Assembly: GCA_017506865.1 (NCBI GenBank)
Contig: JAFCMP010000023.1
Location: 124,001-188,000 of the forward strand
DNA: 64,000 nucleotides
Direction: 5' to 3'
Source: Tribonema minus
Lineage: Eukaryota; Sar; Xanthophyceae; Tribonematales; Tribonemataceae
Shown here in pieces: positions 1 through 64,000 of the stretch. The notes below the pieces were generated by a model. It did not search any database. It was not told where the DNA came from and worked only from the letters and a program-made list of their open reading frames with translations. How positions within the stretch are numbered: position 1 is the stretch's first letter; every line of letters starts with the position of its first letter. Both the position numbers and the translations under genes were made by a program.

Positions 1-2
1 GG

Positions 3-950
3 AGGGGCGGCCGCGTCACCAAGTCGGACCTGATCAAGGCACTTGCGTCCGGCACCGAGTTCCCGAAGCTGGGGGCAGGCAGACACGCGGCGACGGAGCC
101 AGCGGCGGCGGCAGCTCCAACAGGCGAGGCAGCAGCAGCAGCAGCGGCGGCGCCCAAGGCGGCGGCAGCGAAGGCGCCCGCGCCGGCAGCGGCGGCGCCT
201 GCGCCAGCCAGCGGCGGCAGCAGCGGCGGCGGCGGCGCGGCGGACCACACCGACATCCCCGCCAACAACATCCGCAAGGTCATCGCGAAGCGCCTCGCGC
301 AGTCCAAGGCGACGGTGCCGCACCTGTACGTCTCCGCGGAGTGTGAGCTCGACGCGCTGCTCGCGCTGCGCAAGGAGCTCGCCGCGCGGCACGGCGCCAA
401 GGTCAGCGTCAACGACCTCGTGATCCGCGCCGCCGCGCTCGCGCTGCGCGACGTGCCGGAGGCCAACGCGCAGTGGTCCGCGCGCGACGGCGCGGCGGCG
501 CTGCAGCGCGCCGTCGACGTCAGCGTCGCCGTCGCGACGCCCACGGGCCTCATCACGCCCATCGTCACGCGCGCCGCGGAGCGCGGCCTGCTGAACATCA
601 GCGCCGCGGTGCGCGACCTCGCGGGGCGCGCCAAGGAGGGCAAGCTCAAGCCCGAGGAGTTCCAGGGCGGCACGTTCACCATCTCGAACCTCGGCATGTT
701 CGGCATCGCCGAGTTCTCCGCGGTCATCAACCCGCCGCAGGCGTGCATCATGGCGGTCGGCGGCGGCGTGCGCCGCGTCGTGCCGGGGGCGCGCGACGCC
801 GCGACGGGCGCGCGCGCGCCGCCGCGCGTCGCCACCGTCATGACGGCCAAGCTGTCGGCGGACCGGCGCGTGGTGGACGAGGCCGTCGCCGCGCAGTTCC
901 TGCAGGTGTTCCAGCACTACCTGCAGAAGCCGGAGCTCATGCTGCTGTAG
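3..950 (+). CDS. Dihydrolipoamide acyltransferase (E2)-like protein, 3' part, catalytic His missing; possible E3-binding-protein-like subunit
   Basis: Partial: the reading frame is open from the window edge to a TAG at 948-950. The first residues (GRVTKSDLIKAL) match the end of a peripheral subunit-binding domain. An Ala/Pro/Gly-rich linker follows (about 90-240), then the 2-oxoacid dehydrogenase acyltransferase domain (about 255-950), with NNIRKVIAKRLAQSK and FTISNLGMFG as landmarks. E2 proteins form the core of the pyruvate dehydrogenase complex and transfer acetyl groups from lipoyl arms to CoA. The active-site motif DHRVVDG reads DRRVVDE here: His is Arg (864-866) and Gly is Glu (879-881). 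The same two positions are changed in the animal E3-binding protein (PDHX). A non-catalytic structural subunit is therefore likely, though a true E2 with an odd site cannot be excluded. The compartment is unknown because the N-terminus lies outside the window. Confidence 0.85.
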   Translation, partial: RGGRVTKSDLIKALASGTEFPKLGAGRHAATEPAAAAAPTGEAAAAAAAAPKAAAAKAPAPAAAAPAPASGGSSGGGGAADHTDIPANNIRKVIAKRLAQSKATVPHLYVSAECELDALLALRKELAARHGAKVSVNDLVIRAAALALRDVPEANAQWSARDGAAALQRAVDVSVAVATPTGLITPIVTRAAERGLLNISAAVRDLAGRAKEGKLKPEEFQGGTFTISNLGMFGIAEFSAVINPPQACIMAVGGGVRRVVPGARDAATGARAPPRVATVMTAKLSADRRVVDEAVAAQFLQVFQHYLQKPELMLL

Positions 951-1405
951 CACTGCCCGCGTAGCGGGGTGCGGGAGGTGAGGGGGGGGTCCTAACCCTA
1001 ACCCTAAGTGTACGTCTTTTGAGGTGGGGGGGGTGGAAGGGGCAGGCGCGACAATATAGTCATTTTTGATAGCTGCGGCGGCGCCACGCTGCACGGTGTA
1101 GTGTCTCGAGTAATAGGATACCAGCGAGCAGTGAACCTGCATTTTCTTTTCACCCTTGTTGGTTCAGTTGGCGCTGGCTCTTGTTTTTGTTGCCGCCGCC
1201 CCATGGTACCTTTTGGTGTTTGTTGCTGGCGGGCAGCATCACAATACCACTTTGCTGCCTGGCTCTAGAAGCTCACCATGTCTCGGCAGTCAAAATTCAC
1301 ACGCTGCAACTTCAGTTAGTGCTGTGCAACTTCATGTTTGAAGTTGCATGTGAAGTTTCGAGGTGATGCTCTGAAGCGCGCCAGGGCCCTGCGCATCGTG
1401 CGAGC
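951..1405. other. Intergenic spacer with telomere-like repeat
   Basis: No coding signal seen. It holds a short CCCTAA array (about 990-1008), a G-rich stretch (about 1021-1040), and between about 1303 and 1362 several AACTTCA/TTGAAGT motifs lying just upstream of the next predicted ATG at 1406. Confidence 0.6.
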
Positions 1406-2905
1406 ATGGCAGAACGTGGTTCTGATGTAGCGAGCGGCACCGCTGACCACCGACATGCTCTTGCAGCGCGACACAGCAGCAGGGTGCTGCCAGCTTGGAG
1501 AGGTGGATCTACGACGGACGTGCATCCCCTGTGCCAGCAGTTCACTGCTTCGGAACTGCACGAAACGCAGTTGCGGTCGGAACAGAATGCAACGCTGCTC
1601 TACGAGGCAATCGTGGGCATGGTGAGTTTTGACTGCCCGACGTTGTGTTGTCCGGCGTGCTGGAACTGATGTTTGAAGGAACAGTGTACAGCCATGGCGC
1701 CAGATGGCGAATGAGGGCGATCACGTTGGCCCCCCTATGCACGTGCTCGGTGTAGGCTGACAAGCTACACGCCTGCCGAATGTTGCTTTCGGTACTGCAC
1801 CCACTTCAAAACCTTGCGAAGGGCAGAAGGTCTGCCTTGACATTGGGCACGGTCTGCAGTTTTGCAATCACTACGACTCTTGTGGTTCACCCATCACCAG
1901 TGTAAACCTGCCGCAAGGCCTCCCATTCTCATTAACGCCCCTCTCCCCCCCCTTCCCAACCAACCCCCTGCTGCCCCCGTCCCCCGCCCCCCCCCCCCCA
2001 AAGTCCAACTCCAAGGTCGCACCGTACCGCGACGTGCGCCTGCGCGGCGCGTTCGACGCGTGGCTGCGCAAGGGCGAGCCGCATGCGCTGCACGCCGTCG
2101 CCGACGCCGAGACCGCCGCTGCCGCCGCCGCCGCCGCCTCCGCCTGCGAGGACGACGACGACGCGCTGCTGCTGCGGCGCATGCGCGCCGCCGCGGCGAA
2201 GCGGCGCGCGGACGCCGCCGCCGCGGAGGCGCGCCACGCGAAGCGCCGCGCCGCGTTCTCCGCCGCGTGCGCCGCGTACGCGCGCGGGGAGCGCGCAATT
2301 CTGGCGGCCACTACGGCGGCAGCAGCGCCCGCTGCAACAGCGGAGGGCGTGGAGCAGCGGCTGGAGGAGATGATGGGGAGCGTTGTGGCGGTGCTGGCGC
2401 GGGGGGGCGAGGGGGGCGGGCGCAAGGGGGCGGTCGGGGGGGGGTGGATGGACGCGAGGGAGTCGAGGGAGCGGGAGTTGCAGGCATTGAGCCTTGAGGT
2501 AAATGGCGGCGCGTGTGACAGTTGGGTCAGTCTGTCCAGTGGGCGGTCGTGGTCCACGCGCCGACATTCAACGCGCTGATGCTCAGAACGGCAATTTGTT
2601 TTCGCTATGTACGTGCTCGATGCGTGCAGCAGCTCAATCTGTCATCATCAGGCAACGGATCGCATGACACCCGCCTCCCACACACACACCCGACTGTTCT
2701 CTTGCTCCCGCAGCACGCATGTTCGTCCAACGACCCAATCGCGGCAACGCTGAGCAAATGGACCCGCGCCTGCCTGCGTCGGCAGCGTCCGCGCAGAGGC
2801 CTCCTCAGCACCAGCACAGCCGCTGGGCCCCGAGAACTGGCCAACACGCAGAGCAACGTGGAGGCAGCTCGTCGGCTGCACGTGTCTGCAATGCGGCGCT
2901 GTTAG
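1406..2905 (+). CDS. Unrecognised Ala/Arg-rich protein, three-exon model
   Basis: Proposed exons are 1406-1621, 2004-2498 and 2714-2905. The start is an ATG. Donors are GTGAGT (1622) and GTAAAT (2499). Acceptors follow a long C run (AG at 2002-2003) and a CT-rich tract ending CAG at 2713. All junctions are phase 0, giving about 300 residues. The middle exon encodes a highly charged Ala/Arg helix with an acidic patch (EDDDD), likely coiled-coil, ending in a Gly-rich stretch. I do not recognise a domain. The last exon may be wrong, since its composition is less protein-like and it ends without an obvious 3' signal. Confidence 0.45.
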
Positions 2906-4856
2906 AGCTGCTGATAGACACCGTGCTCACGTCCAGCGCCAGCGAGCGCATGATGAGCAAGCAGGGCACAGGTCGGGCGTATGACTCAGGCATAGGTCGC
3001 TGGAGAGCAGTAAATTGGAGGCGCAGCCCCCTTGCACCGGCGCCTTTGCGACTGCAGATCTCGCGCAGTCCTCGGACAGGACGGCGAGTGCGCCAGGGAC
3101 GACACAGCTGCAGCACCATCTGCTGCACCGGCGAAAGTAACATACACTCAACATGCGGTCAACGCATCTACCAGGTGCTCCCAGCGTTCCGCAGCTGTGC
3201 ACTACATATGAATGGTACTGGTGACAAAAGCGCCGCACACTGAAGTCTATCCTGCTGTGAATGCATTAAATCACCTTGCAACATCGACACCAGACCTTAC
3301 ACTTGTACTCGTCTATGACTCTCGCCTTGTACTTGTACATACGAATGTGTGCTGCGCCGCTATAATTGCGTACACGGAGGTCGCAAATGAGGGCGGGTGC
3401 TACTGGCTGCATGTTGGTGTGGGAAGGGCGCGGCAAACTGGGTCCACGAGCTCTTCCCGGGTGTCATGACGGGCAGTGGAGGCATGCGCCTTGGCATGCA
3501 GACACGCCCAGGCACGCGTCTCTGAGCAAGCGCCTGGGACTTCAGTGGCTCCTCGAGAGACCGTAAGCGACTGCGCCGCGCGGCATGCTTCATGTTGCAA
3601 CCGGTTGGAGCACAGGCCCATCGCAACGCGCCCGTGCGCAGAGACGAATTCCGGGGCCTGCAAGTGTGCGCGTCCCTTGGTTTGTCAGAGCACTGTGAGG
3701 TGCATTGTTTGCCATGTGCACATGTGGCTGTCATACTTGTGGACTTGTATTCGTAAATGACGGCGCCGGGTGAGTCCTATGCTGTCGTACACGTGATCGA
3801 TTCAGCATTTACAGTTGTTGTCAGCATTGAGCTCATTGCCCTTGCTTCACTGGTCACAAGTCGTGGTCAGCATTGCACTCATTGCCCTTGCTTCACTTGT
3901 CACATTTGCAAAGGTTCTCATGTTGGCTTTGGTACTGTTCATTGTTCTGATTATCAGCCCAAGATATCAGCGCAGTGTTAACGAGCACGTAGTAGAGGCT
4001 AGTATGCTGTAAAGTCACAACCCCCTCAGCAGAAAGTGCAACCCTCCCTGCCGGTATCAGGTGCAAGGCAACGCCACCCGGCAATGCACAGGAAAAGAAC
4101 ATGACATAACCCCAATCATGAGCGTGACACACACACATCGATAAAAGATGGTGTAAATCCATTTCAAACAGCTTGCAGAGCGAGGCACAGTGGGATGTGA
4201 TATGCGGGGCCACACAGCGAGGACGCTCTGACTACGGGGAAGGGGACAGGTGTGTGCTCTCCACAGCCGCACCGCTTGGGTGAGCCCATTTAGGGATCGC
4301 TGGCTGCTACTAAGGTACTCGAGTAATTTCGGGGGCCGTATGTTACTTGAAGGGGACCTGCCTTCCTTCCTGCTGAGGTGGGGGTGTTGAGAGGGGGGGG
4401 GAGGGGGGGGGGGGGGGGGTTGAGGTGCCGTCAGACGCCCATACATGGCTGCCTTCAGACACCCCTTGCTTCTCGCTTACTGTGAAGTGCGGCAGCCGGG
4501 CTTGGGCCCCAAGCCGCGCGCTGCGCATTCATTGTGTGGGTTGAGATCATGGTACTCCGCATGCTGCTGTCGCGATCACGCGCGCCGCGCGCTGGACCTG
4601 GCGGGGAACGACCGGCCACCCCCGCACCTGGCGGTGCAGCCTTGCTTCCTCCTGCACTTCCGCGCAAAAACTGCGGCGACCGCTGCCGCGCGCCAAAGCT
4701 TTGGCGCCGCTGACTGAGAGACGTACAAACTGTGCACGCGCGGCGCAGGGCACGCCCCCGCGCCGCAAACCTACTGTTTTCGCGCACACCGCGCTACGTA
4801 AAGACACCGCGCTGCTGCCGCAGCAACTCCGCGTGGCGACCCGCGAGGGACTGAGT
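2906..4856. other. Intergenic region without recognised genes
   Basis: Short open frames on both strands show no protein-like composition. It contains a two-copy tandem repeat of about 46 bp (about 3816-3907, shared core CATTGCCCTTGCTTCAC) and a long G run (about 4391-4420). Confidence 0.5.
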
Positions 4857-7580
4857 TCAGTCCAGGGGCACCCCCCCCTCGCCGCCGCCGCCGCCGCCGC
4901 CGGGGCCGCCGGCGCCGACGCGCGCGAGGCTCTGCGCGAGCACCGCCGCCGCCGCCGCCGGGTCGATGCCGAGCTGCAGCAGCACGGCGTCGGTCGAGCG
5001 CACGGGGGCGGCGCGCGTGCCGTCGAGCCACTGGAGATCGAGGAACGCGCGCACCTCCGCGCGCGACGCGACGCCGGGCCGGCGCAGCAGCCGCCGCAGG
5101 AAGCGCTCCAGCTCCGCGCAGGCGTCGGAGTCGACGTCCGCGTCGCCGCCGCCGTCGTCGCCGTCGCCGCTGCTGCCGCCGTCGCCGTCGCCGCCGACGA
5201 TCAGCGCCGCCGCCGGCGGGAGCGGCGCCGCCAGCGCCGCGGCGACGGCCCGCACGTCGCGCAGCGTGCGGTGGCACACGTGCACGGTGCGCGCGCAGCG
5301 CACGGCGACCAGGAAGCCGCCGCCGATCGCCGGCTGCAGCGACAGCGCGAACCTGCTGACGTCGTCGTCGGCGTCGCCGCTGTCGCCGCCGTCTGCATCC
5401 GGGCTGTCGCAGCAGCACGAGCACGGCAGGGCCGTTGACGCCGGTGCCGGCGATGTCGCGGCGGCGGTGCCGGCGGCGCTGCTGCTCCTGCTGCTGCCGC
5501 CGCCGCCGCCATTGCTGGCCGCCACTATCCTAGAGCTACTTGTACGGTGCGGGGTGGTGCGCGCATGTGCGCTGCTCCTGGCCCCCGCAGTCGTGTCCGC
5601 TGCTGCTGCTGCTTGCTCCTGCATGGCACTAGCCACCCGGCTGAGGCTGCCGGTGGTCGACAGGGCATTCGCGGGCGCGCCGCTTGCTGCGGCAGCAGCA
5701 GCGGCGGCAGCAGCGCTCATGCTCGCCTGCTGCCGGCGGCGCTGCTGCTGCTGCTGCTGCTCGAGGTGGTGCAGCAGCAGCTGACCCGCAGCAGCCGCGC
5801 CGGCGGCGCCGGACGATGAGTCGGACGCCGCGCGCTCCCGCGCTGTCCTCATGGGTGGCGACTCAGAGTGAGATCGCTTCACGCCCGTGTGCGAGGCACT
5901 TGCCTCAGGCCTGCTGCGGCGAGGCTTGCGCACACCGCCGGCACCAGTGCTGCGCCCCCCCTCCGCAAGCGCCGCGCCGGCATCGCCGTGCCGCGCCTCT
6001 TGCCCCTTCGCCTCCTTGGGCGCCAAGCTGCCGCTGTTCTGCCGCTGCCGCTGCGGCGGCGCCTGCTGCTGCGCCTTGCGCGGCGAGTCCTGTGCGCGCT
6101 TCTGCTTCCGCGGCGACGCCACGTACTGCTGCGCCTGCTGCAGCGCCGCCGCCGCGTTCTGCTGCTGCTGCTGCTGGAAGCGCAGAGCCGGCGGCAGCAG
6201 CGGCGGCGGCGGCACCGGCGGCGCCGCGTGCGCGCCCGCCTGCGGCGCCACCGGCAGTTGCTGCCCCTGCATGAGCGCCTGCACCTGCATGATCCACGGC
6301 CGCAGGCGCGTGGGGTCCGCCTGCACGGCGTACGCGTGCGCGTCGCGGCTCGTGCGCAACACCGCCGTCTCGAGGTGTGCGGCGACGACGCTTACGGAGC
6401 GCGCAAGCTCCGGCGGCAGCGCGTCGCCCGCGCCCTGCATCGCGAGCAGCGCCTGCGTGACGGCGGCGAGCATGCGCAGGCGGTCCGCGTGCGCGAGGCC
6501 GAGGCGCGCCGCGTCGTCGTGGCACGGCGTCAGCGCGAGCTGGATGTCGCCGTGTGCGCCGCGCAGCACGCTGCCGCCGTTGGCGCCCTTGGCGATGACG
6601 CAGGCGGCGCCGTCGGCGCTGCTGACGGAGTTTGCGCGCGGCAGCGGCAGCGGCGGCGCTGGCTGCAGCGGCGCGGGCGCCGTGCAGGACGATTGTGTCA
6701 GTGCTAGCATCTGGTTCTGCGCGCTGCTTTGCTGACCCCAGGCTGGTGGAATGAAGCTCTGCTGCTGCTGCTGCTGCTGCTGATGGTGGTGAATTGCTGC
6801 AAGCTGCGCACTCTGTGGCTGCAGCGCCATGCCTGGGTAACAGCCTGGCGAGGTGCTGCTGGTGGTGCCGGGTGGCTGGCTGTACCATGGTACACTGGGC
6901 ATGTGCATGTGACCGAGCTGCTGCTGCTGCTGCTGATGCTGGTGCTGCTGCTGTTGTTGCACTGCCGCTGCTGCCGCCAGCCCCGCCAACAAAGGGTTGC
7001 CTCCTCCTGCATATTGCTGCATGTACAGCGGAGCCGATGCTGAAGCAGCTCGCGCGGACTGCAAAAAGTTGGTAGACGCATTGTCATCGGAACTGCTAGC
7101 TTCTTGACGCCGTTGTTGCTTCTGCAGGACGTGAGGCGGAGGCAGAGGCTGCAGTTGAGGCAACAGCTGCTGCTGCTGCTGCGTGCGGGTGTAAGATCGC
7201 GGGTCCTCCGACGGGCCCATCATGATCGCCGACGCTGCTGTGGTTCTGAAGCCAGCCCCCCCGCGGTCGTACTGCTCGGCCAAAAGGCTGGCCCTGCGCT
7301 GAAGCGAGGCCTGCTGACACTGCAGTAGGTTGGCGGGTTCACCGCCGCTGCCGGCAGGCATCCCTTGCAGAAGCGCAGCGCCGAACTGCCTGATCGACAG
7401 CGATGGGTCGCCGGCCAGCTGCTGTAGCTCGGCGCTGCTGCCCTCTATCAGCGTCTCGAACTCAACGAGATCGCTTTCCGCCTTGGCATTGGTGCTTTCG
7501 CACGGACTGGCTGTGCGGCGGCCTGTGCTGCTGCCATCATCGCGCCAACTATCCTCGCCGTAATCGCCGAGGGACGCCAT
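4857..7580 (-). CDS. PolyQ/Ala-rich protein with a probable C-terminal PX (phosphoinositide-binding) domain
   Basis: Single uninterrupted frame of 907 residues from an ATG (complement of 7578-7580) to TGA (4857-4859). The N-terminal ~150 residues are ordinary and acidic. The middle (~150-720) is low complexity with many Gln runs encoded mainly by CAG, plus Ala, Ser and Pro runs, as in eukaryotic transcription or RNA-granule proteins. The last ~170 residues read like a PX domain: a beta segment (GGGFLVAVRCARTVHV), a Pro-rich loop (PLPPAAALIVGG), an acidic insertion, then ELERFLRRLLRRPGV..AEVRAFLDL. This last element matches the PX C-terminal helix signature R..L..FL..LL..P....S..L..FL. PX domains bind phosphoinositides and act in membrane trafficking. 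The domain call is by eye; the basic residues of the binding pocket are not certain. R1 lies about 160 bp upstream of the start. Confidence 0.7.
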   Translation of the reverse strand: MASLGDYGEDSWRDDGSSTGRRTASPCESTNAKAESDLVEFETLIEGSSAELQQLAGDPSLSIRQFGAALLQGMPAGSGGEPANLLQCQQASLQRRASLLAEQYDRGGAGFRTTAASAIMMGPSEDPRSYTRTQQQQQLLPQLQPLPPPHVLQKQQRRQEASSSDDNASTNFLQSARAASASAPLYMQQYAGGGNPLLAGLAAAAAVQQQQQHQHQQQQQQLGHMHMPSVPWYSQPPGTTSSTSPGCYPGMALQPQSAQLAAIHHHQQQQQQQQSFIPPAWGQQSSAQNQMLALTQSSCTAPAPLQPAPPLPLPRANSVSSADGAACVIAKGANGGSVLRGAHGDIQLALTPCHDDAARLGLAHADRLRMLAAVTQALLAMQGAGDALPPELARSVSVVAAHLETAVLRTSRDAHAYAVQADPTRLRPWIMQVQALMQGQQLPVAPQAGAHAAPPVPPPPLLPPALRFQQQQQQNAAAALQQAQQYVASPRKQKRAQDSPRKAQQQAPPQRQRQNSGSLAPKEAKGQEARHGDAGAALAEGGRSTGAGGVRKPRRSRPEASASHTGVKRSHSESPPMRTARERAASDSSSGAAGAAAAGQLLLHHLEQQQQQQRRRQQASMSAAAAAAAAAASGAPANALSTTGSLSRVASAMQEQAAAAADTTAGARSSAHARTTPHRTSSSRIVAASNGGGGGSSRSSSAAGTAAATSPAPASTALPCSCCCDSPDADGGDSGDADDDVSRFALSLQPAIGGGFLVAVRCARTVHVCHRTLRDVRAVAAALAAPLPPAAALIVGGDGDGGSSGDGDDGGGDADVDSDACAELERFLRRLLRRPGVASRAEVRAFLDLQWLDGTRAAPVRSTDAVLLQLGIDPAAAAAVLAQSLARVGAGGPGGGGGGGEGGVPLD

Positions 7581-7742
7581 GCAGAGGTGTGAGTGTCGCG
7601 TCCAGCCTCCTGCGTCTGACTACAGCTGCTGCACGTACAGCTGTGCGTTCACGTGTCCCCAGGGACAGCCAATCAACCTGCCAGCTGCGACCGAGCGGCA
7701 GGGCGATGCGCGCAAGCTGGCATGATCCTCTCCTACTAGGTC
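7581..7742. promoter_or_regulatory. Presumed 5' region of the polyQ/PX gene
   Basis: The 160 bp between the ATG of the polyQ/PX gene and repeat R1. No TATA box or other defined element was recognised, so R1 may have landed in or close to the promoter. Confidence 0.3.
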
Positions 7743-8724
7743 CGCTGTGCCTACGCCTGCCTGGGCTCGCCTGGTACGCAGCTGCGGTGTGTTGACGGTG
7801 GCACTCTCTGGTGTTCCGTGCAGCGAAAGGAAGCGTCAGGCTGGCATGCCGCAAGCAGCAGTGCGTGGCCTGCCCCTGGACCTCGTGCCACATAGGCTTC
7901 ATGACGCTCTTCTTTTCACTCCTTAGATGTTGAACATGTCAGCAAAACTCCTCAAACTCAAGCAACGTGGCACTGTGAAAGGTTTTCAAAACACTTTGTG
8001 GCTACCCACGTGAGCGAGACAGACGTGCCGGGCATGTGAGGCACGGCTTGTACAGTCCAATACACAGGCCTGCAGCGTGTGCGCAAGCACTGCTGTTCGT
8101 AACTTGGCCGCCTGCTCTCGTGTGCCTTTTCAGGGTAGGTTGAAGTACGATGCACACTCATCAGCGAACACAATTTGCATACTAAGCTGCACATGCCGCC
8201 GTTAGCGCGCTCACAGTGCTGCTGCCATTGGTGATGCACGCACTGGCTTGTCTCCCCCCCCCCAATCCCAGCCTCAGAGGATGGGTTAGGGTTAGGGTTA
8301 GGCATGGCGTGTGCGCCAACTCGGAGTCAGCCAGGATGGATCTCAAATGGCAAATCGACGTGGAAACTCCACGATGCAACCATGGGTGCGTGGTGAATGC
8401 GTTGTGATGGTCGATCGGCATTTCAAAACAACACGACGGAGTTATTATCTGCGCGGAGGCTTTTACGAGCGGCGCGGTGCTTGAACGGGCGCCCGGCCAG
8501 CCGGCGTACACGCAGGCGCCAGCCGCCGGCGCACGTAAGTGCGCACACGCTGCAGTGCCCAATCTCATCTCGCAGTCTCAGCAGCTGTCCACGACCTCTA
8601 GTCCCATTCATGGGTGCCAACGATGTCATCTCATGCAACCGTAACGGAAGCAGAATGGTGCCCTTGAGCCGCCAGTGCGCTTACCTGCATGTGAACGCTG
8701 TCTCATGCAGAGATCTGACAAGGG
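7743..8724. repeat. Dispersed repeat R1, copy A (~1 kb)
   Basis: Nearly identical to 24422-25390 in the same orientation, with scattered substitutions and one ~20 bp difference around 8530-8570. It carries an internal telomere-like GGGTTA array (about 8284-8303) and a C9-10 run near 8252. Short frames on both strands are shared by the two copies but resemble no protein I know. No terminal inverted repeats or target duplications were identified. It is likely a non-autonomous mobile element or a segmental duplication. Confidence 0.8.
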
Positions 8725-9042
8725 GAGTGGTTGCAGTCTCAATGCACAGATTTGACAAGGCGTGGTGCAACAGCAGCAGAGAGAGCTCAAAATTTTTGAG
8801 GCAGCTTGATGGTGTATTGGATGATTACTGATCTGTGTTTGAAATGCGGTAATCCAGCATGAGCCATGACGTTTTATGGTGCCAAGCTATCTGTTAAATT
8901 CTGATGAGTCAGCATGAGTTTGACACATGTACAGTTTGAGACGCCTGAGGTGAGCAGCGACTTATTGTGCTTCGCAACAATGCATGAAACTTCCCATTAT
9001 ATAGTGGCATGAGACGTAGTCCGTCTGTGACTGTGCCAAGTA
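8725..9042. other. Spacer before the retroelement ORF
   Basis: AT-richer than its surroundings, with no gene seen. It probably includes the 5' portion of the interrupted retroelement. Confidence 0.4.
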
Positions 9043-10458
9043 ATGGGTGATGGCATACGATATCGCAAGCAATCCATTATATCTACTAGCATAGAAGTAC
9101 TCAACTGCTCCAGGCCCGAGGACTGCTGCAGCGCCTGCAACAGGAGCAGCGGCAGGCGGCGCCGCAGTCGTGCCGGCTGCGACAGCGGTAACGGCGGTGC
9201 AGCGGCCAATGCGGCAGGTGCTGCACCAGCACCTGCGGCAGCAGCAGCACCAGCAGCAGCAACGGCAGGCGGCGCAGCTGCTCCAGCGCACGCAGCAGCA
9301 GCAGCCGTCAATGCAGGCGCTGCGCGTTCCACACCAGCAATGCTACAAGGCGCAGCAGCAGCAGAGGTGGCGCGCCTGCCCCTCTGCGGACGATCGCCAC
9401 AGCTGCCGCATCCCTACGTGCAGCAACAGGTGACAAGCTGGAACATGCCACCAGCGCTAATGCCACTGCAGCAGCAGCCACCTATGCAGCAGGCGCCGTC
9501 GCCAGCAGGTGGTGGCACTGGTGCGGATGCTGCTTACAGTGTACTTCATGGCAGTGCTCTGCAGTTGCAGTGTAGCCTGAGGCGCCTCAATCATAGTACG
9601 CTTGCAGATGCCGTCGCTACTGAGCTTGCAGATAAAGTGGAGGCGGACCTGCAACAGCTGCCGCAGGGCACACAACGCACGCAAGCACTTGCGCAAATCC
9701 GGTCGCAGCGCCACATGCACTCGATCAGCATGGCATTCCTCAACGAGCCGATGTACTCCACAGCGGCTTCGTTTGATGGCCTATCCTGGCAGCTGGCCGT
9801 CAAACGCGACGTCGGAGTAGAGGAGCAGACGGCAGGCTGCAAGCTGTGCGGGAAGTCGCCAGGGGACACTCTGCATGCACTGTGTCAAGCGCAACGCGTC
9901 AAGGCGCACGACACCATCGTCCATAACGGCGTCAAGAGGGCCCCGCAGCGCATCCTGCAGCAGTACCTCAAAACAGGACTGGTGGACGAGGACTACACGC
10001 CGTTTCTGGGGTCCGCCGGGCCGCCGGGAAGTCGCAGGATGGACATCGTGCTGCCTGCCGACACCTTCCCGGTGACCGACTACGACGATCCGACACGTCA
10101 ACTGCCGCTCACGCTTGACATCACCTGCTTCGAGGCACAGGTGGCGTCGCGGGCGGAGAAGACTGTAGACCCCGAACATTGCTGCCGCGACCAAGAGGCC
10201 ACCAAATACATCCACTATTCTGGTCATTATGATCAGAATTGCTACAAACTTGCCACTTTGGCAGCTGGGTCATTTGGCAGCATCGGGGCGCAGGGGCAGA
10301 AGCTGCTGGAGGCTGTGGCGACGGAGTATGCCAGCAGGATGTCAGTGCCCGGAGGAGCGCGCCCTAAAGCTCTCAAGGGCATCGCCCTGGCGTGCTTACG
10401 CTCGGCACTGTCGGCAGCGCTCCACATGGCGTACTCTGGCCGTGTCATGACACACATG
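9043..10458 (+). pseudogene. Non-LTR-retroelement-like C-terminal protein (Zn knuckle plus restriction-like endonuclease-like region), interrupted
   Basis: Open from an ATG at 9043, about 472 residues up to the point where an LTR begins. The N-terminal third is Ala/Gln low complexity. The rest resembles the region after the reverse transcriptase in non-LTR (LINE-type) polyproteins: a Cys/His cluster (CKLCG..........LHALC), then RMDIVLP, about 20 residues later LTLDITCF, and K near TKYIHY. This D...D...K order recalls a PD-(D/E)XK restriction-like endonuclease. No reverse transcriptase is present, so this is either a 5'-truncated element or a stand-alone derivative. The LTR element at 10459-21204 is inserted after codon 10456-10458; past the insertion the frame stops within about 15 codons (21209 onward). 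The frame printed across the junction (to 10596) is LTR sequence. Confidence 0.55.
10455..10458. repeat. Target-site duplication CATG, left copy
   Basis: CATG immediately before the 5' LTR is matched by CATG immediately after the 3' LTR (21205-21208). Confidence 0.75.
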
Positions 10459-10853
10459 TGTTACGGCTTTGGGTATGTGCACCTGGCTGAAAGGGTGACA
10501 TGCTATCAGAGAGTTCTAGGTACCAGGGCTTCCTATATGATGTCTCTAGGTGTTTGTATGCAACTTCACATTTGTAGTTCTAACCCTAGGCCCTAGCTGG
10601 CCAGAGATTGAGAGTGTTACACTTCTCTTCCTGGAACTCGCTGGAGCAAGACTGAGAGAAGCCCCCCACCCAAGCATTGGACTGTGCAGCTAGCTGTGAG
10701 GACCATCTACATTAACACAGGTGATCCCAAACTTGTCTCTGTGCTCTCTCTCTCTCTACCTCTCTCTGTTCACCAAAAGTCAGCTTCAACATAGCATCTC
10801 ACTCATCCCACATCACACATCTTCACATGTTACCACCAAGCTTTTTCGTATCA
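10459..10853 (+). repeat. 5' LTR (395 bp)
   Basis: Begins TGTTACGGCTTTGGG and ends CTTTTTCGTATCA. Aligns along its length with 20797-21204; the largest gap is in the CT-rich stretch near 10745-10780. It contains a CTCTCTCT tract, and a CCCTAGGCCC palindrome near 10584. Confidence 0.92.
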
Positions 10854-10855
10854 GA

Positions 10856-10873
10856 TGGCAACCGATCATACCT
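10856..10873 (+). promoter_or_regulatory. Candidate primer-binding site
   Basis: Starts with TGG two bases after the 5' LTR (TGGCAACCGATCATACC), the position and first bases expected for a site complementary to a tRNA 3' CCA end. The tRNA was not identified. Confidence 0.45.
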
Positions 10874-11727
10874 AGCCTCGTCACCCCTAACGCTGTCGTT
10901 GCGAGTGCTCGTTGGCTTGTTTTTTGCGAACTTCAACCTGGCATCTACCCGTCGCTTCGATGATACGTGTACCGCCTAACGAGTGCACTGGGCATGGAAT
11001 GCTGGGTATGCTGAGCTATAAATCCGACACCGTTACTGAGAAAAGCGGTGCCAGCGATCACCTAGGCGAAGCTTGTTAATGGGCACACTCAATCACGAGA
11101 GAAAAATCCGCTAAAGTGAGGCCTCACGTATCTAGAGCTTATGGTAGGAGTGGCTACCTAAGCAATGCTGGTGCGGCGGTCACCCAGGAGGGTGCGCACA
11201 GCCTTGAGAAAAGGGGGAGGGATGACACGGAGCCAGGAGCCAGAGAGCCAGTTGCAAGAGCACGAGTCTCAGCACGACTCGAGTCGTTGAGCTGTGCATC
11301 ACCGCGCGCTCGGAGGATGTAACTGTGGCCTATGTCCATGTGAGCCTCGACAGGCGCATGATAGGAGCCGGTTATACTCGCTCGCAGGCAGGCGCGACTG
11401 ACCCCCCCCCGCCAAAATGCAGGAGGCGCATGAGCTAGACAGCCCTGCATGATGCTAGAAAATCCACAGAATTGAGAGTGTGCGGCCTGAACAAGATGAA
11501 TACATGAATGGCGCAAGCAATGTGTGCTGCAACCAAACTGAGAATGCACCCCAAAGCCTGATTGATACTGGTCCAGCGCCTGAAGCCCAGCCCTACTCTA
11601 GTATTTCCCCACTCGCCAGACACAGGAGACGAGACGCACGAGCTGGAGGCACGAGCTAGAGGAGCAGAGACTACATCATGCCAGGCCCGGAATTCAGGCG
11701 CAACAACGGGCGTGTCTCTGACCCATT
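10874..11727 (+). other. Retrotransposon 5' leader
   Basis: About 850 bp between the primer-binding site and the first Gag-like frame. Only short frames (for example from 11562) with no recognisable similarity. Confidence 0.4.
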
Positions 11728-12868
11728 TTGGAGGCGCCGCAAGAGTACGGCCACCGCAGCAAGGGCGTGGCGAACACAGCGGGCCTGAGCTCGGCCAACT
11801 CGCGGGTGCTACAAGCCTTCTTGCGCGGCATGCCGGCGCAGGTCACCAACCAGTTGCGGCAGGCGGGGGGACGACAGCAAGGTACCCAGCCACAAGGCGA
11901 CGCTCGACGGGGCCATCAACGCTGCGTCAAAGAGCTACACTGCCTTGCTGGCACAGACGCGCGCCGACTGCCAGCTCATGCTAGCACAGAGCCACACGCC
12001 GCAGGAGCAGCAGCTTGAGCTCCTCAACAGCGACGAGTACCTGGAGCGGAGTGCCAACAAGATCCACAACAGGACGGTGGGCATCGAGCCCAGCGACACC
12101 GACGTCCGCCCACACTCTCGCAAGCCACAGGTGCGCGGCATGGCGGCTAAGGCCACCAGCAACAATGGCGGCGGCGCCGGCACTCACGGCGGCAACAGCG
12201 CTGGCAACGCCTATAAGGCCTTCATCTGCTTCAAGTACAAGAGGCTGGTGGACGCAGGTGCAAGCTTCACGGCTCACCGGACCACTCAGAGCTGCAAGGA
12301 GTGGAACGCGTACGACAGCCAACGCGTGGCCAGCGGTCAGAAGCGTCGTGTGTTGGACATGCAGGACGAGGCGCGCAGCCTGCAGACTAGATTGGAGCAG
12401 CTGCAGTTTGATGCAGCAGCGCTCAGGAGGGAGTGCGCGGAGAGCTCCGTCATTCAGCGCGCCCTGCAAGGGCTGCCTCCCAGGCGCAGCCGCGACACGG
12501 ACTATGGCGCACAGACATCATGGCGCGAGCATGCTTAGGGGCGCAACGGCGGCAGGTCCCGCTCCCCAAAGCGGCAGTACGCTGGCGAACGCGGGCGCAA
12601 GGGTCACACGCCTGCTGATGACACGCGGCGCCGCAGCGACGGCGACAGGCACACTGTCAGGAGCCGGTCACGCAGCGGCGGGCGCGGTGGCGACAGGCGC
12701 GATGGCGGCAGGCGTGATGGCGACAGGCGCAGGAGTCACTCGCGCGGCGACAGGAGCAGGTCGCGTGGCGCTAGGCGCGCAGCAGCGGCGAGCGCGAAGG
12801 ACGTTTTCGCGAGCATCTCCATGGATGACTTGATCTTGGAGTGCGAGTGGCGCAAGAAAGGGAACTGA
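11728..12868 (+). pseudogene. Gag-like protein of the LTR element (frameshift plus in-frame TAG)
   Basis: The first part (ANTAGLSSANSRVLQAFLRG onward) is in one frame. At a G run (about 11863-11870) the frame shifts by one, and coding continues through AINAASKSYTALLAQTRADC and a helical region to a cysteine/histidine cluster (C-F-K-Y ... AHRTTQSC) that looks like a CCHC knuckle whose second Cys is Tyr. An in-frame TAG at 12536-12538 interrupts a frame that continues with a strongly basic Arg/Ser/Asp/Gly tail (RSRSRSGGRGGDRR...) and ends at TGA 12866-12868. The basic RS/RG tail fits nucleic-acid binding. The Gag call rests on position, the knuckle and the tail. The TAG could be a read-through site, but other stops in the element favour decay. 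Confidence 0.6.
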
Positions 12869-12940
12869 GACGCCCGCACCAGTACACACGCGCCAGACGA
12901 CCAACGGGCGCGTCAGGACGCTCAGGTGGAGACACAGCTG

Positions 12941-13760
12941 GCGGTGGACATTGACCCGTTGTGGTCGCGGCGTACAAGACAGCGTTTGGCGGTACAAGAA
13001 CTATTGATTCTAGCGTCGGCGACCAGGCAGTAGCGGAGGCGGTGGCGCTAGCGAAGCCTGATGTCGTCACGTATAGCCCGCCGTGCACAGACTACTCGAG
13101 TCACGACGGCGCCATCCGCGAAGGCGCCGCAGCGGAGTGTACCAGTATGGCAGCCAGTAGCCTGATAGCCGGAAGGGTCAAGTTTGCACTTCTTGAGAAT
13201 GTGCGGCAGATGCTGCGTTCCAAGACTTGGCAAGCGGCGAAGCAGCTTCTAGTCAGCAGGGGGTACGCGGTGTACACAGCGTTGCTGCCAGGCAAGCTGT
13301 TGGGATGCCCCTGCAGGCGCACCAGAGTTTACTGCGCCACAGTTAAAGCTCAACCGGGGGCACGTGAGGCACTTCAGCGTTTTGGAGCTTTCATCAATGC
13401 ACTTGTACGGCGCACTACACAGACCTCGATGGGTGCGGCGGTGCCGGAGCTTGGATCCCTGCTGTTTCTCAAACCACGCATGAAAGGCAAGAAAGGCGTT
13501 TACAGCACTGCTGGCTTGCTTCCTAGCCCTGTTAGGCGTTATCCTGGCGTACCTGGGCAATACTATGTGCGCCGTGCTCAGGATGATGGTGCAGTTGAAC
13601 ATGCAACAGCCCACGCATGATCAGTTAGCAAGGCTCATGACCTACAACAAGCCATTGCCAGCTTTGCCCAAGGACAGGCTCAGCCTCATGATAGCAAACC
13701 TGGTCATGCCCAGGGCAGCAGCTTTAATTTTGCGCGCAGCTGACGCAGCAGGAATCATGG
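12941..13760 (+). pseudogene. C5-cytosine-specific DNA methyltransferase domain captured in the LTR element
   Basis: Motif order of the Dcm/DNMT family is visible. Motif II-like AVDIDP is at 12941-12958, in the Gag frame. After a one-base shift, VVAAYKTAF leads to motif IV PDVVTYSPPCTDYSSHDG (PPC catalytic loop, about 13057-13110), motif VI ALLENV (about 13183-13203) and motif VIII GCPCRRTRVYCATV (about 13304-13345; the usual Q-x-R-x-R has Cys in place of Gln). A second shift near 13560-13620 returns to the first frame, where DRLSLMIANLVMPRAAALIL (about 13672-13733) fits motif X. The enzyme family methylates cytosine at carbon 5 using AdoMet. The AdoMet-binding motif I (FxGxGG) is not visible upstream, so the N-terminus is either degenerate or lost. 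The domain runs without a stop into the linker and protease frame, indicating that it was part of the polyprotein. Confidence 0.8.
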
Positions 13761-15150
13761 ATTTGCCAGAACCTAGTTGGGATGCACCAGCAGAGCAGGG
13801 CTTTGAGCTGGTGCATGACTTGAATGCGCCGCCACCAGAGTGGATGACTGCTGCGCAGAATGTGCTAGTGCATGTTCCCGAAGATGAGGAGGATGTTGCC
13901 AGAGCACAACGCGCTGTGGCAGAGCTTGATGACGGCAGCGCTCAGCTGAGCAGCAGTGACTTGCAGCACAGTGCTCAGCGTAACAACAGTGCAGCTAGTG
14001 TGTCAAGCAGCAGCGCTCAACCTACTTGCAGCACGGTTGGTGCACCAGTGAGCGTTGTGAGCAGCAGCGCTCAACGTACTGGTAGCACAGAAGGCGCACA
14101 AGGTAACAGCGCTCAGCGCATGCACCCAGCAAGCTACAAGGGCGATGTGCTAAACTTCTCAGACACAGAGGAGGAGAGTGATGATGAGGAAGCACGACTC
14201 ATTGATGCCAGTTGGCCAGATACTAGTGATGTACAGACGGTTCGCGCGGCTGCAATGCGCAGCGCAGCTGCCGGCATGAGCGATGAGGACGCCAGAATGG
14301 AGCCAGAGTGGGAGGGCAATGGTGGCGCCAGAGACATCAGAGAGACCAGTGGCCAGAATACCAGAGAGGGGTGCCAGACAACACCTGCAAGACGCCAGGT
14401 GGCCAGAGAAAGGTGCCAGACGACACCTGCAAGATGCCAGATGGCAAATGACCAGAGCGCGCGCACTGATGCCGCGCATGACACCAGCAAGGTGTTCAAG
14501 TTCGGCGCGAGCGCCGACGCCGGAGACACAGATTCTAATGGCTGGCAGAGCCGAGGTTTTGTGCACACCACGTGGCGCCTGTGCGGCGACCAGCGCAAGA
14601 GCAGCGAGCGCGCTGTCATGGAGCGAGGCTTGAAGATGTTGGTGGACACCGGCGCTGACATCACGCTGCTGTCTTGCAAGCAAGCTGAAATCTTGCCAGC
14701 TGGAGCTAGATGCCGTCTGGAGAGGCGTGATCCCACTGTCATAGAGCTCGCTGACACGCGCAAGTCCATCCCCATTCTTGGCGCGGTGACCCTATGGTTA
14801 CAGTTCGGGGGCAAGCAGTGCCAGCAATAGGTGCTTCATTGTGGAGCTGCCAGGCATGCATGGCATCCTAGGCACTGACTTCTTTGTGAAGTTTGGTTCG
14901 GTCATATCATATGAGACTGGCAAGCCAACTTTTGCGCCGCTTGGAGCCAGTGGACCGGTTGCACCTATGGTGACTGCTGGAGATGCAGCTGCGGCACTTG
15001 GTGAGATTAAGCGCCATGGGTCATTGAGTACCCCTACTGAGGCAGCAGTTTCACCACCTCAGCATAGGGCTGCAAGGCTCACAGAGGACGTTGTCATAGC
15101 GTCCTTTGAAGAACAGATTTTAGAGATGAGCACCCAAAACTGGAGGGAGT
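13761..15150 (+). pseudogene. Ser/Gln-rich linker and retropepsin-like aspartic protease of the LTR element
   Basis: In frame after methyltransferase motif X comes an acidic segment (VHVPEDEEDVARAQ), then repeated SSSAQ-type units (about 13940-14120), an acidic serine patch (FSDTEEESDDEEARLID) and a Gln/Arg-rich stretch. The protease follows: MLVDTGADITLLS with the catalytic DTGA at 14645-14656, and, after a frameshift near 14825-14835, GILGTDFF (about 14863-14886), the second retropepsin landmark. Retropepsins cleave the polyprotein and act as dimers. A further shift near 15130 leads to the frame used by the reverse transcriptase. Confidence 0.8.
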
Positions 15151-17363
15151 GTCGGAGTATGACGGTGTGTTTGTGCCAGGCACCATTCAGGTCATTGAGG
15201 ATCTGACACAGCGCGGCGCGCGTGTGGCGCTAGCGGCAGTGCGCGTAGCATCGGCGAATGTAGTGCACGCCAAAGTGGTCAATACTTCAACAATGTTACT
15301 TTTGATACGGCGCAATACCCACATCGGCAGCGTACGTCCAGCGCAGGATGGAGAAATAGTTGATTTGAAGGATGCCAGTGTTGGGCTACTTCAAGATTGG
15401 CTGATGCGTGCAGCAGAAGCGGAGCCAGACCCGCGCGCGCAACTGGCAGCAGTAGCCACTGCATATCGCATGCAGTCTGACGCCGTAATGGCGGATGGGT
15501 TGCAAAAGGGGCTCGCCAAGCACTTTGAACCACAACGCTCAGCGATGGCATCTACCAGCGGAGCATCACCAGAAACAGAGAGCCACGGAGCGTCACCAGC
15601 GGCATGCGCTGCCAATGGAGCGTCACCAGACACAGGCGCGACCAATGGAGCATCGCCAGACACAGACAAAACGACCAACAGAGCGTAACCAGACACAGGC
15701 ACGACCAGTGGAGCGTCACTAGAGGCTAGTGCCACCAATGGAGCGTCACCGGTGCCTCCAGGCGAGCAAGGCGCGCAAGTGCAGCAGGATGACCTGTGCA
15801 CTGACGAGGAACTGCGCGAGATGCTCATGGTGGACGGCGAAGTCAATCCCATGCTGCGGGAAAAGGCGCTAGACGGCGAGTTGCTAGTTGACAAGGTACT
15901 TCGGGTGCTGCGTGCGCATCGCTCAGTGTTTGCAAAGGACCCGAACAACCCACGCCGGACGCACCTGACGGAGATTGACATAGATACCGGCGACGCGGCA
16001 CCAATGGCGGACAAGGCCAGGCATTGGGCTCAGAAGGAGGCTGAGTACATCATGCAATGGGTTAAGGCGATGCTAGAACGGGGCCATGTTGAAGTTTCAA
16101 CTAGCCCTTGGGCCTGTAACCCAGTACTTGTGCAGCAGAACGACAAGATTCGGTTTTGCGTTGACTTTCGCAAACTCAACTCAGTGACCAAGTGCAACAG
16201 TCATGGTATTGGCAACATAGACGACATGCTGCAAAAGCTGCGCGGAGCATCGGTCATGTCAACGCTCGACTTGGCGGCCGGGTACTACCAGACCCCACTC
16301 TCAGAGGACACCAAGCCCAAGACCGCGTTTCGACTGCCCAACGGTGCGTTGTACCAGTACACGGTGGCGCCTTTTGGCATGATCAACCTGCCGGCGCAGT
16401 TCACACGGCTCATGCACCAGGTGCTAGGCGGAGTACACGCGATGGTGTACATCGACGATGTGCTAATTTACAGCAATTCACTCGAGGCGCACATCAAGCA
16501 GCTTGACGATGTGCTGGGGAGGATTGATGCCGCCGGCATGAGCGTTGCCAGACACAAGTGCCAGCTGTTCCGCGAGGAGGTCAAGTTTCTCGGGCACATA
16601 GTTGGCGCGGGCGGAGCTAGACCAGATCCTGACAAGGTGAAGGCAATGCTAGGCATGGCACCTCCACTAGACAGCAGGGGCAAGCCAGACAAGAGATTGG
16701 TGCAGACCGTTGTGGGCTGCTTCAATTACTACAGGCGCTACTTCAAAAACTTCAGTAAACTGGCGGCGCTCATCGTCGAGCTCACCAAAGACAAGAACTC
16801 GCACCTGCTGTGGGATGCCACGCGACAACGCGCGTACCAGCGGCTGAAGGAGGCGATGTGCAGCGCCACACTGGTCATGCACCCAGACTTCTCGTTGCCG
16901 TTTGTGCTGTACACGGGTGCTTCCAAAACAGCATGCGCGGGTGTACTCACGCAGTTCAGGCCACTGACGGAGCTAGAAGCGCAAGCGCAACCTTGCACGA
17001 CGACGGGACGTCGCCGCCTTGAAAAGGGGGAGGAGGTCAGAAAGGTAGTTGTTGGCTACTTCAGCAAGCTCAACAGCGAGCAAGACGCTAACATGGGGGC
17101 AACAGCGCTCGAATGCTTAGCGGTGGTGGCTCCACCACTTCCGGCCATACATCTGGGGGTGCCCAGTCACGGTGGTCACGGATGCAGCAGCGCTCAGGTG
17201 GTTACTTACACTACAGGACCACAATGGCAAGTTGCTGCGTTGGGCGATGCGAGTCATGGAGTATGACGTCACCGTGCAGCACAGATCTGGCAAGCACAAT
17301 GGCAACGCAGACGGTCTTTCACGGCTGCCAACACAAGCGGAGCTTGACGCGCCAAAGGAGTAG
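15151..17363 (+). pseudogene. Reverse transcriptase and RNase H of the LTR element
   Basis: The frame opens with EYDGVFVPGTIQVIEDL and a Ser/Pro repeat region, passes an in-frame TAA (15686-15688), and continues into a Ty3/gypsy reverse transcriptase: VFAKDP, KIRFCVDFRKLN, STLDLAAGYYQ, APFGMINLPAQF, catalytic YIDD (16448-16459), HKCQLF and VKFLGHIV. The tether leads to RNase H (LLWDATRQRAYQRLKEAM, FVLYTGASKTACAGVL, in which the usual TDAS is TGAS, so the first catalytic Asp is lost). A frameshift near 17130 precedes HFRPYIWGCPVTVVTDAAAL and HRSGKHNGNADGLSRLP, and TAG follows at 17361-17363. The loss of the RNase H Asp and the stops make it inactive. Confidence 0.92.
15560..15755 (+). repeat. 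30-bp minisatellite inside the polyprotein
   Basis: About six to seven degenerate units of the form GGAGCGTCACCAGACACAGG plus ten more bases, each encoding NGASPDTGAT-like decapeptides between protease and reverse transcriptase. The TAA at 15686-15688 arises where TCA of the unit reads TAA. Confidence 0.75.
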
Positions 17364-17368
17364 GACCC

Positions 17369-17512
17369 CGAGATGCCATTTGGCGGCGGCGGCGTTTGAG
17401 TGGTTGTCGTTGCGACGCTTTCAGACTGTCATACGACATGTAGATTCCTTACAGCTAGATGCCAATCATCTGGGCTTTTTCGCGCCCTGAGCGAGAATTA
17501 ATAAAAAGTACT
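17369..17512 (+). mobile_element. Retroposon 3' tail inserted between RNase H and integrase
   Basis: About 145 bp similar to 21358-21517 in the 3' flank of the LTR element. It starts CGAGATGCCATTTGGCGGCG, contains CTTTTTCGCGC and ends AATTAATAAAAAGTAC. It directly follows the RNase H stop and precedes integrase-linked coding. It could be a 5'-truncated copy of the host retroposon or a tail shared by recombination. Confidence 0.6.
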
Positions 17513-17541
17513 GGCATGCTGACGAGGGTTGGTCAGATGCA

Positions 17542-19521
17542 GTGCCATGCTTCAACGCGCCGCCATCTGGGGTCAAATTCGCTGATGATCAGCATGTGAC
17601 TGCGGACAGCGCGTGCAGCGGCGCTCAGCAAGGTCAGACTGTGCGCAGCAGCGCTCAACAAGGCGTGGTGAGAGTGGCTACGTTGCACGGCTATGCTGTA
17701 GCGGCGCCACACGGGTTTCCGTACCGCTTCAACGATGCGGCTGTTATGGCAGCAGCGAGCGAGAGCGGAGGAGGGGCCGGACGCTTATTCAGCATGAGCA
17801 TTGCGCAGGCCAAGGAGCTTTTAGAGGAAGATGACGTGCCGGCCCCAGACTGCGAGGGCAACGTCACGTTGTTTGCGTCGCCAGAGTCATTTACATGGCA
17901 TGCTGATGCTTAGGTACAGCTGGCGCAAGATGGAGGCGCACTGACGCGCGATGAGGCACAGCATGTCAGCGGAGGTCTAGCGCAGCTACGCACCGCCAAG
18001 GCGAAGCGCAGGCGCACTAGTGCGGTGAGCACTGATGCAGCGAGCGCTGACACAGCGATGACGGCGGTCGGGAAGCGTAGGCTTGCCCATGTGGTGAGCG
18101 CTGACGCGATAGGTGGCACAGGATCGAAACGGAGGCGCAAGAGCTCATTGAGCACTGACTTGACAGCTGGCGCAGCAGACCCAGGTGAGCACGTGTCAGA
18201 ACCAGAGGCATGCGCAACGACACTTGATGGTCAGGCGGAAGAACAGTCAGGTGACAGGCGTAATAGCAGGCGCAAGATGACAGCTCCTAGGCCGGACACG
18301 GACGCAGCGGGCGTCGTGGAGGCTGCGGCAGGCGGTGATGCCTCACCTACGCCAGCGATGCTCAGCAGGGAAGTGTTCTTGGAGATGCAGAGGCGCGATG
18401 CTTTCTGCCAGGCGGTCACGAGGGCATTGGATCAGAGTGAGCTGCCCCGTGACAAGGAGTTGGCTATGCACTTGATGATGTGCAGGGAGTTGTACACCAC
18501 TGAGGAGGACGGCCTGCTTCTACATTGCGCAGTTAGCAAGCCTAAGCGTGGCAAGATGCTGCTACAGTGGGTGACACCATCAGTGCTCAGGCCATTGGTG
18601 CTCAGACTTGGCCATGACAACGCAAGCGCGGCGCACGGCGGTGTGGGCGCAACGTTGATCAGGATTGCTGAGCAATTCTACTGGCCAGGCATGAGCGCTG
18701 ATGTCAGGCAGTACGTCATCAGCTGCGTAGCGTGCCAGAAGCGCAAGTCTTCCACTTCAAGTCAGTACGTGCAGTTGGTGATCGAGCCCACACACGTCTA
18801 CCAACGCGTACACGTGGACTTCTTTCAAGCATCCGCCAAGTCGTCGGCCGGCCACGTGTACATACTCGTTGTAGTAGATGCGCGCAGCAGGTATGTATGG
18901 CTGTACGCCACAAAGGACAAGGAGGCAACCACAGTGGCGGACATACTGTACAGGCTGTTCCTAGACATTGGCAGCATGCCAGAGCAGCTGATTTCAGACC
19001 AAGGCAAGGAGCTTGCGGCAGCAGTCATTGCTGACTTGTGCCGGCTCTTCATGGTCAACAAGGTGGAGACATCTGCGTACCATTCACAAGCCAATGGGGT
19101 AGCAGAGCGCATGAACCGGCGTGTTCTTGCAGCACTACAGCTCTGGATGTCAGATCAACAGGTCGACTGGCACAAGGGCCTGGAGGCTGTGCAATACGCG
19201 CTTAGAACATCACCGCGCACAGAGACGGGCTTAACGCCGTACTATTGTGTGCATGGCCGGGAGGCAGCCATTCCGCTAGAGGCGTTCGGCAATGTGGAGC
19301 ACAGAGGCGATCTGCTCAGCGAGATACAGGAGCGCCTGACTCACATGGAGGTGGCACAGCGCGTCATAGACGAGGCGTATGGCATCAGGCGCGAGCGCAT
19401 GGAGTAGCGCAATCGCGATGTGCGGCGCACGGTCAGCTACTCGGTGGGAGATTTGGTCATGATCGAGCAGCAACCGGTACCAGGCAGGGGTCGCAAGCTA
19501 GATCCCAAGTACTCGGGGCCA
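17542..19521 (+). pseudogene. Integrase of the LTR element (in-frame TAG at 17911 and 19405)
   Basis: A Ser/Gln-rich leader (17542-18330, with a nuclear-localisation-like KAKRRR and repeated serine/threonine units) contains an in-frame TAG at 17911-17913. The integrase follows: zinc-binding H-x-H-x-C-x2-C region (LGHDNASAAHGG ... CVACQKRK, about 18610-18750) and the DDE core with D in YQRVHVDFF (about 18799), D in LISDQGKEL (about 18988) and E in HSQANGVAERMN (about 19080). TAG at 19405-19407 and TGA at 19522-19524 interrupt the C-terminal extension, where KLDPKYSGP would normally continue into a Trp or Phe (GPF/GPW module). The enzyme inserts the cDNA into host DNA. Confidence 0.9.
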
Positions 19522-19850
19522 TGACAGCTGATGCAGGCCACCAAGTCAGGGCTTTCATTCTCGGCGCGCATGATGGGCAGGAGAGTGAGACACACCATGG
19601 TCCACGTTTCCAACATGAAGCCCTTTCACCGGCGTCCAGATCACCTGACGTCCAAGGGCACAGTGCACGCAAGGCTCACAGGCGAGCAGTTAGCGGACCT
19701 TGATGTGGATGAGCAGGTGTACACCATTCACGACAGACGGGCCAATCCAAATGGCACCTGGGATTACAGGTGGCTCAGGCGTGACGGTCAACGGAGCGAA
19801 TGGGTCGGCGAGGACGCAATGCTTGAGATTGTGACGCCTTGGACGCTGGA
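19522..19850 (+). pseudogene. Integrase tail with chromodomain-like segment
   Basis: Same frame as the integrase, after the TGA at 19522. MVHVSNMKPFHRRP matches the end of a gypsy integrase core extension. About 40 residues later EQVYTIHDRRANPNGTWDYRWLRRDGQRSEWVGEDAM has the order of a chromodomain (I..R...G...Y.V.W......W.....L), though the aromatic cage is only partly recognisable. In chromoviruses such domains direct integration to methylated-histone chromatin. Medium confidence in the domain. Confidence 0.6.
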
Positions 19851-20543
19851 CACTTTCATGCTCTGTATGAGCTGCGCCCAGAGAATGAGCAGTTTGCATA
19901 CGCTCAACGACCGGAAGCTAAGCCATCCGCTCAGTTGGAGCGCGATGCAGCGCTGGCAGTTTTCCCACGCGGTACAGAGGTAGTGCGAGAGCACAAGCCG
20001 CGCGACGCACCGCTCACGTACATCTGGGGGCGCATAGACGGCTACCTCAAGCCATATTGGCGGGCGCGCTATGACGATGGTGTGTGGGAGGACATGACCA
20101 AGACCGATGTCAAACAGGCGGTAGCGCTGGCGCAAGCAGTCAAGCACCGGGCGGAGCGCAGTGGCATTACGGCGAGCCAACCGGTGTTGACGCTAGTCAC
20201 CAATCCCATCATACCATCTGATTTTGGCGCCAACTACGAGGGCGAGGTGGTGCGCTATCACTCGGAGTCAACTGGCTGGTTGCGCGGCAAGCTGGTCAGA
20301 TACATGCCGCGGCGCAGCAAGTTCACCTTTGAGGTGTTGTTCAACGGAGAGTCACAGCCACGTACGGTTGTGTTGAGGCCTGGCTACACAGCGGGCGAGG
20401 GCGAGTCTCAGCCAAAGCTGGCCAGACACTCAGCATGGAACATACTCATCAACAAGCCAGTAGACAGCGAGCTGGCGGCGGCCGCGACTGATGCAGAGCC
20501 GATAGCGGTGGATGACTCCAATAGCGAAGTAGCGCGAGGTTAG
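19851..20543 (+). pseudogene. C-terminal module with two Tudor/Agenet-like segments
   Basis: After a frameshift near 19850 an open frame runs to TAG at 20541-20543. It contains FPRGTEVVREHKPRDAPLTYIWGRIDGYLKPYWRARYDDGVWEDMT (about 19959-20096), typical of Tudor or Agenet folds (G..V......W...Y.DG..E.), and a second similar unit, ANYEGEVVRYHSESTGWLRGKLVRYMP...FEVLFNGE (about 20230-20352). Such folds read methylated histone tails. The tail is acidic (AVDDSNSEVARG). The fold assignment is inference from pattern only. Agenet-like tails are unusual in gypsy elements. Confidence 0.5.
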
Positions 20544-20783
20544 GGTCGTGTGGGCCATTACCAACGGCTCAACGGCCGTCACATCAGCAAGCTAGTAGGC
20601 TCAGTGGCAATGCTGCGTGGACTGGGCGGGGTCCCGCAGTAGGTCCGACACAGCCGTCCTGCGCAGCACAGCCTTCTGCATAGGAAGCATAGCGGTGTGT
20701 TGGGTGGGCCTGGAACGTTGACCTGATTCGTACATCTCTCTCATGCTAGAACATGGGACAGCTCCGAGGACGGAGTTGTGTCT
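20544..20783 (+). other. Retrotransposon 3' untranslated region
   Basis: No coding potential seen between the last element frame and the purine tract. Confidence 0.5.
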
Positions 20784-20794
20784 AGGAAGGGGGA
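20784..20794 (+). promoter_or_regulatory. Polypurine tract
   Basis: AGGAAGGGGGA two bases before the 3' LTR, the position where plus-strand DNA synthesis is primed. Confidence 0.75.
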
Positions 20795-20796
20795 TT

Positions 20797-21204
20797 TGTT
20801 ACGGCTTTGGGTATGTGCACCTGGCTGAAAGGGTGACATGCCATCAGAGAGTTCTAGGTACCAGGGCTTCCTATATGATGTCTCTAGGTGTTTGTATGCA
20901 ACTTCACATTTGTAGTTCTAACCCTAGGCCCTAGCTGGCCAGAAATTGAGAGTGTTACACTTCTCTTCCTGGAACTCGCTGGAGCAAGACTGAGGGAAGC
21001 CCCCCACCCAAGCATTGGACTGTGCAGCTAGCTGTGAGGACCATCTACATTGACACAGGTGATCCCTAACTTGTCTCTGTGCTCTCTCTCTCTGTCTACC
21101 TCTCTCTGTTTCTCAACTGCTCACCAAAAGTCAGCTTCAACATAGCATCTCACTCATCCCACATCACACATCTTCACATATTACTACCTAGCTTTTTCGT
21201 ATCA
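20797..21204 (+). repeat. 3' LTR (408 bp)
   Basis: Begins TGTTACGGCTTTGGG and ends CTTTTTCGTATCA. Matches 10459-10853 with scattered substitutions and a 13 bp length difference. Confidence 0.92.
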
Positions 21205-21208
21205 CATG
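21205..21208. repeat. Target-site duplication CATG, right copy
   Basis: Matches 10455-10458. Confidence 0.75.
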
Positions 21209-21517
21209 GCCGGGTCCGGGGGGGGGGGGGTGCACATGGAGGAGTGTTAGAATATGAGCACTTCCGACTTCACCTTGTGTGTGGGTTTCAGACCAGACTC
21301 TCATTGTGTGCCCTGCAGTCAAACCTCAAGTATCAAGGAGGACGTAGGAGAGGATATCGAGATGCCATTTGGCGGCGGCGGCGTTTGAGTGGCTGTCATT
21401 GAGACACTTTCAGACTGTCACACGACATGTAGATTCCGTACAGCAAGCTTCAAGTACTGACATATGCCATTCATTTGGACTTTTTCGCGCTCTCAGCAAG
21501 AATTAATAAAAGCACTC
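21209..21517 (+). mobile_element. 3' remainder of the interrupted retroelement, with conserved tail
   Basis: The continuation of the element cut at 10458. It includes a G12 run (about 21218-21230) and from 21358 the tail also found at 17369-17512. It ends CTTTTTCGCGC...AAGAATTAATAAAA. AATAAA serves as a probable polyadenylation signal. Confidence 0.6.
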
Positions 21518-23576
21518 AGGTGTTATAGGTAGTCCAATAAAATGGCACAACAAGCTGCAAGGTGGACAATGAGGTGTCAAAGTCAGGAGTAACAAGCCTG
21601 AGAGTGTGATGGCAGTCTGAGGTTGAGGCACTTTGCACCATTGACAAAGATCGTGGAACAGACGCAATCATATGGCAATGCCATCATACCCATGCGTATT
21701 GAGTCGTGAACTGTGCACTTCTAATTTCGCTGCATGGGATCGTGCACTGTAGCTGGGATGAGCTGCTGAACATCACCTTCTAAATTGATCAAGGGCCGAA
21801 CTTCCTGGCAGACTTGTGATAAGCGCAGTCCATACGTGTTGATTGTAGACGTCATCAAGATTTGCGGATGTATACAGCAGCTCGTGCACCAGCACACTGT
21901 GCTCCAGACAACCAATGTGAAGCAGGCTACCATGTGCCATGTGATGCTGTCATAAATGCAAGCTAGCAAGCTGGACGAGCAAAACATGGAGACAAGCTCC
22001 AGAGAACAAGTTGATGTCTGAATGATGCGAACGCAAGGCTCACCGGGGATGTCTTATTGGTCGATACGGAGAGAAGGAGGCTTGGGGCCTGGATGTCTTG
22101 GCACAGCTGTTGTCTGCTACTAGCTGCTGCTGCAGCAGAGGTTCTGAAGCTGTGCGCACTATACTGATGTGCCCTTTGGCATGTGACCTGAGCTACACCT
22201 GATTCAACTGGGGTCAAGTGCAGCTCTAAGCACCTATTTCAGGTCTAAGATGACCAGCCAGGTCTGACTATGAACTGGCATCACTATGAGGTACAGCTGG
22301 TCCTCAATCTACCCCCAAGCCGTATCAAATGCAGCATACCATCACAAATCAAACATGGTGTCTGCCATCACCATCACCACCAACTGCCAAACATGCTGCC
22401 ATCACCACCAAGCCAAAGCCCATATTGTGCAGTACACGTCGACCAGCGCTGCTGTGCCGCCAGCGCAACCACCACCACCACCACTGCTGCAACACCACCA
22501 TCTGCAACACCACCATTTGCACCGTGATCATCGCTTGGCCCGCTGGGACTGCATCTAGCACTGCATCTGCCAAGTTGCCACTTCGACGCCTCAACCAAGG
22601 CCATAATCTACATACCTGTAACATTCTACCATTGCCCCAACCGGCTGTTGGCCCATCTGCCGCCGCCTGAGCTATTGAGACAAACGCTGCGCAGAGAACA
22701 TCCGCTGCAGCAATTTATTTGCGGTGTAGGTGGAAGTTGACCAGGCCACTGACTCAGGCCCAAATTGGTCTGCTTCATCCTCTTGCAAACTTTGAGCAGC
22801 GCAACAACTCAAAATTACGTGTACTCGCGAGCAGCAGCGCCTGTTTCCACATCAACTTCTCGTGCGGCTGCTTGACATGTGCCATCACCACGTCGTTCCA
22901 TCACCTGCAAAGCCGCCAGCCGGCCTGCTCCCAAGGGGCGCCGAAATGTTGCTGGTGCCGGACAAGACCGCTGCAGTATCATACCAGTGTCTGCTGTGCC
23001 CCTAGTTTGCTCCTAGAGCTGGCTTCGTACGAAACGTCACCTGCCAGATTGCGAATGCCTCTAACCTTTGATGCAGGTTTGAAAAACTTCCAGAAAGCAT
23101 AAACCTAAGCACCGCTTGGCAGTTCTCAGAAGTGCCCTGCTATTGGTATTTGCTCTCGCCTTGATTCCTGGCACCGCCTGGTGCGCAACAAGTTCCGTGC
23201 TTTCGCTGCTTTTCGTCCTGACCCAGCTGCACACGGGCCGAAACCTCGTGGCCTATGCGCTTCACGGAGCTCTTACCATCACAAGAGGCTTCTTTCGCCG
23301 TCGCCAGTTCAGTTTTAAGGTGCACTTGTCGTTTTCCTGGCCGCCTGCGTTGCATGCAGGCGCTGCCTAAGATTTTCACGTGGACTTCAAGTTCTTGTGG
23401 ACTTCAAGTTGAATGTGAAGTTCATGGAAAATATCTATCTTGTTGCTGAGGCTCATGGGGTTGACCATGCTCAGTGCCGTCTATCTATCTGTCTGCATCA
23501 GCAGAACTCCACAGTTGAGGTCTCCCAACCCACACACACGCAAGCGGTCATGTCGAAGAAAAGGCTCCCGGCCTGA
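21518..23576. other. Region without recognised genes
   Basis: Short frames, including a His/Pro-rich one near 22330-22560 that comes from CAC/CCA-rich DNA. Nothing resembles a known protein. Three AACTTCAA/TTGAAGT motifs cluster at about 23383-23422. Confidence 0.5.
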
Positions 23577-24400
23577 AAATCCCTCCCCCCACAAATTTGA
23601 TGACGCAGATGACGCAATCTTGACCATGAGCGCTGCTGGCGCTGCTGTGCGCGCTGGTGCATCACTGCGTGGCACGTCATGGGCGCGAGGCCGCAGCCGT
23701 GCTCTCGGCCCCGCCCCCGCGCCACCGCCGTGCAGCGGTGGTGACATTGCCGCGGCTGTACGTCATTCGGATGAAGACCTTCCAGTGCATCCGATGTCTG
23801 CACTCTCCATGGTCCGCCAGCAAAGCTGCGATATGGCGTGGCAAGCTCCAGTGAACTTTGCACTGTTGGTTCAAGGTGAGGCCGCTGATTACTGCAGCAA
23901 TGCAGCATGACTGCACCCATATGCTGGAATCATTCAGCGACTGCGTTGGACAGGAGGACACAACGACGAGGGCAACTTTGTATGGCTTCATTTGCCCACG
24001 TCGTGCCGGTGGCCAAGCACACATAGTATAGGTCCTAAAGCTGCCACGAGCCCACACGCTGCTCTAGACAAACGTGCGATATGGAATCTACGGGGTCAGA
24101 CCATCATCATCATGGATCATGCAAGTCGGCACCTTGCCGGAGCCATGATCACATGTTGAATGGCGCCAACAGCTCTGCCGTGACTTCCATTTGGCCTTGG
24201 CATGCACCAGCGCGGACTCGCATACTGAAGCAGTGAGTTTTGATGAACTGGCCGCCAAGCGCTGCCCTGCTCAGTCAGCCACATAGTATCGCACGCCGAA
24301 ACCTCACACCGGCAAATGGCGCGACTTCGGCGACTACTGCCGCATCAATAGTGACTCCAGACGATCATCATGGTGGTCCGGTGGTGGCACTGTGGTGCAC
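23577..24400. repeat. Dispersed repeat R2, copy 1
   Basis: Diverged similarity to 25440-26175, with two clear blocks: 23627-24030 against 25470-25990 (landmarks GCTGTGCGCGCTGGTG and ATTCGGATGAAGACCTT) and 24255-24360 against 26035-26140 (landmarks GCCCTGCTCAGT and GGCAAATGGCG). Function unknown. Confidence 0.65.
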
Positions 24401-24421
24401 ATACCTCTCCTCACGGGGGCT

Positions 24422-25390
24422 GCTGTGCCTACGCCTGCCTGGGCTCGCCTGGTACGCAGCTGCGGTGTGTTGATGGTGGCACTCTCTGGTGTTCCGTGCA
24501 GCGAAAGGAAGCGTACAGGCTGGCATGCCGCAAGCAGCAGTGCGTGGCCTGCCATCGAGACCTCGTGCCACATAGGCTTCATGACGCTCTTCTTTTCACT
24601 CCTTGGATGTTGAACATGTCAGCAAAACTCCTCAAACACAAGCAACGTGGCACTGTGAAAGGTTTTCAAAACATTTTGTGGCTCCCCACGTGAGCGAGAC
24701 AGACGTGCCGGGCATGTGAGGCACGGCTTGCACAGTCCAATACACAGGCCTGCAGCGTGTACGCAAGCATTGCTGTTCGTAACTTGGCCGCCTGCTCTCG
24801 TGTGCCTTTTCAGGGCAGGTTGAAGTACGATGCACACTCATCAGCGAACACAATTTGCATACTAAGCTGCACATGCCGCCGGTAGCGCGCTCACAGTGCT
24901 GCTGCCATTGGTGATGCACGCACTGGCTTGTCTCCCCCCCCCCAATCCCAGCCTCAGAGGATGGGTTAGGCTTAGGGTTAGGCATGGCGTGTGCGCCAAC
25001 TCGGAGTCAGCCAGGATGGATCTCAAATGGCAAATCGACGTGGAAACTCCACGATGCAACCATGGGTGCGTGGTGAATGCGTTGTGATGGTCGATCGGCA
25101 TTTCAAAACAACACGACGGAGTTATTATCTGCGCGGAGGCTTTTACGAGCGGCGCGGTGCTTGAACGGGCGCCCGGCCAGCCGGCGTACACGCAGGCGCC
25201 AGTCGGCTCACGTAAGCGCGCACGCGCTGCAGTGCAGTCTCAGCAGCTGTCCACGACCTCTAGTCCCATTCACGGATGCCAACGATGTCATCTCATGCAA
25301 CCGCAACGGAAGCAGAATGGTACCCTTGAGCCGCCAGTGCGCGTACCTGCATGTGAACGCTGTCTCATGCAGAAATTTGATGGCGGTGCT
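24422..25390. repeat. Dispersed repeat R1, copy B
   Basis: Nearly identical to 7743-8724, including the telomere-like GGGTTA stretch (about 24963-24983, one unit mutated to GGCTTA). It sits between the two R2 copies. Confidence 0.8.
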
Positions 25391-25439
25391 GAAACGAGGC
25401 TTGGTTGCGGCAACCAAACCCTCAAGAAACCTTGATTTT

Positions 25440-26175
25440 TGTTCTGAGGAGGAAAGTGAAGGTGCTATCATGACCATGGGCGCCGCTGCCGCCGGTGCTG
25501 CTGTGCGCGCTGGTGCGTCGCTGCACGGCCACCATGCCGCCAGTGGGCGTCGCGGCGGCCGTGCCCGTCTCTCGACCCCGCCACTGCACCACCGCCGCGC
25601 GGGGGGTCGGTGGTTACATGGCCGCGTGCATCATGGCTGCGTGCAATTCGGATGAAGACCTTGCAGTTAATCCGCTCCTGCTCGATCGGCTGCACTCGTC
25701 ACGCCTCCGTCAGCATGATCCGCAAGCACAGCCACACTATATGGTGGGGCAAGCTCCCGTCGACTTTTTGCGCCGTTGATTTCTGGCGAGACGGCGTTCC
25801 TTGCAGTACACCAGCATGACGGCATCTGTATGCTGGAGTCATTCCGATGATTCAGCGCCTGCGTTTGCTGGAGTCATTCAGCGCCCGTCTTTGGCAGGAC
25901 GACGCAGCGGTTCAACTTCGTTTGGCTACATTGTAGTGGCCATGGACACAAAGCAAATACCCTTCCACAGGCCCACACGCCGCTTGGCCCAGCTTCGACC
26001 TGCATACTCTGGACCAGCAGTGGGCATATGCCATACTGGCTGCCAAGCGCCGCCCTGCTCAGTAAGCCACGCCGTCACACGTAGAACCTCACAACGGCAA
26101 ATGGCGTGTCGGCAGCGACTGCCACCGCATCAACAGCAACATTGCATGCAGACAATTGTGGTCCAGTGGCGCCCG
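25440..26175. repeat. Dispersed repeat R2, copy 2
   Basis: Diverged relative of 23577-24400 in the same orientation. It includes a local duplication of TGCTGGAGTCATTC (about 25830 and 25867). Confidence 0.65.
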
Positions 26176-27450
26176 TACGTCCGCCGTCGAGTCCGCTCAT
26201 GACTTCCGCGGCAGCCTCACATTCTGCAGCAGGGACGCGCTCTGCGCGTTCAACAACCTCGGGATCGACGCCGCATGCCTCCACACCTACGCGCCGCAAC
26301 TGCCTGGTACTGCCGCATCATCCATCTTGCACGCCTCGGCCTCGACAGCAAGACGTCGCCAACGGCTCTCAAAGTTGTCAACTGACACATGCTCTGGGGC
26401 ATTCGCCCTACCCGTGCAACAAAGCACGTCAACGACATGAGCCTGCATGCAGTGCAGCCAACTACCTGTACTGTAGTCCATGCGGTGCGATCATGCTGTG
26501 CGCGCCATTCGTCTTTGCTCTCGCTGCTACGGCCTTGTGTGCAAGCTCAGCAAGTGCCAGCTTGAGCGTCCTTCGCCAAAGTAGGGAGGAGAATGTAATC
26601 CCCACCCAACGATTGCTGTGGGAACTGACACAAGGTGCCTTGCGACCACCACTTACTACCATGTGCATACCCACACTGTGCTCTCCCATCACCAAAAGGC
26701 AGAGGGTACAGTGTTCTGGCATTAGGGTTAACCGTTCCAGACTCTAGCTTGCCAAAACGAATGTGTCCGACTTGCCTCAACACTCAAGGCCATCATCATC
26801 ATCTGAGCATCAGCATGCCTGTGTTTAACCTGGGGCGTGCATGAAGTCTGCCTCAGTGCCTCGTAACATTTTGAGCTACAACACCTTTACAAGTACGGGT
26901 GCCCAGTGCATGCTCTGTCCAGCAAAAGATCAAGAGTCACCTAGACATCAGCAGGAAGCACACAACATCTCGCCAAAGTGTTAAAAGCGTGCATTCACAG
27001 TAGAGGCTTGTCCAAATGTGAGAGATGCCCAACGTCTGCTTCTGTGTGCGCAGCCAGGGTGCACAGCACAAGCTGCCGAGCTTCCATAAGGTGCAGTTAA
27101 GAAGGTGCTGGAGCCCAAGGGGGCAGGGCACACCTCTAAGGAGCGCACCTTGATCGTAGCACTTGTGCTACCCGCAGGCGCGGCGCCGCAACTGGCGGAG
27201 CAAAAAGACCATTACCTGGCGATGCTGCACAGCTTGCTGACGCCTGCTTCAAGGTGGCTGAAGCGTGCGACCTTGCGCAGTGCTCGCAAGAACGACGACG
27301 ACATGGCGAGCGCCTGACGCGTTCCGCCGCACGCGCCGACGAACAGGCGCCAGCTGCTGCGTGCGCAGCGGACCACAAAGCTTGCCCCGCTGATGCTGTG
27401 CACCGCCCCCCCCCCCTCTTCCTCCCCCACCCCCCCAACCCCCGCTGCCT
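26176..27450. other. Region without recognised genes, downstream of the alanyl-tRNA synthetase gene
   Basis: No protein-like frame was found on either strand. The last few hundred bases hold the 3' end of the alanyl-tRNA synthetase transcript (minus strand). Confidence 0.5.
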
Positions 27451-35311
<7,861 letters not shown>

Positions 35312-35417
35312 GTCAGGCCACTCGCTCCACGACGAGCGTCTGACAGAGAGCTCGAACAGTTCAAGGTGCTGTTGAAGTTTGTGGACTTCATTTGTGGACA
35401 GAAGCACACACAGCAGC
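35312..35417. promoter_or_regulatory. 106-bp divergent promoter region between alanyl-tRNA synthetase and aspartate kinase
   Basis: The two start codons point away from each other across 106 bp, so regulatory sequence and both 5' leaders are shared. It contains TTGAAGTTTGTGGACTTCA, an imperfect inverted repeat of the motif found near other gene starts here. No TATA box is evident. Confidence 0.6.
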
Positions 35418-38400
35418 ATGAGAGGAGTAGTAGTAGCGGCCGTGTGCGCAGCAGCCGGCTTGCAAGCCGCGAGCGCCTTCTCCACCTTTGCGGCGGGCCG
35501 CGCAGCAGTACGCGCAGGTGTGCGGCATGCCTTGCCGATGGCCTCCGGCAATTCGCTGCGGCGACGATCGGTGCTGTCCATGGCTGCGGATGGCGATAGC
35601 GTGTTCGCACGTCCAGCCAGTCAGAAGCCTACTCTGCGAACTGTGATCAAGTTCGGCGGCAGCAGCCTGGCCACTGGGGAGAGGCTCATGGAGGTGGGGC
35701 AGCTCGTCAAGATGCTCATCTCTCAGGGCCAGAGGCCCACTATGGTGTGCTCGGCCATGGGCAAGACCACCAACAACCTGCTGTCCGCTGGCACATTCGC
35801 GCTGGAGGAGGGCAAGGTCTACATTGATGCCATCCGCACATTGCACCTCACCACAATCGAGGAGCTTGGCTTGGGGGACACGGCTCGCGCCGACATCGAG
35901 GGTCTTCTGCACGACCTGACGGAGCTGCTGACTGGGGTGTCGTGCTTGCGGGAGCTCACGCCTCGCACAAGGGATCACCTGCAGTCGTTTGGGGAGCGCA
36001 TGAGCGTGCGGGTGATGGCGGCGGTGCTCAATAAGCTGGGAGTCCCGGCGCAGCACTTCGACGCCTGGACATTGGGTGAGTGCGCCTGCATTCCACGAAC
36101 CACCTCCATGTTGTTGTGAGTCACAATCTAGATCTTTTCATCTGGGCAGGAGGTGCCTGCAATTTTTAAGCACAGCACGGAGTGCATGCGTGCTCAATCA
36201 CAGTGAAACCCGACGACGTGGTGCTGAAACCATTGAGAGCAAACGCTGTACGGCGATGTGCTGTGCGGTCAGCGCATAACTCAGCAGCTCGCTGTGCACC
36301 AGCTGTAGCAGTGCCCCCGTGAACATGTAGTGTTGGCGCAGAGTTGACACAAGTGACCTGTGCATGGCACCAGCTTGCAATCATGCGTTCTTATGGGGCT
36401 TCCTTCGAGTTAGTTCACCCTGCCCTGATTCCAGCGCACGTCAGCCTGAGGGGTGTCGTTTGTGCTGGACCAGCCCTCGCCTTACCAAAAGCGGCAGATG
36501 TGTTTTGGATGTCAGCAGCGCGAGAGTGTCCAATGGCGCCACAAGTACCTACAGAACGGGAGGCAGCAAAGCAAATTGGCAGGCACCTCAGATCTCAGGA
36601 CGATGGCGCTTGAAGCGCAGTGCCATTGTCAGGACAAGCGGCAAAGCAACTGAACCTCCAGTTTTTAATGTTCTTGGTTGTGGCCAGCGGCTCCTGAACC
36701 AGGCAGACATGCACACCAGCTCTAATTCCGGTCATGTACGTTGCTACCGCTAGATCAAGTTGCACGACAAGCCAGGTCCTGCCTGGTCCCTCTGCAAGGC
36801 CACTAACCTTTTTGGCGAGCGCAATAGTCCTTTTCATTTTTCAGCAACTCTTTCACATTTCGTGCAACGTATTCAAGACACAGAGACATGCAGGCCCTGC
36901 ATCAAATCTTCTGCGCCATCACGATGTGCAGCGCTGACAGGGGCGCTGAGTGAAGCATGCTGCAATCTTGAAAACTATGCAGACTACGGGTTAAGCATCT
37001 GTGAATATCAAGGCTGACCCACCACAAGTGCGTTTGCGCGCGCAGAGGCTGCAGCTGCGTCATTGTTGGCGGTCACTGCAACCACTCAAAACACCACACC
37101 TCTGTTAACGGCCCATGCTGTTGGCTGACCTGTGCACCCACACTGTGGGCACATGGCGTCTGCGCGCCACCAGGAGCAATGTGCAACATGCTGTGTTGTA
37201 TCCAGCCCCACAATGAGGTGCTCTGGAAGGCGATGGCACTGTTGGATTTGAGTAAGCTTGTGCATTTGGGCTGTGTACTGCTACAGACCTGTTTCATTAC
37301 TTCCAATGCTCACAAAGTTGAAGTACAGAAGTCATGTGGTGCGTCACTCATGGTGGCTTCGGCAGTGGAATGTGTTCGGCACCACGCTCTACAGGCATGA
37401 CAGCGGGCGATGGATGGATGTGCAGAGGACCGTGTTCAGTGTCACTTCAACAAAATGAAAGCACCATATCTACCTCAGAAGCGCCATGTGCACGCTGAGC
37501 ATCGGCAGCCCGGTCATGGCAATCGCGCGTATGGCAAGATTAATGCATCAGACCATGCATCAGACCAGATACGTCTGTCTTATTACTGTTCATCAGCAGC
37601 CTCTATTATCTACAGCCCGCCATTCAGCCTGAGGCTTTAAGCCATGGCTACGGGTACTGAGCAAGTAGGTGATGGGTAGGCAACATTCCGTCAGATTTAC
37701 TTTTAGACATGAGCTGCACAAGAACCTTATTCACAATCACAATGAGCCGGCAGTAATCTTATATAGGCTACAGTCCGACATATTTGCTGTCATACACAAG
37801 CTGCCTCAAGTACCTCATTCACGATTACAATGCGCCGGCGGCAAACCTGAGGTGCTCACGAATTGGTTGCCCTCACAAATCAAGCCCAGAAGGCAGCCCG
37901 AGCAGTGCTCTGCTCTGTCAACTGTGGTCTTGTCCAGCTCTCGGAGAATGGCAGTGCCATGCACTGGCATTTAAACAGAGCCGATTTTCTGGCCCTTATG
38001 CAGACGAACCCTCAGGCCGGAGTCATGACAAAATGTTGTGTCTGTTTCACTGCAACGCCTGAGCACTGCCTGCTGCTGCTGCTGCTGCTGCCACCGCTGC
38101 TGCTACTTCCACTTCTTCGACGTTTGGATAACAATAGAAGGACACGCTCAGCGTACTCATGCTGCCGTTCCTGCTGCTGCCGCTGCCGCTGCTGCCGCAG
38201 GCCTGCGCACGACCGGCGAGTTTGGCAACGCGGACGTGCTGGACGAGTCGTACCCGCGCATCAAGGAGGTCATGCGGCGCTTCGACGACAACTGCGTCGC
38301 GGTCGTCACGGGGTTCATCGGGCACTCCCCCGACGGCAAGATCACCACCCTCGGCAGGTGAGTGTTGGTCTTCGACGTCACATGCAGCGGGGTGTGGGAT

Positions 38401-40837
38401 GTCGTCGACGATTGAAACCGTCATCAGGATGTCACGTATGTTACGCAGAAAAACGTGGGATGCTTTCGGCAGCTGGCACATTGATCAGCAGGAGCGGCGG
38501 CCAGGTGGGTGCTGCTGCCTCATGCAGTGGTCGACGCTTTGCCACAGGCTGTGTACTCCCAGGAAGTGTTTTGCGCACATCCGCTGGTGCTTCAAGTGCA
38601 CGCTGAGCATCAATGTTCCTGGCAATGGTCGTTTGCAGTGGAGACAGAAATGCCCATCACGCGGTGATGGTCACCGGCAGCCCTCGCCTCAACAGACCCT
38701 TCGACGCCGTCTGCAAGCGTTGTCGACAGCACGTTCAGCATTCGTTGACTGCCGTCATCCACCGACCCCATTAATCCCACGTGGTGTTACATCATCATAC
38801 CCCCCCCCCCCCCCCCTCACCCCCCACTCCCCCCCCACCCACCGCCCCCCTTCTGCAGGGGCGGCTCCGACCTGACGGCGACGGTCATCGGCGCCGCCGT
38901 GGGCGCGGACGAGGTCCAGGTCTGGAAGGACGTGGACGGCATGATGACGGCGGACCCGCGCGCCGTCAAGCGCGCCGTCCCCGTGCCGTGCGTCTCGTAC
39001 GAGGAGGCGGCGGAGCTCGCGTACTTCGGCGCCAAGATCCTGCACCCCGTCGCCATGCGCCCCGCGCAGCGCGCAGGCATCCCCGTGCGCATCAAGAACT
39101 CGTACAACCCGTCGCACCCGGGGACGTTCATCACGGGGTCGCGCGTGTGCGGCGAGGCGCTCGTGACGGCCGTCACCTTCAAGGAGGGCGGTGAGTCGCG
39201 CGGCGCCGCCTGCGCTGCCGCTGCCGTGCCGCCTTTGCAGCTGTATTGTGTGCAGCGCCTGTAGATGCGTGTCTTTGAGGTATGTGTGCGTGTGTGCATG
39301 TGGTCGCTGGCGGCCGCGTCTGGCGCGGCGCGTGTGTGGCGCACGCAGTTGGGAGTGCGATTAGTGTGCTGCGCCGTGCACGCACGCCACTTTCACGGGC
39401 GTGTACTTGGCGGGGAGTGTGTGCCACGGGGCGCAGGCGCGTGGCGTGAGGCTCTGGCGCAGCAGCCGCCGCTGTAGGAGGATTGACTTCATCGCCTCAT
39501 TGCAGCTATCTTGGTCACTCTGAGAATGCAACAACTGCATCGTATGGAGGCGTTGTGTAGCATGTTCTGGAATAGTGTCTTCAGTGAGAAGGGGGGCGAC
39601 TGACATGTGGCCACGAGACTCCGACGCAATGCCACTGGGCACGTTGCGCGTTCTGGCCATCTGTATCATTCCATGCTCATGACCACTCCAGCAGACGGCC
39701 TGTGACGTCCCGTCTCGCTCTGGTTCTTGCACACACACACACACACACTGACAAATACTCATGCGCACATGCGCGCCCTGCCTGTCTTTTCGCCCGTCAC
39801 GTGCAATAGAGCTGATGGCATCGATGTCCATCTCTCCCCCTCTCTTCATAACCCTCATTCATCATACGCGCACCCTCTCATGTCCCCCTCTCATTACCCC
39901 CCCTCGCTGTACGCCCCCCCCCCCCCCCACACACACACCAAACCTGTTGCGCGCAGTGGAGCTGATCGACGTCGTCAGCACGCGCATGCTCGGGCAGGTC
40001 GGCTTCCTCAGCAAGGTCTTCAGCATCTTTGCGCTCAACAACCTGTCCATAGACATGGTCGCGACGTCCGAGGTGTCCATCTCCCTCACGCTCGACCAGA
40101 GCCAGCGCAACTTTGACGCCAAGTCGCGCGCGCTGCGCGAGCTCTCGGAGATCGCCGACGTCACGGAGAAGTTCCCCGTGGCCATTATCTCGCTCATCGC
40201 GAACGTCAACCGCTCGAGCGAGGTCATGGCGGAGGTGTTCGGCGTCATGCGCGCGGAGAGCATCCACGTGAGTCGCGAGTCTCGAGTCGCTCTCGCGGTT
40301 CAGCGTCGTACAGCGACCCGTCATTCGCCATGTGCAGTTCTTTGTGCCCAGCTTCAAACTGTCTGGAAACTGCTGTTTATATGAGTCTTGGCATGGCACA
40401 TTGCAGTCTTGCATCGTACGCAAATTGTGGCGCCATGCAGCTTGCAGTGTTATGTTTTTCACATGTTGGCCACAGAAGCGTCAGATCTAGGCGTGCGTGA
40501 AAGCATCTGCGCTCGTCCGCCGTGTGACCGCCAGCAGCACGCAGACCGCAGCACGCGACCGCGCTGACGACCGCCATCATCACAGCCACCCCACTCCCCC
40601 ACTAACCGCACTTCCCCCGCGCCGCTGCGCTGCCCCCCCCCCCCCCCCCCCCTCCCCTCGCAGGTGCTGATGCTCAGCCAGGGCGCGTCCAAGGTCAACG
40701 TCGGCCTCGTGGTGCAGCAGGATGACCTCGACCGCGCCGTCAAGGCGCTGCACGCGTACTTCTTTGAGCGCGACGGCGACGTGCAGGCCGCGCTGGAGGC
40801 AAATGGCGCCGCCGCCTGCGCTGCGGCCGCCGCGTGA
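35418..40837 (+). CDS. AK: Aspartate kinase, monofunctional, five exons, plastid-type presequence
   Basis: Exons 35418-36075, 38201-38357, 38859-39190, 39957-40267 and 40664-40837 total 1632 nt (543 residues plus TGA), with matching phases 1, 2, 1, 0. Aspartate kinase phosphorylates aspartate, the first step towards Lys, Thr, Met and Ile. Evidence: [15 protein letters not shown] (KFGGSS, residues 78-83), [59 protein letters not shown], and a C-terminal regulatory part with two ACT-like repeats ([22 protein letters not shown] and [17 protein letters not shown]). No homoserine dehydrogenase domain follows. The N-terminus is hydrophobic and ends ASAF (18-21), then a basic region, as for import into a complex plastid. 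Intron 1 is 2.1 kb; the other introns have long C runs near their acceptors. Confidence 0.94.
36076..38200 (+). other. Long first intron of the aspartate kinase gene
   Basis: GTGAGT donor and CCGCAG acceptor. Near the 3' end is a CTG/GCTGCC-rich tract (about 38067-38100 and 38160-38198). No independent gene was seen inside it. Confidence 0.8.
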
Positions 40838-42187
40838 AGCCCCGCGCCCCGCGCGCTGTCTGTTGTTTTACTATGAATAATGCATTATAGGCTAGGGGAG
40901 GGAGGGGGGCAAGTGGAGGGGGGGGGGAAGGGGGGGGGAGGGGAGGCACCTGAGGCCTAGTGGTCTCGCGCTGTAGTGCCTTTGCCGCTGCACCGGGCAG
41001 GTCTGCTGCGACGCGCCCGCCTACTTCTCAGCAGCGTAGCTTTGCGCAGCCCTCATCAACTGCTCTGGCGCAACGTGGATGCATCAGCACTTCTGTCTGC
41101 GCATCTAATTAGAGCGCGAGTGGCTTCTGATGGCGGCAAGTGTGAAAGCGCTTTGCGCGCGGTTATGCGCCGGCGCTTGCTGTTGCGAAGCTGAACGCAT
41201 CATGCTGAGCTGTGGATGACGTTGCGCACAGCGCTCCCCGTCGTTGCTGGCCTCCATCCATCACAACGGTGGAAGTGCTGGCAGGCAGCGCGCTACTTGG
41301 GAGCGTGTTCCACACAGCCACCCGTGTGCATGCACTCAATGCACACGCCACCTTGTGTTGATTTGAGGCTGCTGTGCCGGTTGTAACCGTCTCTCATGTG
41401 TGATGTGTGGCACCAAGGGGGTCTAGACCCCTCTTGGTGGCACACTTGTTCGCAATGCATCACGCTGCTTGCCAGTACCAGCAGCCCCTGCGACCTTGCT
41501 GCATTCATCTGGTCATCAGATTGCGCACCCCCCTCGCTTCAAGGCCCACCATCGCTGATGCGGAATTGTGGCAAGGTTAAGGCACACTATGACAGCTTTC
41601 GCATACGTTGTTAATATAGTGTCACGTGTGAGCTGCTGTAAGAGCACGTGGTCAATGTTCGCGCCCCGCAACACACAAAGGCCCCTCCATCTACACCGAA
41701 GAGAGTCGCATACAAGCATTGCAATGGCAATTAGCACTGCTCAGCGTGTTGTGGCGTTGCTGAAACAGGTGACGTGCCGCACTTTGCATATGCGGGCCCT
41801 GACAATGCAGCGCAACTTCTGTATCACATGGGCATAGGGTCAGCGACTCGCGGACTCTACCCAGCAACTCATCACGCATGGGGGAACAGACAAGCAAAGA
41901 ACGCGCACTGACACCCATGACAGCAATGATGCTGCGCGTATACACATTGCGGCAGTACACATTGCGGCAGAATGCTTCCTTGCAAGCACTTATCACGCAC
42001 AATACGCCTACGGCGGCATGCAACAGGAAGAGCGAAAGCAAGACAGCCAACTGTGTAATCACGCCGGTGGTGCATTCACCATGATGAACGCGCTGCTCCG
42101 CATGCACTCTGCTTCCAAGCGCGCGCCAACAGCACCAGCACCCGCATTGCGACGCACCGCATCACGCTGCCGCGCCACAAGGCCGCG
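40838..42187. other. Convergent intergenic region between aspartate kinase and PP2C
   Basis: Holds the 3' ends of both genes. A G-rich block (about 40895-40945) directly after the aspartate kinase stop could form a G-quadruplex. An inverted repeat ACCAAGGGGGTCTAGACCCC..TTGGT is seen near 41412-41438. Confidence 0.6.
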
Positions 42188-44506
42188 TCACAAGAACACG
42201 ACCATGACGGTAATGTTGTCCGTGCTGCCGCGCCGCAGCGCCTCGGCGACGAGCGCCTGCGCGGGCGCGTTGCGCGCGTCCCCCTCGCCCCCCCCCTCCC
42301 CCGCCTCCGCCGCCGCGCGCGCCACGATGGCGCACGCCTCCTCGTCGCTTAGCACGTCCCAGATGCCGTCGCACGCGAGGATGAAGAAGTCGCCGCCGCC
42401 GCTGCCGCCGCCGCCGCCGCCACCGCCGCTGCGCGCTACGACGCAGTTCTCCACGGCGGCGGGCGGCGCGAGCGACGTCGCGCTCGTGAACGGCAGCGCC
42501 GGCACCCACTCCTTCATGCCGTGGTCGCCGAACGAGCGCGCGACGGCGAGGATGCCGAGCACGCGCCCGCGCAGGACGAAGCCGCCGCTCGCCTCTACGC
42601 GCTCCACCTCCGCGGGGTCGTCCGCCTTGTGGTCGCGCGTGAGGCGCGCCGCGGCGCCGCGCTGGTACAGCACGGCCCTGCGGCAGCGGCGGCGGCGGCG
42701 GCGGCGGCGGGCGGGCGCGCGCGCGAGGCGGTGCGGTGGTGCACTGAGTGAACTAGGCGGGTGATGGTCGGCGAGGCGACGCGCGTCGTGCGTGCAGCGG
42801 TGGTGTGCTAAGTGGACTGGCACGTGCGCAGTGATGGTCGGGACATCGAGGTGCGTCGTAAGTGCAGTACATGGCGCCTGGGCGGGTGGCGGCGGGCGCG
42901 CGCGTATGCGCATGGCCAACGCGCCCGATGAAGCACTGCATGATGCCACTGGTGCAAATGGCGTGCCGACACAGAGCTGCCGCAACGTCATGGCAGCTGT
43001 CGGCACATTGCTCAACAACAGGCGACGCCCCACGCACCGCACCGCTCGCGCCGCGGCGCGGCATGAGTGTGAGCGGCGATCTCGTGAGACTCTGCCCTGA
43101 ATAGCTGCTTCATGACTTGAGCGCCACGCTGCTGATGTGAACCTGAAGCCGTCTCGACAGCAGATGAAGTGCGCGGAAAATCGTGCATCGTTCTCTACCT
43201 TATGTCGCCCGCCATGCTGTCCCATAGCAGTCCGCGCTCGGCGTGCCGGTTTCAGTGGTTCGCTTAGTCATACTTGCTGCTCTGCAAGGCCTGGCACTCG
43301 CAAGGGGCGTGCCGGACAGAAACCGTAGCAGCGCTTGCTGTTACATGTTGTCTATAGTCTCTGCCATCATCATATCACAGGATGCCCTCCGGGCACCGAG
43401 TTTCCCCGTGTGCCAGTGCTGACTCGCTAGTCTGCTGTAACTGAGGGCGAGGAAATGCGGCAATGAACCCAGAAGAGGTAGAACGTGTGTGCTGACGGCC
43501 TACGGCCAGTTGCTTGGCACACAGCACCCACACCGGCAACTCGCCAGTTCTGCTGAGCAGTATGAGTGCTGCACTACGCACCTGCTGTCCCCCACATTGG
43601 CCGCGTACAGCATGAGCGACCCCTCGGTGCTACCATTCCCCCCCCTTTCTAGCCGCAGCAGGCAGATGACCGCCGTCGCGCCTGACGTGATGAGGTTTTC
43701 CTGCTTGCTCTCCACGTCCGTTGTCAGAAAGGCTCTGTCATAGTAGCCGCGGGCAACAGGAACGCCGTAGGTGAAACTTGCCGTCCACGAAAGGACCAGC
43801 GATAGCGCAGGCTTGCACCCAGTCAGTGCGGCTGCTCGCTTGACAGCTGGCGTATGCTGACATATGCTGTGCAGATGTACGGCATGGTCGTCGAAAACCC
43901 GTGTGGAATGAATGACATTGACGGAGCACGCATGATGCAGCCACGCAGCCTATGTCATTCGCTGTTCACACAGACGGGCTTTGAGCAACGAGGAAAGCGG
44001 CATCCACCAGCGTTGTACGCCCTCCACGGTTCATGATGTGCATGCGTACATTGTGTTAAGGGCCAGCAGCAGTGTTGTTGCTGCGCAGCTGGCACACAAG
44101 TATCAGTGCATTGCAAGATGGGCGCGATGACAACAATAACTCAGGCGTTCACCTTTCTATACGTTTGCACACGCCGGCGTCATCCTTGGCGGCGAGCTCC
44201 AGCGCCAAATTCTCCTCCAGGCGTGTCTCCAGAAAGTCCACGATGCCCCTGCCTCCATGTCCATCGTAGACTGCAAAGAATGATGTATTGGCATCGCCCC
44301 CCAGAGCTGCGACCGCCGTATGCGCGTCCTCCATGGTGTTGCGCCGGCCAGGGTTCTGCGATGAGTTTGCGACAAGAAAGGGGATTGGATAAATGCATTG
44401 AAAGCAATTATCGACAGGGCGTAGTCATTCTTGCGCTCACCATCTCCTCGGCCACGCTGACATGCCGATAATGTAGCGGGGCCTGCTGGGGAGCTTCTTC
44501 AGCCAT
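42188..44506 (-). CDS. PP2C-type protein phosphatase (PPM family), four exons
   Basis: Exons (complement): 44441-44506, 44153-44355, 43582-43734, 42188-42677; 912 nt, 303 residues plus TGA, phases 0, 2, 2. PPM phosphatases are metal-dependent Ser/Thr phosphatases. Motifs: NTMEDAH (about 28-34), FFAVYDGHGG (48-57, with the metal-binding Asp53), SGATAVICLL, ANVGDSRAVLY across the exon 3/4 junction, DHKADDPAEVERVEASGG, VLGILAVARSFGDHG, FFILACDGIWDVLSDEEA (metal-binding Asp) and STDNITVMVV. All key acidic residues are present, so it should be active. The protein is close to the minimal domain, with a short N-terminus and a Gly-rich insert before FFILACDG. No targeting signal is evident; the substrate is unknown. 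Confidence 0.92.
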
Positions 44507-45228
44507 GATGGGACTTCAGTTCCAGGTGCGGTTGTACACTTTAGAAGTTCGCGGATCGCATCAGGTCACCAGGGACGTCGATTGCTGAACTCGGGCGCAT
44601 GCCAACAAAGATGACAGCCACTGTTTTTGCTTACAGGGCACGCCGTGTGCTACACGACTACAGCAGCTCTTTCTCGTTTTTGCAACTGCCAATTTGCAAA
44701 CGCCGTCTGAAGTTCGCAGACCGCTATGCAGGGTTGATGTTTCGGTGGCTGTGCTCTGCCTCGAGATACCTGCAACGTTGTTAAGGCAGCAAAGTGGCCT
44801 GTCGCGTCGTCAGGGGCGCCTCCGTGGTGGCATGCCAAGCAGCCGCCACCCTCGCCTTGGCAACCGTGCATATCAGGTAAGAGTGCATGTCCCATTTTTT
44901 AACCACACTTTTGCAGATCTGCTGTGTGCACTGATGTACAAACTCGTCGCTATTCTGAATCAGGCAAAATGCCTGTTGCGGACACCGCATGAACACTTAA
45001 AAGCAACACCATTCTGAGCACCATCACGTTAACCTCGCGCATCTGCGTTGTGATTCAACGATGCATCGTCTGATCACCCCCCCCGCCCTCTCTCGTCCTT
45101 CATGCAGATTGGCTATTGCTGTAGACGGGAATGGACGGTAACCCATCTTCTGCATCGTCAAGTGACCCGTCTTCTGTTTCGTTGAGCTTTTGGCTTCGCG
45201 AGGACGAAGCCGCTTCGATACCTGGCCT
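44507..45228. other. Upstream region of the PP2C gene
   Basis: No convincing gene. A plus-strand frame with an ATG at 45131 (to 45457) is opposite the better minus-strand candidate described next. Confidence 0.4.
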
Positions 45229-45413
45229 TCAGTACCTGGCCTCTGAAGCCGCTTCAGTGCCTGGCCTCCTTCCGGACAGGAGACCAGTGAACTGCTCTTT
45301 AAGTACACCTGCGTCTGCGCGAAGCTCGATGGCCTCATCACCGCTGCGCAGCTTTGAAAGGCGCTGCAGCAGTTGCGTGCCAAGCTCTTCCGCGGCTGCG
45401 TTGCAACTCTGTT
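45229..45413 (-). CDS. Candidate last exon of an unresolved minus-strand gene
   Basis: Complement of 45229-45413: after a CAG acceptor the frame reads (x)QSCNAAAEELGTQLLQRLSKL and continues RSGDEAIELRADAGVLKEQF to TGA at 45229-45231, an amphipathic, coiled-coil-like sequence. Further minus-strand exon candidates are at 45593-45745 (EMRQVLRVEDPALRNRQLAG or an alternative frame with RQEQALARRVASLSWFTAK) and about 46265-46369 (ILPALVQEMHNVRQQIAFML). I could not join them with consistent phases, and I do not recognise the family. Confidence 0.35.
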
Positions 45414-46813
45414 CTGCACTTCGGCCCCGTGCTGGAGGCGCTCCTCAGCGGCGGTGAGCGCCCTTCAAAATTCCGCGGCGGCAATGTTGCCATCGGGCTC
45501 CACGCAGACGCGCTGGTGTACTTAGGCAGCTCCTAGATGTGTTGGTCTCCTGTCTGAAAGGAGGCCAGGTACAAGGGGCGCCAATACGTCAACCTTGGCG
45601 GTAAACCACGACAGCGAGGCGACGCGCCGTGCCAGCGCTTGTTCCTGCCTGGCAGCAGCTGCTGCTCGAGCAGATAGCTGCCCATCCCTGCCAGTTGGCG
45701 GTTGCGCAGCGCCGGGTCCTCCACCCGCAGCACCTGACGCATCTCCTGGCCAGAAATGCTTCGGTCAGTGGCTCGTGCGTGGAGCGGGGGGCAACCCCAT
45801 GGCGGCTTGTGGAGCGCGCTGTTGCGCTGCTCTTGCGAGCGCGTCTGGCTGGCGCCATCGCATCAACTGTGTGGCAGCGCGGTGCCGCTGCTGCTTTTGA
45901 ATGCGACGGGCGGTGTGGCGGCAGCGCTGCTGTTGTCGGGCAGTGCAGGCTGCGCAGCGAGCAGCTGTAGCTGCCACCGTCGCTGATGGTCGTGCACGCA
46001 GTGGTGCAACGGCCACCAGGGGCGCGGCGATGCTGTTGGTGACGGCGCGAGATGTAGGGGCGTGCAACGGCTGCGGCGCCGCTGCTGCCGCTGCCGCCTC
46101 GTGGTGTGCGCAGCGGTGCGGCGGCAGCAGCAAGCGCGGCAACGTTGCTTGTCGTAAAATCGCGGCAGCGACTGCACTGAACACGCCGCTGCAGTGGTTG
46201 CGGCCGCCGCCGCCCACCACCTCTCTTGCTCAGCTTTGCGTAAGCAAATGGCGCGACACTTTATCGCAGGCAGCGACAACACCCGTGTGCAGCTGCTTCT
46301 GGATGAGCATGAATGCAATCTGCTGGCGCACGTTGTGCATTTCCTGAACCAATGCTGGAAGAATTCTGCGTGTTCGTTCATGCGGGCAGTTTCAGTCGAA
46401 TGCCTCACGGTTGACCTGCACTGCAGAACGAATCTAGCAGGCACATGCCAGCATGAAGCCTAAAGCTGTGCCATTGCATGATGCATGCATGCTTCACCAT
46501 GCGCCTGAAATGTTCAGGGAAACTGGTGACGATAGGCTACCTATTCCGTTAACATTTTTGGTGTTTTACGGGGGTGGGGGTGTCCAGAGGCGGGCAGGTG
46601 CCGCAAAATCAAGAATTTTGTAAAAAAACACAATAAAGCCAACTTCAAGTGCTCAACTTCAATGCAAACTTGAAGTATGTCGTGAAGTTGCCGCAGGTCC
46701 TTGCACGCGAAAGTGATTGAGTCAGCGGTGATTCCTGGAGCTGATCGATAGTGCGAACGCACGAGTCGTGCACCTCGTCACGTCATTATCACAAGGTACT
46801 GGAACACAGCACG
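45414..46813. other. Region with possible minus-strand exons, then the 5' region of SNU23
   Basis: See the preceding entry for exon candidates. Between about 46636 and 46690, four AACTTCAA/TTGAAGT motifs occur about 125-180 bp upstream of the SNU23 start codon. Confidence 0.35.
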
Positions 46814-47521
46814 ATGTCTAAAGGAGGGGGTTCAGATGATCTCGGCGACAAGCAGGTCAGCAATGTCGTCCGCAGATCCTGGGACGTGGAGTTATATGAG
46901 AAGAAAGCCAAGGAGAGGCTGGAGCGTGGAGACGAAGTAGAGGAAGCGAGGCCTGCCTCCAGCAAAGCGGCCCTCAACAAGGAGGAATTCCAGCCCGCCC
47001 CTGACGGCGCCCAAGGACCAGCCGGCTCACGACGGGCCTACCTCAAGGCCCGAACGGAGAAGGTGGATCTGGAGAGCAGACTGCACAAGACCCAGGTCAT
47101 CACGTCGGCTGCGGCGAGCAGCAGCCAGGGGGGGTACTGGTGCGAGGTGTGCAAGTGCCTCCTGAAGGACAGCATCGCGTACCTGGACCACATCAACGGC
47201 AAGAAGCACCAGCGCGCGCTGGGCTTCAGCATGCGCGTGGAGCGGTCCAGCGTGGGCTCCGTCAAGGAGAAGCTCGACAAGCTGCGCGCGCGGGCGGAGG
47301 ACGCCGCCAAGGCGAGCGGCGCGCCGCGCAAGAGCGCCGTGCAGGAGTACGAGGAGCGGCTCGCGGAGTACGCCGCCGCGGAGGAGAGGAACAGGCAGGA
47401 GAGGCGCGAGGCGGCGGCGGCGGCGAAGGAGGCCGCGGAGCACGAGGAGGAGCAGGACGAGGAGGCGGCGGCGATAGCGGCCATGATGGGGTTTGGGGGT
47501 TTCTCGGGGGGCAAGCGATAG
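46814..47521 (+). CDS. SNU23: SNU23/ZMAT2 homologue, U4/U6.U5 tri-snRNP zinc-finger protein
   Basis: Intronless, 235 residues, ATG at 46814, TAG at 47519-47521. SNU23 is a spliceosomal protein of the pre-activation B complex, acting near the 5' splice site helix. Evidence: RRSWDVELYEKKAKERLE at the N-terminus, LKARTEKVDLESRLHKTQVI, a matrin-type C2H2 finger GGYWCEVCKCLLKDSIAYLDHINGKKHQRALG (Cys110, Cys113, His126, His132), then FSMRVERSSVGSVKEKLDKL, all hallmark blocks of the family. The C-terminal 60 residues form an Arg/Glu/Ala-rich helix ending in a Gly-rich tail. In-frame codons between 46751 and 46813 lack a better start. Nearby genes with many introns make the splicing role unsurprising. 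Confidence 0.93.
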   Translation: MSKGGGSDDLGDKQVSNVVRRSWDVELYEKKAKERLERGDEVEEARPASSKAALNKEEFQPAPDGAQGPAGSRRAYLKARTEKVDLESRLHKTQVITSAAASSSQGGYWCEVCKCLLKDSIAYLDHINGKKHQRALGFSMRVERSSVGSVKEKLDKLRARAEDAAKASGAPRKSAVQEYEERLAEYAAAEERNRQERREAAAAAKEAAEHEEEQDEEAAAIAAMMGFGGFSGGKR

Positions 47522-48392
47522 CCGCGGACGCAGCGCCGGCCGGTCCGGCGCTGTGGCAGTTGCTGTTAGTTAGGCGCGCGTAGGAGTTTCGTGAAGGCCG
47601 TGCTGGCCTGCCTGCAGCTGCGTGCTTGTTGTTGGTGGCGGGTGACAAGCGCCAAACGCACACTTGCTTGTGACCGCTAGTGTGACTGTCACTGAGGGCC
47701 TTGGCTGCACGGGAGGTCACTCGGGAGGTTTACTTGGCAATGGTGACAACGGTGGCCCCTGTTGCGCGGGCAAAGTATGTACATGGAGCAAGTCAACGAT
47801 GATGTGACCGGTAGAGGCCTGCAATATGCAGTCTGCATGGATGTCTAGCATACGCGCCTTGCGAGAATGAACGTGTGCATTCCTGATTACTTCTATTGCG
47901 ACGGCTGCAGATCTGTTTCTTGCCTGATGGTATATTTGCATATAATCGTTACTCGTGATGTCATGCACCATAATAATGAGCATCACATACGTCCAACACT
48001 TTATAAATTGGTTTTGGCAGCATGTGACAGATCATCAGCATGGCTGCCAGCAGGACCAATTTTAGTAAGTTTTTTTTTTTTCCACAAGGGTTGATGCAGC
48101 AACATCTGCATCGCTGTCAGCACTCTGTATCGTATTATCTTTGTGATGGCTCAAAGCATGGTATTCACGCATCGTGGCGCACCTGCTTCAAAAGCGCTTT
48201 GGGGGACCTTAACCCCGTAACGGCAGGAACTCGGGGCCTTGGTGGCTTTTGCTCGGTCGGTGGTGCGGGAGAGCTGCTACCAATTGCAAGCACCAGTGTT
48301 GCTACTTGTAGGCTGCTTGAGACTTACCAACAACAGCAAGCGTAGGCTCGATTGAAGGAGCTTGTCTCAACGTGGTCGACGCTCCTGCAGTA
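47522..48392. other. Intergenic region
   Basis: No gene recognised. It contains a T12 run at about 48069-48080. Confidence 0.5.
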
Positions 48393-51300
48393 ATGGAGGA
48401 CGACGATGAGGACTTCGCATACCCCCCTCCGCCGCCACCGCCAGGCCCACCGCCACCCAGAAGGCGCAGGTCTAAGTCTCAGGTGGATGTCAGCATGTCG
48501 GCGCACGGCAGAGGCACCTCAGTAGACTCACTGCCTTCTTCCAGCAAACTCTGCGACGCCGACAGACGACAAGTGAGTTGTCCATTCAAAGCAGCACGTG
48601 GCTGTTTCGCACGAGTACAGCAGTCATGATTTGCCATTATAAGGTGACTGAGGTGTCAATGATTAATTGCTTTCATGGTTCAAGTGGATGTAGGGATGGG
48701 TCTTAAGCACCTTGAACCGGCGAAACTGCAGCTACAACTGCTTGAAACAGTAAAGCAGATGCAGGGTGTATTATGCAGGAGGCTCACACTTCACATCTGA
48801 TCACTCAAGCTGTCTCAATCTTGTGCTGCACTGTCTGCCCTGCGAAGGCACGGCGAGCGAGGCACATGAACATCGCAGTTCAGCCGGCGCGCGCAGCTGC
48901 GGCGTCCGTCGTGCAGGCGGCCGCTCAGGAGGCGGTGGCGGCCGTGACCGTGGCGGCCGCAAAGGCGCGGGCGGTGGAGGAGACGCAGATGGCCAGCATC
49001 AGAGCGGAGCTGCAGTCAGAGGTGAGACACCTTGACTAGCTCAGTACTGAATGAAGTTCAGTACTGAAGCTGAAGTGAAGTTTCTGCATGCAGGGAGTAG
49101 CAAGCGCCCCAAGAGGGGTGACGTGCTGTGGTTCCAGCAGCCTGTGACGCAGTAGAGGGCATCCAAGCGTGCTGGACTGAGCGTCTGCTGCAGCGGTGAG
49201 CCAGACGTCGTCACTCGGTAGCAACAGGACGAAGTAGCAGTTAAATAAGCACGAACACTGCGATGCCATTCGCAGTAGCTCCGCTGATCGGGCCTGCCAT
49301 GGAGTGCCTGCGGCCCTGCATGTCACTGCAAGGCATCGCGCCATCACAATATCTTCAACAAGCAGTACTTGAGGTTGCAAATAGATGGAAGGCGCGCTGC
49401 GCACGCCGCACATCATACGTACATACACCCACGCAAGGTGCAGTGGGGTAGCGATAAGACCAAAGGTGCTGCTCGTATAGCACGTGCATATCATTACCTC
49501 GCAAGGTATGGCACAGGGCAGGCTTGCTAGCGAGCACCAGCGCGCACTTCGACCGCTGCATCTCTGATTGCATGCTGCTGCGCCACCGCCCGCGTCTCTT
49601 CGGTGCGTGCAGGCCAAGCGGCTGCAAGAGGAGCGGCAGCGCCTGAAGGAGGAGGCGGCGCAGGTCGCCGGCGCCAAGGAGGTGAGCGCTGACACGCTAG
49701 TACACTGAGCACTGACACACCTGTCTGCCTGGGACCACGCAGCACCGCCCGTTAATCATCAGGGTCACATGTACTGGTAGTTCCTGGCAGGAGCGCTCAC
49801 GCCATTAGAGATTTAGGTCATAGGCACTGGCCATGAGTGAGGGTGGAGGCGTGGGACTGCATGATGGGCCTTGTGATGCCGTCAGCCTGAGAATCACATT
49901 GCGCACTGTGTGCAGATGTGTTCACGTATGTAGCGGTTGGGCAGTAGTGAACGACAATGGTTGGTGGACATTCCGCAAGTCAACAACAGCGAAAAGCGTG
50001 CTCTGCAAACTGTGCGCAGGCACAGCGCTTTGCTCACAAGACATCTGTTTGCAACTTCAACTTGATCACCAAGCGCGATTCAACCCCCGCGACACTGCCG
50101 CTGCAGGCGCTGCAGACGGACAAGGACGCGTTTGAAGCGTGGGCCGCGAAGGAGCGCGCGGAGCTGCAGCAGCAGCGCGACGCGCTCCAGGAGCGAGAGG
50201 TGGAGCTGCACCGCATGCACACGCTGCGAATGGAGCAGATGGTGGACATGGCGGTCAGACTTCAGGTGCGCACGGAAGCTGTTCGAGCCAGATGCCACTC
50301 CGCCTGGCTCTCGAACTCCCTTGCTGCTGCGTGCGGGTAAAGCAGCTGGGACCAGCTCGCGCACGTGCGCTGTGTCATCACCATGTCCCATCGTTTGACT
50401 CATACGCTGTCGTGATTGTCAGTCATTGTGCGCTCACACCAAGCCCTGCCGGACGCGTGTACGCTGCATCAGCTGAACAGCGGGCAGACGGCAGCGAGCA
50501 CGCCGCGCCGCGCTGCCGCCGCCGCCGCTGTCGCCGCGGCGCGCAGCGCGGCCCCGCCGCCGAGCGCGCGGAGCTACGACGCGCCACACCAGCACTATCG
50601 TCACCAGCACTCACGTCAGGAGCAGCAGCAGCAGCAGCAGCGGCAGCCGCAGCAGCACCAGCAGCACCCGCGCTCTGAGCCTACGGCTGCAGAGCTCGCG
50701 TACAGGTACGAGCCTCAGCCGCGCGTGCTGCGGGGTGCGTGACGCCAGGTGTCGCGCTGCGAGGGATAGATCGTGGCGCTGATGTCGCCATGTGATGCTT
50801 GATGAAGCGTGTTGGCAAACAACAAGGCGCTGTTAGGAATACCAGCAGCGCGCGTGCGCCGGCCAGAAGACCTCTGCCGCCCAACACAGTCTGTGAAGTG
50901 AGTGTTGGGCAAGCGTCAGGATCAATCAGGGTGAACAGGCGGCACAGCTCACGACCCCCCCGCCGCTGCTCGGCTTGCAGGCAGCACGGCTGCGCCGCGT
51001 CGGGGCCCTGCGCGTGCGGCCACTGCCGCGCCTATGGCGACGCAGCAGCAGCTGCACCGACCGCACCTCACATGTACATGGACACTGTGGACACTGCCGC
51101 CGGCGCGCCCGCCGCCGGCGCCTTCCACTACGGCGCTGCGGCGTTCCAGTACAGCAGCAGCAACCACAGCCGCGGCGGCGGCTGCGACGACGGCTTTTAC
51201 TCGTTGCAGCAGCAGCAGCAGCATCAGCACGTCATCGCTGGCGGCAGAGGCGCCGCTGACGCCGGCGCACCCCAGTGCAGAGGCTGCGGCAGCGGCGGCG

Positions 51301-51521
51301 GCGGCTGCGCAATCAGCGTCATGCGCGGAGAGCCCATGAGGCGCAGCGAACTCGGGCTCGGCGTCGCGGCGCGGCGCAACTCGCTCATCGCCGCAAATCA
51401 GTTGGCGGCAGCGGCGTCCGTGGCTGCGGCGACGGCGGCGGCCGCCAAGGGAAGGCAGGCGACGCTGGCGGTGGCGGCGGTGCAGCGGCGCGCGTGGCGA
51501 CCGTGCTCTGCAAGCACCTGA
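48393..51521 (+). CDS. Unrecognised coiled-coil protein with proline-rich N-terminus, six exons
   Basis: Exons 48393-48572, 48848-49021, 49613-49681, 50107-50265, 50473-50705 and 50981-51521; 1356 nt, 451 residues plus TGA, phases 0, 0, 0, 0, 2. The start MEDDDEDFAYPPPPPPPGPP has an acidic patch and a proline run followed by RRRRSK. Exons 2-4 encode a continuous Ala/Glu/Arg helix (AKRLQEERQRLKEEAAQVAG, AAKERAELQQQRDALQEREV), predicted coiled coil. Exon 5 is Gln/His-rich (CAG/CAC repeats). Exon 6 has a Cys/His cluster (QHGCAASGPCACGHCRAYGD) and aromatic/Ala-rich low complexity. The proline runs could bind profilin, SH3 or WW partners. No family recognised. The exact acceptor of exon 5 (50473 or 50488, same frame) is uncertain. 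Confidence 0.7.
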
Positions 51522-52212
51522 ATTTAGCTGAAACGTACCTACGTCGACGCAATGGGGGGGTGACAAGAGCTGGCAGCCTCAAGTATAATCAATGCACTTT
51601 GTGAAGTATGTGAGAATCTGAGTCCTGCTTGCTTTGTGAGAGCAGCACTGCAGGGTCAAGCAGCAGTGCAGCCCCCGGTGCTGCATACTTGGATGCCACA
51701 ATTCTGCAATCCGCACGCGCCTGTTGTAGCGCAGCACTCGACTGTTTGGTTTCAGTGTTCATTGTGTGTTGAGCTGCAGCTACGGTGCCGTCTTCCAGAC
51801 TGCATCGTGCCAGGTTTGTGTGCTCTGTTGTGACGGCAGGGCCGCAGCTTCTGGTATATGAAAACGAATCAAAAGATCGTAGAGCTCTAGGTGACAAGGG
51901 ATGGTTAGCCGCAAGTGCCTTCCACCAATAACTGTGGTCGCCGCTGCTGCAGCAATTGGCCACGAGTCAAACAGTACCACCATATAATGGCGCATCATTA
52001 TTATCAGCGATGGTCGTACGCCTGCCAAGACTCGCATGTAGCTTCAAGAAGCTTGCTTGCCGGGGCATTCCAGACTCTGCATCAGATGCATGCTCTTGCA
52101 GCATATTGGGACACCCACGTCAAACGGCAGATGCAGATCCCCATCCGTCCGCAGCCAAAGCGCACATGCACGCACGCCAACCGCTTGCAATGCCATTATG
52201 AAAAGCGCAGCG
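51522..52212. other. Convergent intergenic region
   Basis: No gene seen. A segment at about 51860-51905 is shared with 32045-32090 (ATCGTAGAGCTCTAxGTGAC core). Confidence 0.5.
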
Positions 52213-54014
52213 CTACATCTCAATCCCGTCCTCCTCCGCCGACCCGCGCCGCGGCGCCGCCGCCGCCGCCAGCGGACCCAGCACCCGCTCCAGCTCCTCC
52301 AGGCACACGCGGCGCGCGTGCTCCTGCGTGAGGCGAAGCAGCGCGCTGCGCGTCTCCGCGTCCATCGCCAGCGCCTCGTACAGAGCGTCCGCCTCCGCCT
52401 CCGTTGCCGCCTGCGCCGCGGCGGCCTCCCACGCGCTCGTGACGGCGTCGGCGTGCGCGGGCGGCAGCGCGCGCAGCGCGCGCCGCCAGGCGCCGCCGTC
52501 CGCCGCCGCCGCCGCGCGCATCTCCGCGACGCTCATGGATGCCAGCCCCGCGCCGCCGCGCGCTGCCTGCGACTGCGTCGGCGCATCTGTGGGCGGCGGC
52601 GGTGGCGGTGCTGCTGCTGGTGCAGCAGCACCGTTGAGGCGCACTGGCACGCGTTCGGTGCCATGCTGATCGTCACCCTGGTGCCGTCGCGCGGCATCGC
52701 CGAGCAGCCGCCGCCGCGACTCCGCGCGCGCCGCCGCCACGAGCTCGTGCGCGGCACAGCGCAGCAGGTACGCGTACGCCGTCGCCCCTCCTCCTCCGCC
52801 GCCGCCGCCGCCGCCGCTGCTCTGCTTGGCGATGGCCGCACGCACGCCCTCATACCACACGTTCACTGCGACGGTGCGCGGCGCCGACTCCACCTGGTGC
52901 CACCAGCCCTCTGGAATGAAGAGCGCGGCGCCGGCGGCGACGGTCACACGCGCGCTGCCGTCGCCCGCGGCGGCGCCCGCGCGCGCTGCCGCCGCGGCGG
53001 CGTGCGCCGACAGCGCGGAGTGGTTGGGAGTCGTGGCGTACGCGGGGAAAGCCTTGACGCGCGGCGTCGCTGACGGCGGCAGGAGCGTCACCACCTTGCT
53101 GCGCGCAGGAGTTGAAGTCAGAGTTCAGGGGGTTGCAGAAGGGGGAGGCAGGGGGGCAGGTCACTGTGTTGGCATATGGTGAGATGCAGGCGCAGGCGCG
53201 AATGCGGTCGCCAGCGTGATGTGAACACCTGCGTGCTGACGCGGCGCTGACGCTCGGACAGCGGCAGGTTCTGAACGAGCAAGGGCGGTCGGGGCATGCG
53301 CGATCTATGGTGTGAGCGATCGCTCAAAGCACCTGTCAAAAGTATGGTGCAGCGCGGTGCCTGAGCGCGAATTGAATGCGCTTGAACGTGTCAGGCAGGA
53401 TTGAACAATCAGAAATACTGGTCCAGCACGGTTTGTGTGCAGCATGCCCGACAGCTAAATCCGCGCACACCAACACGTCCTACGCAACTCTGCAGCGGTG
53501 CCGTCACACACTGCGAACCCCCCCCCCACCCCTTACCCCACCACACGATCTGCACAACAACGAGCAGTGTACGACCAGCGAAACAGAGACGCTGCTTCTT
53601 TACAGCCGCCTGTGCCGCATGCGGCTGCGCTAAAACCACTGCAGCAGCTTCACCATCGCGGATCCGTCAGCAGCGCTCAGCGCGGGCTCACCTGCCCGCC
53701 AGAACAAACAGAACATTGTGGTTGCAGTCGTAGTGCAGGTTCGTAGACGTCTCCTGCGGCCCCGCCCACAAGCAGATCTGCAGCAGCTCAGTCTCATCGA
53801 TGAAGGCGGGGGCGCGGAAGCACGGCGCCAGCTGCGGCACTGCCACAGGCTTGTCCGGTTCGCTGGAGGCAATGCAGCACTGAGCTAAATAGTAGGCAAC
53901 AGCTGGTGATGAAGCTGGAATCGACTTGCTGGGGTTGCTGCTGGTGCTGGTGCTTTCCACTGATCCATGGTTTCCGCTGTCGCTGCTACTGCCACTGCTG
54001 CTGCCGCTGCTGTC

Positions 54015-54045
<31 letters not shown>

Positions 54046-54527
54046 CTACAGCTGGCGATAGCAGGATCCAGCACAGGCTGCATTGGTTCTACATCAAAAT
54101 TGATCCTTGTCTCCGGACAATGTTTACGCTTTCTACTTTTGCTGCAGATTCTTGCGCTCTGTGTCTGCTCTGCCTCGACGTCAAAGAGCTGTCCGAGCGG
54201 CATGCGTGCAACACACCGCCTCTCAGCATCACCATCGAAAGTTCCATCCTGACCTCTAGAGCAAGCCACGTCCACAACGGTTTGGTAAGCTCCTCGTGCT
54301 TTCAGCTGCAGCACCAGACTTGCTGGCTCAGCCCAGAAATTGTCTCCCTCTAGGATCTCATCCAGGATCCCAGGGCCTTTCAGGATGCAGGGGCAGTTGC
54401 ACCGCAAGCGTTTCCGCAGCTCTGTCGCTGATGCCGTCTGCGTATATTCCAGCACGTCGCAGTGGCTAAAGCCTTCTGCCTCCATCAATTCTTTCCTCGT
54501 GAGCTCCAACTCCACGAACTTCAACAT
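52213..54527 (-). CDS. JmjC (cupin-8) Fe(II)/2-oxoglutarate-dependent oxygenase, two exons
   Basis: Exons (complement) 53692-54527 and 52213-53098; 1722 nt, 573 residues plus TAG, phase 2 junction. The JmjC fold starts around CNCPCILKGPGILDEI, and the active-site segment is ICLWAGPQETSTNLHYDCNH (HxD at about His265, Asp267), continuing HNVLFVLAGSKVVTLLPPS across the junction. The third metal ligand is in AALFIPEGWWHQVES (about His346), and NVWYE closes the barrel. Members of this family hydroxylate or demethylate histones, ribosomal proteins or tRNA; the HxD-WAGP and PEGWWH pattern is closer to small JmjC hydroxylases (JMJD5, HSPBAP1, TYW5 type) than to histone demethylases with extra domains. 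A polyserine tract lies in the middle of exon 1, and exon 2 continues as an Ala/Arg-rich helical tail. The chosen Met (54527) avoids an N-terminal extension of poor composition. Confidence 0.85.
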
Positions 54528-54560
54528 CAACTTGATCTGCAAACACTCAAAAACAAACAT

Positions 54561-54851
54561 ATGGTGGCGGCCGTGGGATGCGAAGCCAACTGCTTCTTCC
54601 AAGCTGCAGCGGCGGCCGCCCTCAATGTGAACACAGAAACGCATGCCGCTGACACCGCGGCCGCTGCTGACTCCCACCCGGAGGCCACAGACTTGGTGTC
54701 TCACGGAATGCTTTTTGCCTGCGTGCTGGCAGTGGCTGCCTTCGCTGTGGTGCTCTTGTGGAGAAGCTTCAGAAGCGGACGGGAGCCTGACGGGAGTGGC
54801 GAGCGATTGGTGGCCGACCAGGCAGTTCCAAATTATAGCACCGCAGTCTAA
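54561..54851 (+). CDS. Possible small single-pass membrane protein
   Basis: ATG at 54561 to TAA at 54849-54851, 96 residues, starting 33 bp from the divergent JmjC start. Residues 1-50 are Ala/His/Glu-rich, then a clear membrane segment (HGMLFACVLAVAAFAVVLLW) with a positive flank (RSFRSGR), and a polar tail ending NYSTAV. No family recognised. It could be chance: it is on the strand opposite an extended JmjC frame, and the gap between starts is very small. Confidence 0.4.
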   Translation: MVAAVGCEANCFFQAAAAAALNVNTETHAADTAAAADSHPEATDLVSHGMLFACVLAVAAFAVVLLWRSFRSGREPDGSGERLVADQAVPNYSTAV

Positions 54852-56682
54852 GAGAGACAGGCAAGCACCAGGATGATGCGTGTTTGGTTGGGTCAGTAGC
54901 TGTGCTCCTGCATTGGTTGTGGAGCCAGGACGAAGGCTCCGACCTGCATTGTCAATCGCTATCAGCAACCATGCTCGTCACGAAACTGGATCTGGAAGGT
55001 CGGCAGCACATGTTGCTTCAGGTGAAGCACACCTCACTCGTAGATCGCACAAGCGACAGCACAAGTTTCAGCCACTGCATACATGTGCACGGCCATGCTT
55101 TGGCATGAACCGTTGCTCTTCCAGCTCAGTCGTTTCAGCAGCTTGTGGTGGCGGAAGTGGGGGGGAGAACCCTGTAATTAGCAGCACAGCTCAGACGTAA
55201 CGTGCACAGCAATCTACCAGAGCTTCTCAGCCAACACATCAGAGGACAGAGGGGCGGTGAGGCCCGGCGGTCACACGCAGACCGCACATTCATGGACTCT
55301 TTGTACAGATTATGAGGATCAGCACATGCCTGTTAATAGCAATGCTCATGCCGTGTGACCGCTGCGTGCGCAGCCCCCGTGCGCACATGGAGGAATGCCG
55401 TCGTTTTTGTCCTGCTGCACGCACTTGCTCAATCATTATGCATCCGCAGCAGTCATTATTGCAAGTGCACGACTGCATGCCGAAGCTGCTGTGCACATGC
55501 CGGCGCTGTCTGCATGAGGCGGGCAAGGCGTAGCGGGGTCGACTACAGACATGTTCGCTCTGTTTCATGTACTGAAGCACGTTTTTCAAGAGACTGTGGT
55601 GACTCCATCCTGTAACACAGATCATCAATGCCTGCACGGCATGGCAGCCCTTCACTAATTTGTCCTGAAGCGCGGTCTCGTGTGTCATTGCGTTGCTTTC
55701 CAATTTATGATATATCATCAAGGCAGAGTGCAGGAAGTATTGACTTTGCAGCATCGGCCAAGCTGCCACTGCACAAATGATGATGTGGCCAATACGTCAA
55801 TGTTGAAGCACGCACTGTCAGCTATGCGTGGCGCAGCAACACTGACACAGCCCGTCACTTTCGGTGCAAGCGTCCACGTTATGTCACGTAGTGCCTGTGC
55901 AGGACATGCGTGGACTGCGTGCTTCAAGTTTTTGCCCGCATGGACACTCAGACCGGGCTGATTTGATATCATGATCTAGCATTTGCACGATTTACTTCCT
56001 TTCACAAGAGCTGGTTGCACCCCGTGACTTCTTCATTGGTATACTGCCAAGCCCAAACAGCACCTGAGAAGCAGGGCTGCTGCTTTTGCGAGCCTCCTCG
56101 GCTTTGCACATGAGCAGCTGCGCAAGCACCGTCTCCCCCCATGCCTGTCGTCACGATGCGGGCACAGCGCTGCGCGAGTAAGCGCACGACGACAGCTGTT
56201 GTGACAGCGCGCTGGGGTGATGCAAATGCAGGGCGCGTTGCAAATGCAGGGCGCATTGCAATGAGCCTCGCATGCGCTCATTCCTGTGCGGTCAGTGAGG
56301 TGTGCGTCTGCATGTCACTCTGCTGAAGCACGAGCATGTAAGTCAAGTCAACGCAAGACATGTACTTTCAAAGTAGTTTTGCATGGCGGACACAACGCTG
56401 TGATGGTAGACTGATAAGGGTGCAGCATTGCTCAGCATTGCACCACATCCACAAACCTGAGCCTCCACCTTCTCAGCGTCTACTGAGTCAGTGAGGGCAA
56501 GTGGGGTGAGTCTTACGGTCATGTCAGCACACGTGCAGTGTTGGGCTTACATGACAGGCACCACCGAAACGGCCAGCGCAAGCGCCCAAAACTCAAGCCT
56601 CAGGCATGGTCGCTGCAAGTCTCGTGCATTGACGCATGCACTGCTGCCAACGGACCGCTGCGGCGCCGCAGCGCCAGCCGCG
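54852..56682. other. Region without recognised genes
   Basis: Frames on both strands look random in composition. A local duplication TGCAAATGCAGGGCGC occurs near 56220-56255. Confidence 0.5.
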
Positions 56683-59600
56683 TCAGTCCTCGTCGAGCTC
56701 AAAGTCGTCATCGTCGTCCGCAGCGTACGACGCCGCCGACGCCGGCGAACCTGGCGCCGCCGCTGCCGCCGCCGCCGCCGCTGCCAGCTCGCTCTCCCTG
56801 CGCGCCTGCTCCAGCTGGTCCTCCTCCTGGTTGCCCCTGGGCGCGTGCGGCGGCGCGGCGGCGCTGGCGGAGGCCGCGTCGCCGTCCTCATCGCGGTCCG
56901 AGAAGGCGTACATGTCGTCGGCGGCGTCGCTTTCGGCAGCAGAGGCGGCGGTGGCCGCGGTGCCGCTGCTGTCGCGTCGCTTGGGGTCCGGATCTGCGGC
57001 GGCGGCGGCGGCGGCGGCGGTGGCTGGAACGAGCGCAGCAGCGGAAGCAGACGCGCGCGGCACGGCAGGCGCAGCCGCGGGCGCGGCGGACGCTGCTTCG
57101 TCGTCCTCGTCAAAGTCATAATTTGTATCGTCATCAGCGCCGCCACCGGCCTGGCTGCCGCCTCCTCTTTGTCCAACGCTGTCGCCGCCGCCACCGCCGC
57201 GATTGTCAATGCTGTCGTCATCGCCGGCGCTGCCGTGGCCTGTGACGGCAGCATGGTCGCCGCCATCACCATCAGCAGCGCCGTCGCCGCCTTCTTCTGC
57301 AGCGGCAGCAGGGCTATCTGAGGCGCGCACAGGCGGTTGCGGCACAGCTGCCTGCGGTCGTGATGTGCTGCTGCCATCGTCGAGGCTGTCTTCTGCTGCT
57401 GCGGCAGCGCTGCCCTCGGGCGCTGCTGCCTCCGCGGCGTCATCAGCCGCGTCCTCCTCCATGTCGTAATTGTAGTCGTCCGTTGCGTCCTGCGACTCGC
57501 CAGCGGTGGCGTCGCCGGCGACGGGAGCCGGCCCAGGCAGCGTCGCCGGCGCACTGCTGCCTGCAGCAGCAGAGACTGCTGCCGTCCCTGCGGCAGAAGG
57601 CGACGTGTGGCTGCCATCATCTTCAAACTCAGGCTCAGGCGCGTCTTGCACACTAGCTGCTGCTGTTGCTGCTGCTGCGTCGCCAATCCCACCGCTCGCG
57701 CCGCTATCGCCGCCGCTGCCACCGCTGCCTTCAGCGTCGTGCTTGCGGGAAACGCCGAGCTGCACGATGGCCGCGGCGAGGGGGCCTGCGCCGCTGCCGC
57801 CGCGCGCCACCTCGCTGCCGCGCTGCAGCGCGCCCGTGTTCGCTGGCGCGCGCAGGAAGCCGCTCTCCTCGCTGTCTGCCAGCGCCGCAGACTCGTCCGC
57901 CTCAAAGCCGTCGTCGTACGCGACGCTCTCCGCGGCCGTCAGCGCGTCAGCAGAGGGCGCTGCGCTAGCGGCTGACCCGCGTCGCTCGACCTCAGCCAGC
58001 GCCGCCACCGCCGCTGCTGCTGCTGCGTCAACCTCAACAGCAGCCTCCGGGACCTCGTCGGCGTCAGCGGCGGGCGGCGCGAGGGACCCTTCCTCCGCCT
58101 CAAAGTCATCGTCAAATGCCGCCTCGTCGCCCTTTACCTCCTCTCTCGGCGAGCTGCTCGGCGCCTGCTCTACAGCCGTGGGCGACGCAGCAGCAGCAGC
58201 AGCAGCAGCAGCGTGCGGCAACGGCATTTCCTCGCCGTCTTCAAACTCCGCGGTGCTGCCGTAGTCCGCGTCCACCTCTGCCTCGTCGGACTCCGCCCCC
58301 GCCATCATGAGGTCGTCCGCGTCGTCGCCGACAGAGCCTGTGGCTATGGACGCCGCCGCAGCAGCGGAAGGCGCCGCGCTGCTGCCGCCGTTGGTGGCAG
58401 CGCTTGGCCGCCGTGTCGAGCCACGCCGCGCTGTCGAGACGGACGCAGCTGATGAGCGCCTGCTCTGCGATTGCGCGGGAGCAGGAGCTGCAGCACTGGT
58501 GTTGTTGGCGCTGCCTGCCTGCTTTTCAGCTGGCTGCGGCGCGGTGGCAGCGGCTGCTGCGTGCGAGGGCGCTGCTGCCTTTGATTGTGAGGCCTTGCGC
58601 TGCTGCTGCTGCTGCTGTGAGTTCTTACGCACTGCGCCAGCACCAGCGCCGCTAGTGCCCACCGTACCCACTGAAGCAGTTGGCTTCGCCGCAGGCAAAG
58701 GCTTCGCAGCAGGCGCTGCTGCCTTGTTGATGACCGTCGGCTTTGCTGCAGCTGGCGCCTTGCTCGCCGGCCCGACCGCCGCGCTGGTCTTCCTGGCCGC
58801 AGCGGAAGCAGCAGCAGCAGCGGGAGCGCCTCCTGCCGCCGCGCCCGCCTTCGCATGCCGCGCCCCCGCCGCCGCCGCCGCCGCCCCCGCTGCCGCTGCC
58901 GCCGCGCCGCCCTTCCCCGCGGGCCCCGGCGGCACCACGTACGGCGACCTGCTAATGGCCGTTGGCGACAAATCTGCTGGCGCTGAGCGCGACCCCCTCG
59001 CCCCCCTGGCAGCAGCAATGCTCAGCGCGCCGCCGTCCACGCGCAGCTGCCGAACGAGCGGGCCCGCGATCCAGGCGGCGACGGACGCGGCGCCGCGCGC
59101 GGCGTCGACGGCCGCGGCGTCCAGCGTCAGCGCCGCGCGCGCGCGCGTCGCAGGGTGGAAGGCGCACACCTCTAGCGCGCCGCTCGCGCCGTCGCGCTGC
59201 GCGCTGATGACGTAGCTCTGCCCATCGCTCAGCGTGTGCAGCGACTTGTAGACGCACGCGCGGTGCGGAGCGGCGGCGGCGCCCGCTGCTGCCGCCGCTG
59301 CGGCGTCCCTCGACGCGCGCCGCTGAGCGTGCGCGCGCGCGGAAGGCGCTTGCGCAGCGGGCGACGCCTCCGTGTACGTCGCGCCAGCAGCAGCGGCCTC
59401 GGCGCCGCCGTCTGCGCCATACCATTCATCGAGCGCCGACGCGCTCCACTCCTCGAACCCCTCCGCAACGCGCAGCACCTGCAGCGCCCACGCCATGAGC
59501 CGCGCCAGCGTTGCGCTCTCGCCGCCGCTGGCGCCGCTGTCAGCGCCGGCGGCGCCGCGCAGCACCAGCGGCCGCATGGCTGGCACCTGCAGGAAGGGCC

Positions 59601-60378
59601 GCAGCGCGTGCGCCTTGAACGGCGGCACCGGCGCCCGATCGCTGGCGCCGCCGCCGCTGCAAAGCATCTCGCGCATGCGCTTCAGCAGCGCCTCTGGCGT
59701 GGGTTCGGCGCACAACGCGCGGAACCCCGCCGGCCACGCCGTCGCCGCGGCGTCCGGCATGCTGTCGGGCGGCGCGAGCAGGATGCCGATGGCGGCGCAC
59801 ACGAGCGACCGCGCTTTGGAGTCAGACTCCGAGTCGGAGGCAGGGGCGCCGGCGCCGCTGCCGCCCGCCGCGTCACTGCCGCCGTCTTCCTGTTGCCCTG
59901 CTGCGGCGGCGGTCGTCAGGTTCAGGAGGTCTTGCGGCGTGACCAGCGCGAGAGCGTCCCCGCCGCTGTAGCCCCCCGCAGCGCCTGCCGCCTCGCCGCA
60001 TCCGTACGCCTGCACCTGCAAAGCGCCGTCCGGCGCGCCGCCGCCGTGGCCGAACGGGTCTGACATCGAGCACACGATGCGGCTGCCGCCGCCCCCCTTT
60101 GCCGCACCGCCCCACTTTGCCACCCCCTCGCTCGTGGCCGCTCTCCCGCGCCTGCCGCCGGCGTGGTCCTCGGACGCAGCGCCGGACGTGAGCGACAGCG
60201 CGGGCTGCAGGAGCGGGGTGCTGGCGCTGCAGGCGGCGGCGCGCGTGCGCTTCGTGCGCCGCACCGCCTGCGGCAGCGTGCCGCACAGCGGCGCGCCGAG
60301 CGCCGGCAGCGCGCACGGGGCTCTGCCCGACGCGCCGCTCTGCTGCTGCTGCTGTGCGTCCTGCCCGTTGGCATCCAT

Positions 60379-60410
<32 letters not shown>

Positions 60411-60847
60411 TGCGCTGCTGGAAGCGGCGGCTGCTGGCGTAAAACTGCTCGTCGCGCGCGTTGGCGCTGAGCGCGATGAGCTGATCGCGCGCGGCGTCGT
60501 ACCAGTCGAAGGCGTCCGGCGCGATGGGCTTGCGAGCCTGCGCGCCGCCGCTGCCGCCGCCGCCGGGGCTGCCATTCCTGTGGCGCTTGGCGGCGGCAGC
60601 GCCGCGGCCGGCGCCGGGCAGCGGCAGCGCTCCAATCATGCGGCCGCCGAACGGCGCCTGCTCGCGCAGCGCCTCGTAGTCTTCCTCCCGAATCAGCGCG
60701 CTCGCTGCCGCCCGCAGCTGCTCTCGCAGCAGCGCGTCCGAATCCGCGTAGCACGCGGCGGCGCCTCCTCCGCTCAGCAGCTGCGTCAGACATGCAGGGC
60801 TGCCGCAGCTGCCGTCGCCGGCGCAGGCGTCGCCGTTCGCAGCTGCG

Positions 60848-60878
<31 letters not shown>

Positions 60879-61645
60879 CGGCGCGGTCGGCGGCGCGCTG
60901 GCGCTGCTCGTCAAGCGTCTCCTGCAGCATGAGCGGGTTGCGGCACAGCTTGGCGGGGTGCATGCGCAGCGCGCGCACGAGTGGCTTGATGCCCGCCAGG
61001 AAGTTGAGGTCGTTGACGGCCTTGAGCAGGTAGTTCTCGCCGCGCCAGACGAAGGCCGGCGGCGGCGGCACCGTCGGGTCATCGTCGTCATTATCCGGCG
61101 GCGCGACGCCGGATGCCTCGCGCCAGCGCAAGACCGCGCCGATGACCTCCACGGTGACGTCACGCAGGCTGAGCAGGAGCTCGAGCACGCCGGAGTCGGC
61201 GGTGCCGTCGGCGGGCGATGCGAGCGAGTTGCGGCGCAGCTGCTCGCCGAGCCCCTCCAGCCGCTCCATGAGGCCCTCGCGTATCAGGATCTTCTTGAGC
61301 ACCTGCGAGGGCGGATGGCAGCAGCAGCAGCGGGGTGAAGCAGGGGGGGGCGCACTACCTGTCGATGGTTTGTTGGTACGCATGCCGATCAATCACGCAC
61401 GAGCGCGGTGCAGTGTTGATGAATCAGCAGTGCAAATAGTGTTTTAGAGATGTGTGACCAATAGCTACAGAATGAGCCCGCACCTGCAACTCCGCCTGCG
61501 GGTCGGTGCCGACGTGATGCTGGAAGTCAAACGCAGCCGCCACGCCACAAAATGCAGAGTCAGCTCCAGCCTCGACGTCCTCCTGATGATCGACATCTTG
61601 GGGCCTGGATCGACGTCTGCTGGTGGCGCCGTATTTGACGCGCAT
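56683..61645 (-). CDS. Large acidic, Ala-rich protein (1593 residues), possibly cytoskeletal or ciliary
   Basis: Exons (complement) 61484-61645 and 56683-61302, phase 0; ATG at 61645, TGA at 56683-56685. The N-terminal ~170 residues look conserved: GTDPQAELQVLKKILIREGL, DVTVEVIGAVLRWREA, FVWRGENYLLKAVNDLNFLAG, LRMHPAKLCRNPLML. A segment near the middle, ACVYKSLHTLSDGQSYVISA ... CAFHPATRARAALTL, reads like a small beta domain. The C-terminal third is low complexity and strongly acidic with repeated acidic-aromatic units (DADYGSTAEFEDGEEM, AFDDDFEAEEG, AYDDGFEADES, DDYNYDMEED, TNYDFDEDDE, DDDDFELDED). The W..NYLLK block and acidic-aromatic repeats remind me of axonemal proteins, but I cannot name a family. 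It is one almost uninterrupted 4.6 kb exon, unlike its neighbours. Confidence 0.72.
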
Positions 61646-63200
61646 TGCTGCAGTCACCGCTCGTCAACCCGTGCTGCAGCTGCCGTGGGTGTGTCTCGGT
61701 CACAGCACGTGTGCTGTTGTGTTGAAGTGCCGACTCGACTTGCTCGTGCCGTTGTTCCCTCCAGCGGCTTGGCAAGAGCAAGTGCTTTGTCACCTGCTAG
61801 TGTGACTGCTGCAACAGTTGTCGGCTCTGTTAGCTGATGCAGCTTGTCGAAGCTCCGCCTGCCGCTCTGTTTTACAGCTGGCTGATGCAGACTTTGCCGC
61901 TGCCATTAGTATATGCGTTGCCACGATTTATGCTGCTGCTAATGATACAGCCCTGCTGGAGCAGTTCCTGCTGCTGCTACTAATGCTACAGCTGGCTTGC
62001 TGCAGCTACGCACCGAGAAGGGCATGCAGGGGAAAATCACCCTATGTCGGCGACGGTTACAGCTTGAAAGTTGAAGATGGCAGGCCTCAAGTGACAAGTG
62101 GCAGCTCAAATGTACATACACACGTTTTGCCCCCCCCGGGCCAGCTCGCCAACATCGAAAGGTGTGGCAGCGCCATGAAGTGGAGGGTGGGGGCTGCTTG
62201 TCTGGCGCGCCTAGCATGTTTCACCAGCCATGGTGCATCTGGCGCGCCGCAGCAGCACCTGCCACATTTCAGCCGCACATTTGGAGCCCCTTATCACACA
62301 GCACCAGCAGGCCAGAGGAGCATTACGTTCGAGCTCGCGGCATCGGCAAGGACATGGAAAGCTTTGCAGTTCGCCTCTCAAGCAGCACGAGCAGCTACTT
62401 CCCTCCCCTCCCGCCACCCAAGGATACTATCTTCGGGCCTTTTGGCACCGTTGATTGTCATACCAATTGCTCTTCGAGCTGATCCAAGGCTGAAGCAGAA
62501 GGAGTGGGGCTCATGCAGCTGTGCGCAGCTGCTGCAGACTACGCCTGCTCGGCCGTCGCCAGGGCTCGTGCCTTTTCCACCATGTGCCGACCAACCTGCG
62601 CTTGAAGTTCGCCACCAAGGACACTATCCCGGGGCTTCACGGCACCTTGGATTGTTGACCCTACTCCTATGGAGTGTTGTTCGTGTGGCGGCAAACCGCA
62701 GCTTCTGCTGGCACCTCTGGCCCCGACTGCTGCATCGGCGACTGTGGACATCGGACCTGCGCTGCCTCCACCAGCACTTGCCGCCGTACACCGCATTTGC
62801 TGCCCCAGCACCTCACATCTGGACACTATCTTGGGACCTAGCGGTACCCTTGATTGTTGTTACACACACTCTTTCAGAGTCTTGTTCGTGGGGAGGGTCA
62901 GCGATGCGGCGACGGCGCTGGCAGGTGGCGGCTTCGCCTGCTTGGTGGCCTACGCCGACGCAGCGACCGAGTGTCAAGCCTGCTGCCTGCTGCGCCAAGA
63001 TCATCAACGCGAACACCAACACCTGCAACCACACCGTCGAAGACCGGAGCCTATCCGCCGCCGTCCCTGCCGCCGGCGATGGCGCACGCCTTCAACCCAC
63101 AACCGACACAAGGACACTATCTTGGGGCCTCGCGGCACCCTTGGATTGTTAGTCATACAACTCTGCGGAGTGTTGTCTAAGGCATGTGGTTAGAGAGCGG
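61646..63200. repeat. Degenerate tandem repeats around a GGACACTATCTTGGGGCC core
   Basis: Four related segments at about 62422, 62619, 62820 and 63112 (AGGACACTATCTTGGGGCCT-like, then CGGCACCCTTGGATTGTT). Spacing is about 200, 200 and 290 bp, with intervening sequence also partly similar (CAGCACCT.CACAT.T.GA). A 444-residue frame crosses the region but appears to be a by-product of the repeats. Confidence 0.65.
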
Positions 63201-63389
63201 CGCCTGTGCGCGGCGACGGGGCAGGCGGCGGCAGCTGCTTGGCGGGAGCGGCGCGGAGGAGCAGGAGCAGCAGGAGGAAGGAGTTCGCAGCAGGGGTTCC
63301 AGTGTGCGGCCGGGGACACCGGGGGGGGTAACACTAGCAAATAGAAGGGCGGGTTTTAGTAGATATGCTTGCTGGAGTGACAGCATCAG

Positions 63390-63780
63390 CCTTTGCAGCA
63401 CCAGTGCCTGGCACTTAGTGATCCATGACCATTGTCCTCAGTTCTGGGCGCTGCTACCAGTAGCCCAGGCCTGCACAAAGCTGTTTACGGTTAGGAGCAT
63501 TTTGGCAGAGACACGGGAGGCCTCAAAGTGGGTCCGGTCGTGTAGAGGCAGTAGCTTAGGCACTTTGGTGCAGCTCGATAGTGGGGACCGATCGGGGTTC
63601 GGGTGGGGTTTGTTGGGGTTGGGTTGGACTCTTCGTAGCAACAGCATTGATACCCTTAGCACCAGTGCCTGGTGCCCAGTGATCATTTTGCCTAGAGGCG
63701 TGATTCAGACGTGTCAGCATGGTCCTCAGTTCTGGGCGCTGTCAAAGGCGACCCAGGCCTGCATAAATCTTTTTCAAGAC
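63390..63780. repeat. Two-copy tandem repeat, about 260 bp period
   Basis: GCACCAGTGCCTGG...GTCCTCAGTTCTGGGCGCTG...CCCAGGCCTGCA at about 63400-63480 recurs at 63659-63760. Confidence 0.7.
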
Positions 63781-63926
63781 GGGACAAGTGTGCCTCACGG
63801 CTGGGCAACCCTAAGTAGGGTTTGGTTGTGGGGTGTTGGTGGTAGTGTGAAGAGGGGGAAGCCTGTTTGCGTTTGAGTCTCTCTTCGGAGAAGGAATGTT
63901 GCATTGATTGCACATCCAAAGAGAGG

Positions 63927-63966
63927 GCTTTTCGCGCCCCTTGCGAAGCGAAATTAATAAAAGTAC
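63927..63966 (+). mobile_element. Retroposon 3' tail, third copy
   Basis: CTTTTCGCGCCCCTTGCGAAGCGAAATTAATAAAAGTAC. A TTCGC/GCGAA hairpin is followed by AATTAATAAAA, as at 17479-17512 and 21478-21517. It suggests that the preceding 63.2-63.9 kb belongs to a related element. Confidence 0.6.
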
Positions 63967-64000
63967 ATGTGGTCCTTTGATGCGAGAGCTGCAAGCGGGT

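What the first reader, a model, noticed from the sequence alone, without database searches (positions are those of the whole stretch)
10459..21204. Ty3/gypsy-like retrotransposon that captured a cytosine DNA methyltransferase
A complete element (LTRs, target duplication, purine tract, PR-RT-RH-IN) carries a C5-methyltransferase domain between Gag and protease, in the polyprotein frame. Capture of such enzymes by LTR elements has been reported only in a few lineages (I recall a dinoflagellate and a charophyte). An element that methylates its own DNA could avoid being silenced or mutated, or could imitate silent chromatin to persist.
Basis: partly seen in the sequence, partly recalled or inferred. 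Interest (0 to 1): 0.92.

Follow-up and report, generated by a model that had tools for sequence, protein, structure and literature searches.

The report
Retrotransposon carrying a DNA methyltransferase
A mobile genetic element in what is probably an alga carries its own DNA-methylating enzyme; the copy in this window is broken, but the same genome holds many relatives whose reading frames are still open, so the enzyme looks like a lasting part of the element's machinery.

Summary
10459-21204 is a Ty3/gypsy-type LTR element (LTRs, 4-bp duplication CATG, RT, RNase H, integrase) with a C5-methyltransferase (DNMT) domain between Gag side and protease (PF00145, E 4.6e-12). This copy is decayed: motif I is deleted, the domain is out of frame and split. 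Sister copies hold the domain in the element's own frame. A union of three searches gives 255 DNMT places in the genome, 98 in open frames of 2000 aa or more. Two architectures exist: A (this element), Gag-DNMT-PR-RT-RH-IN, and B, Gag-TAG-PR-DNMT-RT-RH-IN, with about 30% RT identity to A. Between diverged copies the DNMT is under purifying selection (dN/dS 0.07-0.24); in the window's subfamily it is relaxed (0.41-0.93). Window-family copies differ 2-4 times more often by C/T at CG than at CHG or CHH, which fits CG methylation but lacks a DNMT-free control. The enzyme is not Dnmt3-like, unlike the known charophyte case. The host 18S looks stramenopile (by recall), not green algal. New variant of a known kind.

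The parts
10455..10458 (.). target-site duplication, left (CATG)
   Evidence: sequence; the sister copy on C204 has its own 4-bp duplication ATAC
10459..10853 (+). 5' LTR (TG...CA)
   Evidence: direct repeat
10856..10873 (+). primer-binding-site-like sequence TGGCAACCG... (tRNA not identified)
   Evidence: sequence reading
11789..12868 (+). Gag-side ORFs (249 and 109 aa, same frame, one stop between)
   Evidence: no Pfam match in the first; the second was not scanned; called Gag side by position only
12860..12861 (+). site where four sister copies carry about 675-960 bp more
12924..12925 (+). site of a deletion of about 72 bp that removed DNMT motif I (FAGIGG in sisters)
12955..13620 (+). cytosine-5 methyltransferase remnant: PF00145 at 12970-13353, with PPC, ENV and RRTR motifs
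   Evidence: E 4.6e-12; 96-97% identical DNA in three sister copies, 90% in a fourth
13600..13730 (+). DNMT C-terminal motif (IANLVMP), in another frame than 12955-13620
14627..14695 (+). protease motif (MLVDTGADITLLS), weak PF13975
   Evidence: E 0.026, below cut-off
16142..16603 (+). reverse transcriptase (RVT_1)
   Evidence: E 1.7e-28
16811..17128 (+). RNase H
   Evidence: E 2.7e-15 and 9.1e-6
17363..17507 (+). about 145-bp insertion with an A-rich end, absent from sister copies, flanked by AGTA; a second copy lies at 21351-21496
18577..18753 (+). integrase zinc-binding domain (H2C2)
   Evidence: E 2.9e-19
18790..19050 (+). integrase core (rve)
   Evidence: E 6.9e-12
20785..20794 (+). polypurine tract (GGAAGGGGGA)
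   Evidence: sequence
20797..21204 (+). 3' LTR
21205..21208 (.). target-site duplication, right (CATG)

Best explanation
This is a decayed member of a large family of Ty3/gypsy LTR retrotransposons, with recent copies elsewhere in the genome, that took up a cytosine-5 DNA methyltransferase and kept it as a working polyprotein domain. Shown: the domain is in the element's own frame in sister copies, follows the RT through diverged lineages, and is under purifying selection between lineages. Shown as a trace: copies differ by C/T more often at CG than elsewhere, as expected if the elements are CG-methylated. Inferred: the domain is made as part of Gag-Pol (A) or of Pol after stop-codon read-through (B), is packed into the particle, and methylates CG in the element's own new cDNA or newly integrated copy. 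The likeliest benefit is that a pre-methylated copy is protected, or enters host chromatin in a quiet state that the host tolerates, at the price of faster decay of old copies. Capture and retention I put near 0.95; self-methylation of DNA as the purpose near 0.5.
For: PF00145 in the window. Open polyproteins with DNMT, RT, RNase H and integrase parts in 7 of 7 scanned (L030-L036). 255 distinct DNMT places in the union (all 123, all 131 and 75 of 121 rows typed in), 98 of 255 in open frames of >= 2000 aa; four of the 255 are not retroelement-like and most of the rest were not opened one by one. For B, a DNMT match lies upstream of the RT on the same strand in 36 of 40 (RT >= 95% identity), 20 of 24 (70-94%), 12 of 17 (51-69%) (92 of 102 RT rows and 97 of 121 DNMT rows used); for A in 72 of 92 (92 of 93 RT rows). 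DNMT dN/dS: 0.07 (L033-L035 and L033-L038, dS 0.41-0.42), 0.20 (L029-L030), 0.21 (L031-L032, L032-L037, L034-L035), 0.24 (L033-L034); RT for L033-L035 0.07, L033-L034 0.15. Cys of motif IV, ENV and the R.R motif are invariant in the 4 rows of A1 and the 7 rows of A3. C/T differences at CG, CHG, CHH: 7.7, 2.0, 3.0% (window-C119); CG is highest in 8 of 8 window-family pairs, by 1.9 to 4.0 times. CG is also highest in the 6 other pairs, though in L031-L037 (0.98 against 0.95% CHG) and L034-L036 (6, 4 and 3 changes) hardly so.
Against: No methylation data, transcript or enzyme assay exists here. The CG excess has no control from DNMT-free sequence of this genome, so general CG hypermutability or methylation by a host enzyme is not excluded; the window's own LTR pair shows 0 of 6 CG, 0 of 31 CHG and 6 of 136 CHH changes. 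CG depletion is weak: A elements 0.79-0.90, B 0.92-1.03, host stretches 0.91-1.10; B overlaps the host. In the window's own subfamily constraint looks relaxed (dN/dS 0.93, 0.54, 0.41), and for the pair L019-L025 the RT is at 0.16 while the DNMT is at 0.54: there the DNMT seems less needed than the RT. L031-L037 gives 1.94 for DNMT on too few changes and 0.94 for RT. In 20 of 92 A and 13 of 81 B rows (RT >= 51%) no DNMT was seen upstream, in part because only the best candidates are scored. L032 has SSC in place of the usual PPC or APC motif, so some lineages may be altered in activity. The best solved relative of both profiles is Dnmt2, a tRNA methyltransferase.
Confidence: 0.8

Rival explanations
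1. The DNMT is retained but acts on RNA (for example the tRNA primer, genomic RNA or RNA-DNA hybrid), as Dnmt2 acts on tRNA, and the CG footprint comes from host methylation.
For: For both DNMT profiles the best solved match is Dnmt2; PMC5890265 reports that Dnmt2 gives no DNA methylation in yeast (part read).
Against: The host's own Dnmt2 (L041) does not group with A or B in the tree (long branch, 44% of columns filled). Bacterial DNA methyltransferases and Dnmt1 also match. C/T excess at CG fits a DNA mark.
Confidence: 0.15
2. The domain is silent baggage: captured once and amplified with the elements, without a use.
For: In the window subfamily dN/dS is 0.41-0.93, and for one pair the DNMT (0.54) is less constrained than the RT (0.16); the window copy has lost motif I.
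Against: dN/dS 0.07-0.24 in the diverged pairs and invariant catalytic residues; the domain follows the RT over lineages down to 51% RT identity in most rows.
Confidence: 0.06
3. The CG excess and weak CG depletion reflect host silencing of these elements by a host DNMT, and the element's DNMT serves another role, such as competing with or diverting host methylation.
For: No DNMT-free control was available; B elements are not CG-depleted.
Against: Among the PF00145 hits that I opened, the only ones outside retroelements were Dnmt2 and three intronless stand-alone genes; this is no proof of absence, since introns break matches, 49 PF00145-only places were mostly not opened, and the DNMT1-RFD search rang in no control.
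Confidence: 0.3
4. Separate nested insertion or assembly join rather than an element's own domain.
For: Nested insertions do occur in this family: the insert at 17363-17507, and a foreign stretch in frame in L029 after aa 1165.
Against: Same place of the DNMT within open polyproteins in copies on different contigs, in two fixed architectures, and matches in many more open frames.
Confidence: 0.01

Closest known systems
KnitGypsy-Dnmt3 (Klebsormidium nitens; de Mendoza et al. 2018, PMC5890265)
   Same: Ty3/gypsy Pol polyprotein with an intronless cytosine DNMT under purifying selection.
   Different: There the enzyme is Dnmt3 and the repeats are arranged as in DIRS elements; here the window element has ordinary TG...CA LTRs with a 4-bp duplication, the enzyme is not Dnmt3-like, there are two architectures (A before the protease, B after it), and the host is probably of another eukaryotic supergroup.
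SymbioDIRS-Dnmt3 and SymbioLINE-Dnmt (Symbiodinium; PMC5890265)
   Same: Hundreds of intronless DNMTs carried by retrotransposons in one alga; CG depletion reported for the LINE type.
   Different: DIRS and LINE elements, not LTR/gypsy; enzyme lineages there are Dnmt3 and an orphan group.
Transposon-borne N4C/N6A methyltransferases (DIRS, PMC5890265; Sola1 of Ectocarpus, PMC12477816, passage)
   Same: A mobile element that encodes a DNA-modifying enzyme.
   Different: Different chemistry; not cytosine-5.
Chromoviruses (Ty3/gypsy with an integrase chromodomain; recalled)
   Same: A gypsy element that carries a chromatin-linked accessory domain.
   Different: A reader domain at the integrase, not an enzyme between Gag and protease.

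Membership tests
Ty3/gypsy LTR retrotransposon | LTRs with TG...CA ends and a short target duplication | tested here: met
   second copy (C204) with ATAC duplication. A B copy on C340 has LTR-like repeats (99.1% over 212 bp) but its direct flanks do not match.
Ty3/gypsy LTR retrotransposon | RT-RNase H-integrase order in Pol | tested here: met
   (H2C2 over cut-off; rve over cut-off in the window, below it in 6 of the 7 polyproteins L030-L036 and not found in L031)
Ty3/gypsy LTR retrotransposon | aspartic protease before RT | tested here: inconclusive
   weak matches, all below cut-off: window 0.026, L030 2.4e-4, L033 0.0019, L035 0.0014, L021 0.0036; none in L031, L032, L034, L036
Ty3/gypsy LTR retrotransposon | RT falls in the Ty3/gypsy clade on a tree with named references | not tested
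   no named reference RTs were at hand
C5 cytosine methyltransferase (PF00145) | profile match over the curated cut-off | tested here: met
   window 46.5 bits against 22; L019, L021, L025, L029-L036, L042
C5 cytosine methyltransferase (PF00145) | motifs I, IV (Cys), VI (ENV), VIII (R.R) and a C-terminal half (motif names recalled) | tested here: met
   met in sister copies and B (hhalign of A3 and A1 aligns 289 columns); not met in the window copy, which lacks motif I. In L032 the residue before the Cys is Ser.
KnitGypsy-Dnmt3 | DNMT of the Dnmt3 family | tested here: not met
   no chain named Dnmt3 among 39 and 44 PDB matches at E <= 1
KnitGypsy-Dnmt3 | direct sequence kinship to K. nitens copies | not testable with these tools
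   no K. nitens sequence found among the collections used
Dnmt2 | grouping with Dnmt2 on a tree | tested here: inconclusive
   host Dnmt2 lies outside A and B, but on a branch of 2.93 with 44% of columns filled
CG-specific self-methylation | methyl transfer to CG in the element's DNA | not testable with these tools
   only a mutational trace without a DNMT-free control

The most novel reading that the evidence does not exclude
The host's CG methylation is written largely by its retrotransposons. A retroelement-specific DNMT lineage, distinct from Dnmt1, 2, 3 and 5, was acquired once by an old Ty3/gypsy ancestor, moved from one side of the protease to the other (A and B), has since co-evolved with the RT, and now supplies most of the DNMT genes of the genome, so that parasites and host share one methylome.
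Probability: 0.12. Interest if true: 0.93.

Novelty: new variant of a known kind. Interest (0 to 1): 0.75.

Why it matters
DNMTs in retrotransposons are a paradox: the element carries the tool used to silence it. In the papers that I saw, cytosine DNMTs in retrotransposons are described in detail for two host groups (dinoflagellates and a charophyte; PMC5890265). A probable third group, with a non-Dnmt3 enzyme, two polyprotein designs, rows of copies with identical RTs and open frames of about 3000 aa, would show that the capture recurs with unrelated enzymes, and gives many natural copies for testing what the mark does.

Tried and rejected
Nested insertion of the DNMT: rejected by sister copies. 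Green-algal host: my first guess from base composition, dropped after the 18S piece and telomere searches (none for TTTTAGGG, or TTTAGGG; 3071 forward and 3991 reverse TTAGGG matches, among them an array at the start of C2). Viral source: scans of viral contigs gave 2 weak relatives of A out of 27 stretches and none of B out of 42. The polyprotein search for relatives of B found none among 4434 candidates; the B domain alone found 59 and the A profile 8, the best being single metagenome proteins, the others at 24-37% and mostly unnamed. DNMT1-RFD search is uninformative: no control rang. Naming the host from its contig number found nothing useful. Whether the RT clade at <= 38% identity to B (0 of 11 with a DNMT match upstream) truly lacks a DNMT stays open: its sequence could not be fetched, and a divergent DNMT would be missed. 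No structure prediction was run: the rule of that tool admits the window's own truncated piece but does not name loci of the whole genome.
Full report
What is in the window. The element runs from 10459 to 21204. Its LTRs (10459-10853, 20797-21204) share 94.8% over 407 columns, with 8 mismatches and the rest gaps; it is flanked by CATG on both sides. RT, RNase H and integrase pass Pfam cut-offs; the protease is a weak match below cut-off with a VDTGAD motif; PF00145 matches at E 4.6e-12 between the Gag side and the protease.

This copy is decayed. Against the sister copies on C119, C204, C549 and C4 it lacks about 72 bp that hold DNMT motif I and about 675-960 bp just upstream, and against the three of them that span the place it carries about 145 bp extra near the RNase H region. 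That extra piece has an A-rich end, an AGTA duplication and a second copy just outside the element at 21351-21496, so it looks like a small nested SINE-like insert. The reading frame changes several times. So 'in the polyprotein frame' is true of the family, not of this copy.

The family. In the window's genome (158.18 Mb, 554 contigs), PF00145 gives 123 scored places of 378 candidates, the sister DNMT 131 of 379 and the B DNMT 121 rows from 397 candidates. Merged (all rows, 75 of 121) they give 255 distinct places, 98 of them in frames of at least 2000 aa. Four are not retroelement-like: an exon of host Dnmt2 (C523) and three intronless stand-alone genes (C223 twice, C181). Of the remaining 251 I opened only those named here; only the best candidates are scored, so the true number can be higher, and small contigs may duplicate some.

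Two architectures. A: Gag side-DNMT-PR-RT-RH-IN in one ORF (L030-L032; a protease match only in L030, with rve below cut-off in L030 and L032 and none in L031), with further subfamilies beside the window's. B: PR-DNMT-RT-RH-IN (L033-L036; protease matches, weak, only in L033 and L035), preceded in the same frame by another ORF and a single TAG in L033, L034 and L035. The stop sits in the same context, CACCTAGGGGTGCGACCCC, in 3 of 3 copies looked at, with a possible small hairpin directly after it (by eye); read-through is an inference. In the first ORF of L034 a zinc-knuckle pattern occurs; none was found by the same pattern in the other ORFs tested. RT identity between A and B is 28-34%, within A 52-94%, within B 82-100%. 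L029 has the DNMT but no RT in the 2431 aa scanned; it matches L030 at 98.6% over 1146 aa and then runs into a foreign stretch. L027, from the 71% relative on C423, gave no Pfam match in its two longest ORFs.

Kinship of the enzymes. On a tree of 43 rows A is one clade (100/100), B is one clade (97/91), and A with B has 91/94, which is suggestive only; the program warns of meeting long branches. The tree used 24 of the 67 database proteins and 19 rows of this genome; I left out the window fragment and, of 27 database proteins first chosen, P0004, P0060 and P0067. The profile comparison of A and B runs over the whole domain (probability 98.7, E 2.1e-16, 22% identity). One capture followed by a change of place, or two captures from similar donors, are both open. 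The tree holds no named Dnmt1, 3 or 5 sequences, so the donor is not known. Solved structures nearest to both are Dnmt2, then bacterial enzymes and Dnmt1, and no chain named Dnmt3 appears at E <= 1 (single sequences, where the best match for B was a bacterial enzyme). Related pieces occur in unnamed metagenomes: P0001, 68% to B, and P0060-P0064 to A; P0062 continues beyond the DNMT with a stretch resembling the L030 polyprotein (by eye).

Selection. Of 16 DNMT pairs, the diverged or moderately diverged ones give 0.07 (L033-L035, L033-L038), 0.21 (L031-L032, L032-L037, L034-L035), 0.24 (L033-L034) and 0.16 at saturated dS (L048-L021); L029-L030 gives 0.20. L035-L038 (0.33) and L031-L037 (1.94) rest on very few changes; three pairs gave no ratio (L034-L036 without synonymous change, L030-L050 and L030-L031 saturated). 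The window subfamily gives 0.93, 0.54 and 0.41. RT (11 pairs): 0.07, 0.08, 0.13, 0.15, 0.04 in diverged pairs, 0.16 for L019-L025, 0.94 for L031-L037 (189 codons), 0.00 for L034-L036, and three without a ratio. So the DNMT is about as constrained as RT between close B lineages, less so across wider ones, and clearly less than RT in the window subfamily.

Footprint. C/T differences (neighbouring bases unchanged) are highest at CG in all 8 window-family pairs run, for example 7.7% against 2.0% (CHG) and 3.0% (CHH) for window-C119, and 13.1% against 3.9% and 3.6% for C119-C549; two B pairs at moderate distance give 13.1-13.7% against 7.0-7.8%. These pairs share copies and are not independent. CG is also highest in the other 4 pairs, hardly so in two of them. 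The window's LTR pair has 0 of 6 CG changes. There is no DNMT-free control. CG observed/expected is 0.79-0.90 in A loci, 0.92-1.03 in B loci and 0.91-1.10 in host stretches of the window.

Host. A piece with 18S, 5.8S and the start of the 28S gene lies on contig C300. Judged from memory, with no database, its signatures are those of stramenopiles, perhaps a photosynthetic one, and not of green algae. A TTAGGG array at the start of C2 agrees with that and not with the green-algal repeats tested. C300 could be a contaminant, and the piece seems to carry single-base gaps, so this is tentative.

Literature. Of PMC5890265 I read parts 1-3 of 7 and found passages; of PMC12344493, PMC9998398, PMC11244446, PMC10538959, PMC6338049, PMC12477816, PMC3145265 and PMC8079154 I saw found passages only. 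PMC5890265 reports DNMT-bearing LINE and DIRS elements in Symbiodinium and a gypsy element with Dnmt3 in Klebsormidium, and de novo CG methylation by the DIRS enzymes in yeast. PMC6338049 says, citing others, that DAM- and DCM-encoding gypsy and DIRS elements occur in stramenopiles, red and green algae and charophytes, without detail in the passage that I saw; so some relatives may have been noticed before. Nine searches aimed at this subject listed no paper whose title or shown text describes this family; I opened only those named. Most of them were framed on green algae; only on stramenopiles. Subscription papers and preprints are not held.

Most likely working. The DNMT is translated with Gag-Pol, cut out or left within the particle, and methylates CG sites of the element's own DNA after reverse transcription. 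Domain presence and constraint are shown; packaging, substrate and benefit are inferred.

Noticed in passing
17363-17507 and 21351-21496: Two copies (90% over 97 bp) of a short A-rich-ended repeat; one is nested in the element with an AGTA duplication, the other lies just outside its 3' end. SINE-like.
   Followed up: partly
9031-10458: The element lies in or beside a long ORF with a C..C...H...C-like stretch (KLCGKSPGDTLHALCQAQ), which by eye resembles the end of a non-LTR retrotransposon; no Pfam match.
   Followed up: partly
L001, L002, L003 (C223 and C181 of the genome): Intronless stand-alone cytosine methyltransferases in frames of 367-390 aa; L001 and L002 group apart from the retroelement enzymes on the tree. 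They may mark endogenous large DNA virus sequence (a guess by eye).
   Followed up: partly
L034:1718-1720, L033:2478-2480, L035:2323-2325: Single in-frame TAG between the first ORF and the Pol ORF of B elements in an identical context with a possible hairpin directly after it: candidate programmed read-through.
   Followed up: partly
Whole genome: 3071 forward and 3991 reverse exact matches to four TTAGGG units, with many of those listed on C1 scattered along the contig: interstitial telomere-like repeats.
   Followed up: no
L029 (C218:10001-20000), after aa 1165 of the minus-strand ORF: An A element interrupted by a foreign stretch that keeps the reading frame open for more than 1200 aa and, by eye, holds a non-LTR-like RT motif.
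   Followed up: partly
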